From positions 3,889,001 to 3,953,000 of the forward strand of contig NZ_LT629735.1 of NCBI RefSeq assembly GCF_900104925.1: a stretch of 64,000 nt of DNA, written 5' to 3'. The position numbers and the translations under genes are program-made. Positions 1 to 64,000 of the stretch are shown piece after piece (within the stretch, counting starts at the first letter, position 1; every line of letters starts with the position of its first letter). The notes beneath the pieces are model-generated. The model had not been told where the DNA came from, did not search any database, and saw nothing but the letters and a program-made list of their open reading frames with translations. This stretch comes from Opitutus sp. GAS368 (GTDB lineage Bacteria; Verrucomicrobiota; Verrucomicrobiia; Opitutales; Opitutaceae).

Positions 1-178
1 CGAGGTTCTCCGCCGCGATCGCCGGCTTGCGGACCCACTCCTGCAGCCGGATCACCGCGTGGTCATGATTCCTGGCGATCTCCGCCTTGAGCGCGGCGAG
101 GTCCGCCTCCGTCGCCATCATCCGCCCTGCCCACCCCACCGCCAGGGCGGTGGCCATCCCGAGGAAACGTAGGTTCAT
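1..178 (-). CDS. M20/M25/M40-family metallopeptidase, N-terminal fragment
   Basis: Partial gene entering from the left edge; only the first 59 codons are inside the window. Reading leftwards from the ATG at 178 gives a hydrophobic N-terminus (LGMATALAVGWAG) compatible with a signal peptide. It is followed by a helical stretch ending in VIRLQEWVRKPAIAAENL, which resembles the start of M20 dipeptidases (typically RLxxWxxxPSIAAEN). These are zinc exo- or dipeptidases, here probably exported. The metal-binding residues lie outside the window, so the family call rests on this N-terminal signature alone. The gene is divergent from the hypothetical gene starting near 282. Confidence 0.55.
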   Translation of the reverse strand, partial: MNLRFLGMATALAVGWAGRMMATEADLAALKAEIARNHDHAVIRLQEWVRKPAIAAENL

Positions 179-281
179 GGCCGGGACGATGCCAAGCCTC
201 ATACAGGCGGCAATCCAAGATTGCCGTGCCGCTTCGAGGTTGCCTGCCGCCGCGCGCACGGGCACTGTGCCGATGCCCGCC

Positions 282-1070
282 ATGAGCCATCTCCGCGCCG
301 CCCGCCTTCTTGCCTTGCTGGTCCTAGCCGCTGGCGAATTGGTGCGGGGCGCGGCCCCCGACAACCGATTGGCCGGTTACTGGGTTACTCCGCCAGAAGC
401 AGCCGTATCGGCCGCCTTCACCTTCAGCATCTTTGGCAAATGGACGATCGTTGCCCCGCACCTGGCGGGCGCACCCGACACCCGGGCCCGTTACACGGTG
501 GAAAGCACGGGCAACAGCGGAACCCTCACCCTGGATGAACCGGCGGGCAAGCAGCACCAGGCACCGGGCAGCATTCACTACGAGTTGCAGGGCGGCGAAC
601 TCGCGCTTGAGCTCTCCGGCCCCGCGCAGCCGACCCGCTGGCGGCTGGTCAAGGGAGTTCCGCCGCCCCCGCCGGAGATGGTTGACCTGACCAAATCGAA
701 GCCGGCGCCGGTGAAGCCCGTGCGGCCGGCGGAGCCGGCCAAACCCGCCCCGACGCTGGGCGGCAGCTGGACCACCGAGCCCGGAGTCGAGAAACAGCTC
801 ATGCTGTTCATCACCCGAGGCCGCACCGCGGACATGGCGATCAACCAGCAGTGGATCAAGGGCAGCGACCTCCCCGTCACGGCCCGGAGCACTCCCTACA
901 CCGGCACCTTTGCCGACGGCCGCGGCCAGCTGAAGCTGGCCCGCCCCGAGCCCGAAGGCTCGCAGATTCCCCCGGTGCTGAACTTCACCTTCGAGGGCGA
1001 GGCGCTCATCATCACGGTCGACGACGGCAATTTCGCCGGGCAATACCGGCTGGTCCGCAAGGGCAAGTGA
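282..1070 (+). CDS. exported hypothetical protein with two similar beta-rich halves
   Basis: About 262 residues. The start at 282 (ATG; an alternative is 273) is chosen because it begins a clear signal peptide (RAARLLALLVLAAGELVRGAA). Two similar segments, each with a GxW...T...G pattern (about residues 25-120 and 160-260), are joined by a Pro/Lys-rich linker. Each half ends in a RL-V-KG motif (WRLVKG, YRLVRKGK), so it looks like an internally duplicated small beta-barrel or lipocalin-like module. I do not recognise a named family. It is followed after 82 bp by the nucleoside hydrolase on the same strand. Confidence 0.6.
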   Translation: MSHLRAARLLALLVLAAGELVRGAAPDNRLAGYWVTPPEAAVSAAFTFSIFGKWTIVAPHLAGAPDTRARYTVESTGNSGTLTLDEPAGKQHQAPGSIHYELQGGELALELSGPAQPTRWRLVKGVPPPPPEMVDLTKSKPAPVKPVRPAEPAKPAPTLGGSWTTEPGVEKQLMLFITRGRTADMAINQQWIKGSDLPVTARSTPYTGTFADGRGQLKLARPEPEGSQIPPVLNFTFEGEALIITVDDGNFAGQYRLVRKGK

Positions 1071-1152
1071 CAGGATCGTCGGGACAGTGTTGGGAGTGCG
1101 CCCGCGTCGTTTTCGGCCGGACATTTGGTCGCCGGTGCGCTAGCGCTGGGAC

Positions 1153-2205
1153 ATGGAAACAAGCTCCCGGTCCGTCCGACGCCGGTTCACCAGGTCAGTG
1201 ATTGGCGCCGCATTCCTGCTGTGTGGCGCCCTGTCACTGCGGGCTGCGCCTTCCGCAGTGGAACGAGTCATCCTCGACGTCGACCCGGGCAATGACGACG
1301 CGCTGGCCATGTTGTTGGCCCTGGATTCGCCGGCGCTGCATGTCGAGGCCGTCACCGTATGCCCCGGCAACCTGGGGCCGAATTATGCGCAGCAGGTCCG
1401 CAACGCCCTCTACATCGTCGAGCTGGCCGGCAAGGCGGGACAGGTGCCGGTGCACGCAGGCATGACGCATCCGCTCCTGAACAAACCCTACCCCGTTGCC
1501 TCCTTCATCCACGGGAAATTCGGCCTGGGCCGCGTGGAGGTGCCCGCGGTCGCCCAACCGGTCGATCCCGAGCATGCGGTCGACGCCATCATCCGCCTCG
1601 TCAACCGGTCGCCCGGCGAGATCACCATCGCCGCGCTGGGCGGCCTGACCAATGTCGCGATGGCGATCCAGCGCGACCCGGGCGTGGCGCAAAAACTCAA
1701 GGGTGTCCTCTTTGTCGGTGGCCGTTACGCGATGCCGGGCATGGCCCCCGGCTACAATGTGCTTGTCGATCCCGAGGCCGCGCACATCGTCCTGACCTCC
1801 GGGGTCAACATCACGCTCGTCGGCGTGGACGTATTCCGCAACGACTCCCAGCTGACCGACGCGGACTTCGCGCGGATCGCCGGCTTCAACACCGCGCGCA
1901 GCCGGTTTTTCATCGAGTCCAACGACCTCCGCCGGACTTTCGAGCAGGCCAACCGCGGCACGACCGGTTCGACCAATCCCGACCCGATCACCATCGCCAC
2001 GCTCATCGATCCCTCGATCGGGCTGCGCTATGTGCCGCTCTACATGCACGTCGAACTGCAGGGCGAATCCACGCGCGGACTGCTCGTGTTCGGCGACGAC
2101 ATCTACAGCGGCCGCCCCACCCCGCCCCCGAACGTGCGCATCTGCGTCTCGGCCGACGGGGCCAGGTTCAGGCAGTTGGTCTTTGCGACGTTAAGCCGTC
2201 CCTGA
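1153..2205 (+). CDS. exported nucleoside hydrolase (IU-NH family)
   Basis: 350 residues. It hydrolyses the N-glycosidic bond of ribonucleosides to a free base plus ribose. The diagnostic N-terminal calcium-binding motif DVDPGNDDA is at residues 42-50, the GG(R) loop follows the FVGG segment near 195, and the late catalytic-site segment NPDPITIA is near 277. Residues 10-32 form a signal peptide (hydrophobic core IGAAFLLCGALSLRAA), so the enzyme probably acts outside the cytoplasm and scavenges nucleosides. The length is slightly above the usual ~310 because of the leader. Its 3' end overlaps the convergent MmcB-like gene by 38 bp. Base specificity cannot be read from the sequence. Confidence 0.9.
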   Translation: METSSRSVRRRFTRSVIGAAFLLCGALSLRAAPSAVERVILDVDPGNDDALAMLLALDSPALHVEAVTVCPGNLGPNYAQQVRNALYIVELAGKAGQVPVHAGMTHPLLNKPYPVASFIHGKFGLGRVEVPAVAQPVDPEHAVDAIIRLVNRSPGEITIAALGGLTNVAMAIQRDPGVAQKLKGVLFVGGRYAMPGMAPGYNVLVDPEAAHIVLTSGVNITLVGVDVFRNDSQLTDADFARIAGFNTARSRFFIESNDLRRTFEQANRGTTGSTNPDPITIATLIDPSIGLRYVPLYMHVELQGESTRGLLVFGDDIYSGRPTPPPNVRICVSADGARFRQLVFATLSRP

Positions 2206-2875
2206 CCGGGTCCCACCGGACGGCGACGGCCGCGATGCGCTCGACCACGGCGACGCGTTCGGCCGGCGTCGTCTCATACTGGCACGGCCTGATGGTGAGC
2301 TCGAGCGCCGCCCCGCGTCGCACCAGCAGGCCCCAGCCGTCGGGGACCTCGTGGGGGGCGCACAGGCCCTCCTCCACCACGAGGTAAAGCAGGCTCGCCG
2401 CGCGCCAGCGGGCAAGTTTGGCGAACTTGGTGCCGTCATGCAGCTTGCGCTGCGCGGTGCGGAACTCCGCCTGCAGCCGGTCGTGCGTCTCGTGCCGGAG
2501 CCCGCGCAGGTCGATCGCGTCGAACTCGGGAAACAGCTCCTCGCGCCGGCGCAGGTCCGGCCGGTGTCCGCCGATGAGCGCCCGCAGCGCCATCAGGCGC
2601 TCACTCATCCGGACGAGCATTTCCACCCCGCCGGTCTCGCGCGCGCTGTCGCGCAGGAAGTCGGCGCGGGACGCCTTGCACTCGAAGACCGCCGTGGCCG
2701 CGTTGGCCGAGAGGGAGCGCGGGGTGGCGGCCACGACGTCCGCCCGGTAACCGGAGCGTGGCAGGCGCACTTCCGCGGCGGCGAGCACGAGCCGGTGCGC
2801 CCGCGCCCATTCCAGGGCGAGGCGCTTCAGTTCGCGGTGCGCGGCGCTTTCGTTGCTTTTGGTGGCTGGCGGCAA
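2168..2875 (-). CDS. MmcB-like protein with PD-(D/E)XK nuclease fold
   Basis: 235 residues, starting at a TTG codon at 2875; no better start is visible. The motif order YRADVV (D46) and VFECKASRADF (E65, K67) is the D...ExK signature of the restriction-endonuclease-like fold and resembles MmcB, a DNA-repair protein. The remaining C-terminal part (residues about 90-220) is less conserved and contains no other motif I can name. A role in DNA repair or processing is inference. The gene converges on the nucleoside hydrolase, with overlapping 3' ends. Confidence 0.6.
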   Translation of the reverse strand: MPPATKSNESAAHRELKRLALEWARAHRLVLAAAEVRLPRSGYRADVVAATPRSLSANAATAVFECKASRADFLRDSARETGGVEMLVRMSERLMALRALIGGHRPDLRRREELFPEFDAIDLRGLRHETHDRLQAEFRTAQRKLHDGTKFAKLARWRAASLLYLVVEEGLCAPHEVPDGWGLLVRRGAALELTIRPCQYETTPAERVAVVERIAAVAVRWDPVRDGLTSQRPTA

Positions 2876-2933
2876 GCCCGCCCACTCTACCCCAGGCCGC
2901 TGACAACCCTATGTCAGCAGGCCCGCCAGCCTT

Positions 2934-3005
2934 TGTAGCGGCGGTCTACGACCGCCGAGCGTAGCCTGCGAGACACCTCGACGGCGGTCATAGACCGCCG
3001 CTACA
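2934..3005. repeat. REP-like palindrome (gtagcggcggtc type)
   Basis: Two small hairpins face each other. The left arm is tgtagcggcggtctacgacc and the right arm is its near-perfect reverse complement, ending agaccgccgctaca. It lies between the MmcB-like gene and the DUF6172 gene. Same type as the copy at 22290-22348. Confidence 0.9.
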
Positions 3006-3021
3006 GGACAACAGCTCGGGT

Positions 3022-3309
3022 TTATCGGGGGGTCATCCGCTGGGCCGGCACGGCCTCGATCTCGACATAGACCGCGGTCGCCCCGGTCAGGGCGACGGTA
3101 TCGATGGCGCCGCCGACTTCCTTGATGGCCTTGGACTCCGCGTTTTCGGGACTGACGCCGACCCGGCAGATGAATTCCCACTGGGCGAAGCCCTCGGGCG
3201 GGGTCTTCCGCTGCGAGCGGCGGACGTATTTGTTGATCTCGTGGCGGATCTTGTCGCGCACGCGGGCATCGTCCTTGCCGGGGGCCTGGAGGGGAAAGCT
3301 TTTCTTCAT
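3022..3309 (-). CDS. DUF6172 family protein
   Basis: 95 residues. The start at 3309 (MKKSFPLQAPGK) is chosen because it matches how small proteins of the DUF6172 family begin; an upstream ATG at 3360 would add 17 unrelated residues. The middle is basic and helical (RHEINKYVRRSQRK), followed by WEFICRVG. The function is unknown. It stands alone, ahead of a palindrome, and is divergent from phnA. Confidence 0.7.
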   Translation of the reverse strand: MKKSFPLQAPGKDDARVRDKIRHEINKYVRRSQRKTPPEGFAQWEFICRVGVSPENAESKAIKEVGGAIDTVALTGATAVYVEIEAVPAQRMTPR

Positions 3310-3354
3310 CGCGGGCGCATCGTTGCCCGTCCGCGCCGTGAGACAATGCGATTT

Positions 3355-3457
3355 AACCACTAATCCACACTATTTGGGCACTAATAAGCTCCTTTGCGCC
3401 AAGGTTCGTTGTTCGTTGAATTCATAATTAGTGAGAGATTAGTGTGCATTAGTGGTT
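3355..3457. repeat. inverted repeat with attagtg-type units
   Basis: aaccactaatccacact (3355-3371) and agtgtgcattagtggtt (3441-3457) are inverted copies matching at 16 of 17 positions, separated by about 69 bp of AT-richer DNA. Further attagtg units lie between them. Related units recur at 23993-24021. Confidence 0.8.
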
Positions 3458-3503
3458 AACCCTCCCAGTCATCAGTGCGCTTACCACTTAAGCTTCCAAT
3501 CAC

Positions 3504-3830
3504 ATGCCCAATCCCGCCTGCCCGCTCTGTTCCCTCGACGATGTGCTGAGCCATGCCGAACACTGGGAGTGCGCCACCTGCGGCCACGAGTGGCCCAAGG
3601 AAGCGGCGCCCGAGGCCGCGCGGGTCGTCAAGGACGCCAACGGCAATCCGCTGGCCGACGGTGACACGGTCGCGCTGATCAAGGACCTGAAACTCGGCAG
3701 CGGCGCGCAGGTGCTCAAGGCCGGCACCAAGGCCAGGAACATCCGCCTGCAGGACGGTGACCACGAGATCGCCTGCAAGGTCGAGGGCATGCCGCTGGCC
3801 CTCAAGGCCTGCTTCGTGAAGAAAGCCTGA
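3504..3830 (+). CDS. phnA: PhnA/YjdM-family zinc-ribbon protein
   Basis: 108 residues, close to the usual ~110 for the family. An N-terminal zinc ribbon is formed by C6, C9, C23 and C26 (CPLC...CATC). It is followed by the conserved PhnA domain with VKDANGNPLADGDTVALIKDLKLGS and the C-terminal KACFVKK. Despite the name, the family is not part of the C-P lyase machinery and its biochemical role is unclear. There are no phosphonate genes nearby. It appears to be monocistronic. Confidence 0.9.
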   Translation: MPNPACPLCSLDDVLSHAEHWECATCGHEWPKEAAPEAARVVKDANGNPLADGDTVALIKDLKLGSGAQVLKAGTKARNIRLQDGDHEIACKVEGMPLALKACFVKKA

Positions 3831-3944
3831 ACGCCCGGCCGACGCCGGCGGGCCCGGCAGGTGCATAACTATCTGTGCACATCGGGCGCCAACCGGCATT
3901 TCCGGCTAGATATGCCCCGGGAAGGCCGGTTTATCCTTGGGTCG

Positions 3945-5681
3945 ATGCAATGCTCCACCGGTTGGTCCCGACCGCGCTTTCTCCCGCTTTGGCTGGTGTC
4001 CCTGTTTTTTCTCCCGGCACACGACGCCGTTGCCGCACCTGACTTCGGGCCGAACGTCCTGATCTTTGACCCGGCCATGCCGGACATTCAGCAGCGCATC
4101 GATGCCGTCTTCGCCCGGCAGGAAAGCAGCCAGTTCGGTCCCGGCCGCGTGGCCTATCTCTTCAAACCGGGACAATATCAGCTCGATGTGCAGATGGGCT
4201 TCTACATGCAGGCCGTCGGCCTGGGACGCTCGCCGGACGACGTGCAGATCACCGGCGCCGTCCGCTCCATGGCGGCGTGGATGCGCAATCACAACGCAAC
4301 CTGCAATTTCTGGCGCGGCGCCGAGAACCTCGCCGTGATCCCGGCGCTGACGGACAAGGTGGACGTCTGGGCCGTATCGCAGGGCACGATGCTGCGCCGG
4401 GTGCACATCCGGGGCGACGTCAACCTCTGGGCCGGCGGCTGGGCCAGCGGCGGATTCCTGGCGGACAGCAAGATCGACGGCCGGATCAACTCCGGCACGC
4501 AGCAACAATGGCTCTCGCGCAACAGCGAGTGGAGCGAATGGACCGGCAGCAGCTGGAACATGGTCTTTGTCGGCGTGGCCCGCCCCCCGGCCGGTCGCTG
4601 GCCGGAGCCGGCCTATACGGTCGTCGACGAAACGCCCATCAGCCGCGAGAAGCCCTACCTGTTTATCGACGGGGCCGGTAATTATTCCGTGTTTGTGCCG
4701 GACCTCGTCGCCAAAGGCACCAAGGGCATCACGTGGGCGAACGGACCGACTCCCGGGACCGTGCTGCCGCTGGACCGCTTTTATCTCGCCCACGCGGACC
4801 GCGACAATGCCGCCAGCATCAACGCCGCGCTGCAGGCCGGCCAGAACCTGCTGCTGACCCCGGGCATCTACCACCTCGAGGCGGCCATCGAAGTGAACCG
4901 GCCGGATACCGTGGTGCTCGGTCTCGGTTTTCCGACGCTGGTGCCGGACCGGGGCTCGCCCGCCGTCACCATCGCCGATGTCGATGGCGTGAAGGTGGGC
5001 GGCCTGCTCATGGAGGCCGGCCCGGTCAACTCGCCCACCCTGCTGCAGGCGGGCGATGCGTCGCACCACTCACGCCACGCGGCGAACCCGGTGTTTCTTT
5101 ACGACATCTTCTGCCGCGCGGGCGGCGCGACCACGGGCGTTTGCTCCTGCTTCGTCACCATCGAGAGCGCGGATGTCGTGGGCGACAATTTCTGGCTCTG
5201 GCGCGCCGACCACGGCACCGGCGCGAGCTGGAACGGCAACCGCAACGCCCACGGCCTGATCGTGAACGGCCGCGACGTCACGTTCTACGGGCTCTTTGTC
5301 GAGCACACGCAGGAATACCAGACGCTTTGGAATGGCGAGGGCGGCCGCGTTTACTTCTACCAGTCCGAGCTGCCCTACGACCCACCGCGCCAGGCCGCCT
5401 GGATGAACGGAAGCACCCGCGGCTACGCCTCCTACAAGGTCGGCGCTGGCGTGACCACACACGAGGCCTGGGGCCTCGGGGTGTATTCGGTTTTCCACGA
5501 GCCAAACGTCTTCCTGGACAACGCCATCGAGGCGCCGGACGTGCCGGGCGTGAAACTCCACCATCTGGTCACCCTGCGCCTTGGCGCGCAGACCACGAGC
5601 GGCATCAACCATATTGTCAACGGCCGCGGCGACGCCGTCATCACGCGGAAGATGGCGCGCCTCGACGAGAATCAACCCTAG
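3945..5681 (+). CDS. exported right-handed beta-helix protein of the 'adenylyl cyclase / coagulation factor 5/8' annotated family
   Basis: About 578 residues from the ATG at 3945, which gives a signal peptide (FLPLWLVSLFFLPAHDAVA) and is preceded by a -10-like TATCCT 7 bp upstream; an in-frame ATG at 3912 is possible. The mature part (FGPNVLIFDPAMP, FKPGQYQLDVQMGFYMQAVGLG, LTPGIYHLEAAIEVNRPDTVVLGLG, WLWRADHGTG, WMNGSTRGYASYKV) matches a family that databases often mislabel as adenylyl cyclase or coagulation factor 5/8. It shows no cyclase motif. The repeated turns and the PGIYHL segments suggest a GH55-like beta-helix acting on extracellular polysaccharide; this is inference. It overlaps the convergent oxidoreductase by 41 bp. 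Confidence 0.75.
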   Translation: MQCSTGWSRPRFLPLWLVSLFFLPAHDAVAAPDFGPNVLIFDPAMPDIQQRIDAVFARQESSQFGPGRVAYLFKPGQYQLDVQMGFYMQAVGLGRSPDDVQITGAVRSMAAWMRNHNATCNFWRGAENLAVIPALTDKVDVWAVSQGTMLRRVHIRGDVNLWAGGWASGGFLADSKIDGRINSGTQQQWLSRNSEWSEWTGSSWNMVFVGVARPPAGRWPEPAYTVVDETPISREKPYLFIDGAGNYSVFVPDLVAKGTKGITWANGPTPGTVLPLDRFYLAHADRDNAASINAALQAGQNLLLTPGIYHLEAAIEVNRPDTVVLGLGFPTLVPDRGSPAVTIADVDGVKVGGLLMEAGPVNSPTLLQAGDASHHSRHAANPVFLYDIFCRAGGATTGVCSCFVTIESADVVGDNFWLWRADHGTGASWNGNRNAHGLIVNGRDVTFYGLFVEHTQEYQTLWNGEGGRVYFYQSELPYDPPRQAAWMNGSTRGYASYKVGAGVTTHEAWGLGVYSVFHEPNVFLDNAIEAPDVPGVKLHHLVTLRLGAQTTSGINHIVNGRGDAVITRKMARLDENQP

Positions 5682-6717
5682 GCCCGGGGGCGGCCGTCGT
5701 GGTCGCCTGCCGGACGACCGGCGCGACCACGGTGCCGAGCAGCTCGATGGCGCGCATGATCTGGCGGTGGGTCAGCACGCGGTTGTCGAGCAGGATGGTC
5801 TTGCGCACAAACCCGCCCAACGCCTCATGCTCGGCGAGGATCTTGGCGGCGACCGCGTCACCGTCCCCCACCAGCAGCGCACCGTGCGGACTCGCGACCG
5901 CGTCAAACTGCGGCCGGGTGGGCGGCGGCCAGCCCCGTTCCTTGCCGATCTTCCCGAAGGCGTCGCGGTAGGCGGGCCAGAAAATCTCCTGCGCCTCCGC
6001 GGTGGTGTCGGCGAGAAATCCGATGCCATGGACGCCGACCGTCAGTTTGTCCGCGGCGTGGCCCGCCTTGGCGCCAGCCTCGCGGTAAAGGTCGATGAGC
6101 GGCCGGAAGCTTTTCGCCTGGCCGCCGATGATGGCGACCATCAGCGGCAGGCCCAGCCGGCCGGCGCGGATCGCCGACTGCGGCGTGCCCCCGACCCCGA
6201 TCCATACCGGCAGCGGGCTTTGCAGTGCCCGCGGGTAGACGCCCTGCCCGGTGAGCGGCGCGCGGTGCTTGCCGGACCACGAAACGTTGGTCTGCTCCCG
6301 GATCCTGAGCAGCAGCTCCAGTTTTTCCGAAAACAGCTCGTCGTAGTTGTCGAGGTCGAAGCCGAACAGCGGGTAGGACTCGATGAACGAGCCGCGGCCG
6401 ACGATGATCTCGGCGCGACCTTGTGAAATGAGGTCCACGGTGGCGAACTGCTGATAGATGCGCACCGGGTCGTCCGAGCTGAGGACGGTCACGGCGCTGG
6501 CCAGCCGGATGTTTTTCGTGCGCGCGGCGGCCGCGGCCATCAGCACGGCGGGGGCCGAGGAGACGTAGTCCGCCCGGTGGTGCTCGCCGATGCCGAAGAC
6601 ATCGAGGCCGACGCGGTCGGCCAGCTCGATTTGCTCGAGCAATTCCCGGACGCGGGCGGCATCGCCGACCGGCCCGCTCTTCGCGGTGGCCACAAAACTG
6701 TCTACGCCGATTTGCAT
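5641..6717 (-). CDS. LLM-class flavin-dependent oxidoreductase (luciferase-like)
   Basis: 358 residues. Start ATG at 6717 (MQIGVDSF); an upstream in-frame ATG at 6726 is less likely because it falls inside a -10-like sequence (ggctatatggg). A TIM-barrel bacterial-luciferase domain spans nearly the full length, with FGIGEHHRADYVSSAP, the FATVDLISQGRAEIIVGRGSF segment and PVWIGVGGTPQSA, typical of F420- or FMN-dependent LLM enzymes. The C-terminal 20 residues are low-complexity. Substrate and flavin cannot be assigned from sequence. It is convergent with the beta-helix gene. Confidence 0.85.
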   Translation of the reverse strand: MQIGVDSFVATAKSGPVGDAARVRELLEQIELADRVGLDVFGIGEHHRADYVSSAPAVLMAAAAARTKNIRLASAVTVLSSDDPVRIYQQFATVDLISQGRAEIIVGRGSFIESYPLFGFDLDNYDELFSEKLELLLRIREQTNVSWSGKHRAPLTGQGVYPRALQSPLPVWIGVGGTPQSAIRAGRLGLPLMVAIIGGQAKSFRPLIDLYREAGAKAGHAADKLTVGVHGIGFLADTTAEAQEIFWPAYRDAFGKIGKERGWPPPTRPQFDAVASPHGALLVGDGDAVAAKILAEHEALGGFVRKTILLDNRVLTHRQIMRAIELLGTVVAPVVRQATTTAAPGPRVDSRRGAPSSA

Positions 6718-6726
6718 CGGTCCCAT

Positions 6727-7070
6727 ATAGCCAGATAACGGACTTTATCCAGCGCCGGCCGGGTCCGCGTTGCCGGGCGGGCGGTTTTATTCGCGATGGG
6801 TCCAATCCCCCGGAGCTTGCTCCGACTTGGTCTTGAGATTCCGCGGCGAGGTCGCCGTGGCTCCAGCACGAATAACTGGAGAGCGGGCGACCCCGCCCGC
6901 GGGTGGTTCGAGCAATGCTCCGGAGCTTGCTTCGGGGATCTTTATTTAACCCCGCCGGGACAGTTCGGGCCGTGTTCCCTGACAAGCGGTTAGGCGCAGG
7001 TGGCCGTCGCCTTCAGCGCGAATGGTGCGATGGTTGTCGCTATTGGAGATTTTCTGCGCACCTGTGGGTC
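6727..7070. repeat. intergenic region with REP-like palindromes
   Basis: 344 bp with no convincing gene. It holds several palindromic blocks: cggagcttgctccg (6810s) and ccggagcttgcttcgggg (6920s), gcgaggtcgccg (6844-6855), and ggcgaccccgcccgcggg (6885-6903). The central part is an inverted relative of the element at 17478-17570, sharing a ggcggggtcgcccgc arm and a ccacggcgacctc arm. Confidence 0.7.
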
Positions 7071-7274
7071 ATGCACACCGCGCGCATTCTCGAACTGGAG
7101 CAACTCCTGGCCGCGGCCAACGAATCGCTGGCCAAGCTGACCGCAACAAACACCGATCTCACGCGCCAAGTCGCCGAGGCCGAGACGCGGAACAAGAAAC
7201 TGAAGCGCGCCTCGCGCAATGACGAGAGCGCCCTGAGGGAGCAGCTCACGACCGCGCAGAACCGGCGCAGCTGA
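7071..7274 (+). CDS. small coiled-coil protein
   Basis: 67 residues from ATG 7071. Heptads are evident throughout (ILELEQLLAAANESLAKLTATNTDLTRQVAEAE), ending in a basic region (TRNKKLKRASR). No transmembrane segment and no named domain. The coiled-coil composition makes a real gene plausible, but length and position (convergent with an entericidin-like gene) leave doubt. Confidence 0.4.
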   Translation: MHTARILELEQLLAAANESLAKLTATNTDLTRQVAEAETRNKKLKRASRNDESALREQLTTAQNRRS

Positions 7275-7290
7275 GCCGGTCGACGGCGCC

Positions 7291-7440
7291 TTACTTGGAT
7301 TTCTCCTGGATCTTGTCGCCGAGCTTCTCGACATCCTTGCCGAAACCCTTCGAAGTCTGGCAGCCGGAAGTCGCCAGGGCGATCAGGGCGACGGTCAGCA
7401 TGAGGCAGAGAATGGCGAAGCGGCCGATGGCAGAATTCAT
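7291..7440 (-). CDS. entericidin-like small lipoprotein
   Basis: 49 residues from ATG 7440. A hydrophobic leader (FAILCLMLTVALIALATSGC) ends in a lipobox whose Cys starts the mature peptide QTSKGFGKDVEKLGDKIQEKSK. The C-x(3)-GxGxDxxxxGxxI pattern is that of EcnA/EcnB (entericidin) lipoproteins. The role is in the cell envelope; in enterobacteria EcnB is a stress-induced bacteriolytic lipoprotein, but that activity is not implied here. It has the CCCCAT-N22-TATCTT promoter and appears to be leaderless. Confidence 0.8.
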   Translation of the reverse strand: MNSAIGRFAILCLMLTVALIALATSGCQTSKGFGKDVEKLGDKIQEKSK

Positions 7441-7446
7441 GGGAGC

Positions 7447-7480
7447 AAGATAGCCGCTGCGGTCACCGGCCACCATGGGG
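7447..7480 (-). promoter_or_regulatory. CCCCAT-N22-TATCTT promoter (entericidin-like gene)
   Basis: On the minus strand, CCCCAT (7475-7480) is followed after exactly 22 bp by TATCTT (7447-7452), then 6 bp to the ATG at 7440. The upstream extension reads GAACACCCCAT, identical over 11 bases to the neighbouring promoter at 7698-7708. Confidence 0.55.
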
Positions 7481-7508
7481 TGTTCAAGGCAGGCCGTCAG
7501 TGGGCCCG

Positions 7509-7664
7509 TTATTTCCGGTCAACGCGGACGCGGAAACGTTCCAGCACCAGCAAGACGCCGGCAATCACCGCGAGCGCGCCGGCGATCCAGAGTGGAATCG
7601 ACAGTCCGATCAGGATGTTCAGGCCGAAGACAATGAGGAAGAGGGCGAGAAAGAGATGAGCCAT
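7509..7664 (-). CDS. small membrane protein, two transmembrane helices
   Basis: 51 residues from ATG 7664. Two hydrophobic helices (HLFLALFLIVFGLNILIGL and PLWIAGALAVIAGVLLVL) are separated by a short turn, and the protein ends in a basic cytosolic tail (ERFRVRVDRK). It resembles widespread tiny membrane proteins of unknown function. The start is supported by the promoter placed 5 bp upstream. It is divergent from the gene at 7778, and the two promoters sit back to back in 113 bp. Confidence 0.65.
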   Translation of the reverse strand: MAHLFLALFLIVFGLNILIGLSIPLWIAGALAVIAGVLLVLERFRVRVDRK

Positions 7665-7669
7665 GACCG

Positions 7670-7703
7670 ATACTAAGCATTCCGGCCCGGCGCGACGATG
7701 GGG
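7670..7703 (-). promoter_or_regulatory. CCCCAT-N22-TAGTAT promoter (small membrane protein)
   Basis: On the minus strand, CCCCAT (7698-7703) is followed by a 22 bp spacer (7676-7697) and TAGTAT (7670-7675), then 5 bp to the ATG. The extension GAACACCCCAT is shared with the promoter at 7447-7480. Confidence 0.55.
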
Positions 7704-7737
7704 TGTTCCACGTAGGTTGCGGGGCGCTAGCACTACA

Positions 7738-7771
7738 CCCCATAGGCACTCCGCCCTTCCGCCGCTATGCT
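7738..7771 (+). promoter_or_regulatory. CCCCAT-N22-TATGCT promoter (gene at 7778)
   Basis: CCCCAT (7738-7743) is preceded by CTACA. A 22 bp spacer (7744-7765) and TATGCT (7766-7771) follow, then 6 bp to the GTG start at 7778. It is divergent from the promoter at 7670-7703. Confidence 0.55.
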
Positions 7772-7777
7772 GGCCCG

Positions 7778-8260
7778 GTGAAAACCATTGTTTGTCTACG
7801 CCATGTCACGGTGGCCATGGGCCTCTCCCTCCTGTCCAACGCGGGTTGTGCCGAGAATGAAAAAGTCGCCGCTGCGCCGTTGCCGCCGGCCAAGGAGTTG
7901 CCCGCGGCGCCGGTCACCGGTGTTCCCGTCGCCGATGCCCGCTGGCGCGAGATCAAGGATCTCAGTTATGATTCGCGCGCCGCGTTTTTCGCCGGCTTCA
8001 AGCGGTTGCAGGCCCGGCTCGATGAGCAGATCAGCGAGTTGTCCGCCCACCGGGCCGCCATGAAGGGCGATGCCGACACCAAGGACTGGGATTTCGCGAT
8101 GAAGGAAGTGGGCAATGCCCGGTCGTATCTCACCGGCACCGGTGAGATTGTCGCCAAGGCCACCTCCGAAAGCTGGGCCCAGGATCGGGAGCGGGTCGGA
8201 CAGGCTTGGCTGCGGGCGCAGGCAGCCTGCGCCAGGGTCAAGGCCAGCACGACCATTTGA
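7778..8260 (+). CDS. exported protein with helical C-terminal domain, unknown function
   Basis: About 160 residues from a GTG at 7778, chosen because it immediately follows the shared promoter and opens a signal-peptide-like segment (VKTIVCLRHVTVAMGLSLLSNAGC). The Cys could be a lipidation site but the lipobox is weak (Asn at -3). After a Pro/Ala-rich stretch the rest is helical and charged (FKRLQARLDEQISELSAHRAAMKGD). It has no named domain; I would call it an envelope-associated protein only. It is followed by the YXWGXW lipoprotein gene, which has the same promoter design. Confidence 0.65.
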   Translation: MKTIVCLRHVTVAMGLSLLSNAGCAENEKVAAAPLPPAKELPAAPVTGVPVADARWREIKDLSYDSRAAFFAGFKRLQARLDEQISELSAHRAAMKGDADTKDWDFAMKEVGNARSYLTGTGEIVAKATSESWAQDRERVGQAWLRAQAACARVKASTTI

Positions 8261-8278
8261 GCCTCGCTGCCTACAAGG

Positions 8279-8312
8279 CCCCATAGCAGCACGGCGTCGG
8301 CGCCGCTATGCT
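8279..8312 (+). promoter_or_regulatory. CCCCAT-N22-TATGCT promoter (YXWGXW lipoprotein)
   Basis: CCCCAT (8279-8284), a 22 bp spacer (8285-8306) and TATGCT (8307-8312), then 7 bp to ATG 8320. The GCCGCTATGCT segment around the -10 is shared with the promoter at 7738-7771. Confidence 0.55.
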
Positions 8313-8319
8313 TCCCCTC

Positions 8320-8799
8320 ATGAACAAAAACATGTCCCACCTCCCGGTCCTCCCGCCTGCCGCGCAAAGCGCCGGCTGGTCCGTTCCGTTCCTCGCCCTC
8401 GGCTTCGTCTTCGCGGGCTGCGCTTCCGAACCCGATTCCCATGTGGTCTCTGCTCCGCCTCCGCCCCCGCCGAACACCCGCGCCGTCACGACGACGACCA
8501 CCACCACTTCGGCTCCGGCCACCGTGGTCGTGGGCAACACCGCCTATGTCGCCTCGGCCCCGGTCGTGAGCACCACCGTCATCACCCAGGCCCCGCCGGC
8601 CATGCAGGAGGAAGTCGTGCTGGCCCAACCGTCGTCCCAGCACGTCTGGCTCGCCGGCTACTGGACGTGGCGCAACGACCGCTATGAGTGGATGGCCGGA
8701 CACTGGGAAATGCCCCCGAGTTCGGGCTCAGCCTGGGTCGCCCCGCGCTGGGAGCGGAACGGCAGCAACTACCGGTTCTACGAAGGCTACTGGAACTGA
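8320..8799 (+). CDS. YXWGXW-repeat lipoprotein
   Basis: About 159 residues from ATG 8320; the ATG at 8308 overlaps the -10 hexamer. A leader ends in the lipobox FAGC (about residue 36), followed by a Pro/Thr-rich low-complexity spacer with a run of seven threonines. The C-terminus carries aromatic repeats of the YXWGXW type: VWLAGYWTWRNDRYEWMAGHWEM, then WVAPRWERNGSNYRFYEGYW. Such proteins are surface lipoproteins of unknown function. A strong intrinsic terminator follows. Confidence 0.75.
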   Translation: MNKNMSHLPVLPPAAQSAGWSVPFLALGFVFAGCASEPDSHVVSAPPPPPPNTRAVTTTTTTTSAPATVVVGNTAYVASAPVVSTTVITQAPPAMQEEVVLAQPSSQHVWLAGYWTWRNDRYEWMAGHWEMPPSSGSAWVAPRWERNGSNYRFYEGYWN

Positions 8800-8826
8800 T
8801 CCGATACCCTCATTTCAATAACCGCT

Positions 8827-8861
8827 GCGGCCCCTTCTTCCCGGAGGGGCCGCTTTGTTTT
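8827..8861 (+). terminator. intrinsic terminator
   Basis: A gcggcccc/ggggccgc stem (8827-8834 with 8846-8853) is followed by tttgtttt. It lies 27 bp after the YXWGXW lipoprotein stop and ends at the stop codon of the convergent ThuA gene. Confidence 0.85.
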
Positions 8862-9709
8862 CAGGGGGTGCGGCCGCCCAGCCAAAGCAGGGCCTGGAGG
8901 ATGAACTTGCTTTGGGCTTCGCTGGCGAAGGTGGAGGAGAGTTCGCGGTTCGTCCGGTGTTCGTAGTCCATGTCGTTGTGGCCCATGTTCACGTAGATCA
9001 TCCGGTAGTTCCGGTTGGTCCATGCCACCGGGTAGTAGCCCTCGTGCCAGATTTCGTGCGGCTTGGGCCCGGTGCCGAGCGGGAAACTGGCCGCATCGAT
9101 GGCCAGCAGGATTTGGATGGAAGGATTGGTGCGCAGGTCTTTTTCCCAGCGATACCATTCGTTGGGCGCTGACGCGAAGGTAGCCGGCAGGCCCCGGGTC
9201 GCCGGATGCCCGGGTGTCACCACCCGCAGCACGGCGGACGTGGGCCGCCAGGTGTTGCTCACGTATTGGCCGGAGCCGAGGAACTGGTCGTGATACCAGT
9301 CCCAGTTCTGCGGGAAAGCGGAGGGCGTCAGCGCAAACGCCGCAAAATGAAAACCCAGCCACGCGCCGCCGTGCTCCATGTAGTCGCGGAAGGCCGCCCG
9401 CTGCGCCGGATCCTCCGGCCGGGTGTCGAGGAAGAGCACGACCCGGTAGCCGGCGAGGAAGCTGGCGTTGAGTTTGCCCCAGTCGTCCGTCGCCTCGTAG
9501 CTGAAGTGGTGTTTCGCCGCCATCGTGGGAAACCAGCGGTTGGCCTCGTGGACGAAACTGATGTGTGCGAGGTCGCTTTTGCCGGTGTAGAACGCGATGA
9601 CCTTGAAGGCGGGTGCGCCGTCCGTCGCCGCCCCGCTCATCCACCCCAGGCCAAGGAACACGCCGGCGATGATTTTCCAGATCCGGGATAACGCGGTCGG
9701 CGGCAGCAT
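8861..9709 (-). CDS. exported ThuA-domain (trehalose utilisation-like) protein
   Basis: About 282 residues from ATG 9709 (MLPPTALSR..., with a hydrophobic leader IIAGVFLGLGW); an ATG at 9745 is the alternative. The ThuA glutamine-amidotransferase-like fold is visible in KVIAFYTGKSDLAHISFV, YRVVLFLDTRP, YMEHGGAWLGFHFAAF and the C-terminal PVAWTNRNYRMIYVNMGHNDMDY, all typical of the family. ThuA proteins are linked to sugar catabolism and are often exported in Verrucomicrobiota and Planctomycetota, but the reaction is unknown. It stands alone, convergent with the lipoprotein gene. Confidence 0.85.
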   Translation of the reverse strand: MLPPTALSRIWKIIAGVFLGLGWMSGAATDGAPAFKVIAFYTGKSDLAHISFVHEANRWFPTMAAKHHFSYEATDDWGKLNASFLAGYRVVLFLDTRPEDPAQRAAFRDYMEHGGAWLGFHFAAFALTPSAFPQNWDWYHDQFLGSGQYVSNTWRPTSAVLRVVTPGHPATRGLPATFASAPNEWYRWEKDLRTNPSIQILLAIDAASFPLGTGPKPHEIWHEGYYPVAWTNRNYRMIYVNMGHNDMDYEHRTNRELSSTFASEAQSKFILQALLWLGGRTP

Positions 9710-9751
9710 GAGGGCGAGCAAACGCCGGGAAGCCGCGCGCTCCAATCCTTT

Positions 9752-9934
9752 TCAGCCGGCCGAATTCACCGGCGTGAGTTCCGCGCAGACCTCGGCGACA
9801 CGGGCCGACGCCGCGACCGCCACGTCGGCGGCATCGAGCCGGCCCTGGCGTTCCAGCGCGTAAGCCTGCTCGATCAGCTCGGCGCGCAGGGCGGCGAGCT
9901 TGGCCAGGACGGGGTCGTCGCAGGAAACCGGCAT
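9752..9934 (-). CDS. small helical protein, downstream of the DUF1428 gene
   Basis: 60 residues, Ala-rich and helical (VLAKLAALRAELIEQAYALERQGRLDAADVAVAASARV). No domain recognised. It starts 4 bp after the stop of the DUF1428 gene on the same strand, so the two are probably cotranscribed. This arrangement and the protein-like composition support it. Confidence 0.55.
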   Translation of the reverse strand: MPVSCDDPVLAKLAALRAELIEQAYALERQGRLDAADVAVAASARVAEVCAELTPVNSAG

Positions 9935-9938
9935 GTGG

Positions 9939-10301
9939 TCAGCGGGCGACCAAGACCTTGAAGCCGGCGTAAACCACGCGCTGGCAGTCGAACGGCATGT
10001 CCTTTGGGTCGCACATGGCGGCCATGCGCGGGTCCTTCATCACCGCGGCGTTCACCTTGTCGCGGTGCGCGCGGGATTTGAATTCGATGTAGGCGAAGAC
10101 CACGGTCTCGCCCCGCTTGAGCTTCATCCGCTTGGCGAAGGGCACACCCCATTTGGTCTGGAGGTCGTCGCCGGCGGTCTCGCGGTAGGCCAGCGCACCC
10201 TGGTCCTTCCAGACCTTGGCGGTCAGCCGCGCGATGCGTTGGTAGGCCTTCAGGTTTTTCTTCGGCACGGGCAGGACATAGCCATCGACGTAGTTGGGCA
10301 T
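9939..10301 (-). CDS. DUF1428 domain-containing protein
   Basis: 120 residues, the normal family length. It opens with MPNYVDGYVLPVPKKNLKAY, and GETVVFAYIEFKSRAHRDKVN and MPFDCQRVVYAGFK are hallmark segments of DUF1428 (YbaA-like ferredoxin-fold proteins). The activity is unknown. Genes of this type often accompany ECF42-type sigma factors together with DUF899, SRPBCC and DGPF proteins, as here. Confidence 0.9.
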   Translation of the reverse strand: MPNYVDGYVLPVPKKNLKAYQRIARLTAKVWKDQGALAYRETAGDDLQTKWGVPFAKRMKLKRGETVVFAYIEFKSRAHRDKVNAAVMKDPRMAAMCDPKDMPFDCQRVVYAGFKVLVAR

Positions 10302-10345
10302 GGGGGGCGGGAGTTGAGGTGGCGGAGGGAGACCGACGGGGCGGG

Positions 10346-10885
10346 TTATTTCTTGGCGGCGGCTTCCGAGTTGGTCTTGAGCGTGGCCAGGCCCTTCTCG
10401 AAGTCGCCGCCGACCATCTTGTCCATGTTCATGAACAGGCAGAACACCTTAGACCCATAGTTTTTCGTGCCGGACATGGTCCAGGTGACATTCGTGCCGG
10501 CGCCTTCCGGCCGGAAGGTGAATTCGGTCGGGCAAAGCCCGGGCATGGGCTTGAAGAACTCCAGCTTGATCCGGATCACCTCGGCGGGCCGGCTTTCAGC
10601 GATCGTCATCTTGCCGGCGCCCACGTCGCTGTTGCCTTCCCAGGCATACGCGGCTCCCACGCCGGCCGCCGGGCCTTCGAAGGTGCGCTTCATCGCCGGG
10701 TCCAGCTTCTCCCAGGGCGACCAGGCGGCCCAGCGGTGGAAATCATTGACCTCGGGAAAAATCACGGCGGCCGGCGCGGCGATGGTAACGCTCCGCGTGA
10801 TGCGGAACTCGGCGGGCTGGAAAGCGGCGACAACGAGGATGACGGCGATGATCGCCACGAGGAGGAGCAGGATTTTCTTGATCAT
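10346..10885 (-). CDS. SRPBCC (START-like) protein with N-terminal membrane anchor
   Basis: 179 residues. One N-terminal transmembrane helix (KKILLLLVAIIAVILVVAAF) is followed by a polyketide-cyclase-like SRPBCC domain (FRITRSVTIAAPAAVIFPEVNDFHRWAAWSPWEKLDP through the C-terminal helix). The domain is a hydrophobic-ligand cavity fold; the ligand is unknown. It is the last gene of a same-strand run with a second SRPBCC gene, a membrane gene and a DUF899 gene. Confidence 0.85.
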   Translation of the reverse strand: MIKKILLLLVAIIAVILVVAAFQPAEFRITRSVTIAAPAAVIFPEVNDFHRWAAWSPWEKLDPAMKRTFEGPAAGVGAAYAWEGNSDVGAGKMTIAESRPAEVIRIKLEFFKPMPGLCPTEFTFRPEGAGTNVTWTMSGTKNYGSKVFCLFMNMDKMVGGDFEKGLATLKTNSEAAAKK

Positions 10886-10910
10886 TGGGGGCGTGGGTTC
10901 GTGGATTGCT

Positions 10911-11390
10911 TTAAGCGGCCGTTACGAGGCTGACAAGCCGGTCCACACTTTCGCCCCAGCCTTGATGGAAACCCATCTTTTCATGCCTTTCGCGGTTCTC
11001 CACCGTCCAGTGCAGCGCCCGGGCGGTGTATTTCATTTTGCCGCCGGGCAATGCCTCGAAGGTCGTGATGGCGGTGAAGAAGGCGCCGGGGTTCGGCGCC
11101 CAACCGGAATCGAAGGCGTCGGTGAAGACGATGCGCTCGTTCGGCACAACCTCGAGGAAGACGCCGCGGGTCGGGTATTCGGTGCCGTCGGGCGCCCGCA
11201 TGATCGTGCGAAAACTGCCGCCGGTGCGGAGCTCCATCACGCAGAAAGGCGTCGTCATGCCGTGCGGCCCCCACCACTGCGGGAGCTGCGTGGTCCATGC
11301 CTGGTACACGCGGGCCGGCGGAGCGGCGATGACACGGGACAGCGAGAGTTCGAGCCCGGAAACAGGCGGGACTGGGGCGGTGGTTTTCAT
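10911..11390 (-). CDS. SRPBCC / AHSA1-like protein
   Basis: 159 residues, start ATG 11390. The ATG overlaps the stop of the upstream membrane-protein gene (ATGA), supporting the start and translational coupling. The AHSA1 pattern is clear: LSRVIAAPPARVYQAWTTQLPQWWGP, GGSFRTIMRAPDG and a C-terminal helix HEKMGFHQGWGESVDRLV. It binds hydrophobic ligands or assists proteins in known relatives; the ligand here is unknown. Confidence 0.9.
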   Translation of the reverse strand: MKTTAPVPPVSGLELSLSRVIAAPPARVYQAWTTQLPQWWGPHGMTTPFCVMELRTGGSFRTIMRAPDGTEYPTRGVFLEVVPNERIVFTDAFDSGWAPNPGAFFTAITTFEALPGGKMKYTARALHWTVENRERHEKMGFHQGWGESVDRLVSLVTAA

Positions 11391-11686
11391 GGCCGTTCGG
11401 CCGAATGGGTTTTCTCCGCTGTGCGGGTGGATGTCGCGCGTCGCCAGGCGCAGGCCAGCAGCAAGGCGCCGGCCACGAGACCGAGTGCGGCGGTGGCCAC
11501 GGCAGCGCCATTCGACGGTGCCGCCGATCCGCCGCACAACTCCGGCACGACGGCGGCGAAACCGCCGGCCAGTGCGATGTAGCCGGCGACACAGAGCAGG
11601 CACTTCGGCAGCAGCAGGGCCGTGATGCCGGCGGCCAGCCAACGGGTCCGGTGGCGGAAGGGGGCAGTCTCAGCCGGCATATTCAT
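11387..11686 (-). CDS. membrane protein, two to three helices, unknown function
   Basis: 99 residues (ATG 11686, alternative 11680). Hydrophobic helices lie at WLAAGITALLLPKCLLCVAGYIALAGGFAAVV and VATAALGLVAGALLLACAW, with a CLLC pair in the first and a single Cys in the loop (PELCGG). This layout resembles small MerC/MerT-like cysteine membrane proteins, but identity cannot be claimed. It overlaps the DUF899 stop upstream (11670-11686) and the SRPBCC start downstream, so it belongs to that operon. Confidence 0.6.
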   Translation of the reverse strand: MNMPAETAPFRHRTRWLAAGITALLLPKCLLCVAGYIALAGGFAAVVPELCGGSAAPSNGAAVATAALGLVAGALLLACAWRRATSTRTAEKTHSAERP

Positions 11687-12467
11687 CCGGGAAGGGGTTG
11701 AGGTCCGGCCGGGGCGGCAGACCCATGCCGGGGGTGCGCCCCTTGGGCTCCTCCCAGTCCTCCTGCCGGCCGAGCGCCGTCAGGTCGAGGAGGTAGTAGG
11801 ATCCGCCGGTGGACTCGCCGCCGCGCGCGTAGGTGGAATACGTGTGGAAGACCTCGTCGCCCTGGCGCAGGAAGCAGCTCAGCCCGGGCAGGTCGAAGGG
11901 CTGTTCGCCCTGGAGGTAATACCCGGTGCCGGCCCTGGCATGCTCCTCCGGGCCGCGGTAATTATAAACCACGGGCGCGACCGAGGCGTCGATCGTGGTG
12001 TTGAAGTCGTAATTGAACGAGCTGCCGGAGGAGGAATACCAGGGCACCGTCCAGCCCATGCGCCGCTTGAAGGGCAGGATCTTCGCGAGGGGCGCACGGG
12101 AGACGAGGACGAGACTCGTGTTGCGCGCGCGCAGGACATTGAAGTGGCCGCGGGCGAGTTCGTCGACCCAGCCAGAGCAGCCCCGGCAGGGCTCGTCCAG
12201 TGGCTCCCCTTTCTCCCAGCGCCACATGAAGTGGTGGACGATTAGCTGGGGCCGGCCGGCAAAGAGGTCGGCCAGCGTCCGGGGACCTTCGGGACTGTCG
12301 AACCGGTAGGGCTGCTCGATGCGGACCATGGGCAGCTCGCGGCGCGCCGTGTTGAGGCGGTCGCGCATGCTGGTGAGTTCCTTTTCCCGGGCGAGCAGCT
12401 CGAGGCGGGCCTTGAGCCATTCGGAACGGGAGACGATCTTGGGTGGGTTGGGAGCGATGGTTGACAT
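11670..12467 (-). CDS. DUF899 family thioredoxin-like protein
   Basis: 265 residues from ATG 12467 (MSTIAPNPPKIVSRSEWLKARLELLAREKELT). The segments QPYRFDSPEGPRTLADLF, LIVHHFMWRW and CRGCSGWVDELA (CxxC, about residue 98) define DUF899, a thioredoxin-fold family. The C-terminal half ends in YYLLDLTALGRQEDWEEPKGR and PDEYAG, as in many relatives. The redox role is inferred from the fold. First gene of the four-gene run 10346-12467. Confidence 0.9.
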   Translation of the reverse strand: MSTIAPNPPKIVSRSEWLKARLELLAREKELTSMRDRLNTARRELPMVRIEQPYRFDSPEGPRTLADLFAGRPQLIVHHFMWRWEKGEPLDEPCRGCSGWVDELARGHFNVLRARNTSLVLVSRAPLAKILPFKRRMGWTVPWYSSSGSSFNYDFNTTIDASVAPVVYNYRGPEEHARAGTGYYLQGEQPFDLPGLSCFLRQGDEVFHTYSTYARGGESTGGSYYLLDLTALGRQEDWEEPKGRTPGMGLPPRPDLNPFPDEYAG

Positions 12468-12477
12468 GGGGAAACGG

Positions 12478-12570
12478 TCAGGCTCGGTCGCCGCGCTCGC
12501 GGCCGCCGGCGGCGGGCTCGGTCGCCACGAGGGCGGTAAGCAGGGCGAGGATGAGGACGGCGGACAGCAT
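12478..12570 (-). CDS. possible very short membrane peptide upstream of the DUF899 gene
   Basis: 30 residues from ATG 12570: a single hydrophobic helix (MLSAVLILALLTALVATEP) and a charged tail. It lies 10 bp before the DUF899 start on the same strand. Translation is plausible but unproven. Confidence 0.25.
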   Translation of the reverse strand: MLSAVLILALLTALVATEPAAGGRERGDRA

Positions 12571-12810
12571 GGAGCGGGTGTTCCTAGGCTCAACGAACGG
12601 CCCCGCCGGTTCCGGACAGCGGGGTTGAAGTTTTTCGCGCCGTAGGCTTGTTTGATGGTGCCTGCCCGGCAATCCGGGTTCGACCCAAGCCGGTCATTTC
12701 CGCACCGAGCGGTGAAAATCCACGACCAATCCCGCAATTTCCCCCGCCGTGTCCGGTGGGGCCGCCTTCGTTCGTTGTAGCAGTGACAGCCCACTTCAAC
12801 CCGCCATCCC

Positions 12811-13239
12811 ATGCCGACCAACCCGACGTCCCCACCCGCCCCCTACATGCTGTTCTTCCGGAATTCCGGCCCGGAAACCCACCAGCACCTCACGCCCGAC
12901 CAGCGCCAGCAGCTGGTCACGCGCTGGAACGCCTGGTTCGAAGGGCTCGTCACCGAGGGCAAGGCCATCGAGGGCCAGCCGCTCGAACTGGAGACCCGCA
13001 TTGTTTCCGGGCCCGGCGGCGGGCGCGTGATCGACGGCCCGTTCCCCGAGGCCAAGGAGGCCATCGGCGGCTACGTGAAACTGGTGGTAGGCAGCCTCGA
13101 TGAGGCCACCGAAATCGCGCGGCGCCACCCTGGCCTGGCCTACGGCCTGATCATCGAGGTGCGGCAGGTGACACCCACCTGCCACCTCGGGGTGAACACT
13201 ATGCCCGGCGACGCTCGGGAAGTGATGAGGCATCGATGA
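12811..13239 (+). CDS. YciI/DGPF-domain protein
   Basis: 142 residues. The core has the name-giving motif DGPFPEAKEAIGGY (about residues 75-88) after PYMLFFRNSG, all hallmarks of YCII-related DGPF proteins, with a ferredoxin-like dimeric fold. These are the usual genetic partners of ECF42 sigma factors; here the sigma gene follows on the same strand after a palindrome. The Met at 12811 fits family starts. It may act as a small enzyme or sensor; no activity is known. Confidence 0.9.
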   Translation: MPTNPTSPPAPYMLFFRNSGPETHQHLTPDQRQQLVTRWNAWFEGLVTEGKAIEGQPLELETRIVSGPGGGRVIDGPFPEAKEAIGGYVKLVVGSLDEATEIARRHPGLAYGLIIEVRQVTPTCHLGVNTMPGDAREVMRHR

Positions 13240-13245
13240 TATTTC

Positions 13246-13324
13246 TGTAGGAGCCTGCTTGCAGGCGACCTTGGATTTCCACCGATGGCTTAAGCCCTGA
13301 ATCGCCTGCAAGCAGGCTCCTACA
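13246..13324. repeat. REP-like palindrome (gtaggagcctgcttgcagg type)
   Basis: tgtaggagcctgcttgcagg at the left and cctgcaagcaggctcctaca at the right are perfect inverted copies, 39 bp apart. It lies between the DGPF gene and the sigma-factor gene. A diverged relative is at 38564-38619. Confidence 0.9.
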
Positions 13325-13348
13325 ATTTGAGAGACTCAGCCTGAACAG

Positions 13349-14638
13349 ATGACTTCGGAACCCACCACCACCGCGCAGCTGGTCGAGCATTTCTTCCGGC
13401 ATGAGACCGGCCGCCTGCACGGCGCGCTCCTCCGCCTGCTCGGCGTGCACAACCTGGCGCTGGCCGAGGACGTCGCGCAGGAAGCCATGCTGCGAGCCCT
13501 GCGCACCTGGTCGATGGGCGGCGTGCCGCCCAATCCCTCCGCCTGGATCACGCAGGTGGCCATGAACCTGGCCAAGGACCACCTGCGCCGCCAGCGCATG
13601 TCCGCCGCGAAGGAGCCGGCCATCATCACCCACCACGAGCAGACGATCGCCTCGCCGGCCATCGCCTGGGAGACGGCCCACGAGATCCGCGACGACGCAC
13701 TGCGCCTGATGTTCGTTTGCTGCCATCCGTCGGTCGCCCCCGACGCGCAGGTCGTCCTCGCGCTCAAGGTGCTGTGCGGCTTCGGCACGTCGGAGATCGC
13801 GCGCGCCTTCCTCAGCAGCGAGGCGGCGATCGAAAAGCAGCTGACGCGCACGAAGCAGCGCATCCACGAGGCCGGCATCGGCTTCGAGATCCCCGAGGGC
13901 GAGGACCTCGCGCCCCGGCTCGACGGCGTGCTCGCCGCGCTCTACCTGCTGTTCAATGAGGGCTACAAGGCCTCGTCCGGCGACCGCCTGCTCCGCGAGG
14001 AACTGAGCCACGAGGCCATCCGCCTGGCCTCGCTGCTGCTCGCCCACCCGGCCGGCCGGACGCCCCGCGCCCACGCCCTGCTGGCGCTCATGCTGCTGAC
14101 GGCGGCCCGCTTCCCCTCCCGGCTCGACGAGCACGGCGCCCTGCTCCGCCTGCACGACCAGGACCGTTCCAAGTGGGATCGCACGCTGATCGAGCAGGGC
14201 CTGCTGCACCTGGTCGCCGCCGCCGAGGGCGCGGAACTGAGCGAATACCACCTGCAGGCCGGCATCGCCGCCATCCACTGCACGGCGGCCGATTACGCCT
14301 CGACCGACTGGGCGCGCATCCTGCGGCATTACGACGAGCTTTACCGGCTCAAGGCCTCGCCGATCGTGGCGCTGAACCGCGCGGTGGTTGTCGCCCACCT
14401 GCAGGGGCCGCAGGCCGGGCTCGACGCGCTCGCGGCGATCACCGACCGCGACCGGCTCGAATCGCATTACCTGCTGCACGCCGTGGCCGGCGAACTCCAC
14501 TGGCGCCTGAAGGACGAGCGGGCCGCCGCGGCGAGTTTCCGCCGGGCCCTCGCCCTCGCGCACGTCGGCCCCGAACAGGCCTACCTCGCCCGCATGCTGG
14601 AACGCTCGGCCGAGGACGACACTTCCCTTTCCGCCTGA
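13349..14638 (+). CDS. ECF42-like RNA polymerase sigma factor with C-terminal DUF6596/TPR extension
   Basis: 429 residues, far longer than a minimal ECF sigma factor. Region 2 covers about residues 10-80 (ALAEDVAQEAMLRALRTW, the -10-binding helices) and region 4 about 115-170 (VLALKVLCGFGTSEIARAFLSSEAAIEKQL). A DUF6596 segment (LYLLFNEGYKASSGDRLLREELSHEAIRLASLL) and TPR-like helices follow to the end. This domain order is that of ECF42, in which the C-terminal extension takes the place of an anti-sigma factor. No anti-sigma gene is nearby, and the adjacent DGPF, DUF899, DUF1428 and SRPBCC genes fit its usual targets. Confidence 0.9.
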   Translation: MTSEPTTTAQLVEHFFRHETGRLHGALLRLLGVHNLALAEDVAQEAMLRALRTWSMGGVPPNPSAWITQVAMNLAKDHLRRQRMSAAKEPAIITHHEQTIASPAIAWETAHEIRDDALRLMFVCCHPSVAPDAQVVLALKVLCGFGTSEIARAFLSSEAAIEKQLTRTKQRIHEAGIGFEIPEGEDLAPRLDGVLAALYLLFNEGYKASSGDRLLREELSHEAIRLASLLLAHPAGRTPRAHALLALMLLTAARFPSRLDEHGALLRLHDQDRSKWDRTLIEQGLLHLVAAAEGAELSEYHLQAGIAAIHCTAADYASTDWARILRHYDELYRLKASPIVALNRAVVVAHLQGPQAGLDALAAITDRDRLESHYLLHAVAGELHWRLKDERAAAASFRRALALAHVGPEQAYLARMLERSAEDDTSLSA

Positions 14639-14692
14639 AATCCCTCCTCACCCCATGGAATACTCCCTGTCTAGCAGTTCCGGCACTGAGCC

Positions 14693-15484
14693 TCAGCTCC
14701 CCGGTCCGGGATGGGCCTGGAAGAACTTCACAATCAGCTCGGGCGCGACGTCGCTCGGGTAACGGTGCCCCCCGGTGTGCAGGTAGACCGCCACGTCGTT
14801 GCCGCCGCTGGCAGGATACGCCGTGTAGCCCATCGCGTCGGGTTTTAATGGCCCGCAGCCGTCCAGCTTGAGCACGTAGTCGAGCATGCGCTGCTGCCAG
14901 GCGAACTTCACCAGTTCGTCCTGGGGACTGCCAATGTGCAGCACGGGCTTGGGCTTGAACTTCAGGAAGCCGCGCGCCAGCAGCGCGGATGACGGGGCTA
15001 GGGCCGCGAACACATCGCCCCGCTCCGCCCAGAGCAGGTAGGTGAAGCCGCCGCCGTTGGAATGACCCGTCGCGTAGATGCGCTTCGCGTCCACGCGGTA
15101 GCGCTGCTTCAGGTCGGCGAGCATGACATCGAAGAATTTCAGGTCGCGGTCACCCTGGGCGCCGGCCATGGCCTGCCAGCCTGCCTCGGTGCCGGCCCGG
15201 TCGGTCAGCCGGCCGGCGGTGGGCAGACCCTGCGGGTAAACCACGATCGCCTCCGGCCATTTCTCGTGAATGGGAAAGCTATGCGACGCCTGCGCCATCG
15301 AGCCGCCGTGGCCGTGGAACGCGAACACCAGCGGGGCGCCGTCGGCGGGGATCTTCGTGGGGATGGACAGGAGCGCCTCGCGGGTCACGCCGTCCACGAT
15401 CCAGGTGTGGCGCTCGAGTTGGTTGGCGGCCGGCAGCCGGCCGGCGAGGAGAAGCAAAGCAAGGCCCAGGAACCGGAAACACAT
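14693..15484 (-). CDS. exported esterase / PHB depolymerase-like alpha/beta hydrolase (LpqC type)
   Basis: 263 residues from ATG 15484; an upstream ATG at 15502 lies in frame. The signal peptide is FLGLALLLLAGRLPA. The alpha/beta-hydrolase core shows the oxyanion segment FAFHGHGGS and the nucleophile elbow GHSNGG (Ser, about residue 146). The charge relay is completed by PQDE and a late His (HTGGHRYP). The family includes PHB depolymerases and feruloyl or acetyl xylan esterases (CE1-like). An extracytoplasmic esterase is likely; the substrate is open. Confidence 0.85.
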   Translation of the reverse strand: MCFRFLGLALLLLAGRLPAANQLERHTWIVDGVTREALLSIPTKIPADGAPLVFAFHGHGGSMAQASHSFPIHEKWPEAIVVYPQGLPTAGRLTDRAGTEAGWQAMAGAQGDRDLKFFDVMLADLKQRYRVDAKRIYATGHSNGGGFTYLLWAERGDVFAALAPSSALLARGFLKFKPKPVLHIGSPQDELVKFAWQQRMLDYVLKLDGCGPLKPDAMGYTAYPASGGNDVAVYLHTGGHRYPSDVAPELIVKFFQAHPGPGS

Positions 15485-15520
15485 GATGAGATGACGAACC
15501 ACCGCCGCGGTGGTTTCAAG

Positions 15521-15607
15521 GGTGGAACCCGGCCGTGGGAGGCAGGTGCGGTAAGGCGCGGACTCCGTTCCGCGCCGGAAAGGCGGCGAAGGGACTCGCC
15601 GCCCTAC
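15521..15607. repeat. REP-like elements: half-copy ggtggaacccggcc plus gcgcggactcc palindrome
   Basis: A half-copy ggtggaacccggcc lies at 15521-15534. It is followed by gtaaggcgcggactccgttc, with its partner arms cgcgcc and ggcggcgaagggactcgccgcc ending in cctac at 15607. The same pair of arms recurs at 30955-31010. The stretch lies between the esterase and aminotransferase genes. Confidence 0.8.
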
Positions 15608-15608
15608 C

Positions 15609-16799
15609 TCACTTCTTCAGCCCGGCGCAGAACCGCCGCAGCCGCTCGATCCCCTTGCGAATGATCTCGTCGGAGGTGGCGTAGCTGAGCCGCAGGTAGC
15701 CCTCGGCGCCGAACGCCGAGCCGGGCACGGCCGCGACCTTCTCCTGCTCGAGCAGCTTGGCGCAGAACTCGGTGTCCTTGAGGCCGAAGCTCGAGATGTT
15801 GGGGAAAAGGTAGAACGCGCCGCCCGCCAGCAGGCAGGTGATGCCGGGGATCTTGTTCAGCTCGGCGTGGAGGTATTTCCGGCGGCGGTCGAAGGCGGTC
15901 TTCATCGCCTCGATGGCGGCGTCGGCCTTGGCCTTCTCCTTGAGCGCGGCGAGCGCGCCGTATTGGGCGAAGGTCGTGGCGTTGGAAGACATCTGGCTCT
16001 GCAGTTCGGAGCAGGCCTTGGCGATCGGTGCGGGCGCGACGAGCGTGCCCAGGCGCCAGCCGGTCATCGAATAGGTCTTGGAGAAACCGGCGACCGTGAC
16101 GGTCCGCTTCTCGACCTCGGCGCCGAGCATGGCGAAGTTCACCGGCTGGTGGCCGTCGTAGATGAGGTGCTCATACATCTCGTCAGCCAGCACATAGAGG
16201 TTGTGCTGCACGCAGACGTCGGCGAGCGCCGCCAGTTCCGCGCGGTTGTAGATGGCGCCGGTGGGGTTCGAAGGCGAGTTGAGGATGAGCAGCTTGGTCT
16301 TCGGCGTGATCGCCGCCGCGAGCAGCGCCGGCGTGAGCTTGAAGCCGGCCCGGTCGTTGCAGAGCACGAATTTTGGCGTGGCGCCGGCGAGCTTCACCAT
16401 CTCCGGGTAGCTGACCCAATACGGCGCGGGGATGATGGCCTCGTCGCCGGGGTTGCAGGTGGCCATGATGGCCAGGTAGCAGGAATATTTGCCGCCCGGC
16501 GAGACGACGACCTGCGACGGGGCGATCTTGTAGCCGTATTCGGCGGCGTAGCGGTCGGCGATGGCCTGGCGCAGCGGCTCGATGCCGGGCGTGGGCGCAT
16601 ACTTGGTCTTGCCGCCCTGCAGCGCGGCGATGGCGGCGTCCTTGATGAATTGCGGCGTGTCGAAATCGGGCTCGCCCGCGGCGAAGCTGCAGACGTCCTC
16701 GCCCGCCGCCAGCATGGCCTTGGCTTTCGCGTCGATCGCGAGAGTCGGCGACGGCGAGACATTGCGGGCCCAAACGGACAGCGGATGCGGAGTGCTCAT
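15609..16799 (-). CDS. aspC: aspartate aminotransferase (class I PLP aminotransferase)
   Basis: 396 residues, the normal length for type Ib aspartate aminotransferases. Key features are [14 protein letters not shown], the [12 protein letters not shown] substrate segment, the [12 protein letters not shown] Asp that binds the pyridine nitrogen, the PLP-lysine segment [14 protein letters not shown] (Lys about 235), and the C-terminal [11 protein letters not shown] containing the carboxylate-binding Arg. It transfers the amino group of aspartate to 2-oxoglutarate; prephenate or other substrates are possible in this subgroup. It is monocistronic, with REP elements on its downstream side. Confidence 0.93.
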
Positions 16800-16953
16800 T
16801 CGGGGTCTGGACTAAAGGCCCGGTGTTTCCGAACGCAAGCCAGCCGTTGCCGCGCGGGCTGTCATAGGCTCCCCCATGTAGGGTCGCCGCTAGCCGGCGG
16901 ACCGGCTTGCGCGTAATTCGCGGCCCGGCGACTAGCACCGGCCCTGCACAATC

Positions 16954-17316
16954 TTACCGCTTCTTCTTTCGCCTCTTTCGCGGCTTCGGTTTCACGACCG
17001 GTTCGGCCGGCACCGGCAGGGCCTCCAGCTCCGGCAGGTAGGCCTCCACCGCGGCGCGGACCAGGTGGCCGACGCTGGTGTGCTTGCTGCGGGCCGTCTT
17101 CTTCAGCTGCCGCCGGATCTCGCCCGGCAGCCGCACGGAGATCTGCAGTTGCACCGGGTGCATGACCAGCACGTCGGTGAAATCGTAGCGGTCCAGCGCG
17201 GTGCGGATGATGTCGCTGACGGACTTCGCCTTGCCGTCGCGCACGGGCTCGCTCAGGCGGTCGAGGAACTCCACCTCCATCTGGATCGGGAAAGGCTTGG
17301 ACGCTTTGCTGGCCAT
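16954..17316 (-). CDS. double ribbon-helix-helix DNA-binding protein
   Basis: 120 residues. Two RHH-type units are visible in tandem. Residues 10-45 (FPIQMEVEFLDRLSEPVRDGKAKSVSDIIRTALDRYDF) and 57-95 (LQISVRLPGEIRRQLKKTARSKHTSVGHLVRAAVEAYLPEL) each have a beta strand followed by two helices with a (T/S)V(S/G)xxxR turn. A basic tail (KPKPRKRRKKKR) follows. RHH proteins usually dimerise through the strand; a tandem unit could do so within one chain. No toxin gene is adjacent, so a toxin-antitoxin role is not supported. It probably acts as a transcriptional regulator or nucleoid protein. Confidence 0.7.
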   Translation of the reverse strand: MASKASKPFPIQMEVEFLDRLSEPVRDGKAKSVSDIIRTALDRYDFTDVLVMHPVQLQISVRLPGEIRRQLKKTARSKHTSVGHLVRAAVEAYLPELEALPVPAEPVVKPKPRKRRKKKR

Positions 17317-17337
17317 GCTGGTGTCGTAAGGGTGGGT

Positions 17338-17441
17338 GGTGGGTCAGTTTGGTTTCTTCGGTGTTGTAGGTCGGGGTTTATCCCCGACAGGTCGCGTGGT
17401 ATGTCGGGCATAAAGCCCGACCTACATCAACTGACCCACTA
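17338..17441. repeat. REP-like palindrome (gtaggtcggg type) with extended arms
   Basis: The inner arms tgtaggtcggggtttatccc and cataaagcccgacctaca (17365-17426) are flanked by a second inverted pair, gtgggtcagtt and aactgacccac. The whole element spans about 100 bp between two minus-strand genes. Confidence 0.85.
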
Positions 17442-17477
17442 CCTAAGGGTGGAACGGCTTGACCTCAAGACGTTGTC

Positions 17478-17570
17478 GCAGGCGGGGTCGCCCGCGCTCC
17501 AAGTGGCGCCACGGCGACCTCGCCGTGGGGATCGATCAGCGCGTTGGGGGCAACGCGCTCCATCTCAAAG
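17478..17570. repeat. REP-like palindromes (ggcggggtcgcccgc and gcgcgttgggggcaacgcgc)
   Basis: Three hairpins in a row: gcggggtcgcccgcgctcca, ccacggcgacctcgccgtgg and gcgcgttgggggcaacgcgc. The last abuts the stop of the LolA-like gene. The first two reappear inverted within 6840-6905. Confidence 0.8.
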
Positions 17571-18434
17571 TTCCTGGATGCTGGCGCGCGGCACCGCGGG
17601 GGGCGGTTCCGCCAGCTGCGCCGGCGCGAACGTGCCCGCCGGCAGCGTCAGGTTCAGGGCCGCGGCCTTGAAGGTGAGGCGGGTCTTGTCGCGGGTGCCG
17701 AGGTTGCGCAGGTCGATGGATTTCACCAGCCACTGCCCGTCCACCTTCTTCAGGTCGAGCAACGTGACGGTTTTGGCGGGCTTGCCGTCCGGACCGAGCT
17801 GCTCGACCTGCACCAGCGCCTGGAACTGGGTGTCGAGGAACACCCGCACGCCGCTGAGATCGGGCCGGGCCTGGGCGAAGTCGGCCGGCGGATAGAGCAC
17901 GAACTGGTGTGCCGGGCGCCCGCGCACCTTGGCGAGGCCCTCGTAGACAAAATCGCTCCAGTGCAGGAAGGGCATCTGCAGGTCGAACAGCGTGAAGTCG
18001 GTGCCCGCGACCGGCTGCAGCGTCTCCACGATGGTGGTCTCGTGCACGGTCCCCTTGTCCGGCTGGGTCCACGCCGCCGGTTTCGCCCCGGACTGAATGA
18101 GCCAGCGGGCGCTTCCGACGGTGAGGCGGGTCAGGGGTCCCGCTTCGGCCGGCGTGCCGAACAGCTCGCCCTCGAGGAGGCGCTCGACGCCCTGCCGCGG
18201 CATCACGCGCAGTTCGAAGGACAGCCAGTAGGTGCCGGTGATACCGGTCTCGCGGAATTCGCCGAGGATGCGCGCGCCCTCGGTCTGGTCGGCCTTACCG
18301 CCGGCGACGTAGTTGGGCGCCGGGCGGAAGCGGGTGCCTTGTGCGGTCAGCCCCGGCACCGCCGCCAGCACGAGCGCAAACAAGAAAGCCCGGCGGGGGG
18401 CCGGGCTTGAAAGGTCAGGGCTTCTTGGGCTCAA
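17565..18434 (-). CDS. LolA-like outer-membrane lipoprotein-sorting family protein
   Basis: 289 residues with a signal peptide (RRAFLFALVLAAVPGLTAQG). The body has the beta-barrel pattern of the LolA/LppX-like 'outer membrane lipoprotein-sorting protein' family, most clearly VRVFLDTQFQALVQVEQLGPDGKPAKTVTLLDLKKVDGQWLVKSIDLRN and the terminal LTLPAGTF. It would be periplasmic, with a hydrophobic-ligand cavity. The start ATG (18434) lies inside secG, overlapping by 20 bp. The secG terminator hairpin then lies within the signal-peptide codons, an odd arrangement. A later start would destroy the leader. Confidence 0.75.
   Translation of the reverse strand: MSPRSPDLSSPAPRRAFLFALVLAAVPGLTAQGTRFRPAPNYVAGGKADQTEGARILGEFRETGITGTYWLSFELRVMPRQGVERLLEGELFGTPAEAGPLTRLTVGSARWLIQSGAKPAAWTQPDKGTVHETTIVETLQPVAGTDFTLFDLQMPFLHWSDFVYEGLAKVRGRPAHQFVLYPPADFAQARPDLSGVRVFLDTQFQALVQVEQLGPDGKPAKTVTLLDLKKVDGQWLVKSIDLRNLGTRDKTRLTFKAAALNLTLPAGTFAPAQLAEPPPAVPRASIQEL
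18376..18408 (-). terminator. intrinsic terminator of secG, inside the next gene's signal-peptide codons
   Basis: Read on the minus strand, a 9 bp perfect stem AAGCCCGGC/GCCGGGCTT (18386-18394 with 18400-18408) with a C5 loop is followed by TTCTTGTTTG. It is 6 bp past the secG stop but within codons of the LolA-like gene. Confidence 0.7.
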
Positions 18435-18783
18435 CCGGCGCAGGGGTTGCGGGTTTCGGCGCCGGCATCGGCGCGGCGGGAGCGGTGCTCGCGGGCGCCA
18501 CGATCGTGGGCAGCCGGTTGTCGCCGTCGTCCCGGTGCTTGGACTGGTAGATGTGGGCCAGGTAAAGGACGAAGCTGATCACGAAGAAAACGATGGCGCC
18601 CTTGATGGTCGCGCCGCTGAGGACGTTGTTGGTGTCCGCGCCAAAGGTCGACTCCATGGCGCCGCCGCCCATGGCCGAGCCCATGCCGCCGTCGGTCTTG
18701 GCGCGCTGCATGAGGACCAGGAACACCAGGACGAGCGAAGTGATGATCAGGACGAAAGTTAGGATACCGATAACGAGACTCAT
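18415..18783 (-). CDS. secG: preprotein translocase subunit SecG
   Basis: 122 residues. Helix 1 (IGILTFVLIITSLVLVFLVLMQRAKTDGGMGSAMGGG) carries the conserved LMQR/K...GG cytoplasmic loop. Helix 2 is IKGAIVFFVISFVLYLAHIY, with a Pro/Ala-rich tail of about 40 residues. It assists SecYE in protein export across the inner membrane. A TTGACA hexamer lies 36-41 bp upstream of the ATG on the minus strand, without a convincing -10. Confidence 0.93.
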   Translation of the reverse strand: MSLVIGILTFVLIITSLVLVFLVLMQRAKTDGGMGSAMGGGAMESTFGADTNNVLSGATIKGAIVFFVISFVLYLAHIYQSKHRDDGDNRLPTIVAPASTAPAAPMPAPKPATPAPVEPKKP

Positions 18784-18856
18784 AAAGGGTGCAGAAGAAG
18801 CGTATTCGGACCGGCTTTGTCAACCAAAGTTCTGGCGCGGGTAGTGTCCTGCTCTC

Positions 18857-18920
18857 GGTAGGGCGGTGAGTCCCTTCACCGCCGTTCATGCCCGGCGCGG
18901 AGCGGAGTCCGCGCCCTACC
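18857..18920. repeat. REP-like palindrome (gtagggcggtgag type)
   Basis: ggtagggcggtgagtcccttcaccgcc, with the opposing gcgcggagcggagtccgcgc and cctacc at the end, makes a composite of two unlike hairpins between shared gtagg/cctac ends. It lies between the divergent secG and 19008 genes. Confidence 0.85.
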
Positions 18921-19007
18921 CCAAGGCAAACCGTAGCTGGCATTTGCACCAGTGGGAACCGTGGTTACGGTGGGCCGGTCAGTCCCAGCCTCCGACCCCT
19001 GCCCCGT

Positions 19008-19556
19008 ATGAAATCCTACCTGTCCTTCCTGCGTTTCCCGGTGGCGTTCGCCGCCTTGGCCATCTTGGCCGCCCTCGCCCCGGCCGCTGACACCAAGTCA
19101 GCCGCGGCCAAACCGGCCGGCCTGCAGGTCTTCGTGAACGTGCCGCCCACCTGGCGGCCGTTTCTGGACGATGATATCGCCGAGGCCCTGTTCTACCGCC
19201 TGAAAGACGTCTTCCGGCAGCGCGGCTACAAGGGCGAAATGGTGCAGCTCACCGCCTTCGATGCCGGGGCCAAGGATGTGCCCGGCCTGCAGCTCAACCT
19301 GACAGAGTGGCGCGTGGACCGCATGGGCAACGCCCAGTGCACCCTTACTGCCACTCTCAAGACCGCCGCCGGCGAGAAGGGCCTCGGGCTGGCCACCGGC
19401 ACCGCGATGCTTTGGGTCCACGGGAACCGATGGGGCTTCGGCCGCCAGCTGGAGACGGCGGATGCGCTCGAGAACGCCGCGGACAGTGCGCTGCGCGAAC
19501 TCTACGACGCCGTCGCCAAGACCGGCCTGGTCGCCGGCCTCCCGGCGAAGAAATGA
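19008..19556 (+). CDS. exported hypothetical protein
   Basis: 182 residues from ATG 19008, giving a signal peptide (FPVAFAALAILAALAPAAD). The mature part opens with GLQVFVNVPPTWRPFLDDDIAEALFYRLKDVFRQRGYKG and reads like a small alpha/beta protein with an acidic, conserved WRPFLDDDIA segment. No named family. It is probably periplasmic, and stands alone between two palindromes. Confidence 0.65.
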   Translation: MKSYLSFLRFPVAFAALAILAALAPAADTKSAAAKPAGLQVFVNVPPTWRPFLDDDIAEALFYRLKDVFRQRGYKGEMVQLTAFDAGAKDVPGLQLNLTEWRVDRMGNAQCTLTATLKTAAGEKGLGLATGTAMLWVHGNRWGFGRQLETADALENAADSALRELYDAVAKTGLVAGLPAKK

Positions 19557-19567
19557 TGAGGCAATTC

Positions 19568-19629
19568 GGTAGGGGCGGTTGCCCTCAACCGCCCTTGCCC
19601 GAGGACCGTTGAGGGCAACGGCCCCTACC
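19568..19629. repeat. REP-like palindrome (gtaggggcggttgccctcaa type)
   Basis: ggtaggggcggttgccctca at the left and cgttgagggcaacggcccctacc at the right are inverted. This copy is the closest match in the window to the repeats that flank the RAYT gene (shared gtagggg ends). Confidence 0.85.
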
Positions 19630-19652
19630 CCCCGCACAGAGCGCGAGACGCC

Positions 19653-20573
19653 CTACAGCGTCACGCCCAGCTTCTCGAGCACGCGCGCGAGATCCTCGTT
19701 GCCCTGATACTCGATGATGATGCGGCCGCGCTTCGGCGAGTGCTTGAGCGTGGTCCGCGCCCCGAGATGCGAGGTCAGCCGCTTCTCGATGTCGCCGAGC
19801 GCGGTGGCGGTCGCGCCGGGCATGCGGCGCTTTTTGCCGGGACCGCCGGACTTGTGGCGCAGCAGTTCCTCGAGCGCGCGGACGCTCAGGCCCTGCTCGA
19901 GCGCGCGCCGCGCAAGCAGCAGGCGCTCGGCCGAACCCTCGACGCCGAGCAGCACCTTGGCGTGGCCGACGCTGAGGAGACCCTTGCCGACGTAGCCCTG
20001 CAGCTCCGGCTCGAGGCCGAGCAGGCGCAGGGAGTTGGCGACGGTGGCGCGGCCCTTGCCGACGCGCTGGGCGGCGGCGTCCTGGGTGAGGTCGAAATCG
20101 CGGATGAGGCTGGCATAGCCGTGCGCCTCCTCGAGCGGGTTCAGGTCGGCGCGTTGCAGGTTCTCGATCAGGGCCAGCGAGGCGGAGGAGGCGTCGCTCG
20201 ACGTCATCACGCGGGCCGGGATGCTCTTGATCCTGAGCTGCTGGAAGGCGCGCCAGCGGCGCTCGCCGGCGATGAGCTGGAACTTGTCGCCCACGGCGCG
20301 CACGACGATCGGCTGCAGCAGGCCCTCGGCCCGGATGCTCTCCACGAGCTCGGCCAGCGCCTCGTCGGCGAATTCCTTGCGCGGCTGGTAGGGATTGGGC
20401 TCGACCAGGTGCACGGCGACCTCGCGATAACCCGGCAGGCCGTCGGAGGCCGGGGCCGGCGACACCGCGGGGGCTGCGGCCGTCGGGACGGCCGGGGCGG
20501 TCTTGGGCAGCGTGGTGCCGCTGGTGATGAGGGCGCCGAGCCCGCGGCCGAGTCGTGATTTCGGGGGAGCCAT
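19653..20573 (-). CDS. parB: chromosome-partitioning protein ParB
   Basis: 306 residues. The N-terminal CTPase/ParB box has VEPNPYQPRKEF, LLQPIVVR and GERRWRAFQQL (about residues 125-135). ENLQRADLNPLEEA and the helix-turn-helix DLTQDAAAQRVGKGRATVANSLRLLGL follow, and a C-terminal dimerisation region ends the protein. It binds parS and segregates the origin region. parA is not adjacent; the neighbour is a LysM gene whose stop lies 2 bp before this ATG, so the two appear cotranscribed. I saw no canonical parS palindrome in the window. Confidence 0.93.
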   Translation of the reverse strand: MAPPKSRLGRGLGALITSGTTLPKTAPAVPTAAAPAVSPAPASDGLPGYREVAVHLVEPNPYQPRKEFADEALAELVESIRAEGLLQPIVVRAVGDKFQLIAGERRWRAFQQLRIKSIPARVMTSSDASSASLALIENLQRADLNPLEEAHGYASLIRDFDLTQDAAAQRVGKGRATVANSLRLLGLEPELQGYVGKGLLSVGHAKVLLGVEGSAERLLLARRALEQGLSVRALEELLRHKSGGPGKKRRMPGATATALGDIEKRLTSHLGARTTLKHSPKRGRIIIEYQGNEDLARVLEKLGVTL

Positions 20574-20575
20574 GA

Positions 20576-21148
20576 TTATTTGCCCTGCGGGATGAAAAGG
20601 GTCTGGCCGACGCGGATCTTGGTGTCGTCGGAAATCTTGTTGGCGTTGCGGATGTCCGCCAGCTTGCCTCCGGTCTTCTTCGCGATGCCGGAAAGGGTAT
20701 CGCCGCTCACCACGGTGTAGTTGGTGCCCTCCTTGGGGAAATCCTCGCTGAACGTCGTCTGCACGACCGGCCGCGTGGCCTGGTTCTTCGCCAGCGCGTC
20801 GAGCGCGGCGTTGGTTTGCTTGCCGAGGCGCTCGATCTGGCCGGCGACCTGCTGCAGCACCTCGCGCTTCTGGTCCGCGAGCGCCGCCTGCAGGGCGCGG
20901 TTGGTTTCGGCGACGGACTTGTTGAGCTGCTCGATGGTGACGTAGCTCTGGCTGGCCTTGGCCTGCAGGGCGGCGTTCTCCCGGGTGAGCTGCTCGATCG
21001 CCATGGTGAGCTCGCCCACGCGCTGGTTCAGCAGGGCGACGTCCTGCCGCAGGTTGGCCACTTCGATCCGGGTGCCGTCGACCTGGCCGTGTGCGAAACC
21101 GAGGAGGGAGAGCGACAGGGCGCCGTAGCGCAGGAAATGGCGGGTCAT
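20576..21148 (-). CDS. exported coiled-coil protein with C-terminal LysM domain
   Basis: 190 residues from ATG 21148, with a signal peptide (LRYGALSLSLLGFAHG). A long coiled coil (about residues 25-110, LRQDVALLNQRVGELTMAIEQLTRENAALQ) leads to a LysM peptidoglycan-binding domain (NYTVVSGDTLSGIAKKTGGKLADIRNANKI...VGQTLFIPQGK). It is probably anchored at the cell wall. It precedes parB by 2 bp; a similar coiled-coil-plus-peptidoglycan design occurs in the division protein CpoB, but the LysM domain makes it different. Confidence 0.85.
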   Translation of the reverse strand: MTRHFLRYGALSLSLLGFAHGQVDGTRIEVANLRQDVALLNQRVGELTMAIEQLTRENAALQAKASQSYVTIEQLNKSVAETNRALQAALADQKREVLQQVAGQIERLGKQTNAALDALAKNQATRPVVQTTFSEDFPKEGTNYTVVSGDTLSGIAKKTGGKLADIRNANKISDDTKIRVGQTLFIPQGK

Positions 21149-21204
21149 GGCACTGAGGCTGGGAAATTCGCCGGATAAAAACAAGCCTTAGACTCTAAGG
21201 GGCG

Positions 21205-21279
21205 AGGCGGAGCGCGTTGCCCTCAACGCGCTGGTTTGCGAGCGAACGTCCTGAAGCGCAGGGGTCAGCGCGCTCCACC
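21205..21279. repeat. REP-like palindrome (gcggagcgcgttgccctcaa type)
   Basis: A hairpin gcgcgttgccctcaacgcgc (21211-21230) begins the element and ggtcagcgcgctccacc ends it. The last codons of fmt (from 21265) run into this element. Confidence 0.8.
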
Positions 21280-22260
21280 ACTGGGCCGCGGGAATGGGAC
21301 GGAGCCAACCAGCGGCGGCATCGGGTGCGACGGCAGGCGGGTGCCTGGCACCACCGGCCAACCGCGCAGGAATTCCGCCGCCGGCAGCATCTTTCCGCCC
21401 GGACGCTGCAGTTTGCGCAGGCGCAGAATCCCCTGCCCGGTGCCGACCAGCAGGCCGTCGGCATCGGCGCCGCTGACCTCACCGGCCGATCCCGTGCCCG
21501 GCAGGGCATCGGCCAGGCCGAGCTTCACCACCTGGCCGTTGATTTCCACGGTGCAACCGGGCCAGGGCATCAGGCCATTGATCCGGGCCGCCAACGCTGC
21601 GGCTGGCTGGGTGAAATCGAGCACACCGTCGGTCTTCTCAAGCTTGCGGCAGAAAGTCACCTTGATCTCATCCTGGGCGGTGAAGGACTGCGCGCCTGCG
21701 GCAATCCTGGGCAGGCAGCGTGCGAGTAGCGGCACGCACGCCAGCGCGAGTTTGGTCTCAACCTCGGCCGCAGTGTCGAGCGGCGCGATGGCCACGCGCT
21801 CCACGTCCGTCACCGGGCCGGCGTCGAGCGCCAGCACCATCCGCATCAGCGTGACGCCGGTTTCCTTGTCACCGCTGGCGGTGGCTGTCTGGATCGGCGA
21901 GGCGCCGCGGTATTGCGGCAGGATCGAGGTGTGCAGGTTCAGTGTGCCGAGACGCGGCGTGTCGATCACACCTTGCTTCAGGATGTGGCCATAAGCCATG
22001 ACGAGCGCGAGGTCAGGCTTCAACTCCGCGAGTTGCCGGCACTCGGCGTCGCCGAATTTCTCCGGCTGCAGCACCGGCAGGTTGCGCGCCTGCGCCCAGA
22101 GTTTGATTTCGCCGGGCTGGATCTTCTGGCCGCGCCCGGCGGCGCGATCGGGTTGGGTGAAGACGGCGACTACCTGGCCGACCTTGCTCCCCTCGCCCGC
22201 CAGCCAGTCCAGCGCGGGTCGCGCGATCGCATCCGAGCCCATGAAGACGATCCTAAGCAT
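21265..22260 (-). CDS. fmt: methionyl-tRNA formyltransferase
   Basis: 331 residues. The N-terminal formyltransferase fold starts RIVFMGSDAIARPAL. The catalytic Asn and His are in NLHTSILPQYRGASPIQ, and the catalytic Asp in LALDAGPVTD. The C-terminal OB-like domain (KLEKTDGVLDFTQPAAALAARINGLMPWPG...) binds tRNA. It formylates initiator Met-tRNA with 10-formyl-THF. The last ~12 residues are encoded within a REP palindrome and look non-native. No def gene is adjacent. Confidence 0.93.
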   Translation of the reverse strand: MLRIVFMGSDAIARPALDWLAGEGSKVGQVVAVFTQPDRAAGRGQKIQPGEIKLWAQARNLPVLQPEKFGDAECRQLAELKPDLALVMAYGHILKQGVIDTPRLGTLNLHTSILPQYRGASPIQTATASGDKETGVTLMRMVLALDAGPVTDVERVAIAPLDTAAEVETKLALACVPLLARCLPRIAAGAQSFTAQDEIKVTFCRKLEKTDGVLDFTQPAAALAARINGLMPWPGCTVEINGQVVKLGLADALPGTGSAGEVSGADADGLLVGTGQGILRLRKLQRPGGKMLPAAEFLRGWPVVPGTRLPSHPMPPLVGSVPFPRPSGGAR

Positions 22261-22289
22261 GGTTCAATTCCGATTGGGTTATTTCTTCT

Positions 22290-22348
22290 GTCGCGGCGGT
22301 CTGTGACCGCCGTTCACGCCCTCCGGCGGTCACAGACCGCCGCTACAG
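22290..22348. repeat. REP-like palindrome (gcggcggtctgtgaccgcc type)
   Basis: gtcgcggcggtctgtgaccg faces ggcggtcacagaccgccgct; the end of the right arm is gctaca. It has the same arms as the copy at 2934-3005 and sits between der and fmt. Confidence 0.88.
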
Positions 22349-22376
22349 GATTGCCGCCTTGCGCCATAAGTTTGTT

Positions 22377-23846
22377 TCAATCGTCGAGCAATGAGGAGTT
22401 GATGTCCTCGCCCGCTTCCGCGGCGGCGAGATTCTGGCGCTGGCCCTTGGCGGCGAGGCGGTCGGCGACGGACTGTTTCTTCTTGCCGATGAGGTCGAAG
22501 TGGATCGGGCAGCCGTCGAGGTCGAATTCCTTGACGAGACAGGACTCGAGGTAGCGCCGGTAGGACTCGGTCAGGCTGCGCTCCTGGTTGCAGAAAATCT
22601 TGATGCGAAACGGCCGCGTGCCGGTCTGCGTGGCGTAGTAGATGCGGAAGCGGACGCCGAACGTGGAGTGCGGCGGCGTGCGGTCGGCCAGCTGGATGAT
22701 GGCGGCGTTGAGCTTGGCGGTCGGGATCTTCGTATCGAGGCGCTTGTTGAGGGCGCGGGCCGACTTCAGCATCCGGGTGATCTCGTGGCCGGTGAGGGCC
22801 GAGACGAACATCACCGGCGCGCCGGGCGTGAAGAACAGTTTCTGGAACAGCGTCTTCTCGTAGTCCTCGCGGTATTCGCGCTCGGTGGCGAACTTCTCGA
22901 CGAGGCGCTTCTGGAACTGCTCGTGCACGAGGTCCCACTTGTTGACGACGATGACGATCGGCTTGGCGGCCTTGATGATCTCGCCGGCGATGGCCTGGTC
23001 CTGCTGCGTGATGCCGTCCACGGCGTCGACCACCATGAAAACGACGTGGGCGTGGTGGATGGCCTCGAGCGAGCGCAGGCGGGAGAAATACTCGACGGAC
23101 GACGCAAGCTTGGTCGCCGGGCGGATGCCCGCGGTGTCGATCAGGCGGAACGGCCATGATTTTCCCTCGCGGCTCTTGTATTCGAAATCGAGCTCCACCG
23201 CGTCGCGCGTCGTGCCGGGCTGGTCGCTGACGATGAGCCGGTCGCTGTTGAGCAGGCGGTTGCTGAGGGAGGACTTGCCGACGTTGGGCCGGCCGACAAA
23301 CACGATGCTGAGCCGCTCCTTGTCGAGTTCGGTCTCCTCCGCCACCGGCCCGAGCTTGGCCAAGATGGCCACGCGCAGCTCGGCCTCGCCGACGCCGTGC
23401 TCGGCGGAAATGTAGAACGGCTCGCCGAAGCCCAACCGGTGAAACTCGGAGATGTCCTTGATCTTCTCCTGGCCGCTGTCGGCCTTGTTGGCGACCAGCA
23501 GGACCTGCTTCCGGCTCTTGCGGAGCAGCTGCGCGATGCGCTCGTCCAGGGCGGTGACGCCCTCACGGGCGTCGATCGTGAAGAGAATGACGGTCGCGGC
23601 CGCGATGGCGAAATGCACCTGCTCCTCGGAGGCCTTCGTGATGCGGGCCGGGGTGTCGCTGCCGGTCAGGCCCAGGCCGCCGGTGTCGAGCAAGGTGTAA
23701 CCGCCCTCCTTCACCTCCGCCGTCACGACGTCCCGGGTGACCCCCGGCATGTCGTGGACGATGGAGATGCGCTTCTTGGCCAGCCGGTTGAACAGGCGGC
23801 TTTTGCCCACGTTGGGGCGGCCTACGATGGCGACGGTGCGGGACAT
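22377..23846 (-). CDS. der: ribosome-biogenesis GTPase Der (EngA)
   Basis: 489 residues from ATG 23846; a longer in-frame extension upstream would only translate a palindromic repeat. Two tandem GTPase domains are present. Domain 1 has GRPNVGKSRL (9-18), DTGG and NKAD; domain 2 has GRPNVGKSSLSNR (about 190), DTAG and NKWD. The C-terminal KH-like domain (PPHSTFGVRFRIYYATQTGTRPFRIKIF) is present. It is needed for 50S subunit assembly. It stands alone, with palindromes on both sides. Confidence 0.95.
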   Translation of the reverse strand: MSRTVAIVGRPNVGKSRLFNRLAKKRISIVHDMPGVTRDVVTAEVKEGGYTLLDTGGLGLTGSDTPARITKASEEQVHFAIAAATVILFTIDAREGVTALDERIAQLLRKSRKQVLLVANKADSGQEKIKDISEFHRLGFGEPFYISAEHGVGEAELRVAILAKLGPVAEETELDKERLSIVFVGRPNVGKSSLSNRLLNSDRLIVSDQPGTTRDAVELDFEYKSREGKSWPFRLIDTAGIRPATKLASSVEYFSRLRSLEAIHHAHVVFMVVDAVDGITQQDQAIAGEIIKAAKPIVIVVNKWDLVHEQFQKRLVEKFATEREYREDYEKTLFQKLFFTPGAPVMFVSALTGHEITRMLKSARALNKRLDTKIPTAKLNAAIIQLADRTPPHSTFGVRFRIYYATQTGTRPFRIKIFCNQERSLTESYRRYLESCLVKEFDLDGCPIHFDLIGKKKQSVADRLAAKGQRQNLAAAEAGEDINSSLLDD

Positions 23847-23903
23847 AGCGCTAAGGTCTAAGGGAGAAGCCCGACTGGCCAGCAAGAAGATTCCTAACGG
23901 CAT

Positions 23904-23978
23904 AGGTGGAACCCGGCCTCCGGACGGGTTTTCCGGGACGATCGCGGCCCAACCCGCCCGGAGGTCGGGTTCCACCTT
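23904..23978. repeat. REP-like palindrome (ggtggaacccggcctcc type)
   Basis: aggtggaacccggcctccgg at the left and cggaggtcgggttccacctt at the right, with ccggacgggttttcc and aacccgcccggagg as inner arms. Relatives are at 35553-35626, 51291-51365 and inside the CDS at 39611-39660. attagtg units follow at 23993-24021. Confidence 0.88.
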
Positions 23979-24037
23979 AAGGCGCCCTCAAGATTAGTGT
24001 TTATTCGGGCCCATTAGTGGTTTCAGTTCCGGGTTCC

Positions 24038-25381
24038 ATGTTCGAAAGCCTGACCGATAAACTGACCGGCGCCCTGCGCAACCTGCGCGGAGTCGGCTCC
24101 TTGTCCGAGGCCAACATGGCGGACGCCCTCAAGGAAGTGCGCGCCGCCCTGCTGGCCGCCGACGTGCATTTCAAGGTCGCCCGCGAGTTCATCGACCGGG
24201 TGCAGGCCGAGTGCACCGGCCAGCAGGTCCTCAAGTCCGTCACGCCCGGCCAGCAGGTCGTCAAGATCATCCACGACGAGCTGGTGAAGCTCCTCGGCGA
24301 GGGCGCAACCGAGCTCGCCGCGAAGCGTCCGCTCAAGGTTCTCCTGGTCGGCCTCCACGGTTCCGGCAAGACGACCTCGACCGCCAAGCTCGGCAAGTTG
24401 CTCAAGAAAAAGGGCGCCCGGCCGTTTGTCGTCGCGTGCGACGTCTATCGCCCGGCCGCCATCGACCAGCTCGAGATCCTCGCGAAGCAGGAGGAGCTCG
24501 GCTTCTACGCTGACCGCAATTCCAAGGACGTGCCCGCCATCGGCGCCGCCGGGCTCGAGACCGCGCTCGCGGCGAACGCCGACGTCATCCTCTTCGATAC
24601 CGCCGGCCGCCTGCAGATCGACACCACCCTGATCGAGGAGGTCAAAAAGCTCCACGCGAAGATCCAGCCCGACGAAGTGCTGCTCGTGGCCGACGGCGCG
24701 CTCGGCCAGGAGGCCGTCAATGTCGCCAAGGCCTTCCACGACGCCCTCGGCCTGACCGGCCTCATCCTCACCAAGCTCGATGGCGACGCCCGCGGCGGCG
24801 CGGCGCTGTCCATCAAGGCGGTCACCGGCGTGCCCATCAAGTTCATCGGCACCGGCGAGAAGACGGCCGACTTCGAGCCGTTTTATCCGGAGCGCCTCGC
24901 CTCCCGCATCCTCGGCATGGGCGACGTCGTGTCGCTCGTCGAGAAGGCGCAGGAGCACATTGATGAAAAGGAGGCCGAGCGCATGGCGGAGAAGATGCGC
25001 AAGGCGGACTTCAACCTGGAGGACTTCCTCGCGCAGATGCAGCAGGTGAAGAAGATGGGTTCGATGCAGTCGCTCATGGGCATGATGCCCGGCATGAGCG
25101 GCGTGCAGCTCCCCGACGACGCCGAGCGACAGATGAAGCGCACCGAGGCGATCATCCAGTCGATGACGATCCAGGAGCGCCGCAAGCCCGGCCTGCTCAA
25201 CGGCAGCCGGCGCATGCGCATCGCGGCGGGCGCCGGCGTGAAGGTGCTCGAGGTCAACCAGCTCATCAAGCAGTTCGAGCAGATGCAGAAGCTCATGAAG
25301 ATGATGAAGGGCGGGAACCAGAAGAAGCTCATGCGCCAGATGGAACAGATGAAGGGCGGCCGCGGCGGGATGCCGTTTTAA
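24038..25381 (+). CDS. ffh: signal recognition particle protein Ffh (SRP54)
   Basis: 447 residues from ATG 24038. The N domain (about 1-85) is followed by the G domain with [14 protein letters not shown] (about 108-121), DTAGR and TKLDGD. The C-terminal M domain is methionine-rich ([36 protein letters not shown]) and binds signal peptides and 4.5S RNA. It targets nascent membrane proteins to FtsY and SecYEG. It is monocistronic; ffs and ftsY are not in the window. Confidence 0.95.
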
Positions 25382-25428
25382 GCGATAAGGGGTAAGCTTT
25401 AAGCCGTAAGCCCAAGACATCTAAACAT

Positions 25429-25451
25429 GGAGGCGGGACTATCCGTCCCGC
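25429..25451. repeat. REP half-element (ggaggcgggactat type) in the leader of the next gene
   Basis: ggaggcgggactatccgtcc folds back on itself and ends 11 bp before the ATG at 25463. A full-length relative is at 56062-56125. Confidence 0.75.
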
Positions 25452-25462
25452 GAAGCCAGAGA

Positions 25463-25729
25463 ATGAAACGCTTCCTTCACCTGCTGATCGCCCTCGCCGC
25501 CTTCGTTGGCGGGTTGTGGTTTTTCTATGCGGGTTACGAACACAGTGTTTCCCTGGCGGGGAAAACGGAGACCGGTCTCACCTACCTGAAGACCGGCTTC
25601 GACGGAAAGACCCGGGTGCTGACCGAACACCAGGACTATGCCGTTGGGCTGGCCCTGATCATCGGCAGCTCCTGGTGGATGCTGCACGGGCACAAGCCAG
25701 CCAGGGGTAAACGCTCGCGCCGGCGTTAG
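25463..25729 (+). CDS. small membrane protein, two helices
   Basis: 88 residues from ATG 25463. Helices lie at FLHLLIALAAFVGGLWFFYAGYE and YAVGLALIIGSSWWMLHG, separated by a polar loop of about 30 residues, with a basic C-terminus (KRSRRR). The layout is similar to DUF3185 proteins but the match is too weak to assign. It lies directly after ffh and a half-REP. Confidence 0.6.
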   Translation: MKRFLHLLIALAAFVGGLWFFYAGYEHSVSLAGKTETGLTYLKTGFDGKTRVLTEHQDYAVGLALIIGSSWWMLHGHKPARGKRSRRR

Positions 25730-25751
25730 CTCCTTCCTGTCGTTCCGGCTC

Positions 25752-25804
25752 TTGGAGGGCCCAGCTCCCGCCGGGCCGCGGCTCAGCAGGAGCTGAGCCC
25801 TCCG
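25752..25804. repeat. REP-like palindrome (ttggagggcccagctcc type)
   Basis: ttggagggcccagctcccgc is paired with ggctcagcaggagctgagccctcc. It is a composite of two unlike hairpins with shared ends, lying between convergent genes. Confidence 0.8.
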
Positions 25805-25808
25805 AAAA

Positions 25809-26855
25809 TCATTCCCCCGGCCGTGTGGTCGCGTAGCGATCCCAGTGCTTCAGAATCTCGTGTACCACCGGGGCGCCGATGCGCCAGCACGAGTCGGCGG
25901 CGACCGCCGTGCCGGTTGACTCGCCGGAAAGCACGCTCTCGACCACCGAGGCGCCGCGCGGCGGTGTCGAGTAGTTGCTGGCCGTGCGCAACACCAGGTG
26001 CCGCAGCGGATCGACGCGGCCGGCCTTGCCCAGCATGTACATCGCGTAGCCGATGCTCTGGTCCTCGCACTGGGTCATGACAAAGTTGCCCTTCCCCTGC
26101 GTGTACATCTTCACCCAATTGTTGGCCCACGCGGTGAGCGCCGGCCCGTGCCAGTAGCGCGCGGTACCGAGGGTGTCGCCGAGCAACACGAACGGCGGCT
26201 TTTGTGCGACAGGCTGACCGGTGTAAGTCTCACGGAATTTTTCCACTTCCGGCGTGTCCAGCAGCGCAATGTCCTTCGTCAAGGCAAAGGCCCACGCCAC
26301 CAGCTTGGGGTTCAATTCGAACACCATCGGCTTCTGGCTCCAGTCGTGCTGGCCCGGAGGATCGAGCGGCCCGGTGCTGCCATAGGCAAAAATGCCGTAC
26401 GGCCAGTCGGCCGGCGCATCGTGCCCGTCGATCTCATGCACGTTGTCGCCATCGACGATCCGCTGCACCCACGCCGCGCTGCCGACGCTCGCCTTGTCGG
26501 CATCCACCCCGGCAATACCGGCCGTCAACCAGTAGGTCTGCTTCAGGTCGAAGCGTGCATCGAGGCCCAGCGCCATCAGGGCGAGCCCGCTGCGATTGCA
26601 GGTGCCTGTGACCATGGCGTAGACGCCCGAGTCGTTGTAGAGAATCGGATGCGCCACGCCGGGGATCTCGATCGACTTGGTGAGATGCTCCCGCTCGACC
26701 CAATACTGCAGCTCGCCGGGCGCGTCGCCGGTGTCGGCTCCCGCCTCAAACGTGGTCAGGATCATGACCTTTGGCTTGATGAGTTCCGCCCGGCCGGTCG
26801 CGGCCAATGCGCAGAAGGCAGAGAGGGAAAGGATCAGCAGGCGGGGCGGTTTCAT
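25809..26855 (-). CDS. purine nucleoside permease-like protein (NUP family), exported
   Basis: 348 residues from ATG 26855; a signal peptide (LLILSLSAFCALAATGRA) supports this start, and a -10-like TAGTCT lies 5 bp upstream. The segments KVMILTTFEAGADTGDAPGELQYWVER, TGTCNRSGLALMALGLDARFDLKQTYWLTAGIAGVD and YTQGKGNFVMTQCEDQ match the purine nucleoside permease (NUP) family. It has no multiple transmembrane helices, so it is better seen as a periplasmic nucleoside-phosphorylase-fold protein. It may act with the nucleoside hydrolase at 1153, but they are not linked. Confidence 0.8.
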   Translation of the reverse strand: MKPPRLLILSLSAFCALAATGRAELIKPKVMILTTFEAGADTGDAPGELQYWVEREHLTKSIEIPGVAHPILYNDSGVYAMVTGTCNRSGLALMALGLDARFDLKQTYWLTAGIAGVDADKASVGSAAWVQRIVDGDNVHEIDGHDAPADWPYGIFAYGSTGPLDPPGQHDWSQKPMVFELNPKLVAWAFALTKDIALLDTPEVEKFRETYTGQPVAQKPPFVLLGDTLGTARYWHGPALTAWANNWVKMYTQGKGNFVMTQCEDQSIGYAMYMLGKAGRVDPLRHLVLRTASNYSTPPRGASVVESVLSGESTGTAVAADSCWRIGAPVVHEILKHWDRYATTRPGE

Positions 26856-26977
26856 AAGAAAGACTAAGCTAATTCTGCGCCAACCATGTCCGTCACTTTG
26901 CCCGTCCGCGATGGCCTGGCGACGGCGGAAGCGCGGCGAAAGATCCACGGTGTCGACGCGAGCCATGATGACCGCTT

Positions 26978-27003
26978 GGATCCTTCGCCCGGCTCAGGAT
27001 GAC
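26978..27003. repeat. repeat unit ggatccttcgc...ggctcaggatgac
   Basis: One inverted copy of the unit gtcatcctgagcgtagcgaag seen at 28965-28990. It lies between the permease-like gene and trpF. Confidence 0.75.
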
Positions 27004-27034
27004 GATGACGGGTGTTTGCATTGAATCCCTGTCC

Positions 27035-27706
27035 TCAGCGATAGGACGGGTTGTCGTGCTTGGTCGCGTTGTGCAGCGCGAGCACGAGGGCCTGGAGTTT
27101 GGTCGGGCTCTTGATGCCCGGGGCCTGTTCCACCCCGCTGTTCACGTCGACGAACTTCGCGCCGGTCGCGGTCACGGCCGCGGCGATGTTCTCCGGGGTC
27201 AGTCCGCCGGACAGAATCCAGGTCTTCCCGGGATGTGCTTCGCGGTGGCGCTTGAACTTGGGCCAGTCGCCGGTCTCGCCCGTGCCGCCGAATTTGTCGG
27301 CGTGGAAGGTGTCGAGGAGAAAGGTATCGGCGAACGGCAGCCACTCGGGCTTCACGTCCTGACCGGGCGGCAGTTTCGGCGCCAGCCACAGGCGGCTGCG
27401 CCCGGCCAGCTGGCTCCAAGCCGCGAGCGTGGCGACCGGTGTTTCCGTGGCGAAGTGGATCTGGAAATAGTCGAAACCGAGCCGGTCCAGCGCGGCCAGC
27501 TCGGCGGCCGACGGCCCGACGCACACCGCGACCTTCTTCCGCAGCGGCAGGCGTTCCTTCATCGCGGCATATTGGGCCGCGGCGAGGGTGCGGGGTGACT
27601 TGGCATGGAAGATGAAGCCCAGGCCGTCCGCCCCGACGGCGTCAGCGGCATCGGCGTCCACCAAGGAGGTGATGCCGCAGACCTTGAGCCTGATGCCGTT
27701 GATCAT
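27035..27706 (-). CDS. trpF: phosphoribosylanthranilate isomerase
   Basis: 223 residues from ATG 27706; an ATG at 27733 falls in a repeat. It is a TIM barrel with LKVCGIT (catalytic Cys), the FIFHAKSPR loop, the LLDTF segment containing the catalytic Asp (about 136), and GGLTPENI and VDVNSGVEQAPGIKSP (phosphate binding). It isomerises N-(5-phosphoribosyl)anthranilate in tryptophan synthesis. No other trp gene is adjacent; degT lies upstream, about 100 bp away, across a repeat. Confidence 0.93.
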   Translation of the reverse strand: MINGIRLKVCGITSLVDADAADAVGADGLGFIFHAKSPRTLAAAQYAAMKERLPLRKKVAVCVGPSAAELAALDRLGFDYFQIHFATETPVATLAAWSQLAGRSRLWLAPKLPPGQDVKPEWLPFADTFLLDTFHADKFGGTGETGDWPKFKRHREAHPGKTWILSGGLTPENIAAAVTATGAKFVDVNSGVEQAPGIKSPTKLQALVLALHNATKHDNPSYR

Positions 27707-27720
27707 GCGAAAGGGTCTAG

Positions 27721-27808
27721 TCACAGAGAACACTGAGGAATACCCGAGGGCACAGAGCCAAACCGTTCTCTGTGGCCTCTGTGCAATCTCTGTGAACTCT
27801 GTGGCTAA
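27721..27808. repeat. ctctgtg-type repeat
   Basis: Several ctctgtg and cacagag units (tcacagagaacactgagg, ccgttctctgtggcctctgt, gcaatctctgtgaactctgt) form an imperfect inverted repeat. The stop codon of the DegT gene (27805-27807) lies inside it. Confidence 0.75.
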
Positions 27809-28899
27809 AATGCATTGACCGCCTTGATGACATGCTCGACCTGCGCGTCGGTCAGCTCGGGGAAGATGGGCAGGCTCACGCAGGTCGCACTCGTCTTCTC
27901 GGCGACCGGCAGGCTGCCGGCGGCGTAACCCAGCGAAGCATAGCAGGGCTGCCGGTGCATCGGGCCGGGATAAATGATCTCCGTGCCGACGCCGGCCTGG
28001 TCGAGGTGCACGCGCAGGTCGTCACGCTTGGGGTGCAGCAGCGTAAACTGGTGCCACACGGACTCGCCGTAGGCCGGCACGACCGGCAGCTGGACATCAC
28101 TGCGCTTGATGCCGGCGCGATACTGGGCGGCGATGGCGCGGCGGCGGGCGGTCCAGCCGGCGAGTTTCTTGAGTTTGATGTTGAGCGCCGCGCCCTGGAA
28201 TCCGTCCATGCGGAAGTTGAACCCGACCTCGGTGTGGGTGTAGCGCTTGGGCGAGCCATGCACCCGCAGCAGTTGCGCATGGTCCATCACCGCCGGGTGT
28301 CTCGACACGAACGCCCCGCCCTCGCCGCACGCACCGAGGTTCTTGGTCGGGTAAAAGCTGAACGTGCCGCAGTCACCGATGCCGCCGATCGGCGCACCCT
28401 TGTAGGTGGCACCGACGGCCTGCGCACAATCCTCGACCACGAACAGCTTGTGCTGCTTCGCAAGGACCATGATCTCGTCCATCCGCGCCGGCTGGCCGAA
28501 GATGTGCACGACCACGATGCCCTTGGTCTTGGGTGTGATCGCCTTGGCCATGGCCTCGGGGCTGATGCACCACGTGTCCGCGTCGATATCGACGAACACC
28601 GGCTTGGCGCCGACGTAGCTGATGCCCCAGCAGCTGGAGGCGAAGGTGAACGACGTGGTGATGATCTCGTCGCCCGGGCCGAAGCCGCCGCAGATCGAGG
28701 CGAGGTGCAGCGGTGAGGTGCCGCTGTTCAGGCCGAGGGTGCGTGGATAGCCGAGCGTGGCGCTGAAGGCCTTCTCGAAATCCTCGACGTCCTTGCCGAG
28801 ACAGAAGCGGGTGTTGTCGTAGGTGTCCGCCAGCGCCGCCAGCACCTCGGTGCGGATGGCCTGGTGCTGGAGCTTGAGATCGAGGAAAGGGACTTTCAT
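27805..28899 (-). CDS. DegT/DnrJ/EryC1/StrS-family aminotransferase
   Basis: 364 residues from ATG 28899 (MKVPFLDLKLQHQAI); upstream codons only read a repeat. The PLP-fold signatures are LNSGTSPLHLASICGGFGPGDEIITTSFTF, VEDCAQAVGATYKG and the Schiff-base lysine segment FSFYPTKNLGACGEGGAFV (Lys about 184). The C-terminal HQFTLLHPKRDDLR and YPGPMHRQPCY complete the family pattern. It makes amino sugars for nucleotide-sugar or surface-polysaccharide synthesis. No sugar cluster surrounds it, so the product is open. Confidence 0.92.
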   Translation of the reverse strand: MKVPFLDLKLQHQAIRTEVLAALADTYDNTRFCLGKDVEDFEKAFSATLGYPRTLGLNSGTSPLHLASICGGFGPGDEIITTSFTFASSCWGISYVGAKPVFVDIDADTWCISPEAMAKAITPKTKGIVVVHIFGQPARMDEIMVLAKQHKLFVVEDCAQAVGATYKGAPIGGIGDCGTFSFYPTKNLGACGEGGAFVSRHPAVMDHAQLLRVHGSPKRYTHTEVGFNFRMDGFQGAALNIKLKKLAGWTARRRAIAAQYRAGIKRSDVQLPVVPAYGESVWHQFTLLHPKRDDLRVHLDQAGVGTEIIYPGPMHRQPCYASLGYAAGSLPVAEKTSATCVSLPIFPELTDAQVEHVIKAVNAF

Positions 28900-28912
28900 G
28901 GGGGATTCGATT

Positions 28913-29091
28913 CTCCGCGGATTACGCGGATGAACGCGGATTAGACAAGACAACACCCGCAATTGTCATCCTGAGCGTAGCGAAGAATCCAGTGACATGG
29001 CCGCCAGTGTGAACCGTGTTAGATCCTTCGCTTTGCTGGAATGACCGATGACGGGGAATCCATCCGTGTTCATCCGCGTAATCCGCGGTTA
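28913..29091. repeat. nested inverted repeats (cgcggattacgcgg outer, gtcatcctgag inner)
   Basis: Outer units ctccgcggattacgcggatg (28913-28943) and catccgcgtaatccgcggtt (29061-29091) are inverted. Inner units gtcatcctgagcgtagcgaa (28965-28990) and agatccttcgctttgctgg (29021-29046) are also inverted. The element fills the gap between hemD and the DegT gene and contains the hemD stop codon (29089-29091). Confidence 0.85.
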
Positions 29092-29868
29092 AAGTTTTTT
29101 TAGCAACGCCGCGACCAGGGATTCCAGCGTCGCGTCAGCGGCTTCGAAGTCCACCGGCAGGCCGAGCTGCTTCATGGTGGCGGTCGTGCTCGGGCCGATG
29201 CTGCCCGCGAGAGGGCGCCGGGCCCTGGCGGCGAGCTTGAGCGCGGCGGCCTGGTCGAAGAAGGACTGCGCGGCCGACGGGCTGGCGAAGAGGATCGCGT
29301 CGGCGCCCTTGGCGCGGAAATCGCCGGCGACCGGGTCGGCGGCGAGGTCGGTTTCCTCCGTCTTGTAGACCGGCAGGATGTCCACGATCGCGCGGACTTC
29401 CTCGAGCTTCTGGACGAGGATATCGCGATTCTTGTTGCCGGTGACGACGAGGACCTTGGCGCTGTCCATGCCCTCGCGTTCGATGAGGGCCTTGGCGAGT
29501 TCCTCGGCGTTGGCTTTCTTCGGCTGCAGCTCGACGCGCAGGTGCTGCTCGCGGATGGCGGCGGCTGTGGCCTCGCCGACCACGGCGATGCGCATCAGCC
29601 CGAAGGCGCGGATGTCGTCGTAGACGCGGTGGAATTCCTCGAAGAAGTGTTTCACGCCGTTGACGCTGGTGAAGATGATCCACTCGTAGCCTCCGATCTC
29701 CTGGAAGACCTCGTTGAGCGTGTGCAGGTTGACGTCCTTGCGGACCGCGATGAGCGGCAGTTCGACGACCTCGGCGCCGAGCGCCTCCAGGCGCGTGCGC
29801 CAGTCGGCGGACGAGGCGGCGGGACGGGTGAGCGCGATGCGGCGGCCGGCGAGGGATGGTTTAGACAT
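29089..29868 (-). CDS. hemD: uroporphyrinogen-III synthase
   Basis: 259 residues from ATG 29868. The conserved pattern of HemD is present: RRIALTRPAASSADWRTRLEALGAEVVELPLIAV, WIIFTSVNGVKHFFEE, AVVGEATAAAIREQ, DILPVYKTEET and FASPSAAQSFFDQAAAL. It closes hydroxymethylbilane to uroporphyrinogen III in tetrapyrrole synthesis. It overlaps hemC upstream by 8 bp, indicating translational coupling. Its stop codon lies in a repeat. Confidence 0.9.
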   Translation of the reverse strand: MSKPSLAGRRIALTRPAASSADWRTRLEALGAEVVELPLIAVRKDVNLHTLNEVFQEIGGYEWIIFTSVNGVKHFFEEFHRVYDDIRAFGLMRIAVVGEATAAAIREQHLRVELQPKKANAEELAKALIEREGMDSAKVLVVTGNKNRDILVQKLEEVRAIVDILPVYKTEETDLAADPVAGDFRAKGADAILFASPSAAQSFFDQAAALKLAARARRPLAGSIGPSTTATMKQLGLPVDFEAADATLESLVAALLKKL

Positions 29869-30715
29869 GGAATCCGAGTTCCTGGAGTATCCGGGCCGCG
29901 CTGCGGCGGGGTTCGGTGAAATCCGCTGCCGTGAGTCGCAGCGTGTGACTCCCGGTCTTTTCGTGGAAGAAATGCAGGTTGTCGCCGGTGACATGCGCGG
30001 CGAAGGCGATCTGGCAACCGGCGCCCAACTGCGCCTGGAACGCGCGTTCCAGCGTGACGCAGCGCGCCGTGGCGGCATCCAGCGCCGGGGCGAACCGCGC
30101 CTCATCGCCACTCCGGCATTGCAAGGCGATGGCCCCCTGCCCCACAGCCGGCACGCTCTCCGCGAAACTGAGCGGACGGAACACCAGCCCGGGCCAGCCC
30201 TTGATGCCGAGGCGGTTGAGGCCGGCGGCGGCCAGCACGGTCGCGTCGGCCTGGCCGGCGGCAATCTTCTTCAGGCGCGTGTCCACGTTGCCGCGGATCT
30301 CGGTGAAGACCGCGGCCGGGAAAAGCGCCTTCACCTGCAGCTGCCGGCGCGGGCTGCTGGTCGCAATGGTGGCGGGCGAAGTGACGCCTTCGTGCAGCAC
30401 CAGCACGTCGCGGGTGTCCTCGCGCGGCAGGAAGCCGGCGACCACCAGTCCGGGCGAATTCTCGCCGGGCAGGTCCTTGCAGCTGTGCACGGCCGCGTCG
30501 GCTTCGTGGCGCAGCAGCGCCTGCTCGAGCTCGGCGGTGAACAGCCCCTTGCCGCCCTGTTTGCTGAGCGACCACTCGGCCTGCTTGTCGCCGGTCGTGA
30601 CGACCTTCAGCAGTTCGCACTGGGCGCCCGGAATTTTCGCCGTCAGCCGCGCCGCCACCTGCTCGGCCTGGACGAGGGCAAGCGGGCTTTTGCGCGTGGC
30701 GAGGATGATTTTCAA
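29861..30715 (-). CDS. hemC: hydroxymethylbilane synthase (porphobilinogen deaminase)
   Basis: 284 residues from a TTG at 30715 (KIILATRKSPLALVQAEQV), the only start at the family-conserved position; no ATG is near. It shows GKGLFTAELEQALL, AVHSCKDLPGENSPGLVVAGFLPREDTRDVLV, STSSPRRQLQV and IRGNVDTRLKK. The cysteine in GAGCQIAFAA carries the dipyrromethane cofactor. It polymerises four porphobilinogens. It is the first gene of the hemCD pair, downstream of tRNA-Val. Confidence 0.93.
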   Translation of the reverse strand: MKIILATRKSPLALVQAEQVAARLTAKIPGAQCELLKVVTTGDKQAEWSLSKQGGKGLFTAELEQALLRHEADAAVHSCKDLPGENSPGLVVAGFLPREDTRDVLVLHEGVTSPATIATSSPRRQLQVKALFPAAVFTEIRGNVDTRLKKIAAGQADATVLAAAGLNRLGIKGWPGLVFRPLSFAESVPAVGQGAIALQCRSGDEARFAPALDAATARCVTLERAFQAQLGAGCQIAFAAHVTGDNLHFFHEKTGSHTLRLTAADFTEPRRSAARILQELGFHV

Positions 30716-30800
30716 AGGGATGGATGGAGAATGGCTTGCCGAGTCGAAACAGCAGCGAACAAGTCCGCCTGCACTTGGCAAGCCAAGCTTCGGCGCGACA

Positions 30801-30834
30801 GTCTTCACTTTCGCTGCGCTGCGAATGAAGACTG
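30801..30834 (-). repeat. hairpin downstream of tRNA-Val
   Basis: agtcttcactttcgctgcgc and gcgaatgaagact form a long imperfect stem (8 bp perfect agtcttca/tgaagact base). No T-run follows on the minus strand, so this may be a processing or repeat element and not a terminator. Confidence 0.5.
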
Positions 30835-30906
30835 GACGCTGAGGGACTCGAACCCCCGACACCCTCGGTGTAAGCGAGGTGCTCTAACCAACTGAGCTAA
30901 GCGTCC
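30833..30906 (-). tRNA. tRNA-Val (anticodon TAC)
   Basis: 74 nt cloverleaf on the minus strand. The acceptor stem is GGACGCT/AGCGTCC with A as discriminator base. The D-arm is AGCTCAGTTGGTTAGAGC, the anticodon stem-loop CCTCG-CTTACAC-CGAGG places TAC centrally, and the T-arm contains GGTTCGAGTCC. CCA is not encoded (GT follows). Confidence 0.95.
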
Positions 30907-30954
30907 GAAGGGGGCCAAGAAACGTCAATCGCCCCGGCCTCGCAAGGGAGAATT

Positions 30955-31010
30955 GGTAGGGCGCGGACTCCGTTCCGCGCCAAGGCGGTGAGCGGAGTCA
31001 CCGCCCCACC
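30955..31010. repeat. REP-like palindrome (gtagggcgcggactccg type)
   Basis: ggtagggcgcggactccgtt with cgcgcc, then ggcggtgagcggagtcaccg and a ccacc end. It has the same arms as 15551-15607 and lies between tRNA-Val and asd. Confidence 0.85.
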
Positions 31011-31011
31011 T

Positions 31012-32040
31012 TCAGGCCCGCAACGGCAGGCCCAGTGCGATCATCTTCTCGGCGGTCTGGAGCGCATTGAGGGCGGCGCCCTTCCACAGGTTGTCGCCGC
31101 TGACCCAGAGGGCCAGGCCGTTGTCGAGCGCCGTATCGAGGCGGATGCGGCCGACACCGCACTTCTCCTTCCGACTGTAGGCGAGCGGTGTGGGATACGC
31201 GTTCCTGGCCGGCTCGTCGATGAGCTCGGCGCCCGGGAAGGCCGCGATGGCTTGGCGGGCGGCCTCGACCGAAACCGGCTTGGTGAACTCGGCGTGGATG
31301 GCGACCGAGTGGGCGCGCACCACCGGCACGCGAATGCAGGTGGCCGAGACCTTCAGGTCGGGCATTCCGAGGATCTTGCGGGTCTCGGCGCGCATCTTGG
31401 TCTCCTCGCCGGTGTAGCCGTCGCTGCCGAACGAGTCGATGTGCGGGATCAGATTCTGGAAGATCTGGTGCGGATAGACCTCGTGCCGCAGCGGCTGCTT
31501 CGCGGCGTAGGCCTGCACCTGCTGTTCCAGTTCCACAATCGCGTCGGCGCCGGTGCCGGACACGGACTGGTAGGTCGAGAAGACGACGCGCTTCAGGCCG
31601 AACGCCTGGTGCAGCGGGTAGAGCGCCATGAGCGCGACCGCGGTCGAGCAGTTCGGGCTGGCGATGATGCCCTTGTGGCTGCGCAGGGCCTGCGGGTTGA
31701 TCTCGGGCACGACCAGCGGGACGTTGGGGTCCATGCGGAAGGCCGAGCTCTTGTCGATGACAAGGCAGCCGCGCTTCACGGCCTCGGGCGCGAGCGCCTT
31801 GGTGACGTCACCGCCCGCCGCGAAGAACGCCACGTTCAGGCCGGCGAACGCCTCGGGGGTCGCCTCCTGCACCGCGATTTTCTTCCCGCCAAACTCGATG
31901 CTCTTGCCCACGGAACGCGCCGAGGCCAGCGGCCGCAGCTCCGTCAGCGGAAAGGCGTGCGCCGCCAGCAAGGCAATCAGCTCTTGACCGACTGCTCCCG
32001 TGGCCCCGACGATGCCGACCCGATAGGAATTATTGCTCAC
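31012..32040 (-). CDS. asd: aspartate-semialdehyde dehydrogenase
   Basis: 342 residues from a GTG at 32040 (VSNNSYRVGIVGATGAVGQELI). It has the NADPH-binding GATGAVG motif (about 11-17), FFAAGGDVTKALAP, the active-site cysteine in ASPNCSTAVALMAL (about 132), QSVSGTGADAI, and the catalytic His region VVRAHSVAIHAEF. It reduces aspartyl phosphate to the semialdehyde for lysine, threonine, methionine and diaminopimelate. Its start is only 1 bp from the start of the divergent L,D-transpeptidase, so its promoter must lie within that gene. Confidence 0.94.
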   Translation of the reverse strand: MSNNSYRVGIVGATGAVGQELIALLAAHAFPLTELRPLASARSVGKSIEFGGKKIAVQEATPEAFAGLNVAFFAAGGDVTKALAPEAVKRGCLVIDKSSAFRMDPNVPLVVPEINPQALRSHKGIIASPNCSTAVALMALYPLHQAFGLKRVVFSTYQSVSGTGADAIVELEQQVQAYAAKQPLRHEVYPHQIFQNLIPHIDSFGSDGYTGEETKMRAETRKILGMPDLKVSATCIRVPVVRAHSVAIHAEFTKPVSVEAARQAIAAFPGAELIDEPARNAYPTPLAYSRKEKCGVGRIRLDTALDNGLALWVSGDNLWKGAALNALQTAEKMIALGLPLRA

Positions 32041-32041
32041 C

Positions 32042-32593
32042 GTGAATGAAATATTGGAACGGGTGAAACAAAGGTGCGCGGCGCAGGGAATCAAGCCCAC
32101 ACCGCGTGTCATAGCCGTTTCCATCGCACAGCAGCTCCTGATGTTTTTCCAAGACTGTGCTTTGCAGAAGAGCCACGTCATCTCCACTTCCCTGCGTCCG
32201 CCCTCGAATGTGAAGGATTCCCTCGGCACGCCGCGCGGGCTGCACACTATCGCAGAGAAGCATGGCGCCGGCGCGCCACCCGGCATCGTGTTCAAGGGGC
32301 GGGTCAGCACGGGCAAGCATTTCTCCGAACTCGACGCCACCCAGCAGGCCAAGAACCTCATCACCACGCGCATTCTCTGGCTCCGCGGCCTGGAGCCGGG
32401 CGACAATGTCGGCCAGAACGCCGCGGGCGAGTCGGTCGACACCTACGAGCGCTACGTCTATATCCACGGCACCAACCACGAGGAGCGCCTCGGCCGGCCC
32501 TTCAGCGCGGGCTGCATCGAGATGAACAACCTCGAGATCATCGGACTCTTCGACCAGGTGCGGGTGGGCGATCTGGTGTGGATTGAGGATTGA
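32042..32593 (+). CDS. L,D-transpeptidase (YkuD domain)
   Basis: About 183 residues from a GTG at 32042; a TTG at 32033 would overlap asd. The YkuD fold begins early (RVIAVSIAQQLLMFFQDCALQKSHVISTS). The catalytic pattern is HGTNHEERLGRPFSAGCIEM, with the His and the nucleophilic Cys of HxxxxxxxGxxxSxGC (about residues 146-163). It cross-links peptidoglycan (3-3) or attaches proteins. No clear signal peptide is present, which is unusual for this class, so export may use a different start or none. Confidence 0.9.
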   Translation: MNEILERVKQRCAAQGIKPTPRVIAVSIAQQLLMFFQDCALQKSHVISTSLRPPSNVKDSLGTPRGLHTIAEKHGAGAPPGIVFKGRVSTGKHFSELDATQQAKNLITTRILWLRGLEPGDNVGQNAAGESVDTYERYVYIHGTNHEERLGRPFSAGCIEMNNLEIIGLFDQVRVGDLVWIED

Positions 32594-32603
32594 GATGGCT
32601 CGT

Positions 32604-32632
32604 GTAGGGGTGTCGCTTGACGACGCCCGCGA
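32604..32632 (+). repeat. left inverted repeat of the RAYT unit
   Basis: gtaggggtgtcgcttgacga... pairs with the repeat at 33215-33243 over 29 bp with four mismatches. Confidence 0.85.
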
Positions 32633-32633
32633 A

Positions 32634-33194
32634 CTACTCGCCGTGCGCCAGTCCGGCAAAACGCTCATCGGGCCACTCGATCCATTCTCGCGGCGGTGCT
32701 CCGCTGGCATCCAGAGCGGCGGTAAACTTGAACATCCGCGGCACGGGTGCCCATCAACCAGCCCAGACCGAGTCTGCTGGCAGCAACCAGGCAAGATATG
32801 GATTCAAAAAGACATACAACGCATAATCATCCACTTCCTCCTTCTCGCGCAATCGATGTTCCCAGAAATCCCGCTGAAAGGACTCGGCGTATCCCACCAC
32901 CTTCCGCATGGCTGTTTTCCAGCGCGCGACCGTCTGCCCCACGGTCAGGGTATCGCTCAGTTCAAACAGGGTGTGGACGTGATCCGGCATGACCGTTGCC
33001 GTCAACACCAGCCCGCGGCCTTCTTCCTGCCAGAGCCTCAATATGGCCAACACGGCCGCACCCACAGTCGGAACCGCCAGCCACGGCTTTCGTCCCTCGG
33101 TGACGACCGTGACGAAATAGCGCGCGCCGGCCGCCGTGATCCTGCCTCGGCGCAGATTGTCCGTTTTGCGAACGGGAAACGGTCGCGCTTCCAT
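32634..33194 (-). pseudogene. REP-associated tyrosine transposase (RAYT, Y1_Tnp), interrupted by an in-frame TGA
   Basis: From ATG 33194 the frame runs 146 residues to a TGA at 32754-32756. It then continues in frame for 39 more codons to a TAG at 32634-32636 (186 residues in total without the stop). The Y1_Tnp HUH motif DHVH (about residue 71-74) follows VTATVMP, and the catalytic Tyr candidates are in DDYALYVFLNPY (Y124 or Y127). The restored tail WAPVPRMFKFTAALDASGAPPREW resembles the C-terminal end of intact RAYTs. RAYTs cut REP single strands through a tyrosine. The gene is bracketed by 29 bp inverted REP-like repeats. It could be a recent pseudogene or still active up to the stop. Confidence 0.85.
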
Positions 33195-33214
33195 CGCGGG
33201 AGTATCAGCGGTCG

Positions 33215-33243
33215 TCGCGGGCGCCGTCAAGCGGCGCCCCTAC
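33215..33243 (-). repeat. right inverted repeat of the RAYT unit
   Basis: tcgcgggcgccgtcaagcgg... followed by cgcccctac; its reverse complement matches the left repeat at 32604-32632 (gtagggg, then cgcttgacg and cgcccgcga shared). Confidence 0.85.
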
Positions 33244-33253
33244 ACAAACCGCC

Positions 33254-35491
33254 CTACCCATTCTTTCCGAACAGCAATCGCAGGGAATTGAGGCACACCA
33301 CCAGCGTGCTGCCCTCGTGGGCGGCGACGCCAATGGCCAGCGGCACGGCGCCGAACGCCGTCGCGACCACCATGATGATCACCACGCCGAGCGAAATCGT
33401 CAGGTTCTGCCGGATGATGGCCTTGGCCCGGCGGCTGAGCCGGTGCGCGGCCAGGAAATTCTCGATGCGATCGTGCATCAAAATGACCTCCGCCTGTTCG
33501 AGCGCCGCATCGCTGCCGCGCGCGCCCATGGCCACGCTGACGTCGGCCGCGGCCAGGCTCGGCGCGTCGTTCACGCCGTCGCCGACCATGGCGACCTTGC
33601 GGCCGGGGGCAGACGACCGCAGCTCCTGGATCGCGGCGACCTTCTGCTCCGGCGTCAGGTGCGCCCGCACCTCGCTGACCCCCAGCTCGCGCGCCACGGC
33701 CTCGGCGGCCTGCCGGCGGTCGCCAGTCAGCATGACCGTGCGAATGCCGCGCCGGGCGAGCTCGGCCAGCACGGTTTTCGATTCGGAGCGGATCTGGTCG
33801 CGCAGCAACACCCGGCCGAGGAAATCCTTTCCGACGACCCATACCTCGGACAGATCGGCGGAGGCGGGGGGCAGCTTCGTGGCCCAGCCCGCGAGCGGGC
33901 CGGCCTCAAGCAGCTCGCGCCGCCCGAGCAGAGCGTGTCCGCCGTCGTAGTTGCCGCGCACGCCCTGTCCCACGATGTTCTGGAAATCGGCGAGCTCGAT
34001 GGCGCGGATGCCGCGGGCTTTCGCATCGCGAACGATGGCCCGGGCCAGCGGGTGCTCGGACCTGGCCTCGAGCGCGTAAGCCAGCTCCATGACCTCGGTC
34101 TCGCGGCCGGCCGGGAAACTTTCGTAGCCGACGACCGCCAGCTCTCCGGTGGTCAGCGTGCCGGTCTTGTCGAGGGCGACGACATTGACGTCAGCCAGCT
34201 TCTCGATGGCCGCGCCGCCGCGGAACAGCACGCCGTGCCGCGCGCCCCAGGCGATGGCGGCGAGAATTGCGGACGGGATCGACAGCACCAGCGCGCACGG
34301 GCTGGCCACGACCATGAGCGTCATGGCCCGGTAGAAGGCCGAGCGCGCCTCCGGCGTATTGGTGAAGGCCGGCAGATGGAAGCCCAGCCACCACAGCAGG
34401 AACATGGCCAACGACCCGCCGATGACGAGGTAGGTGTAGCCGGTGCCGAACTTATCCGTGAAGCGCTCGCTCGGCGCCTTGAGCTTCTGCGCCGTTTGGA
34501 TGAGCCGGATGATTTTCTGCAGGGTGCTCTCGGCCGGCAGGCGCGCGACCTCGAAGTCCAGCGCGCCCCACAGATTGAGCGTGCCGCTGAACACGGGATC
34601 ACCCGGGCCCTTTTCCACGGGAACCGCTTCGCCGGTGAGGTTGGATTCGTCGCTGGCGCTTTTGCCGGTGACAACCGTGCCGTCGGCGGGAAACGCCCCG
34701 CCCGGCCGCACACGAACGTGCTGCTTCAACTGGAGTTCCTCGACCGCCACTTCGTGCTCGGCGCCGTCGGGTCCGACGACGGTGGCGCGCTTGGGCGTGG
34801 TCTTGAGCAGTGCGCTGACCTCGCGCTGCGTCCGGTCGAGCGCGAATTCCTCCATGGCGCCCGAGGCCGAAAAGAGGAACAGCAGGAGCACGGCTTCGCC
34901 CCAGGCGTCGATGAACAGTGCGCCGATCGCGACGGCGAGCATCAGGAAATGGATGTCGATCTCGCGCTTCCGGAGGTTCGCCCAAGAATCGATGGCGGCG
35001 TCCCACCCGCCGGCGACCAGGCCGACGAGGAAGCATCCCTTCACCAGCCAGGGCAATCCGGGCGCAAAATACGCGGCCAGCAAGCCGGCAATGCCCGCGG
35101 CGGCGCACACGGCGGCGAGCACGGCCAGCGTGCGCCACTCCTGATCCTCGGCGGTCGGCTCGGCCTTGATCTCGGGCCATTCCATTTCGCGCCAGAGCCA
35201 GAGCTTCTCGGCCGTCTGGCCCATGTTGCGGCCGATGACCACCGCACCCCCGTCACGTCGCAGTGAGAAACCGAGCGCCGCGAGGCGGGCGGGCTGGTCG
35301 GCAAAACGGGTTTCCACGGCCGCGATGGTCGCGGCCAGATGCGTCTCGAGGTCGGCCAGGTCCACCTGTCCGATGGTCGCGACCGAGACCTGCCGCGTGG
35401 CCGGATCGAGGCGCACGGCGCCCACGCCGGGCTGTTCGCACAGGAAGCGCACGAGGTCCTCGGTCCAGTTGCTCGTCGTCGGTGTGGTCAT
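33254..35491 (-). CDS. heavy-metal P-type ATPase (P1B, SPC class)
   Basis: 745 residues from ATG 35491; upstream frame would read a palindrome. The SPCALV ion-binding motif is at 397-402, phospho-acceptor DKTGT at 441-445, HP motif SEHPLARAIV, ATP-site segments LTGDR and MVGDGVNDAPSLAAADVSVAMG. The last transmembrane helix region has HEGSTLVVCLNSLRLL. The SPC plus HEG(G/S)T combination is that of P1B-4 exporters (Co, Fe, Zn), as known from the family. The N-terminal domain (about 8-70) resembles an HMA fold but lacks CxxC. It exports metal ions through the inner membrane. No metal regulator is adjacent; the RAYT follows. Confidence 0.92.
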   Translation of the reverse strand: MTTPTTSNWTEDLVRFLCEQPGVGAVRLDPATRQVSVATIGQVDLADLETHLAATIAAVETRFADQPARLAALGFSLRRDGGAVVIGRNMGQTAEKLWLWREMEWPEIKAEPTAEDQEWRTLAVLAAVCAAAGIAGLLAAYFAPGLPWLVKGCFLVGLVAGGWDAAIDSWANLRKREIDIHFLMLAVAIGALFIDAWGEAVLLLFLFSASGAMEEFALDRTQREVSALLKTTPKRATVVGPDGAEHEVAVEELQLKQHVRVRPGGAFPADGTVVTGKSASDESNLTGEAVPVEKGPGDPVFSGTLNLWGALDFEVARLPAESTLQKIIRLIQTAQKLKAPSERFTDKFGTGYTYLVIGGSLAMFLLWWLGFHLPAFTNTPEARSAFYRAMTLMVVASPCALVLSIPSAILAAIAWGARHGVLFRGGAAIEKLADVNVVALDKTGTLTTGELAVVGYESFPAGRETEVMELAYALEARSEHPLARAIVRDAKARGIRAIELADFQNIVGQGVRGNYDGGHALLGRRELLEAGPLAGWATKLPPASADLSEVWVVGKDFLGRVLLRDQIRSESKTVLAELARRGIRTVMLTGDRRQAAEAVARELGVSEVRAHLTPEQKVAAIQELRSSAPGRKVAMVGDGVNDAPSLAAADVSVAMGARGSDAALEQAEVILMHDRIENFLAAHRLSRRAKAIIRQNLTISLGVVIIMVVATAFGAVPLAIGVAAHEGSTLVVCLNSLRLLFGKNG

Positions 35492-35552
35492 GACCGTCAC
35501 AGCATGGCCCGGCCCAGCGGTCTCGCAAATTGATTTGCAGGCGGGTTGCCCA

Positions 35553-35626
35553 AGGTGGAACCCGGCCTCCGGACGGGTTGGTTGAGCGAACGCCGGGAAA
35601 ACCGGTCCGGAGGCCCGGTTCCACCC
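35553..35626. repeat. REP-like palindrome (ggtggaacccggcctcc type)
   Basis: aggtggaacccggcctccgg at the left and cggaggcccggttccaccc at the right. It lies between the P-type ATPase and dinG, which are divergent. Confidence 0.88.
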
Positions 35627-35717
35627 AAAATACCGCGGTTCGACCGTCGTCAAACGGCGAATGGGTTGCCCGCATCTTGCCTTGCACCACTGGAATTAAA
35701 GCGCTCTTTCAGCACCC

Positions 35718-37802
35718 ATGATTGGCCTCAATGACGACGGTAGCACCGCGACCGCGGGCGGCCCCAAGCCGAGCCGGATGCGCAAGCTGGCCGCAGGGGT
35801 CTTCGCCGAGACCGGGGCGCTGTGCGACGCGCTGAACCTCGAGCACCGCCCCGAGCAGGAGCAGATGGCCTGCTTCGTGGCCGGATCGCTGCACCGGGAC
35901 GAACCGCTGCTCTTCGAGGCCGGCACGGGCGTCGGCAAATCGCTCGCCTATTTGATTCCGGGACTCATTCACGCGGTCGACCAGGGGCGCCAGCTGATTG
36001 TCTCCACGCACACCATTTCGCTGCAGGAGCAGATCGAGCAAAAGGACCTGCCGATCTGCCGCCGGGTCTTCAAGAGTTCGCCCAACCTCGCCCGCTATGC
36101 CGATTTCCGCTCGACCGTGCTCGTGGGCAAAGCGAACTACCTGTGCCCCACCCGGCTCGGCCACGCGCTGGCGGATCGCGCCAGCCTTTTCGCCGATGCC
36201 GACTACGAGGAGCTGCAGCGCATCGCCGGGTGGGCCGATACCACCACCACCGGTCTGCGCCACGAGCTGAAGCCGCCGCCGCGCCCCGAGGTGTGGGACG
36301 CCGTCAACGCCGATTCCTCCGCCTGCTCGCGCAAGCACTGCGACGACACCAAGTGCCACTACCAGCGCGCCCGCGTCCGGCTGCGCACCGCCCAGGTTAT
36401 CATTGTCAACCACGCGTTGCTCTTCGCGCTCATCAACGCCGGCGGCGCCCAGGCCCACGGTGCGACCACCGATGTTCGCGGCGTGCTCTTCCCCGACGAC
36501 TTTCTCGTGCTCGACGAGGCGCACACGGTGCCGGACGTGGCCACGGACAACTTCGGGCTCTCGCTCAGCAGCTACGGGCTGGACCGGGCGTTGAAATATC
36601 TTTTCAACCCGCGCACCAAGCGCGGCCTGTTCAGGAAGCACGGTGGCGCCGCGGCCCAGCAACTGGTGTTCGACGCCCTCGAGGCTTCGCAGCAGTTCTT
36701 CGGCTTCCTCGCCACGCGCCTGCTGGAGCAGCGCGCCATCGTCCGGGTGCGCGAGACCGGCGTGGCCGAGCCGATGCTCGACGGTCCGCTGGGCGCGCTG
36801 CACCGGCTGCTCGGCGCCCTGGCTGACAAGCTCGAGGACGGCCGCGAGCGCGACGAGCTGCTCGAGCAGCAGCAGCGCATCAAGGGCCTGCAGGCCGGCC
36901 TCACCGAGTGGCTCACGCTCGGCGACAAGGGGCACGTCTACTGGGTCGAGCGCGGCGGGCGCAAGCAGACTATCGTCACGCTGCGCAGTGCGCCGATCGA
37001 CGTGGCGCCCGAGCTGCGCAAGCACCTCTTCGGCTGCCGCACCAGCGTGGTCTGCACCAGCGCCACGCTCGCCATGGGCGCCAGCATCGAGCCCTTCGCC
37101 CGGCGCATCGGCGCGGACACCGCCGAGGCCGTCGCCGTGAAATCGCCGTTTGATTTCGAGAGGAACATGCGGGTGTTCGTCGCCACGGACGTGCCCCTGC
37201 CCTCGCCCCAGGAGGCGAAGCTCGCGCTCGAGACACTCGCGGACTACATCCGCTTCTGCACCGCCAAAGTGCGCGGCGGCTCGCTCGTGCTCTTCACCAG
37301 CTATACCGACATGCGGGCGGTGGCCGCGGAGCTCGAGCCCGGCTGGCGGGCGGCCGGACGGCCCTTCCTCATCCAGGGGGCGGACCTCTCGCGCACGGAG
37401 CTGGCGCACCAGATGCGGACGCTCGGCAACGCCGTGCTCTTCGGCACCGACAGCTTCTGGACCGGGGTCGACGTGCCGGGCGCGGCCCTGTCGCAGGTCA
37501 TCATCACGCGCCTGCCGTTCGATCCGCCCACCCACCCCATCACCGAGGCCAAATGCGAGCGGATCCGGGATGCCGGCGGCAACCCCTTCAACGAGCTCAC
37601 CCTGCCCGACGCGCTCATCAAGTTCCGGCAGGGCGTCGGCCGCCTCATCCGCAACAAGACCGATCGCGGCACGGTCACGATCCTGGATTCCCGGGTCCTC
37701 GCCAAGACCTACGGGCGCGAATTCCTCGGCTCCCTGCCCACGGAAGGTTACGAGCGCATGGACCGGTCCGACCGGGAACGTATTTTTAGACCTTTCCCTT
37801 GA
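35718..37802 (+). CDS. dinG: DinG-type ATP-dependent DNA helicase (XPD/Rad3 family)
   Basis: 694 residues. Helicase motifs are EAGTGVGKSLAYLIP (Walker A, about 72-86), STHTISLQEQ (Ia) and VLDEAHTVPD (DEAH, about 262). Four iron-sulphur cysteines are spread as YLCPTRLG and ACSRKHCDDTKC. Motifs V/VI are FGTDSFWTGVDVPG and FRQGVGRLIRNKTDRG. The protein is a 5'-3' superfamily 2 helicase for R-loop and D-loop resolution. The following PP2C gene is 32 bp downstream and may be cotranscribed. Confidence 0.92.
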   Translation: MIGLNDDGSTATAGGPKPSRMRKLAAGVFAETGALCDALNLEHRPEQEQMACFVAGSLHRDEPLLFEAGTGVGKSLAYLIPGLIHAVDQGRQLIVSTHTISLQEQIEQKDLPICRRVFKSSPNLARYADFRSTVLVGKANYLCPTRLGHALADRASLFADADYEELQRIAGWADTTTTGLRHELKPPPRPEVWDAVNADSSACSRKHCDDTKCHYQRARVRLRTAQVIIVNHALLFALINAGGAQAHGATTDVRGVLFPDDFLVLDEAHTVPDVATDNFGLSLSSYGLDRALKYLFNPRTKRGLFRKHGGAAAQQLVFDALEASQQFFGFLATRLLEQRAIVRVRETGVAEPMLDGPLGALHRLLGALADKLEDGRERDELLEQQQRIKGLQAGLTEWLTLGDKGHVYWVERGGRKQTIVTLRSAPIDVAPELRKHLFGCRTSVVCTSATLAMGASIEPFARRIGADTAEAVAVKSPFDFERNMRVFVATDVPLPSPQEAKLALETLADYIRFCTAKVRGGSLVLFTSYTDMRAVAAELEPGWRAAGRPFLIQGADLSRTELAHQMRTLGNAVLFGTDSFWTGVDVPGAALSQVIITRLPFDPPTHPITEAKCERIRDAGGNPFNELTLPDALIKFRQGVGRLIRNKTDRGTVTILDSRVLAKTYGREFLGSLPTEGYERMDRSDRERIFRPFP

Positions 37803-37834
37803 GCCAAAGCTGCCACTAGGCTGTCCCTCCTGTA

Positions 37835-38548
37835 ATGAAGTTGCGATCCTTTGCCCATACCGACGTCGGCCGCGTGCGCCCTGAAAACGAGGACAGTTTT
37901 CTGTGCAACGACACCCACCAGCTCTACGCGGTTGCGGACGGGATCGGGGGATTGCCCTCGGGCGGGCAGGCCAGCCAGCTGGCCGTGGCGACCCTCGAGA
38001 AAATTTTCACCAGCCATGCGGCCGGGCATAAGCTCAACTACCCCCGGATCCTGTCGGAGGTGAACGACCAGGTCTTCCGCCTCGGCCGGGTGTTGAGCCC
38101 GCAGTTTGGCATCGGCTCCACCCTGACTTTCGCCCATGTCACCGGCGTGAAGCTGAACATCGGCCACGTCGGCGATTCCAGCGCCATGCGCCTGCGGGCC
38201 AAAGCCCTCGAGCAGCTGACCAACGACCACACCATCGAGAACGAGCTGAAGGAGCGCGCCGCCCGCGGCGAACCGATCGGCCTGCTGATGGAAAACCGCA
38301 ACGCCCTCACGCGCTGCATCGGCCAGCCGCCGCCGCTCGAGGCCGAGTGCACGGTCCACACCGTGCTGCCGCACGACCGCTACCTGCTCAGCAGCGACGG
38401 CATTTCGCGCTTTGTGGACCACAAGGAGATCGCGGAGATCCTGGCCAACGCGACGGACCCCGAGGCCGCCGCCCGCCGGCTCGTCGACCGCGCCAACGAA
38501 CACGGCGGTCTGGACAATTCCACGGCCGTCGTGCTGTTTTTCGACTGA
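37835..38548 (+). CDS. PP2C-family Ser/Thr protein phosphatase (Stp-type)
   Basis: 237 residues. The metal Asp are in VRPENEDSFL (about 19) and VADGIGGLPSGGQAS (about 34). Further motifs are GSTLTFA, SSDGISRFVDHKEI and GLDNSTAVVLFFD, a complete set for PPM phosphatases. It dephosphorylates substrates of Hanks-type kinases; no kinase gene is next to it. A TAGGCT hexamer lies 12 bp upstream of the ATG. The following TPR gene lies beyond a palindrome. Confidence 0.92.
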   Translation: MKLRSFAHTDVGRVRPENEDSFLCNDTHQLYAVADGIGGLPSGGQASQLAVATLEKIFTSHAAGHKLNYPRILSEVNDQVFRLGRVLSPQFGIGSTLTFAHVTGVKLNIGHVGDSSAMRLRAKALEQLTNDHTIENELKERAARGEPIGLLMENRNALTRCIGQPPPLEAECTVHTVLPHDRYLLSSDGISRFVDHKEIAEILANATDPEAAARRLVDRANEHGGLDNSTAVVLFFD

Positions 38549-38563
38549 GCGTGTGCGGATTGG

Positions 38564-38619
38564 TGTAGGAACCTGTTTACAGGCGACCGCTCAGCATCGC
38601 TGGCAAGCAAGCTCCTACA
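38564..38619. repeat. REP-like palindrome (gtaggaacctgtttacagg type)
   Basis: tgtaggaacctgtttacaggcgacc pairs imperfectly with ggcaagcaagctcctaca. It is a diverged relative of 13246-13324 and ends 1 bp before the ATG of the TPR gene, so the gene's leader is the repeat. Confidence 0.85.
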
Positions 38620-38620
38620 A

Positions 38621-38929
38621 ATGAATCCCCGATCCCAGCAATTCGCGGCGCTCGTCGCGTCGCAGCCGGACAACGAGCTTTTTCGCTTCAGCCTCGCCCA
38701 GTCCTTGTTGGCCGAGGACCGGCCAGCCGGCGCGCTGGAGCACCTGCAATTCTGCGCGGTCAGAAAGGCCGACTGGATGATGCCGCGCATCCTGCTCGGC
38801 AAGACGCTTCTCGGACTCGGCCGGCGGGCCGAGGCGAAACCCTGGCTGGAACAGGCGCTGCAGCTCGCCGTGGTGCAGGCCCACGAGGACCCGGAACGGG
38901 AACTGCGGGCGATACTTTCCGAACTGTAG
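38621..38929 (+). CDS. tetratricopeptide-repeat small protein
   Basis: 102 residues. Two to three TPR-like helical pairs (FRFSLAQSLLAEDRPAGALEHLQFCAV, PRILLGKTLLGLGRRAEAKPWLEQALQLA) cover about residues 18-85. It has no leader and is probably cytoplasmic. The TAG stop codon (38927-38929) is part of the following palindrome. Confidence 0.75.
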   Translation: MNPRSQQFAALVASQPDNELFRFSLAQSLLAEDRPAGALEHLQFCAVRKADWMMPRILLGKTLLGLGRRAEAKPWLEQALQLAVVQAHEDPERELRAILSEL

Positions 38930-38984
38930 GAGCGGCTTCATGCCGCGATAGGGCGCTGAATCGCGGCATAAAGCCGCTCCTGCA
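38925..38984. repeat. REP-like palindrome (gtaggagcggcttcatgcc type)
   Basis: tgtaggagcggcttcatgcc pairs with ggcataaagccgctcctgca; gtagg ends as in other copies. It supplies the stop codon of the TPR gene. Confidence 0.88.
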
Positions 38985-38993
38985 ATAAGAGGC

Positions 38994-39932
38994 CTATCCC
39001 CAAAGCGGCGCGGGATACTTGCCGGCGGCAATCAGGGCGCGGATCGCCGCCTGCGACGCGGCGAGGTCCTCGCGGTAGGTGATGCCGAACCAGGCGTCGC
39101 TGCTCCGGAGCAAGGCCACCTTGGCTTCGCCCCGCTCATTCAGTATGCTTAGAGCCGTGGGCAGGTAGAACTCGGCCTTCGGGTCCCCGGCGTTCTTCGC
39201 CATGAAGTCGGCAAACAATTTCTCCAATTGCGGAAAGATCTGCGGCGTGAAGCCCCAGAAATTCATCGAGACGATCTCGTCGCCGGTCAGCGCCTTGGTC
39301 GTGCCGTCGGCGCCGGTGTAACGCGCCCCGCCGGCGGTCTTCTCGATCCTGGTGATCTCGGTGATGCTCTTCAACCGGCCGGCGGTATCGGTGGCGCACA
39401 GGCCGCGGCTGACCGTGCCGAACTCGGACAGCGTCTGCTTCAGCGGATAGCCGACCATCGCCTGGTCCGCCGACGTGGCGAAGTGCGCCGCCAGCGCCCG
39501 ATAGCCCGCGGCGCCGTAGAAATCGTCGGCATTGATGACGGCGAACGGGCGCCGCACGGCGGGGCGTGCCGCCAGCACCGCGTGGCCCGTGCCCCAAGGC
39601 TTCGTCCGGGGTGGAACCCGGCCTTCAGCCGTCGCCGAGCCTATGGCTGACAGGCCGGGCAGGTTGGCTTGGGTCTCCTGAAAAACATACTCCACTTCCA
39701 TCCGCGACTCGAGCCGCCGGCCGATGGTCGCGCGGAAATCCGCCTCGATGTCCTTCCGGATCACCAGCACCAGCCGGCCAAAGCCGGCCTGCAGGGCGTC
39801 GTAGGCGGAATACTCGATGATGAGTTCGCCCGCCGGGCCGACCGGCTGCACCTGCTTGAGGCCGCCGAACCGGCTGCCCATGCCCGCGGCGAGGATGACG
39901 AGGTCGAAGGAAGGCTTAGCCACGGTGGACAC
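38994..39932 (-). CDS. nucleotidyltransferase (NTP transferase fold), with an in-frame repeat insertion
   Basis: 312 residues. The N-terminal pyrophosphorylase signature LVILAAGMGSRFGGLKQVQPVGPAGELIIEYSAYDAL is intact, followed by KPWGTGHAVLAA, VINADDFYGAAGY (metal-binding Asp) and VSMNFWGFTP, typical of sugar-phosphate nucleotidyltransferases in this subgroup. Between VFQE and KPWGTGHA the linker is 24 residues, longer than the ~16 I expect. Its codons (39611-39660) coincide with a palindrome of the ggtggaacccggcct type. The insert lies in a loop, so activity may be retained. The nucleotide sugar made is not assignable. Confidence 0.85.
   Translation of the reverse strand: MSTVAKPSFDLVILAAGMGSRFGGLKQVQPVGPAGELIIEYSAYDALQAGFGRLVLVIRKDIEADFRATIGRRLESRMEVEYVFQETQANLPGLSAIGSATAEGRVPPRTKPWGTGHAVLAARPAVRRPFAVINADDFYGAAGYRALAAHFATSADQAMVGYPLKQTLSEFGTVSRGLCATDTAGRLKSITEITRIEKTAGGARYTGADGTTKALTGDEIVSMNFWGFTPQIFPQLEKLFADFMAKNAGDPKAEFYLPTALSILNERGEAKVALLRSSDAWFGITYREDLAASQAAIRALIAAGKYPAPLWG
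39611..39660. repeat. REP-like palindrome inside the nucleotidyltransferase CDS
   Basis: gtggaacccggccttcagcc matches other copies of this type over gtggaacccggcct. It then pairs with ggctgacaggcc a few bases later. It is in frame with the gene on the other strand. Confidence 0.8.
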
Positions 39933-39954
39933 GGAACACCGGGAAACCCCCGCC

Positions 39955-39989
39955 GTAAAACAAAAAGCCGCCGCTGAAGGCGACGGCTT
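39955..39989 (-). terminator. intrinsic terminator of tRNA-Met
   Basis: Minus-strand AAGCCGTCGCC/GCGGCGGCTT stem with a TTCA loop, followed by TTTGTTTTAC. It lies just after the tRNA 3' end and before the nucleotidyltransferase start. Confidence 0.85.
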
Positions 39990-39992
39990 AAT

Positions 39993-40067
<75 letters not shown>

Positions 40068-40110
40068 GTGGGTTTCCCTGTACCCGGGAGATCGCCCCGA
40101 CAAGTCGGGG

Positions 40111-40126
40111 CTGAGCTACCCTGGCG
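40111..40126. repeat. 16 bp duplicate of the tRNA-Met 5' end
   Basis: ctgagctaccctggcg here is identical to 40053-40068, which is the 5' end of the tRNA gene read on the opposite strand. It lies 58 bp upstream of the tRNA, after a ccccgacaagtcgggg hairpin. Confidence 0.8.
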
Positions 40127-40254
40127 AAAGGGACGCGGAAGAAGTCACATTTTTCCCGGGAAATCCACAAGATTTTTCTCGTCCCCGAACCGGCCCGCGG
40201 GCGTCGCGAAACGAAGCCTTTTCATGCAGGCGTTTTCGCCTACAGTGGCCCCGC

Positions 40255-41487
40255 ATGACTCAACCCACCCGCGGTGACGAGGCCAGCACGTTTGACCTGC
40301 TGCGGCGGGTCAAGTCGGACGGGCTGTCAGCCGACACCCGGGCGCAGCTGGAACTCGCCCAGGACAGCGCGACGGACAAGCAGGCCGCCATCCTGTTAGC
40401 CGAGGATAGCGCCCTCCTGCGCAAGGTCATTGTGCAAATCCTCCATATGCTGGGCTACACGAACGTCACGGAGGCCGTCGACGGCCAGATCGCACTGGAC
40501 CTGCTCGCCCAACAGGAGTTCGACCTCGTCCTGCTCGATATTGAAATGCCGCGCGTGAATGGATTCGAAGTGCTGGCCGCGCTCAAAAAGAATCCCGCCC
40601 TGCGTCACCTGCCGGTCATCGTGGTCTCGGGGCTGGACCGGCTGGATGCCGTCGTGCGCTGCATCGAGCTCGGCGCGGAGGATTTCCTGCCCAAGCCGGC
40701 CAATTCCGTCCTGCTCGGCGCCCGCGTCGGCGCCTCGCTCGAGCGCAAGCGCCTGCGCGACCTCGAGCGCCTGCGGCTGCTCGAGCTGCAGCGGGAAAAG
40801 CAGCTCCTCCTGACCGAGCAGGAAAAATCCGAGAGCCTGCTGCTGAACATCCTGCCCAAGGTCATCGCCGAGCGGCTCAAGCGCGGCGAGCACACCATCG
40901 CCGAGCGCCACACGGATGTCACCGTGCTGTTTGCCGATCTCGTGGATTTCAGCACGCTGGCGAACCATACCGACGCGCAGGAACTCGTCGCGTTGCTCAA
41001 CGACCTTTTCTCGCGCTTCGACCGCCTGGCCGACCGCCATGGCCTGGAGAAAATCAAGACCATCGGTGACTGCTATCTCCTGGTGGGCGGCCTGCCCGAA
41101 CCGTCCTCGCGGCATGCCACGGAGGTGGCGGCCATCGCGCTGGACATGCTCGCCGCCCTCGCCGATCTCAACCGCGAGCGCGGCCTCAAGCTGAGCATGC
41201 GCATCGGCCTGAATTCCGGCCCGGTCGTGGCCGGGGTCATTGGCAGCCGCAAGTTCACCTACGACCTGTGGGGCGTGGCCGTGAACCTCGCCCAGCGCGT
41301 CCAATCCTCGGGTCTGCCCGACCGGGTGAACGTCTCCGCGAACACCTATGAGCTGTTGAAAGAGGATTTCCGTCTGATCGAGCGCGGCACGGTGGAATGC
41401 AAGGGCATCGGCCAGGTGAGAACCTACCTGCTCGAGGGGAAAATCCCGCCCGCTCAGATGTCGTCCGGCCCCAGCCAGCGGAAGTAG
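40255..41487 (+). CDS. response regulator with class III adenylate/guanylate cyclase domain
   Basis: 410 residues. A receiver domain covers about 46-165, with acidic pocket E50/D51, phospho-acceptor D95 (LLDIEMPR) and K147 (LPKPAN). A short coiled coil follows (about 165-205). The class III cyclase domain extends from about 218, with FADLVDFS (D228), KIKTIGDCYL (K268, D272) and the LWGVAVNLAQRVQ catalytic Asn/Arg region. It makes cAMP or cGMP in response to phosphorylation. No histidine kinase gene is adjacent. A TACAGT hexamer lies 8 bp upstream of the ATG. Confidence 0.92.
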   Translation: MTQPTRGDEASTFDLLRRVKSDGLSADTRAQLELAQDSATDKQAAILLAEDSALLRKVIVQILHMLGYTNVTEAVDGQIALDLLAQQEFDLVLLDIEMPRVNGFEVLAALKKNPALRHLPVIVVSGLDRLDAVVRCIELGAEDFLPKPANSVLLGARVGASLERKRLRDLERLRLLELQREKQLLLTEQEKSESLLLNILPKVIAERLKRGEHTIAERHTDVTVLFADLVDFSTLANHTDAQELVALLNDLFSRFDRLADRHGLEKIKTIGDCYLLVGGLPEPSSRHATEVAAIALDMLAALADLNRERGLKLSMRIGLNSGPVVAGVIGSRKFTYDLWGVAVNLAQRVQSSGLPDRVNVSANTYELLKEDFRLIERGTVECKGIGQVRTYLLEGKIPPAQMSSGPSQRK

Positions 41488-42710
41488 CCGACCACGAAGC
41501 GCCGGCCGAAGCCGGGCATCAGGTCGGGGGTGCGCTGGACGATGGCTTCGCAGAAGGCCGTGGCCTCGACCTTGGTGGGATCGGCCGGATTCACCGCATC
41601 GCCATAGGCGCGGATGCGGAAAGTGTCGGAGCGCACCACCAGCATCGGACCGATCGCATTCATGATCTGGTTGAAATTGGGTGTGCCCGTGATGGGAAAA
41701 ATGGTGGCGAGATAGGTGGCGAACCCCACGGTTGAGGTGAAGGGGCCGTTGGCCGGTTTCCCGGCGGTCGTCCCGGCAAAATTATTGCCGAGGAGATTCC
41801 CTTTCGAGATCACATTGCCCGACGTGATCGTTGTCACGCCCGGTGCGGTGTTGTAGGTGTCGAGCAGGCAGCGCCAGACCTGGGTCGAAGCAGTGTTGAT
41901 GTTGATCGTTCCCGAGGCGTATTGGTTTCCCAAAACGCTCCACGGAGTCAGCGTCACGTAATGGAAACAGTCTTGCAACACGGATGGGGTCACCGGTGAC
42001 AGCACGCCCAATTGTTCATACGACACGACGCCGGGCAGGACGGCGGTATTCGCGTCGATCGCCGTCTTGAGTTTCAACTGATTGGAGAGCATGGACGGCC
42101 CGATGCTCGGCGCGACCGCCGTGATCACCCTTTTGCCCGCGGGCGCATAGGCCCCAACCTTGATGCCCTCATCGGTGACCAGATAAGCGTAATGGCCCAC
42201 CGTGACCGGGGCCCCCGGTGAGGTGGCGGTGCTGGCGACGACAATGGGCAGCCGGCCGGCAATCACATGCTCCTTCTCCACGTTGGCCGACGTGGAAGCT
42301 GCCGCCCCCACCGTATTGCCGGAGATCAGTTCGACGGTGTCGGTCCCGGCGCTCGTCGGGCCGACCGCCCCCGAGGTCAGCCAGGTCACGAACGAGCCGT
42401 CATTTCGCCAGATCCCACACCAATAGCGGGTCGAGGCGTTCTGGTTGATCGCGATTCCCGTGATGCCCGCCATGCCGGTGATCCGGCTGTCGTCGCCGGC
42501 ATGGCGCTGGAGTTCGCTCAAGGCGAAATTGAGGGCCAGTTGGGCGTTCTGCCGGGCCTGGGCCTGCTGCACGGCGGTCGAGGCGACCTGCGAATTGACC
42601 CGGGTCAGTGAACTGAGCGCCAGCACGGCGAGCACCAGCAACGCCAGCAGCGAGAGCGTGATGATCAGGGCGAACCCCGCCTGGCGGTGAGATGGTCGGC
42701 CTGTTCTCAT
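41454..42710 (-). CDS. Verru_Chthon cassette protein A-like, pseudopilin-type
   Basis: 418 residues. The N-terminal pilin-like segment is QAGFALIITLSLLALLVLAVLALSSLTRVNSQVAST, with a Gly before a hydrophobic helix. A long beta-rich body follows (YWCGIWRNDGSFVTWLTSG, ASGTININTASTQVWRCLL, and the terminal RTPDLMPGFGRRFVVGYFRWLGPDDI). Size and pattern fit cassette protein A, a PulK/GspK-like minor pseudopilin. It starts in an ATGA overlap with the preceding gene. Its function is probably in a surface or secretion pseudopilus. Confidence 0.75.
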   Translation of the reverse strand: MRTGRPSHRQAGFALIITLSLLALLVLAVLALSSLTRVNSQVASTAVQQAQARQNAQLALNFALSELQRHAGDDSRITGMAGITGIAINQNASTRYWCGIWRNDGSFVTWLTSGAVGPTSAGTDTVELISGNTVGAAASTSANVEKEHVIAGRLPIVVASTATSPGAPVTVGHYAYLVTDEGIKVGAYAPAGKRVITAVAPSIGPSMLSNQLKLKTAIDANTAVLPGVVSYEQLGVLSPVTPSVLQDCFHYVTLTPWSVLGNQYASGTININTASTQVWRCLLDTYNTAPGVTTITSGNVISKGNLLGNNFAGTTAGKPANGPFTSTVGFATYLATIFPITGTPNFNQIMNAIGPMLVVRSDTFRIRAYGDAVNPADPTKVEATAFCEAIVQRTPDLMPGFGRRFVVGYFRWLGPDDI

Positions 42711-43714
42711 AGCGCCGTCCCCCGCACTTCGATTCGCCGGGTGTAGACATGCGAATTGGCCTCGACGACCGCCCACCACCATTCCGCGTCCGACGCGTAG
42801 TTGGGCGGCCGGGTGACCCGGCCGGCGCCATTTTCCATTTGGGCCAGCAACGTCGCGCCTTGCTCCGTGAGGATCCTGACCATCACATCCGCCACATCCG
42901 GGAAGCGGTTGGCGTCGGCGGCGGCCCCGGGGTCTTGCGCGACGTGGACCAGATCGGTGTTGTCAGCGGGAAAGATGCGGCGCAGCCCGCCCGTGGTCGT
43001 GTCGCGAACGTGAAGCCAGACACCGAAGTCCACCACGTTCGTCGCGAGGGCGTCGCTGCCGTTGGGGTTGGTTAGGGTCGGTTGGTTACGGGTTCCAGCC
43101 GGCGTGGCCGAGCGGCTGGCGTAGCTGGGCGCGGTCACGTTGTTTCCGCCGGTCTGGGTGTTGGCCGCGCCGACCGCGGCGCGGAACAGCGTGTAGCGCA
43201 CATCCGCCGGGCTGGCGGCACTGATCGCCCCGGTGACCGGCCGGCGGGCGATTTGATAGGACACGGCGACCGGCAGGCTGCCGGCCGATTCGACATTGGT
43301 GGTGATAAAGCGGAGCCAGGCACCCGACAGACCAAAGCGGGCATCGCTGATCACCGGCGTTGCGCCCCCCACGGTGCCGGGCACGAGCCGCTGGCTCTCG
43401 GTGGTGGCGGGCTTGATCGAGGTCGTGGGCACGAGCCAGCCATGGCTGGTCAGGCTGGCCGGGGTATTGATGACATCCACCGCCAGCCATGGGCCGCCGT
43501 CCTTGCGAAACACAGCGGCCTGCAGGTCGCGTTCGACGAGATCCAGCAGCAGTTTGGCCTGGGTGGCGGTGGAGAATTTATCCTGCGTGCGATGCCAGAG
43601 ATTGAGGGTGTTTGTCACCACCGTCAGCATCAGTCCCGCCAGCACCAGCGTGATGGTGACGGCGACCAGCAGCTCCAACAGCGTGAACCCGCACCGATTG
43701 GCCAGCCGTTTCAT
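42707..43714 (-). CDS. Verru_Chthon cassette protein C-like pseudopilin
   Basis: 335 residues. A prepilin-type leader CGFTLLELLVAVTITLVLAGLMLTVVTNTL (cleaved before Phe; Glu5 present) is followed by a long variable body with mixed Ala/Thr content. It resembles the cassette protein C family of GspJ/PulJ-like minor pseudopilins. It overlaps the next gene by 4 bp at its end and the previous gene by 4 bp at its start. Confidence 0.8.
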   Translation of the reverse strand: MKRLANRCGFTLLELLVAVTITLVLAGLMLTVVTNTLNLWHRTQDKFSTATQAKLLLDLVERDLQAAVFRKDGGPWLAVDVINTPASLTSHGWLVPTTSIKPATTESQRLVPGTVGGATPVISDARFGLSGAWLRFITTNVESAGSLPVAVSYQIARRPVTGAISAASPADVRYTLFRAAVGAANTQTGGNNVTAPSYASRSATPAGTRNQPTLTNPNGSDALATNVVDFGVWLHVRDTTTGGLRRIFPADNTDLVHVAQDPGAAADANRFPDVADVMVRILTEQGATLLAQMENGAGRVTRPPNYASDAEWWWAVVEANSHVYTRRIEVRGTAL

Positions 43715-44241
43715 CGGGTAAGCGAGAGCGTGAAGGTGACTTGCTCGCGGTCCGCCGGCGCGGTCGCCGAAGCCGAGCCGGGGGTGAAATAAGGCCAGGA
43801 CACACGCACCTGCAGCGCGAGCACGGCGCCACCCGGGTCATAGGCCAGAGGAGCCTGGTTGAAGGTCCACGCTTCGATCAGGAAAAACCGGTCGTCCTGG
43901 GCCACCTGATCGGCTGCGGCCGGGGGCAGGTAGCTGAGCGACTGGATGCGGGTGGCGTCGCGCGACGCCACAAGGGCCAGAGTGGCCGGCAGCGGCGCGG
44001 CCATCGGCTTGGTCTGGCCCGCCAGGGCATCGAAGCCCCCCACTCGGTTCAGGCGACCGAGTTCCACCCTGATCGCGTCCGGCAGCCGCAACGCCGTGAG
44101 CGAGTCGGCCGAAGCGGCCGCTTGCCGGGAAAGCGGCGCCAGCAGGGCGAGGATGACGGCCACGGCGGTCGCAAAGATCCCGACCGCGATGATGACTTCA
44201 ACGAGGGAAAAGCCGCGGGGCTGGCGCCAGGGAAATCGCAT
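43711..44241 (-). CDS. Verru_Chthon cassette protein B-like pseudopilin
   Basis: 176 residues from ATG 44241. The leader RGFSLVEVIIAVGIFATAVAVILALLAPLSRQAAASADS carries the Glu5-containing hydrophobic segment of GspI/PulI-like minor pseudopilins. The start overlaps the stop of the gene before it by 1 bp. Confidence 0.8.
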   Translation of the reverse strand: MRFPWRQPRGFSLVEVIIAVGIFATAVAVILALLAPLSRQAAASADSLTALRLPDAIRVELGRLNRVGGFDALAGQTKPMAAPLPATLALVASRDATRIQSLSYLPPAAADQVAQDDRFFLIEAWTFNQAPLAYDPGGAVLALQVRVSWPYFTPGSASATAPADREQVTFTLSLTR

Positions 44242-44954
44242 CAGAAACCGGCCCGGGCGTTGATCAAGGCCGGCACGCCGTAAACACTCAGCGTCAGGCC
44301 GCGCACATTCTCCGGACTCTCCAGTTCGACCGGGGATTCGCCGGCGAGATAGGAACCGGGCGGCCGGACATGACCGGCCGCGAGGACGATATCCCCCGGT
44401 TGCGCCGTGCCCGCGGAGGAGGAAAGCGTGAAGCTCACCCATTGCTCCGTCACCGGGCTGTTGATGGTTTCAGCCGTGATCTGATTCGAACGCAGGGCGG
44501 TCGAACGCAGAGCCGAACCGTCCGTCTTGATCCAGGGGGTCGATGTGTTCGCGGCAAACAGTCCGGCGGGAATGGTGCCGAAGTTGCCCGGCACAACATA
44601 GATACCGTCCGGCAAAAAAGCATCCGACACCGTTTGCCAGCCGGTCGTGGTTTGGGTTTGGATCGCGACATAGCGCAGGTAGCGCAAGGGCTGGCCGGTG
44701 CTGGTGACGTCAACGTGCACGAGGACCCGGGCCGACTGCCCGCTGGCCATCGCTTTGGTGCGGGCCGCCGTGACAAGGTTTGCCAGGGTGGCTTGCGCGG
44801 ACTGCAGCGCCGCCGATTTGCCGCCGCCCGCCAGGCCGCCCGCGATGAAGAACGAGAAGACGGCGATGAGCCCGATGACAACCAGCAGCTCCAGCAGGGT
44901 AAAACCAGAGGACCGGGGACGGGAGACGGAGGACTGCAATGAGACCGGTTTCAT
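44241..44954 (-). CDS. Verru_Chthon cassette protein D-like pseudopilin (GspH-like)
   Basis: 237 residues. The leader SSGFTLLELLVVIGLIAVFSFFIAGGLAG has F-T-L-L-E at the cleavage site. A body with alternating hydrophobic and polar segments resembles GspH-type minor pseudopilins and the cassette D family. It overlaps the upstream gene by 4 bp. Confidence 0.8.
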   Translation of the reverse strand: MKPVSLQSSVSRPRSSGFTLLELLVVIGLIAVFSFFIAGGLAGGGKSAALQSAQATLANLVTAARTKAMASGQSARVLVHVDVTSTGQPLRYLRYVAIQTQTTTGWQTVSDAFLPDGIYVVPGNFGTIPAGLFAANTSTPWIKTDGSALRSTALRSNQITAETINSPVTEQWVSFTLSSSAGTAQPGDIVLAAGHVRPPGSYLAGESPVELESPENVRGLTLSVYGVPALINARAGF

Positions 44955-45601
44955 TTCCAGCTGAAGATGAACTCGGGGTTTGCGGCGTCGGCACCGGGCG
45001 CCGGGGCATAGAAGATCACCCCGGCCCGCACCCCGGCGGCGGGGAAATCCGTGGCGCTGGGCGTCATTCCGCCGACCGCCGGCAGCACGGTGAAATCGCT
45101 GCCCTGCTTGATGACACCGTCGAGATTCCGGTCCACGAGCACCGCGATCTCGGTGTTGTCGAAGGCGTCGTGCAGCAGGTTGGACGTCGGGGAGGAGGCG
45201 TTGGTGAAATCAGAGTCACTGAAGGAATAGAAGCGGACGAGCTTGCGGTTCTGCGCCTCGGGTAACTGGGAGTCGGTGCCGGGGGTGTAAGCCGGCAGCG
45301 CGGAGCCGTCGCGGCGTTTCGCGGCGAGCACGTCATGGAACAGGTGCAGCATGGCCTGATCCGTGGTCTGGCCGGGCGGGTTGACGAGGTTGGAGCTGTG
45401 CAGCACCGGGTAGTAGCCGTATTCGGCGCGAAAACCCTCCATGGCGGCGGCCCACTGGCTGAACTGCACCTTGGTCCGGGCCTTGTTGGCCGAGACCCGG
45501 GCCGAGCGCACCGCCGGAAAGATGAGCGCCGCGAGGATGCCGATCACCGCGATGACGGAGAGAAGTTCGAGCAACGTGAATCCACGGGTGTGACGGCGCA
45601 T
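44951..45601 (-). CDS. pseudopilin (GspG/PulG-like)
   Basis: 216 residues. Its leader RGFTLLELLSVIAVIGILAALIFPAVRSARVSANKARTKVQFSQW and WAAAMEGFRAEYGYYPV are typical of GspG-like major pseudopilins with an N-terminal methylation site. It overlaps the next gene by 4 bp and follows the 45607 gene by 5 bp. Confidence 0.85.
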   Translation of the reverse strand: MRRHTRGFTLLELLSVIAVIGILAALIFPAVRSARVSANKARTKVQFSQWAAAMEGFRAEYGYYPVLHSSNLVNPPGQTTDQAMLHLFHDVLAAKRRDGSALPAYTPGTDSQLPEAQNRKLVRFYSFSDSDFTNASSPTSNLLHDAFDNTEIAVLVDRNLDGVIKQGSDFTVLPAVGGMTPSATDFPAAGVRAGVIFYAPAPGADAANPEFIFSWK

Positions 45602-45606
45602 GGCGA

Positions 45607-46209
45607 TCAGCGATTGGCGTAGAGGTTGTCGAGGTTGAGCGGCCGTCCGTCCAGCTGGGTCGCTTCGTAAGCGGCACTAATGAGACCATCGCTGGGGATT
45701 GGCAACGTCACGTTCCCGTCGGGGCCGGCGGACAGCAGGACGAATGAAGAGTTTTTCCAGCTCGCCCCGGGGTTGTAGGCGTAGCGGTAGGGATTGCCCC
45801 AGGGATCGAGCACCGCGTTGACCGCATTGTCCGCCGCCGTCGGGCTGGTCAGGGTGAACCGGGACTTCTCGAGGAGCACGCGCTGCTGCGCGGGAAAGTC
45901 GGTGGCGCCGAGCTGCGGCCCTCGCTGGCCGTTGAGCGCGGCATAAAGCGCCTGTCCCGACGCCGTGTCGGTCGAAAGCGAATCGGACAGGATCCGCGGA
46001 TAATCTCCATAGATGCGCTTGTAGGTTTCGAGGGCGGCTGAGAGCGCCGCGAGTTCGGCCTTGGCGCGGGCCGTCTTGCCGGCCTCGGAAGCCCGGCGGC
46101 CGACGCCGATGACGATGCCGGCCAGGATTGCGATGAGGGTGATGACCGCCAGCAGCTCCAGCAGGGTGAAGCCCCGCCGCGACTGTCCAGATGGGCGGCG
46201 AGAATCCAT
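45607..46209 (-). CDS. pseudopilin (GspG/PulG-like)
   Basis: 200 residues from ATG 46209. The leader RRGFTLLELLAVITLIAILAGIVIGVGRRASEAGKTARAKAELAALSAALETYKRIYGDYPR is the most typical GspG signature in the window. The C-terminal AVLDPWGNPYRYAYNP is the calcium-loop segment of major pseudopilins. Only 10 bp separate it from the acs stop, so the pilin block may be cotranscribed with acs. Confidence 0.88.
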   Translation of the reverse strand: MDSRRPSGQSRRGFTLLELLAVITLIAILAGIVIGVGRRASEAGKTARAKAELAALSAALETYKRIYGDYPRILSDSLSTDTASGQALYAALNGQRGPQLGATDFPAQQRVLLEKSRFTLTSPTAADNAVNAVLDPWGNPYRYAYNPGASWKNSSFVLLSAGPDGNVTLPIPSDGLISAAYEATQLDGRPLNLDNLYANR

Positions 46210-46219
46210 AGCGGCCGGC

Positions 46220-48172
<1,953 letters not shown>

Positions 48173-48271
48173 TAGTTTTTTCCTCTTGATTGGGGTTGAA
48201 GCTTGCTGGTTCCGAAATGCCCCCGACGGATTGCACGGTCAAGCTCAGGCAGTTGCATAAAATCGTTTTGT

Positions 48272-49450
48272 ATGGATAAAGACAACCCGTCGGTCGCCGC
48301 TTCCACGGCATCGCCGACTCCCTCCCCCGCTCCGGCCCAGCCGGACAACAGCATTCGCGTCGAAGGCATCCTCGATCTCGACAACAGCCGCAATGGCCAG
48401 TTGCTCGACCTCGCGAAGCACGGCAAGCGCCGGCCGACCGACCCCTTTGTGCCGCGCGAACTCGTGCGCCGCTTCCACCTGAACCAGGGCAGCATGATCA
48501 CGGCCATGGCGACGCCGGACGAGCGCTTCCCCAACCCGAAGGTCCGCTTCATCGAGAAGGTCGACGGTCTGGACCTCGAGGCGCGCCGCAAGTCCCTTGA
48601 GTTCGCCAATCTCACGACCATCACGCCCAACGAGCAGATCAAGCTCGAGTTGAAGGACGGCCGTATGACCACCCGCGTCATGGATCTCTTCGCTCCCATC
48701 GGCAAGGGCACCCGCGGCCTCATCGTCGCCCCGCCCCGCACCGGCAAGACCACCTACCTGCGCGACATCGCCCTCGGCGTCCTGCAGAACCATCCCGAGT
48801 GTCACGTCATGATCCTCCTCGTGGACGAGCGCCCCGAGGAAGTCACCGACTTCAAGCGCAGCGTGCCCTGCGAGGTCTGGGCCTCGTCCAACGACGACCC
48901 GGTCGAGAACCACATCCGCATCGCCGATCTCTGCATCGAGCGCGCCAAGCGTCTCGTCGAGGCCGGCAAGGACGTCGTCATGCTCATCGACTCCCTCACC
49001 CGCCTGGCCCGTGCCCACAACACCGCCAAGAACTCCGGCCGCACGGGCACCGGCGGCCTTGATGTCCGCGCGCTCGAGAAACCCCGCCAGCTCTTTGCCT
49101 CGGCCCGCAACACCGAGGAAGGTGGCAGCCTCACCATCATCGCCTCCATCCTGATCGAGACCGGCAGCCGCATGGACGATGTGATTTTCCAGGAATTCAA
49201 GGGCACCGGCAACATGGAGCTCGTCCTCGACCGCAAGGCGGCCGAGATGCGCATCTGGCCGGCGGTCAATGTCGCCTCCTCCGGCACCCGCAAGGAGGAG
49301 CTGCTCCTCGACGAGAAGACGCTGGAGGCCATCCACTTCTTCCGCCGCGCCCTTGTGCAGCAGAAGATCGAGGAGGCCACCGACACCATGGTCACCCGCC
49401 TCAGCAAGACCAAGACCAACGCCGAATTCGTCAAACTCATCGTCAAGTAA
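48272..49450 (+). CDS. rho: compact Rho factor paralogue without N-terminal domain
   Basis: 392 residues from ATG 48272. After a short Pro/Ser-rich stretch, an RNA-binding cold-shock-like domain is visible at about 28-125 (IRVEGILDLDN...TDPFVPRELVRRFHLNQGSMITA). The ATPase core carries PPRTGKT (154-160), [23 protein letters not shown] and [24 protein letters not shown]. The Rho_N helical domain is missing. It is a hexameric RNA helicase and terminator in Rho's family, or a specialised variant. A second, longer rho is at 62077-63891. Confidence 0.9.
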   Translation: MDKDNPSVAASTASPTPSPAPAQPDNSIRVEGILDLDNSRNGQLLDLAKHGKRRPTDPFVPRELVRRFHLNQGSMITAMATPDERFPNPKVRFIEKVDGLDLEARRKSLEFANLTTITPNEQIKLELKDGRMTTRVMDLFAPIGKGTRGLIVAPPRTGKTTYLRDIALGVLQNHPECHVMILLVDERPEEVTDFKRSVPCEVWASSNDDPVENHIRIADLCIERAKRLVEAGKDVVMLIDSLTRLARAHNTAKNSGRTGTGGLDVRALEKPRQLFASARNTEEGGSLTIIASILIETGSRMDDVIFQEFKGTGNMELVLDRKAAEMRIWPAVNVASSGTRKEELLLDEKTLEAIHFFRRALVQQKIEEATDTMVTRLSKTKTNAEFVKLIVK

Positions 49451-49529
49451 CTTCACTCTTGCGCCGGCTTTTCGCCCTCGCGAGAACTTCCCTTCCTTAT
49501 TTTCACCCTCTGACACGAAAGACTCCTGA

Positions 49530-51287
49530 ATGAACAGTTTCTCCGAGCAATGTCTCGATATGGCCCGGTCGATGTTGGCCCACAACCTCGACGCCATTAA
49601 TGCCGACGGCACCGTCACTCCCATTCCCGGCGAAAGCCCCCGTTCCGACGAGCCCGGCCACGTCGCCTTCGCCCTGGGCGAATATTACCGCGCCACCGGC
49701 GAGACCACGCTCAAGGGCTACGACCTGATCGACCTGGCCGCCCGCACCATCACCGCCCAGGCCTTCACCGAGCCTGCCGGCGAGAACGGTGTCGCCTATG
49801 CCTCGCTCGGCCTCCTGTCCTTCGGTCCCTCCAAGGAACGCAACCCCGTCTGGGAGCGCCTCGTCGAGGAGACCCGCCAGAAGCTCGACAAGCTCCTGCT
49901 CACCCGCAGCGACTACGACAACTACTGGCAGGCCTTCAACATCGCCAAGGCGGTGTGCCGTTACAGCCTCGGCCTCTCCAAGAAGGACGAGACCTCGCGC
50001 CTCATCGAACGCCTCGCGGAACGCATCGAGCAGACCAGCTCGGCCGGCTTCTTCGACGACGTCGAGAAGGGCTACGGCGGTCACTTCAACCTCTACGGCG
50101 TGATGACCCTGGTCTTCACGCGCTCGGCGCTGCAGCTCCACGCCAACTCCGCCCTGCGCGAGCGCAAGCTGCCCACCCTCCGCACCTACGCCGAGAAATA
50201 CATCAAGCTCATGCCCGACATGGTCCGCCCCGACGGCCTCGGCTGGGCCTACGGCCGCGCCGCCGGCGCCTACGGCCAGATGCACTGCATCACCCTCATC
50301 CTGCAGGGCCTGCGCGACGGCTGGATCCCCGACGACCAGAAGAACAAGTATTTCGATATCCTGCGCCGCCTGTTCTACTATTTCTTCCAGACCTACCTGG
50401 ACCAGGAGCACGGCTTCCTCGACATCCGCGACGACGAGCGCACGGCCTACGCCTCGCACACGACGCGCATGGCGAACTTCGACGCCGCCCGCTACCTCTG
50501 CCAGTGGTCCCGCCTCGCGAAGACCGTCCAGATGCCCGACAACGTCAAGGTCGAGCCGGCGCGCACCAGCGGCCGCTTCGTCATCTTCGACAAGTCCAAC
50601 CGCAAGGAGCAGGGCCTGTTCCTCTACCGCGACGCCGAGTCCGGCCTGCAGGTGCAGCTGCCGCTCGTCAGCTCGGGTGTCGACTGCACGGCGGACAACC
50701 TGCCCTTCCCGCACAGCCCGGGCGTCTTCGACTGGCCGAACAACGTCTACCTGCCCGTGATGACCCCCGAGCTCACGTTCGGCGAGAATGTCACCCTGCC
50801 GGCCTTCTACGGCCAGAAGTGCGTGACCGGCCTGGGCCTCAAGAACTCCTTCTACTTCCGCTACGAGCAGCCCGAGCTCATCAACACCAAGGAGGAGATC
50901 GTCAAGGGCCTCGGCAGCGTGAAGGTCCAGTGGACGTTCACCGGCAGCAAGATTTCCGCCGAGTTCGCCTATACGGTCAAAAACCAGGTGCAGCTCGACA
51001 AGTTCCGCTTCGCCCTCGTCATCGGCGCGCCGCACTCGAAATACCGGATGCCCACGTCGCCCGCGCTCGGCCCCCACGGCCACCGCTGCTCGGTGCTCAA
51101 GGACGACTTCCACGCCAACTGGGCGGAGACGGAGGTGGTCAGCGCCGACCCGGTCTACCGGACCAACTACGGCAAGCTGCACTACGTCCAGATGTTCACC
51201 CGCGACCACCCGCTCATCATGCGGCCCGGCCAGGTCTACCGCTTGGCGGTCAGCTTCGATCCGGAACTGACGGTTGCCGGCGCCTGA
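49530..51287 (+). CDS. large cytoplasmic protein of unknown function with alpha-toroid-like N-terminal half
   Basis: 585 residues, no signal peptide. Residues 1-330 are helical with repeated conserved aromatics (FALGEYYRATGETTLKGYDLIDLAARTI, YDNYWQAFNIAKAVCRY, GLGWAYGRAAGAYGQMHCITLI, MANFDAARYLCQW), suggesting an alpha/alpha toroid as in polysaccharide lyases or DUF2264-type glycosidases. Residues about 340-585 are beta-rich (FVIFDKSNRKEQGLFLYRD, FSFDPE-like ends), as in C-terminal lyase domains. No catalytic residues can be named. It lies 79 bp after the compact rho on the same strand. Confidence 0.7.
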   Translation: MNSFSEQCLDMARSMLAHNLDAINADGTVTPIPGESPRSDEPGHVAFALGEYYRATGETTLKGYDLIDLAARTITAQAFTEPAGENGVAYASLGLLSFGPSKERNPVWERLVEETRQKLDKLLLTRSDYDNYWQAFNIAKAVCRYSLGLSKKDETSRLIERLAERIEQTSSAGFFDDVEKGYGGHFNLYGVMTLVFTRSALQLHANSALRERKLPTLRTYAEKYIKLMPDMVRPDGLGWAYGRAAGAYGQMHCITLILQGLRDGWIPDDQKNKYFDILRRLFYYFFQTYLDQEHGFLDIRDDERTAYASHTTRMANFDAARYLCQWSRLAKTVQMPDNVKVEPARTSGRFVIFDKSNRKEQGLFLYRDAESGLQVQLPLVSSGVDCTADNLPFPHSPGVFDWPNNVYLPVMTPELTFGENVTLPAFYGQKCVTGLGLKNSFYFRYEQPELINTKEEIVKGLGSVKVQWTFTGSKISAEFAYTVKNQVQLDKFRFALVIGAPHSKYRMPTSPALGPHGHRCSVLKDDFHANWAETEVVSADPVYRTNYGKLHYVQMFTRDHPLIMRPGQVYRLAVSFDPELTVAGA

Positions 51288-51290
51288 GTT

Positions 51291-51365
51291 GGGTGGAACG
51301 CGGCTTCTGGACGCGTTTTCAGGATTTGCGCCGAACCAACCCGCCCGGCGGCCGGGTTCCACCTT
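51291..51365. repeat. REP-like palindrome (ggtggaacgcggcttctgg type)
   Basis: gggtggaacgcggcttctgg at the left and cggccgggttccacctt at the right. It is a diverged copy of the ggtggaacccggcctcc type, located between the unknown gene and ppk2. Confidence 0.85.
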
Positions 51366-51477
51366 CCAGATTGTCACGTCCTTGTTAAATCCCAACAACT
51401 TGTGCGGCCAAGGCCCGCGGCTTGCTTGCTAGCCGCGCCATATCGGGTTTGCCTTGGCGCACCTCCTCCCTCCTCCC

Positions 51478-52440
51478 ATGGCCAAAGATCCCACCGCCGC
51501 CCCCTTTTCCGCCACTCCCCCCACCCCCAAGCAGGAAGACGAACTCATCAAGCGCGTCCACCAGGATCTGATCGACGACTACGATGAGGAACTGGAGATG
51601 GAGCGCGAGGATTGGGAACACCTCGAGCCCGGCGCGCCCGCGCGGCCGGTGGAGACGGACAGCACCCGGGAGGCGCGCAACACGTATTTCAAGGAGCTCT
51701 TCCGGATGCAGGGCGAGCTGGTGAAGATGCACGACTGGATCGTGGCCAGCGGCCACCGGCTGGTGATCCTGTTCGAGGGCCGGGACGCCGCCGGCAAGGG
51801 CGGGGCCATCAAGCGTATCACGCAACGGCTTAACCCGCGCGTCGCCCGCGTGGCCGCCCTGCCCGCGCCCTCCAGCCGCGAGAAGACGCAGTGGTATTTC
51901 CAGCGCTACATCGAGCACCTGCCCGCCGCCGGCGAGATGGTGCTGTTCGACCGCAGCTGGTATAACCGCGCCGGCGTCGAGCGCGTCATGGGGTTCTGCA
52001 ACGACGAGGAATACGAGGAGTTCTTCCGCTCCGTGCCCGAGTTCGAGAAGATGCTCGTGCGTTCCGGCATCCAGCTGATCAAATACTGGTTCTCCATCAC
52101 CGACGAGGAGCAGGAGTTCCGGTTCCGCTGCCGGATCAACGACCCGCTCAAGCAGTGGAAGCTCAGCCCGATGGACCTCGAGTCCCGCAAGCGCTGGGAG
52201 CAATACACCAAGGCCAAGGAAATCATGTTCAAGCGTTCGCACATCCCCGAGGCCCCGTGGTGGGTCGTGCAGGCCAAGGACAAGAAAAAAGGCCGCCTCA
52301 ACTGCATTCATCACCTCCTTTCCCAGGTGAAATACACCGAGGTCGCGCACAAGGCCATCAAGCTGCCGCCGCGGGAGCACAATCCCGACTACAAGCGCGA
52401 GCCCATTTCCCCCAAGATGCTCGTGCCTGAGGTCTACTGA
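51478..52440 (+). CDS. ppk2: polyphosphate kinase 2 family protein
   Basis: 320 residues from ATG 51478. The Walker A motif GRDAAGKGG (101-109) and the lid/Walker B segment DRSWYNRAGVERV (158-170) are diagnostic. The ALPAPSSREKTQWYFQRYI and FSITDEEQEFRF segments belong to PPK2 class I enzymes. It phosphorylates NDPs or NMPs with polyphosphate; a one-domain form usually uses NDPs. The N-terminal ~60 residues are charged and variable. No adjacent partner. Confidence 0.95.
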   Translation: MAKDPTAAPFSATPPTPKQEDELIKRVHQDLIDDYDEELEMEREDWEHLEPGAPARPVETDSTREARNTYFKELFRMQGELVKMHDWIVASGHRLVILFEGRDAAGKGGAIKRITQRLNPRVARVAALPAPSSREKTQWYFQRYIEHLPAAGEMVLFDRSWYNRAGVERVMGFCNDEEYEEFFRSVPEFEKMLVRSGIQLIKYWFSITDEEQEFRFRCRINDPLKQWKLSPMDLESRKRWEQYTKAKEIMFKRSHIPEAPWWVVQAKDKKKGRLNCIHHLLSQVKYTEVAHKAIKLPPREHNPDYKREPISPKMLVPEVY

Positions 52441-52460
52441 GTCGGTGGCCCGGGGCAGGA

Positions 52461-52536
52461 GGTGGAGCGCATTGACCTCAATGCGCTTTGCCCGCCACCC
52501 GCAGCAGACCGCGCGTTGCGGTCAACGCACTCCACC
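52461..52536. repeat. REP-like palindrome (ggtggagcgcattgacctcaa type)
   Basis: ggtggagcgcattgacctca with atgcgc at the left and gcgcgttgcggtcaacgcac with tccacc at the right. Composite of two unlike hairpins with shared ends. Confidence 0.82.
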
Positions 52537-52577
52537 TTTGGGTGATTCCCGCTGCAGGCCCGACTGCAGTTCCCAAC

Positions 52578-52925
52578 TCAGACCGGGGCAATCGGGGGAA
52601 GCTCCGGCGGCATTGGCGGGAGCTCAACCGGGGCGGGTGCGGCCACCGGCTTGGCGCGTTTCGCTGCAGCCTTGGGCGCAACGCGCTTGCGCGGGGCCTT
52701 CTTCGTCCCAAGGGCCATCAGCTCAGCCTTGAGCGACTTCACGGCCTTGCGGAGCTTCTTGGCGGTGCGCTTGGCCACCTTGAACTTGTCCTTGGCGTGC
52801 CGGAAACCAAGCTTGGCCAGCTTGGCCAGCTTCTTGGCGTGGTCGGCCTGCCTTTGCGCCGCGGCGATCCGGCTGAGCAGTTTCTTTTTGGCGGGAGCGG
52901 CGGGAGCGGGAGATTTCGTGGTCAT
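52578..52925 (-). CDS. lysine/alanine-rich small basic protein (histone H1-like composition)
   Basis: 115 residues from ATG 52925. Helical, Lys-rich middle (AQRQADHAKKLAKLAKLGFRHAKDKFKVAKRTAKKLRKAVKSL) between Pro/Ala/Lys-rich ends (TKKAPRKRVAPKAAAKRAKPVAAPAP). The composition is that of histone H1/Hc1-like nucleoid proteins, but there is no conserved domain to prove DNA binding. It ends in a Pro/Glu tail (VELPPMPPELPPIAPV). Confidence 0.65.
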   Translation of the reverse strand: MTTKSPAPAAPAKKKLLSRIAAAQRQADHAKKLAKLAKLGFRHAKDKFKVAKRTAKKLRKAVKSLKAELMALGTKKAPRKRVAPKAAAKRAKPVAAPAPVELPPMPPELPPIAPV

Positions 52926-53034
52926 GGACTTGGGAAGGGGTTGCGGGCCGAAGAGCCTCCCTACCCTTGGCCAAGCCAAACCCGACCGCAACGCTCCGAA
53001 TGTTACATTTTCCGGGGTCAACACCCCCTTGCAA

Positions 53035-53625
53035 TCAGGTCGCTACCGGCGTGGCGGGTGTCGCGATCTCCGCCTTGGGCTTCGGCGTGCCGACGAGCAC
53101 GCCGAGGTGCTCCTGGATCTTCTGGAAGAATTCCACGTTCAGGTCGCCCACCGGCACCTCGTAGAGCTGGTGCGTCGGCATGTGCTCGTAGATCTGGCGC
53201 TGGTTGTCTTCGGTATAGCCGCGCAGCTTGATGAGCTTCTTGCGTTCCAGCATCAGGGCGAGGAACTGCAGCAAAGGCGTGTTCAGGGCCTGGGATCCCG
53301 GGTCCGGGGTCTCGGAGCCGGCGGGCGTGGCCAGGGTCAGGAAAAGATTGTCGGCCGTCAGCTTGAGATTCCGGGCCGGATCCTCCTCGGCCTTGCGCTG
53401 CTTGAAGCCCACCACCCAGCGGCAATAGACGAACGCCGGCGGCATGAAGCGCCCGCTTGCCGCGCCGAAGCCGGGCGAAGGCTGGTCCTCGCTTTCCAGC
53501 AGGTCGCGCCGGGCGACCTCGCCCGTCGCCTCCCGCACGAGATAGCTGGCAACGCGGTCGTTTTCGGCGAAATCGCGGCCGCTGACGAAACACTTTGTGG
53601 CAATCGGGTGAAGAGTTAACTCCAT
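53035..53625 (-). CDS. conserved hypothetical protein with N-terminal C-x-S-G-x-x-F motif
   Basis: 196 residues. The opening CFVSGRDFAENDRVASYLVR is the C-x(2-3)-G-x-x-F-x-x-x-D-R-V pattern often found at the start of small zinc-binding proteins, but only one Cys is present here. The middle has FVYCRWVVGFKQRK and FLTLATP, and helices about 115-170. It has an acidic-to-neutral profile and no leader, so cytoplasmic. No named family. It is divergent from the phosphatase gene at 53677. Confidence 0.6.
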   Translation of the reverse strand: MELTLHPIATKCFVSGRDFAENDRVASYLVREATGEVARRDLLESEDQPSPGFGAASGRFMPPAFVYCRWVVGFKQRKAEEDPARNLKLTADNLFLTLATPAGSETPDPGSQALNTPLLQFLALMLERKKLIKLRGYTEDNQRQIYEHMPTHQLYEVPVGDLNVEFFQKIQEHLGVLVGTPKPKAEIATPATPVAT

Positions 53626-53676
53626 GGGCGTTTTCTTGTTTACCCCCGCGAGCCCTGAACGCTAGCAAATTTCCGC

Positions 53677-54339
53677 ATGAAGGGCCGCCTCATTGCCGTC
53701 GGGGACATCCACGGCTGCCACAAGGAGTTCGAGGAGCTGCTCGCCAAGCTCGATCTGGGGAAGGACGACCGGTTGATCCTCCTTGGCGACCTGATCAACC
53801 GCGGCCCCGACAGCGGCAAGGTCGTCGAGCTGGCCCGGCAGTATGCCACGGCCTCGCTCCTCGGCAACCACGAGCTGCGCCACCTGAATTACCGGCGGAC
53901 GGACGACCCGAGCCATCTCAAGAAATACGACTACGCCACGATGGAGCAGCTCCGCGGCAAGGACTGGGACTACCTCGCGGACATGAAGCTCACCTACGAG
54001 GACGAGGAACTCGGGGTGGTCTTCGTGCATGCCGGCTTCCTGCCCGACCGGCCCTGGTCGAAGCAGCCGGCGCGCATCGTCACGCGCATCCAGGTCGTCG
54101 GCAAGGACGGCGAACCGCACAAACGCGCCGAGGAGCCCGAGGCCCCGCACTGGTCCGAGTTGTGGTCCGGCCCGCCGTTCGTCGTCTACGGCCACACGCC
54201 CCGGCCCGAGGTGACGCGCACCAAATGGACCCTTGGCATCGACACCGCCTGCGTGCTGGGCGGCAGCCTGACGGCCTATATTTTGCCCGAAAAACGGATT
54301 GTGCAGGTGAAGGCGCGGGAAGCCTACTTCAAGACGTAG
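53677..54339 (+). CDS. PPP-type metallophosphoesterase (PrpA/ApaH-like)
   Basis: 220 residues. The full metal motif set is present: VGDIHGC (8-14), LGDLINRGPDS (about 38-48), GNHELRHL (about 66), FVHAGF (about 113) and YGHTPRPE (about 170). It would be a Ser/Thr protein phosphatase or Ap4A-type hydrolase; the substrate is not determined by motif. It is followed by a repeat region and an isochorismatase gene. Confidence 0.92.
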   Translation: MKGRLIAVGDIHGCHKEFEELLAKLDLGKDDRLILLGDLINRGPDSGKVVELARQYATASLLGNHELRHLNYRRTDDPSHLKKYDYATMEQLRGKDWDYLADMKLTYEDEELGVVFVHAGFLPDRPWSKQPARIVTRIQVVGKDGEPHKRAEEPEAPHWSELWSGPPFVVYGHTPRPEVTRTKWTLGIDTACVLGGSLTAYILPEKRIVQVKAREAYFKT

Positions 54340-54466
54340 GCTCAGAGGACGGGGAACGGAAGATCGAGGACAGCCCGCCATCCTCAACCGGCTCGGCGCC
54401 TTCGGCTGCAGGCAGCGATTATCTGTTGTCCGTTCTCCATCCTCTGTTATCTGTCCTCTGCTCACC
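54340..54466. repeat. ctgtcctctg-type repeat in the leader of the isochorismatase gene
   Basis: ggctcagaggacggggaacg and gtccgttctccatcctctg with ttatctgtcctctgctcacc form an imperfect inverted repeat. Related units recur at 55022-55062 and inside gspF at 57200-57232. Confidence 0.75.
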
Positions 54467-55018
54467 ATGACTGCCTCTCCCGCCGCGCCCCTGCTGCTGT
54501 GCCTCGACCTGCAGCCGGTGTTCCTGGCGGCGATCAGTGACAGCCAGCGGGTTCACTGGCGTTGTTCATTCGCTTTGGAGGCCGCCAAGGGTCTCGGCCT
54601 GCCGGTGGTCTTCACCGAGCAGGTGCCCGACAAGCTCGGCTGCACGGCAGAGGACCTGCTCGCGCTCTGCCGCGAACCGGAGGTGCTGGCCAAGACCGCC
54701 TTCTCCCCGTTTGCCGAGAAGAAACTGGCTGCGCACTTTCGTGCCAAGGGCCTGAAGCATCTGCTCATCTGCGGTCTGGAGACGCCCATCTGCGTTTATC
54801 AGACCGCCATGGACGCCCTGAAGGCCGGTTACAAGGTCACCCTGCTGGCCGACTGCCTGGGCGCGCGCCGCGCCGCCGATGCCACCACCGTGCTGGCCCA
54901 GCTCGCCCATGCCGGCTGCAACGTCCTGCCAGCGGAGACGGTCTTCTACGCACTCGTGCACGAGGCCAGTCATCCCTTCTTCCGCGACTACACCAAACTC
55001 GTTAAGAAATACGGTTGA
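54467..55018 (+). CDS. isochorismatase-like hydrolase (cysteine hydrolase family)
   Basis: 183 residues. LLLCLDLQPVFL supplies the catalytic Asp (about 14), and TEQVPDKLG is followed by LAKTAFSPF with the catalytic Lys. LLICGLETPICVYQTAMDALKAGYKV contains the nucleophilic Cys (about 107), and LLADCLGARRAAD is the usual later segment. It hydrolyses a vinyl ether, amide or N-acyl bond; the substrate is unknown. Its leader is a repeat. Confidence 0.9.
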   Translation: MTASPAAPLLLCLDLQPVFLAAISDSQRVHWRCSFALEAAKGLGLPVVFTEQVPDKLGCTAEDLLALCREPEVLAKTAFSPFAEKKLAAHFRAKGLKHLLICGLETPICVYQTAMDALKAGYKVTLLADCLGARRAADATTVLAQLAHAGCNVLPAETVFYALVHEASHPFFRDYTKLVKKYG

Positions 55019-55021
55019 ACA

Positions 55022-55062
55022 GTCTTTGCGCTGTCCTCCGTTTTCTGTTCTCTGTCCTCTGA
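55022..55062. repeat. ctgtcctctg-type repeat in the leader of the YhaM-like gene
   Basis: cgctgtcctccgttttctgt followed by tctctgtcctctgacc, ending 4 bp before the ATG. Confidence 0.75.
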
Positions 55063-55065
55063 CCT

Positions 55066-56055
55066 ATGGCTGACATTTCCACCACCCTCGCCGTTCGCGA
55101 CGTCAAGAGCCTCGATCCCAAGGGCGGCGACACCTTCGCCAGCGTGCTGCTGATCAAGCGGCTGGCCGAGCGCCCCACCAAGACCGGCAATTCCTTCCTC
55201 GCGGTCGAGCTGGGCGACAAGACCGGGTCATTCACGGTCAATTGCTTCAGCGACAATCCCGCCTTTGAATTTTTCAAGGGCCTCAAGGAAGGCGCCATCG
55301 TCCGCATCGAGGCCAAGGTGGACTACTACCAGAACCGGCTTTCGCCGCGCCTGCTGCGCGCCGAGCAGATTTCCGCCGACCAGCTCGCCGGCTCGCCGCT
55401 CATGGCGAACCTGGTCGAGACGGCGCCCGAGGACGCCGATGCCCTGTGGAAGGAATTCGAGGGTCACATCGCCGCGATCGGCCACACCGAGATGCGCGCC
55501 ACGGTGCAGGCGGTGTTTGACGAGATCGGCGCCCAGTTCCGCATCGCCCCCGCCGCCGTCGCCATGCACCACGCCTACCGGCACGGCCTGCTGGAGCACA
55601 CCTGCCACATGGCGCGCGCCGCCCGCGCCCTGCTGCCGCTTTACCCGGAAGTGGACGCCGATCTCGCTCTCGCCGGCGTGCTGGTGCACGACACCGGCAA
55701 GGTGATCGAATACCAGGGCGACCTGGTCACCTCGAAGAGCCGCAAGGGCATCCTGCAGGGCCATGTGGTCCTCGGCTACCAGCTCGTCCGCAAGGCCGGG
55801 CTCAAGGCCAAGCTCAACCCCGATCTGCTTGAGCGGCTTGAGCACATCGTGCTCAGCCACCAAGGGGAACTTGAGTGGGGCGCGGCCGTCATCGCCGCCA
55901 CCCCCGAGGCCGTGTTCGTCGCCAAGATCGACGACCTCGACGCCAAGATGGGCATGGTCCAGAAGCTCCTGCGCCAGGCCGGCGACTCCGACGAATTCTC
56001 CGACCGCCACCTCGGCCTGAACGCCCAGCTGCTGCTCACGAAGCCGCAGAAGTGA
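55066..56055 (+). CDS. 3'-5' exoribonuclease YhaM-like (OB fold plus HD domain)
   Basis: 329 residues. The N-terminal OB fold covers about 20-100 (FLAVELGDKTGSFTVNCFSD). The HD phosphohydrolase domain has H-x(n)-HD-like residues in AMHHAYRHGLLEHTCHMAR (about 168-184), VLVHDTGKVIEY (about 207) and LEHIVLSHQGEL (about 262). YhaM cuts 3' ends of RNA and single-stranded DNA. The start ATG follows a ctgtcctctg repeat directly. Confidence 0.9.
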   Translation: MADISTTLAVRDVKSLDPKGGDTFASVLLIKRLAERPTKTGNSFLAVELGDKTGSFTVNCFSDNPAFEFFKGLKEGAIVRIEAKVDYYQNRLSPRLLRAEQISADQLAGSPLMANLVETAPEDADALWKEFEGHIAAIGHTEMRATVQAVFDEIGAQFRIAPAAVAMHHAYRHGLLEHTCHMARAARALLPLYPEVDADLALAGVLVHDTGKVIEYQGDLVTSKSRKGILQGHVVLGYQLVRKAGLKAKLNPDLLERLEHIVLSHQGELEWGAAVIAATPEAVFVAKIDDLDAKMGMVQKLLRQAGDSDEFSDRHLGLNAQLLLTKPQK

Positions 56056-56061
56056 AATCTT

Positions 56062-56125
56062 TGGAGGCGGGACTATCAGTCCCGCGGGTTGTGAACCTCG
56101 CCGGCGGCCGCCCGCGGGACCTCCG
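56062..56125. repeat. REP-like palindrome (ttggaggcgggactat type)
   Basis: ttggaggcgggactatcagt with cccgc at the left and ggcggccgcccgcgggacctccg at the right. It lies between the convergent yhaM-like and gspF genes. Confidence 0.82.
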
Positions 56126-56134
56126 CTAACAACC

Positions 56135-57421
56135 TCACGTCAGCAGTTGCACGATCCGAATGATCGGCAGGAAGAGTGCGATGACGATGGTGCCGACGAC
56201 GAGCGCCAGGAACAGGATCAGGATGGGTTCGATGAGCGAACTGAGACCGGCGACGGCGTTGTCCACCTCGTCCTCGTAGATGTCGGCCACCTTGCCCAAC
56301 ATCTCGGGCAGCTGACCGGTGTGTTCGCCGACGTCGATCATGCTTGTGACCATCGGCGGGAAGACCTGCGTGGACTCCAGCGGTCGGGCGACCGGCGCGC
56401 CCTCCTTCACCCGGTCGTGCACCTCGGTGATGGCGCCGGCGATGCGGGTGTTGCCGCAGGTGTCACGGGTGATGAGCAAGGCCGGCAGGATCGGCACGCC
56501 GCTCGACAGGAGAGTGCCGAGCGTCCGGCCGAAGCGGGCAACGATGGCTTTCAGGAACAACTGGCCGAATAGCGGCAGCTGCAGGGTCCACGTATCCAGC
56601 AGACGCGCCCCGGCCGGCGTCCGGCGGAAGGCCTGCGCCGCGAACCAGAGCGCGATGCCCACGCCCAGGGCGACGATGGAGTGGTTCTTCACCGCGTCGC
56701 TCACCGTGAGCACGAATTGCGTCAGCGGCGGCAGCGGCGCGCCCTTGAGCAGGTCGGCGAAGATCTGCTGGAACTTCGGCACCACAAAAACCAGCAGGCC
56801 GGCGAGGATGAGCACCGCCACGGCCATGACGATGAGCGGATACACCATGGCCGAGGTGATCTTGCCCTTCAGCTGGAGACTCTTCTCCTGAAAGCGCGCC
56901 AGCCGGCCGAGCACGACATCGAGCACGCCGCCGGCCTCGCCGGCCTTGACCATGTTGACATAAAGCCGGCCGAACACGCGCGGGTGCTGGGTCATCGCCT
57001 CGGAAAGCGTGCCGCCTGATTTGATGGCCTCGGCCAGCGCCTCGATGACGTGGCGGAAACCCTGGTTGCGTTCCTGCCGGGCCAGCACCTCAAGTCCGCG
57101 CAGCAACGGCATGCCCGCGCGCAGCAGCGTGGCCAGCTGGCGGGTGAACACCGCGAGCTCCTTCGCGCCGATCATCCGGAGGAACGGCAGGCGGAGCTGC
57201 ACAGAGGACAGAGGACGGACGACCGAGGACGGAACCGGGCGCAGAGCTGGGCTTGATTTCGTCACCGCGGCTACAGCTTCACCACGTTGCGGTATGACGT
57301 CGGTTGGAAACAGGCCCTGGCCTTTGAGAATGGCCGCCACCTGTTTCACGTCGGGGGCATCCAGCAGTCCGGATTTCTCCGCGCCGCGCACATCGAGGGC
57401 GATGTAGGAAAACCGGGGCAT
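56135..57421 (-). CDS. gspF: type II secretion / type IV pilus inner-membrane protein GspF (PilC)
   Basis: 428 residues. Two GspF domains are present: about 80-215 (LAVFTRQLATLLRAGMPLLRGLEVLARQ) and 285-415 (FGRTLGTLLSSGVPILPALLITRDTCG). Three transmembrane helices are at about 185-210, 235-260 and 400-425. The N-terminal region FSYIALDVRGAEKSGLLDA is normal. The linker at about 64-75 (PSSVVRPLSSVQ) is encoded by a ctgtcctctg-type repeat (57200-57232), an in-frame insertion. It forms the platform that the GspE motor acts on. Confidence 0.93.
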   Translation of the reverse strand: MPRFSYIALDVRGAEKSGLLDAPDVKQVAAILKGQGLFPTDVIPQRGEAVAAVTKSSPALRPVPSSVVRPLSSVQLRLPFLRMIGAKELAVFTRQLATLLRAGMPLLRGLEVLARQERNQGFRHVIEALAEAIKSGGTLSEAMTQHPRVFGRLYVNMVKAGEAGGVLDVVLGRLARFQEKSLQLKGKITSAMVYPLIVMAVAVLILAGLLVFVVPKFQQIFADLLKGAPLPPLTQFVLTVSDAVKNHSIVALGVGIALWFAAQAFRRTPAGARLLDTWTLQLPLFGQLFLKAIVARFGRTLGTLLSSGVPILPALLITRDTCGNTRIAGAITEVHDRVKEGAPVARPLESTQVFPPMVTSMIDVGEHTGQLPEMLGKVADIYEDEVDNAVAGLSSLIEPILILFLALVVGTIVIALFLPIIRIVQLLT

Positions 57422-57516
57422 CAGAGAGGAAGGATCAAGGGACAGGTAACAAGTGCCAAGAAAGACTCCACGGGATTTGTTACTTGATGCTTCATACTTG
57501 TCACTTGCCGCGCGGT

Positions 57517-59208
57517 TCAGGTGTATTTGACCACCTCTTCAATCGTCGTCTCGCCGGCCAGAATGGCGGCGAGGCCGGCGTCGCGCAACGAGGTCATGCC
57601 CTGCGCCACCGCCTTCTGTCGGAGTTGCACCAGGGACACGCCCTGCCCCACCAGCTCGCGCAATGCATCGGTCATCGGCAAATACTCGAAGAGACCGAGC
57701 CGGCCTTTGTAACCTAATAGGTTACAAGAAACGCAACCGACACTACGGTAGAACTCGCGCCGGGATGATTCCGACGGATTCAGGCCGAGCTGCCGCAGCA
57801 GGGATTCATCCGGCGTGTAGGCGGAGCGACAGGCTGGACAAAGCCGTCGCACCAGCCGCTGGGCGAGCACGGCCTCGAGGGTCGAGGCGAGCAGGAAGGG
57901 CTCGATGCCCATGTCCGCCAGTCGGGTGACAGCGGACGGGGCGTCGTTCGTGTGCAGCGTACTGAGCACGAGGTGGCCGGTGAGCGAGGCCTGGATGGCG
58001 ATCTGCGCCGTCTCCAGGTCGCGGATCTCGCCGACCATGACGATGTCGGGATCCTGCCGGAGAAAAGTCCGCAGCGCGCGGGCAAAGGTCAGGCCGGCGG
58101 CCAGGTTCACGGGCACCTGCATCACGCCGTCGATCTCGTATTCGACCGGGTCTTCGACCGTGAGAAGCTTGGAATCGGCGGTGTTGAGTGTCTTGAGACA
58201 GCTGTAGAGCGTGGTGGTCTTGCCCGAACCCGTCGGGCCGGTGACGAGGAAAATGCCGTTAGGCCGGCGGATGACCTCCTCGACACCGATGCGGATCGCG
58301 TCCGGCAGGCCGAGCTGGCGGAGCTCGAGCTGGACGGAAGTCTGGTCCAGGACGCGCAGCACGACGCTCTCGCCGAACTGCGTCGGCAGCGTGGAGACGC
58401 GCAGGTCCACCGCGCGGCCGCCGAGGTTGAGTTTGATGCGGCCGTCTTGCGGCAGGCGGCGCTCGGCGATGTTCAGGTTCGCGAGCACCTTGAGGCGCGA
58501 GATGATGGGCCGCGCAAGGTTCTTGGGCGGCGGCGCCATCTCGTAGAGCGCTCCGTCGATCCGGTAGCGGATCTTGAAATCGTGCTCGAAGGGTTCGAAA
58601 TGGATGTCCGATGCCTTGTCGCGGATGGCCTGCGCGAGCACGAGGTTGACGAAGCGGATGATGGGCGTCTGCCCGGCCATCTGCTCGATGTCGGCCTCGG
58701 TCAGCGCTTCGTCGCCGGTATCGCCCACCTGGGCCTGCAGGTCGCCGAGCGCCGCATCCAGCGAGATCTCCTCCTCGCCGTAATGCTGCCGGATGAGCAG
58801 CGATACGCGCTCGGGATCGGCGACGCTGATGCGCACATCGCGTTCGAGGGCGAAGGTCAGGTCGTTGACCAGGTTGGGATTGAAGGGATCGACCGCGGCC
58901 ACCGAGATGGAGAATCCGTCGGAAGCAATCGGCGCCACGCCGTAGGTGCGGGCCATGCCGCCCTCGACCAGGGCGAGCGCATCGCCCGGCAGCGTGGCCG
59001 GCAGGTCCCCCGCGTAGTCACAGCCGATGTGGTCGGCCACGGCGTGAAGCAGTGCGGATTTATCGAGCAGGCCGAGGTCGAGCAGCATCCGGGCGAGCGG
59101 CTTGCCCGTGGCGCGGTGCTCGTCAAAGGCGGCCTGGAGCGAAGCGGGCTCGACGAGCCGGCGCTCGGCGAGCAGATCGAAAACCGCCTGGTCGTGTCCT
59201 TCGAACAT
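57517..59208 (-). CDS. gspE: GspE/PilB-type assembly ATPase (copy nearest gspF)
   Basis: 563 residues. The N-terminal MshEN-like domain covers about 1-140. The ATPase core has [17 protein letters not shown] (Walker A), TVEDPVEYEIDGVMQV (Asp box), MVGEIRDLETAQIA (Walker B) and TLHTNDAPSAVTRL (His box). A C4 zinc site is formed by LCPACRSAY and GCVSCNLLGYKGR. It drives pseudopilus or pilus extension by ATP hydrolysis. The second zinc loop has NLLG where relatives usually have xxTG, and its codons form a palindrome (57707-57727). It lies 95 bp upstream of gspF on the same strand. Confidence 0.93.
   Translation of the reverse strand: MFEGHDQAVFDLLAERRLVEPASLQAAFDEHRATGKPLARMLLDLGLLDKSALLHAVADHIGCDYAGDLPATLPGDALALVEGGMARTYGVAPIASDGFSISVAAVDPFNPNLVNDLTFALERDVRISVADPERVSLLIRQHYGEEEISLDAALGDLQAQVGDTGDEALTEADIEQMAGQTPIIRFVNLVLAQAIRDKASDIHFEPFEHDFKIRYRIDGALYEMAPPPKNLARPIISRLKVLANLNIAERRLPQDGRIKLNLGGRAVDLRVSTLPTQFGESVVLRVLDQTSVQLELRQLGLPDAIRIGVEEVIRRPNGIFLVTGPTGSGKTTTLYSCLKTLNTADSKLLTVEDPVEYEIDGVMQVPVNLAAGLTFARALRTFLRQDPDIVMVGEIRDLETAQIAIQASLTGHLVLSTLHTNDAPSAVTRLADMGIEPFLLASTLEAVLAQRLVRRLCPACRSAYTPDESLLRQLGLNPSESSRREFYRSVGCVSCNLLGYKGRLGLFEYLPMTDALRELVGQGVSLVQLRQKAVAQGMTSLRDAGLAAILAGETTIEEVVKYT
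57707..57727. repeat. 21 bp AT-rich palindrome inside gspE
   Basis: ttgtaacct-aat-aggttacaa: 9 bp perfect arms with a 3 bp centre. It uses rare CTA and TTA codons in a GC-rich gene. Confidence 0.8.
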
Positions 59209-59240
59209 GAAGAAGTCCGGCCGGGCGGCGGAACGGAGGA

Positions 59241-60323
59241 TTAGAGCTCGCGCAGCTTGAAGCCCATGGAGGTGAGCTTCTCCTTCATGACGACCGGGTC
59301 CTGCGACTTCTCGAGCGCCTCGTCGGGCTCGATGAGCTCGCGGTTGACCAGGCTCATCAGGTGGGTGTCGAGCGTGATCATGCCGAGGTTGGCGCCCGTC
59401 TGAATGTCCGACGGGATGCGGAAGGTCTTGTTGTCGCGGATGAGCGAGGCGATGGACGAGGTGTTGACCATGATCTCGTAGGCCGCGATGCGGCCGCCGG
59501 TCTTCTTCTTGCAGAGCGACTGGGAGATGACGGCGATGATCGAGGTGGAGAGCTGCATGCGGATCATCTCCTTCATGTTGGCCGGGAAGGCGTCCACGAT
59601 GCGGTCCACGGTCTTGGCGGCGCTGTTGGTGTGCAGCGTGCCGAACACCAAGTGACCCGTCTCGGCGGCCGAGATGGCGGCCTCGATGGTCTCCAGGTCG
59701 CGCAATTCACCCACGAGGATGACGTCGGGGTCCTGGCGCAGGGCGCGCTTGATGGCCTCGGCGAAGCTCGGCACGTCGGAGCCGACCTCGCGCTGGGTGA
59801 CGACGCACTTCTTGTGCGGGTGATAATACTCGATCGGGTCCTCGATCGTGATGATGTGGCCGTCGCGGTTCTCGTTGATGTAATTCATCATCGAGGCGAG
59901 CGTGGTGGACTTGCCGGAGCCGGTCGGGCCGGTGACGAGGAAGAGGCCGCGCTGGCGGTAGAGCAGCTCCTTGATCTTGTCGGGCATGCCGATGGTGCGG
60001 AGGTCGAAGAGCTGGTTGGGGATCTGCCGGAGCACCATGCCGTAGTTGCCCTTGGCCTTGAGCACGGACACGCGGAAGCGGGCCTTGTCACCGAAGGCGA
60101 AGCCGAAGTCGGTGCCGCCGTTGAGCTTCACGTTCTGGATGTGGTTGTCCGGCGTGATGGAGAGCATCAACTGCTCCGTGTCCTCGGGGCGCAGCTCGGG
60201 GCCGTCGATCGGGGTCATGCTGCCGCGGAGGCGCAGGCAGGGCGGGACGCCGACCTGCAGGTGGAGATCGGAGCTCTTCTGGTCCACGACCAGCTCCAGG
60301 AGGTCATTCATTTCGTAGCTCAT
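59241..60323 (-). CDS. pilT: type IV pilus retraction ATPase PilT
   Basis: 360 residues. N-terminal PAS-like region, then [18 protein letters not shown] (Walker A, about 130), [11 protein letters not shown] (Asp box), [25 protein letters not shown] (Walker B) and [21 protein letters not shown] (His box, the hallmark of PilT). The AIRNLIRE-type arm is [18 protein letters not shown]. It powers pilus retraction and twitching. It lies between two GspE genes. Confidence 0.95.
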
Positions 60324-60335
60324 GCGGTGGTAGGG

Positions 60336-62045
60336 TTAAAGCGGGTCGCCAACGGTGACGGTCACAACCTCCTCGATTGTCGTGAGGCCGGCAAGGACTT
60401 TGCGCACCCCGTCCTCCCGCATGGTGCGCATGCCGTCCTGCCGGGCCTGCGCCCGCAGGCGGGCGGCCGTTACATTGTCGTAAATCATGGCGCGGATGCC
60501 GTCATGCACGCGGAAGATCTCAAAGATCCCCATCCGGCCCTGGTAGCCGGTGCCGTGGCAGGCAGCGCAACCGGCGCCGTGGGCGAAAGTCGCGCCCTCC
60601 AGCCGGCCGGGCTTCAGCCCCAAGGCGTGCAGTTCGTGCGCCGCGGGCGTGTAAGGGCGCTTGCAGGCCGCGCAGATGCGACGCACCAGCCGCTGCGCCA
60701 TGACCGAGCGCAATGCGGCGGCCACGAGGAAGGGCTTGGCGCCAATGTCGATCAGGCGCGTGACGGCGGACGGGGCGTCGTTGGTGTGCAGGGTGCTGAA
60801 CACCAGGTGGCCTGTCAGCGAGGCGTTGATGGCGATCTCGGCCGTCTCCAGGTCGCGGATTTCGCCGACCATGACGATATTGGGCGCCTGGCGCAACATG
60901 GCGCGCAGCGCGGCAGCGAAGGTCATGCCGATGGCCGCGTTGACGGGCACCTGGTTGATGCCGGAGAGTTGGTATTCCACCGGCTCCTCGACCGTGATGA
61001 TCTTGCGGTCGGGCTGGTTCAGGTGGTGCAGCGAGGCGTAGAGCGTGGTGGTCTTGCCGGAGCCGGTGGGTCCGGTGACGAGCATGATGCCGTCGGGCGA
61101 GGCGATGAGCTGCTCGAACTCCCCCTGGTCGTCCGGCAGAAAGCCGAGCTCCGGCATGCCGAGCTTCAGGCCCTCCTTGTCGAGGATGCGCATCACGATG
61201 CTCTCGCCGTGGGCCGTGGGCAGCGAGGACACGCGCAGGTCCAATGTGCGGCCGCCGAGGTTGACCTGGATGCGACCGTCCTGCGGCACACGCTTTTCGG
61301 CGATGCTGATGTTCGCCATGATCTTCAGGCGCGAGATGACGGCGAGTTGCAGGCGCTTGGGTGGCGCGTCCGCCTCCAGCAGCACGCCGTCGATGCGGTA
61401 ACGCACGCGGAACCGCCGCTCGAGGGGCTCGAGATGGATGTCGGATGCACGCCGGCGAATGGCCTCGGCGATGAGGGTGTGCACGAGCTTGATGATCGGT
61501 GCGTCGTGGTCACTCGCCTGTCCCTCCTCGCCGCTCGCCACCGCGACTGCAGCGGCAGGTTCATTGCCCGAGGCAGCATCGAGGTCGGCCACCTCCCCGC
61601 TGTAATACCGGGTGATGGCCTGCCGGACATCCGCCACGGAGGCCAGGACCGGTTGAACCACGGTGCCGGCCAGGTAGGCCAGGCTGTCGATGACATCGAC
61701 CGCGATGGGGTCCGCCACGGCGACACGCAGCACCCCACCCTCCCGGGCAAAGGGGATGACGGTGTGTTCCACCACAAACGAGCGCGGCAGGGTGGCGAGC
61801 ACCGCCGGGGAGATCGGCATCCCGGCCAGCGTGACCCAGGGCATGCCGAATTCATCCGCCACCGCGCGCCCGAGTGCCGCCTGGTCGAGCGCGGCGTCCG
61901 TCAACAAAATGTCCAGCACGCCCGGCGCGGCGCTCGTAAGGGCGGGGTGGTCCGCCGCCTTGCGTTGGGCCGCTTCCAGCTGGCCAGCCGTGACCAGGCC
62001 CCGTTTGAGGGCGATTTGCACAGCGTAGTCGTCGGCGGTGGTCAC
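60336..62045 (-). CDS. GspE/PilB-type assembly ATPase (second copy)
   Basis: 569 residues. The N-terminal MshEN-like domain covers about 1-150. The ATPase core has [20 protein letters not shown] (Walker A), TVEEPVEYQLSGINQV, MVGEIRDLETAEIAINASLTGHLV and TLHTNDAPSAVTRLID. A CxxC pair is in ICAACKRPYTP and another in GCAACHGTGYQGRMGIFEI. It is about 50% alike by eye to the copy at 57517, so a duplication. It follows pilT by 12 bp. Confidence 0.93.
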   Translation of the reverse strand: MTTADDYAVQIALKRGLVTAGQLEAAQRKAADHPALTSAAPGVLDILLTDAALDQAALGRAVADEFGMPWVTLAGMPISPAVLATLPRSFVVEHTVIPFAREGGVLRVAVADPIAVDVIDSLAYLAGTVVQPVLASVADVRQAITRYYSGEVADLDAASGNEPAAAVAVASGEEGQASDHDAPIIKLVHTLIAEAIRRRASDIHLEPLERRFRVRYRIDGVLLEADAPPKRLQLAVISRLKIMANISIAEKRVPQDGRIQVNLGGRTLDLRVSSLPTAHGESIVMRILDKEGLKLGMPELGFLPDDQGEFEQLIASPDGIMLVTGPTGSGKTTTLYASLHHLNQPDRKIITVEEPVEYQLSGINQVPVNAAIGMTFAAALRAMLRQAPNIVMVGEIRDLETAEIAINASLTGHLVFSTLHTNDAPSAVTRLIDIGAKPFLVAAALRSVMAQRLVRRICAACKRPYTPAAHELHALGLKPGRLEGATFAHGAGCAACHGTGYQGRMGIFEIFRVHDGIRAMIYDNVTAARLRAQARQDGMRTMREDGVRKVLAGLTTIEEVVTVTVGDPL

Positions 62046-62076
62046 AGGAAAGTGAGCCGGTCCCGCGTCCGCGGGC

Positions 62077-63891
62077 TCAGCGGTTGAGGCTCAGCAGGAA
62101 CTCGGTGTTGGTCTTGGTCTTTTTGAGCCGCTGGATGAGCATGTCCATCGAGTCGGCCGCCGGCACGCCCTGCATGGCGCGGCGCAGCGAGTAGATTTTG
62201 ATGAGCTCGTCGGGGTGGTAGATGAGCTCCTCCTTGCGGGTGCCGCTCTTGTCGATGTTGAGCGCGGGGAAGATGCGCTTGTTGACGAGGTCGCGGTCGA
62301 GGTGGAGCTCCATGTTGCCGGTGCCCTTGAATTCCTCAAAAATGATCTCGTCCATGCGGCTGCCGGTGTCGACCAGCGCCGTGCCGATGATGGTCAGGCT
62401 GCCGCCGCCCTCGATGTTGCGGGCCGAGCCGAAGAAGCGCTTGGGCTTCTGCAGCGCGTTGGCCTCGAGGCCGCCGGACATGATCTTGCCGCTGTTCGAG
62501 GCCAGCGCGTTGTAGGCGCGGGCCAGGCGGGTGATGGAATCGAGCAGGATGACGACGTGCTCGCCCTGCTCGACGAGCCGGCGGGCTTTCTCGATCACCA
62601 TCTCGGCGCAGTGCACGTGGCTCTCCGGCGCCTCGTCGAAGGTCGAGCTGACGACCTCGCCCTTGCAATGGCGTTTGAAGTCGGTGACCTCCTCGGGGCG
62701 CTCGTCCACGAGCAGGATGATGAGTTTCGCGTCGGGCGAGTTCTCGGCGATGGAGTTCGCCATGTTCTGCATGAGGATCGTCTTGCCGGTGCGCGGCGGG
62801 GCGACAATCAGGCCGCGCTGGCCGAAGCCAATGGGCGTGATGATGTCGACCATGCGCATGGAGACGTCCTTTTTCTCCGGCACCTCGAGCAGGATGCGCT
62901 TGAGCGGATAATACGGCACCAGTTCCTCGAACGGCGGGATCTTGGAGATCTCACCCGGCTTGCCGCCCATGACCTTGCGGACGGCCACCACGGCCGGGCA
63001 GCGGTCGTTGCCCTGCGGGGGCTGCAGCTGGACCTCGACCGCGTGGCCGCGCTTGAGCCCGAAGTGCTTGACGAAGATCTCCGGCAAGAAGGCGTCCTCC
63101 GGGTAGAGCCGGTAGTTCACGTCGTCGTGCACGACAAACCAGAGGCCGCGATCGGTCAGATCCAGGTAGCCGCGGTCGTAGAGCGGGATCTTCTGCTCGG
63201 CGATCGTGGCGAAAATCTGCGTGATGAGCTGGCGGCGGTTCGGCGCGCCCTCGAACTTCACCTCGAGTTTCTTGGCGAAGGCGGTGAGCTCGGCGAGGTT
63301 CAGCGCGAAGAGTTCGTTCAACCAGACCGGGTCGGTCTTGCTCCTGGCGATCTCGTCGGCGAGCTGCTCGAGGGCCTCGAGGCTCTGGAAGCGCGCGGGA
63401 TCAGGGAGGTCGCCGTAGTGGACGACTTCCTTCGGTGGCGCGGGTTGCGGCGGATGCTTCGGGCCTTGGAAATTCTGGTTGCCGCCACCCCACTTTCCGC
63501 CTCCACCGCCGCGAAACTTATTACCGCGGTGACGCCGGCCCCATTTTCCGCCGCCCCCACCTTGCTGGTGCTGGCCGCCATTGCCACCTTCCTGCTGCTG
63601 ACCGCCGCCGTCGTGCTGGGCTTGCGGTTGACCCTGGTCGCCGCCGTAGTCACCATGATCGGCGGGCGCTGATTCGGCCTGGGGCGGCGCTTCGCGCACG
63701 GGTTCCGGCGCCGGAGCGCGGACCGGCTCGGGTGCGGGAGCCGACGGGGCCTCGTGAAAGTCGATCTCTTTGGTGACCACCTTGGGGGTTTTCTTGCCGC
63801 CCCGGATCAGGCGGGAGCGCGCGGGCTTCTTGGTGGTGGCCGAATCACTGGCGGCGCTGGAATCTTCGTCGGATTTAGGGGGGACTGACAT
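62077..63891 (-). CDS. rho: transcription termination factor Rho with long disordered N-terminus
   Basis: 604 residues. About 1-165 is a low-complexity region rich in Gly, Gln, Pro and Lys (for example [21 protein letters not shown]). The Rho_N domain covers about 188-232 ([19 protein letters not shown]), the RNA-binding domain about 236-310, and the ATPase has PPRTGKT (365-371), [14 protein letters not shown] and [25 protein letters not shown]. It ends Rho-dependent transcription. It is the second rho in the window. It overlaps the upstream coaE stop by 17 bp and is 31 bp from the downstream gspE. Confidence 0.95.
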
Positions 63892-64000
63892 GAATGCGGC
63901 CTGCGGGCCGGTCGGGTTGGGAGTTCAAGAGGCGGTCTGCCAGCGCGTCGACCTGTTCACGGAGAAATTCGGGGGTACCGTCATTCAGGAGAACGTGGTC
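63875..64000 (-). CDS. coaE: dephospho-CoA kinase, C-terminal fragment
   Basis: Last 41 codons of a gene entering from the right edge. The residues [29 protein letters not shown] match the C-terminal helix of CoaE (DxxIxNxGxxxxLxxQVxxL). The stop lies at 63875-63877, inside the first codons of rho. CoaE phosphorylates dephospho-CoA in the last step of CoA synthesis. The nucleotide-binding part is outside the window, so the call rests on this motif alone. Confidence 0.75.

Follow-up and report, generated by a model that had tools for sequence, protein, structure and literature searches.

Four adjacent genes, encoding small envelope proteins, are each preceded by the hexamer CCCCAT and, at a fixed distance downstream, by a second hexamer of the TANNNT type. 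Do these sites form one promoter class, what might read it, and does transcription begin at the start codon itself? A sequence-only reading of the window (the whole stretch of 64,000 nucleotides, C1:3889001-3953000 of the source genome G000, which is one contig of 4,150,783 bp) had proposed a regulon of envelope genes under one sigma factor or activator, with leaderless transcripts. We conclude that the four-element observation is real and far beyond chance. The sites probably represent one promoter class, belonging to a proposed activator-driven regulon of the general-stress type, in this genome and in many Verrucomicrobiota; a response regulator (c20) and a kinase (c21) are the leading candidates for its control.

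Four elements in the window

All four elements were located on the strands and with the hexamers first described, with exactly 22 bp after each CCCCAT and the same short gaps to the start codons (Table 1). The 11-base stretches GAACACCCCAT and GCCGCTATGCT, each common to two of the copies, are likewise present.

Table 1. Elements and genes of the four-gene cluster, in window positions unless marked as genome coordinates
Feature	Position	Strand	Details
Promoter element, entericidin-like gene	7447..7488 (CCCCAT-to-hexamer 7447-7480; genome C1:3896447-3896480)	-	upstream box CTTGAACACCCCAT, 22 bp, -10 TATCTT
Entericidin-like small lipoprotein, 49 aa	7291..7440	-	ATG 6 bp past -10; PF08085, 24.6 bits (cut-off 23.3)
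Promoter element, two-helix membrane protein gene	7670..7711 (CCCCAT-to-hexamer 7670-7703)	-	GTGGAACACCCCAT, 22 bp, TAGTAT
Two-helix membrane protein, 51 aa	7509..7664	-	ATG 5 bp past -10; weak DUF4229, 21.2 bits (below the 27-bit cut-off)
Promoter element, 7778 gene	7730..7771 (CCCCAT-to-hexamer 7738-7771)	+	GCACTACACCCCATAG, 22 bp, TATGCT
7778 gene, secreted or lipoprotein-like protein, 160 aa	7778..8260	+	GTG 6 bp past -10
Promoter element, YXWGXW lipoprotein gene	8271..8312 (CCCCAT-to-hexamer 8279-8312)	+	CTACAAGGCCCCATAG, 22 bp, TATGCT
YXWGXW lipoprotein, 159 aa	8320..8799	+	ATG 7 bp past -10; PF12779 (YXWGXW/WXXGXW), 18.9 bits (cut-off 18)

Homologues of the entericidin-like gene carry the same element in G156 and G151, and in G123 the homologue of the two-helix protein follows an element within the same gene row. 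The 7778 protein, for which a Pfam scan returned no match, has homologues close to elements in several genomes; its gene was taken to start at 7778, not at 7817, for the family tallies given below. Elsewhere in the window, at 12811-14638, a YCII-domain gene is followed by the gene of a sigma factor with a DUF6596 domain.

The sequence-only reading had suggested that genome-wide hits be compared with chance. A scan of the complete genome returned 21 matches to CCCCAT-N22-TANNNT and 3 to the reversed pattern, and requiring two A/T positions and a purine just upstream of CCCC left 14 against 0. Four of these 14 box-bearing sites lie within the window's 870-bp stretch and eight within one 37-kb stress-gene island, where an additional site has a 21-bp spacing (C1:2251244). 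The seven loose matches that lack the upstream box look mostly like chance, because four lie inside called genes, two before genes and one has no called gene behind it.

Chance, or local duplication of a single promoter, has a negligible probability as the explanation of the four window elements. The clustering of the sites and the 11-base stretches common to two pairs would suit duplication, but the spacers are unlike one another, and the four proteins have matches to different families or no match. The genome counts argue against both explanations, as do the spacing and phylum-wide counts described below (49 matches against a mean of 1.0, and 155 against 7).

Architecture of the element and distance to the start codon

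The consensus of the element is GTaGGGTwAcaCCCCATaG at -51..-33, with 22 bp after CCCCAT and then a sigma70-type -10 of the form TANNNT. In this numbering the -10 hexamer occupies -12..-7, CCCCAT -40..-35 and GG -48/-47. The box logo, derived from the 101 of 121 sites in ten genomes that were judged credible, reads GG(G)TWA(C/G)(A/G)CCCCAT(n)G, with GG in 77 and A at -3 in 85 of the 101; all sites were selected by CCCCAT-N22-TANNNT, so that those letters are fixed by choice, and 3 of the 17 credible sites of G000 have no upstream box. The core GGGT-N3-ACCC forms an imperfect inverted repeat centred at about -43, with a distal half that is weaker than CCCCAT. No -35 hexamer appears in the logo of the 101 sites.

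The spacing is sharply defined. In 146 loci retrieved with protein queries (sigma c44, regulator c20, other NarL regulators and BON proteins), a spacing of 22 bp gave 49 matches, whereas the 32 other spacings between 8 and 40 averaged 1.0 and never exceeded 4; this is a control on spacing and not on frequency, because the query proteins were chosen for their nearness to sites. Five permuted heads gave 0-2 matches at 22 bp in the same loci. When all 79 YXWGXW loci were added, 98 matches were counted at 22 bp against a mean of 1.9. A set of 165 loci, including 19 YXWGXW loci in 18 of which the element had already been seen, gave 90 against 1.6, and tails other than TANNNT gave 0-15 matches at 22 bp in this set, whose 19 additional loci were chosen with the element in view. 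Twenty stretches from distant genomes yielded 58 matches at 22 bp, with 6 at the next highest spacing, a count that is no independent test because the stretches were chosen by the pattern. In these stretches the permuted head TACCCC reached 13 matches at spacing 24, which stem from TATACCCCAT forms of the same element.

How far does the proposal of leaderless transcripts extend? In 41 of the 101 credible sites ATG follows the -10 at 5-7 bp, peaking sharply at 6 bp. The gap is longer before BON genes (13-14 bp) and before PRC-barrel and DUF883 genes (about 80-110 bp, once 233), and the 20 pattern-chosen stretches of the distant families have no ATG peak past the -10. According to the consulted portion of PMC3160421, leaderless genes are recognisable by a TANNNT some 12 bp ahead of the start. 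The hexamer has that same position here; in contrast, no upstream box of this kind is described in that portion, and the text nowhere contains the words Verrucomicrobia or Opitutus. The four window genes have no SD-like motif, which says little because only 8 of 120 scanned G000 genes have one by a crude test. By the same count, made on genes of the window and the island, SD-led initiation seems rare in G000. The predicted leaderlessness fits the four window genes, in which transcription would begin at or beside the start codon, and does not fit the whole regulon.

Distribution of the element and the genes behind it

The best homologues of the 8320 protein (the YXWGXW lipoprotein) are mostly found in records named Opitutaceae, Opitutia or Opitutae. 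An element lies upstream in 18 of 79 loci, namely L245 and 17 of the 18 at the head of the list (E 7e-56 to 3e-42). The spacing is 22, in one case 23, and a start codon in frame stands 4-9 bp past the element. L235 has no element although it scores like L234 (2e-42, 3e-42). The record of L245 (JAIOPI010000027.1), which has both the 8320-type gene and the element, is titled Lentisphaerae; a mislabelled assembly or a wider spread are both possible. For BON homologues, at least 12 of 30 loci have the element, a lower bound because several BON starts were set too far upstream by our own simple gene caller, which supplied the gene starts.

Across 80 Opitutaceae genomes the box pattern gave 344 matches against 38 for its reverse, distributed very unevenly. 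Twenty-six genomes are motif-positive (at least 3 matches against 0, or at least 4 and four times the control), 30 have none and 24 lie in between; the motif-negative ones include G080 and G166, of the same genus as G000. A looser pattern, RCCCCAT, gave 541 matches in the family against 216 reversed. In G013, where RCCCCAT-N22-TANNNT occurs 7 times against 0 for its reverse and 0 times with the A/T pair of the box, the box has possibly changed. G160 has a BON homologue and no box-bearing site. At the level of the order, a loose pattern had shown no clear excess outside the family, a result overturned by the box-bearing pattern: among 288 genomes of the phylum, GGNNWANRCCCCAT-N22-TANNNT has 155 matches in 55 genomes, against 7 for the reversed form, and 16 genomes outside the class have at least 3 matches to the box pattern. 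The 20 distant stretches, taken by this pattern from 15 genomes, have the consensus GTAGGGTTAcACCCCATaGc...TANNNT.

In G000 outside the window, the element stands before genes for CsbD, PRC-barrel plus BON, a PLDc_N membrane protein, DUF883, an ice-binding-like protein and the ECF sigma factor c44. A further protein behind an element has three BON stretches and OsmY as its top NCBIfam entry (98.9 bits, below the cut-off of 174); the next genes of its row encode ferritin, DUF1328 and DUF3185. Other genomes add OsmC, DUF892, ferritin, phosphoketolase, acetate kinase, aldehyde and alcohol dehydrogenases, E1-E2 ATPase, PAS kinases, CheB and THIVI_2564 proteins behind the element, and DnaJ with a MerR-like partner near sites. 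When 97 of 105 downstream proteins were compared with Pfam and NCBIfam, BON was the most frequent family (8), followed by PRC-barrel (6); eight doubtful frames were omitted (those of L002, L016, L135, L158, L160, L181 and L182, and the 89-aa one of L173). Two of the 97 are ice-binding-like (PF11999), one in G000 (C1:2254690-2255578) and one in L139. A DUF3309-like label for small proteins with the motif GGGGFYxGGP was rejected, the G000 copy having no Pfam match.

Elsewhere RpoS or EcfG controls CsbD, DUF1328, ecnAB and osmC as part of the general stress response, according to the parts consulted of PMC5437024 and PMC7083833, and for this reason we name the predicted regulon 'general stress' and not only envelope. 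The earlier description as an envelope set holds for the four small window genes and is too narrow for the rest, since ferritin, OsmC, phosphoketolase and kinases are also found behind sites and DnaJ near them.

The stress island of G000 contains, at C1:2260407-2262837 (L023), two KaiB-domain genes and a KaiC-type ATPase beside a sensor-kinase-like gene. A KaiC 78% identical over 422 aa adjoins a c21-type kinase in a site-bearing stretch of the distant genome G320 (L431). Downstream of c44, at C1:2266976-2277474 (L024), lies a long gene row that by eye is of the fatty-acid or polyketide type, with one PP-binding match.

Candidate regulators and rival readings

The operator-like palindrome lies across the -35 region at a fixed distance from the -10, and there is no -35 hexamer, which is the geometry of class II activation. 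DosR boxes near -42.5 exemplify such activation by regulators of the NarL/FixJ type. The present element resembles that system, as far as sequence alone tells, in its GGG...CCC palindrome at about -43, its fixed spacing, and a response regulator and HisKA_3 kinase nearby; it differs in that the candidate regulator is absent from 9 of 26 motif-positive genomes. Our preferred reading is a real, conserved promoter class and stress-type regulon with class II activator geometry as its mechanism. A dimeric activator would bind the palindrome, stand in for the missing -35 contact and recruit RNA polymerase under stress or in stationary phase. Of the initial proposal, the regulon itself is strongly supported, genome-wide, in the family and in other classes. 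As to its control, the evidence favours an activator over a dedicated sigma factor, because the box at -48..-33 is too far from the -10 to serve as a -35 element and a partial comparison of sigma genes revealed no motif-specific one.

Might the element nevertheless be the promoter of an alternative sigma factor, with the CCCCAT box as an unusual -35? The factor would be the autoregulated ECF sigma c44 of the stress island (2277554-2278294; Sigma70_r2 47.8 bits, Sigma70_r4_2 49.7 bits, as expected of an ECF sigma) or a second RpoD-like sigma factor of the six genomes compared. General stress regulons are often sigma-driven, as described in the consulted parts of PMC7083833 and PMC5437024. The element precedes c44 in 8 of 30 loci and in G120, and c44 occurs in 21 of 26 motif-positive and 11 of 30 motif-negative Opitutaceae (counts not corrected for kinship). 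Against this, the box, 16-19 bp long, sits about 5 bp further upstream than a -35 would, and the -10 is of the sigma70 type. ECF sigma promoters have about 16-17 bp between -35 and -10 and this element has 22 bp after the box, and the logo does not contain the EcfG-type GGAAC-N16/17-CGTT. As a master regulator c44 was rejected: at a cut of E 1e-63 it is absent from G103, G123 and G145 despite their 11-18 box-bearing sites, and the fetched islands of 15 distant genomes yielded no copy. A partial comparison of sigma genes, covering 21 of 21 matches of G103, 15 of 15 of G145 and 21 of 25 of G000 among motif-bearing genomes, and 5 of 21 of G166, 5 of 24 of G080 and 5 of 6 of G141 among motif-negative ones, revealed no dedicated sigma specific to the motif-bearing genomes; as far as the check went, motif-negative genomes also have the factors common to G103, G145 and G000. 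The last candidate of this kind, at G000 C1:3024480, is 83-88% identical in G080 and G166. We consider a sigma-factor promoter unlikely.

Two further explanations appear weaker still. The palindrome could be the operator of a repressor whose departure switches the stress genes on, and a site across -48..-33 might indeed block the polymerase, but the near-exact spacing and the missing -35 hexamer are needed by a class II activator and not by a repressor, which makes this account improbable. CCCCAT could instead be the -10 of a heat-shock promoter. The -10 of the E. coli RpoH type resembles it, the hexamer being identical, and CTTGAA occurs just upstream in one window copy. That CTTGAA, however, is separated from CCCCAT by two bases where 13-17 bp would be expected, and the TANNNT at 22 bp is left unexplained; with this wrong geometry we rejected the RpoH-like reading as very improbable.

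For the preferred activator, c20 and c21 are the leading candidates. Regulator c20 (G000 C1:2255899-2256585) is a NarL-family response regulator with REC and GerE domains; the overlapping gene of c21 (2256582-2257718) encodes its HisKA_3 and HATPase_c kinase partner, and G294 has such a pair as well. Together with c44, both recur near sites, in loci partly fetched by c44 and c20 themselves. In loci of 29 genomes fetched by other proteins, c44 lies within 1.5 kb of BON in 5 cases, c20 in 4 and the kinase in 2; among 19 YXWGXW loci, c44 is found in 1, the kinase in 2 and c20 in 0. At a cut of E 1e-68, c20 is present in 17 of 26 motif-positive but only 2 of 30 motif-negative Opitutaceae, which without a correction for kinship gives a Fisher p of 3e-6. 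With a coarser cut the figures were 12 of 22 against 2 of 35 for c20 and 18 of 22 against 13 of 35 for c44. This regulator with its kinase stands beside sites in several classes, and the fetched motif islands of 15 distant genomes contain c20 in 5, c21 in 5, either in 7 and c44 in 0, the c20 copies being full-length with 57-66% identity over 226-231 positions.

Of 27 c20-type rows, 23 match ISIKTVEKHR exactly in the recognition helix, compared with 0 of 23 other NarL rows. This helix occurs in 0 of 20 inspected NarL regulators (of 44 matches) from six genomes that lack c20, five of them motif-positive and G147 positive only by a looser criterion. Nine of the 26 motif-positive genomes have no c20, including G103, G145 and G123 with their 11-18 box-bearing sites. 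A search of G103 at E <= 1e-12 yielded just two NarL regulators; each has relatives in motif-negative genomes, and the c20 helix is absent from both. Because of these absences we regard c20/c21 as the best candidate and not as a proven master: c20, driven by c21, may be the activator, though this is less certain than class II activation itself, and either it has been replaced in some lineages or it is itself a regulon member under another factor. With similar reserve, c44 may be a regulon member that relays the signal.

Two other NarL regulators were rejected as readers. The second one of G103 has relatives of 47-53% in G168, G134 and G109, and one that adjoins an ECF gene is kept at 80-91% identity in motif-negative G168, G134, G109 and G080. 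Genes for a NarL regulator and an ECF sigma factor are divergent neighbours at G000 C1:3810333-3812080, and the pair or one member has close relatives in most of the 80 Opitutaceae among the matches listed.

Known stress systems share targets with the predicted regulon and differ in their promoters. OsmY is under RpoS control, and RpoS promoters need mainly the -10, unlike the element described here, which conserves an upstream box at a fixed spacing. In the consulted part of PMC5437024, the CsbD-like YjbJ and the DUF1328 protein YtjA of enterobacteria are tightly RpoS-controlled. The EcfG regulon of alphaproteobacteria has overlapping targets (csbD, ecnAB, osmC and its own sigma gene; consulted part of PMC7083833), but its promoter, GGAAC-N16-CGTT, is read by an ECF sigma factor, whereas here a palindrome at about -43 is combined with a sigma70-type -10. 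Among the literature matches listed, all open-licence papers, none describes such a promoter, or a general stress regulon of this kind, in Verrucomicrobiota, and a search of the open-licence literature found GGGTAACACCCC in no paper.

Tentatively, general stress in Verrucomicrobiota might be governed by a conserved two-component system and not by an alternative sigma factor; the NarL-type regulator of this system would switch on dozens of stress genes at class II promoters that lack a -35 and have a fixed geometry, four of them in the window. With a 17-bp box and a -10 at fixed distance, a candidate stress regulon can be listed for many genomes, and unnamed small envelope proteins gain functions by association with the element. 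The control of stress in Verrucomicrobiota becomes a testable question.
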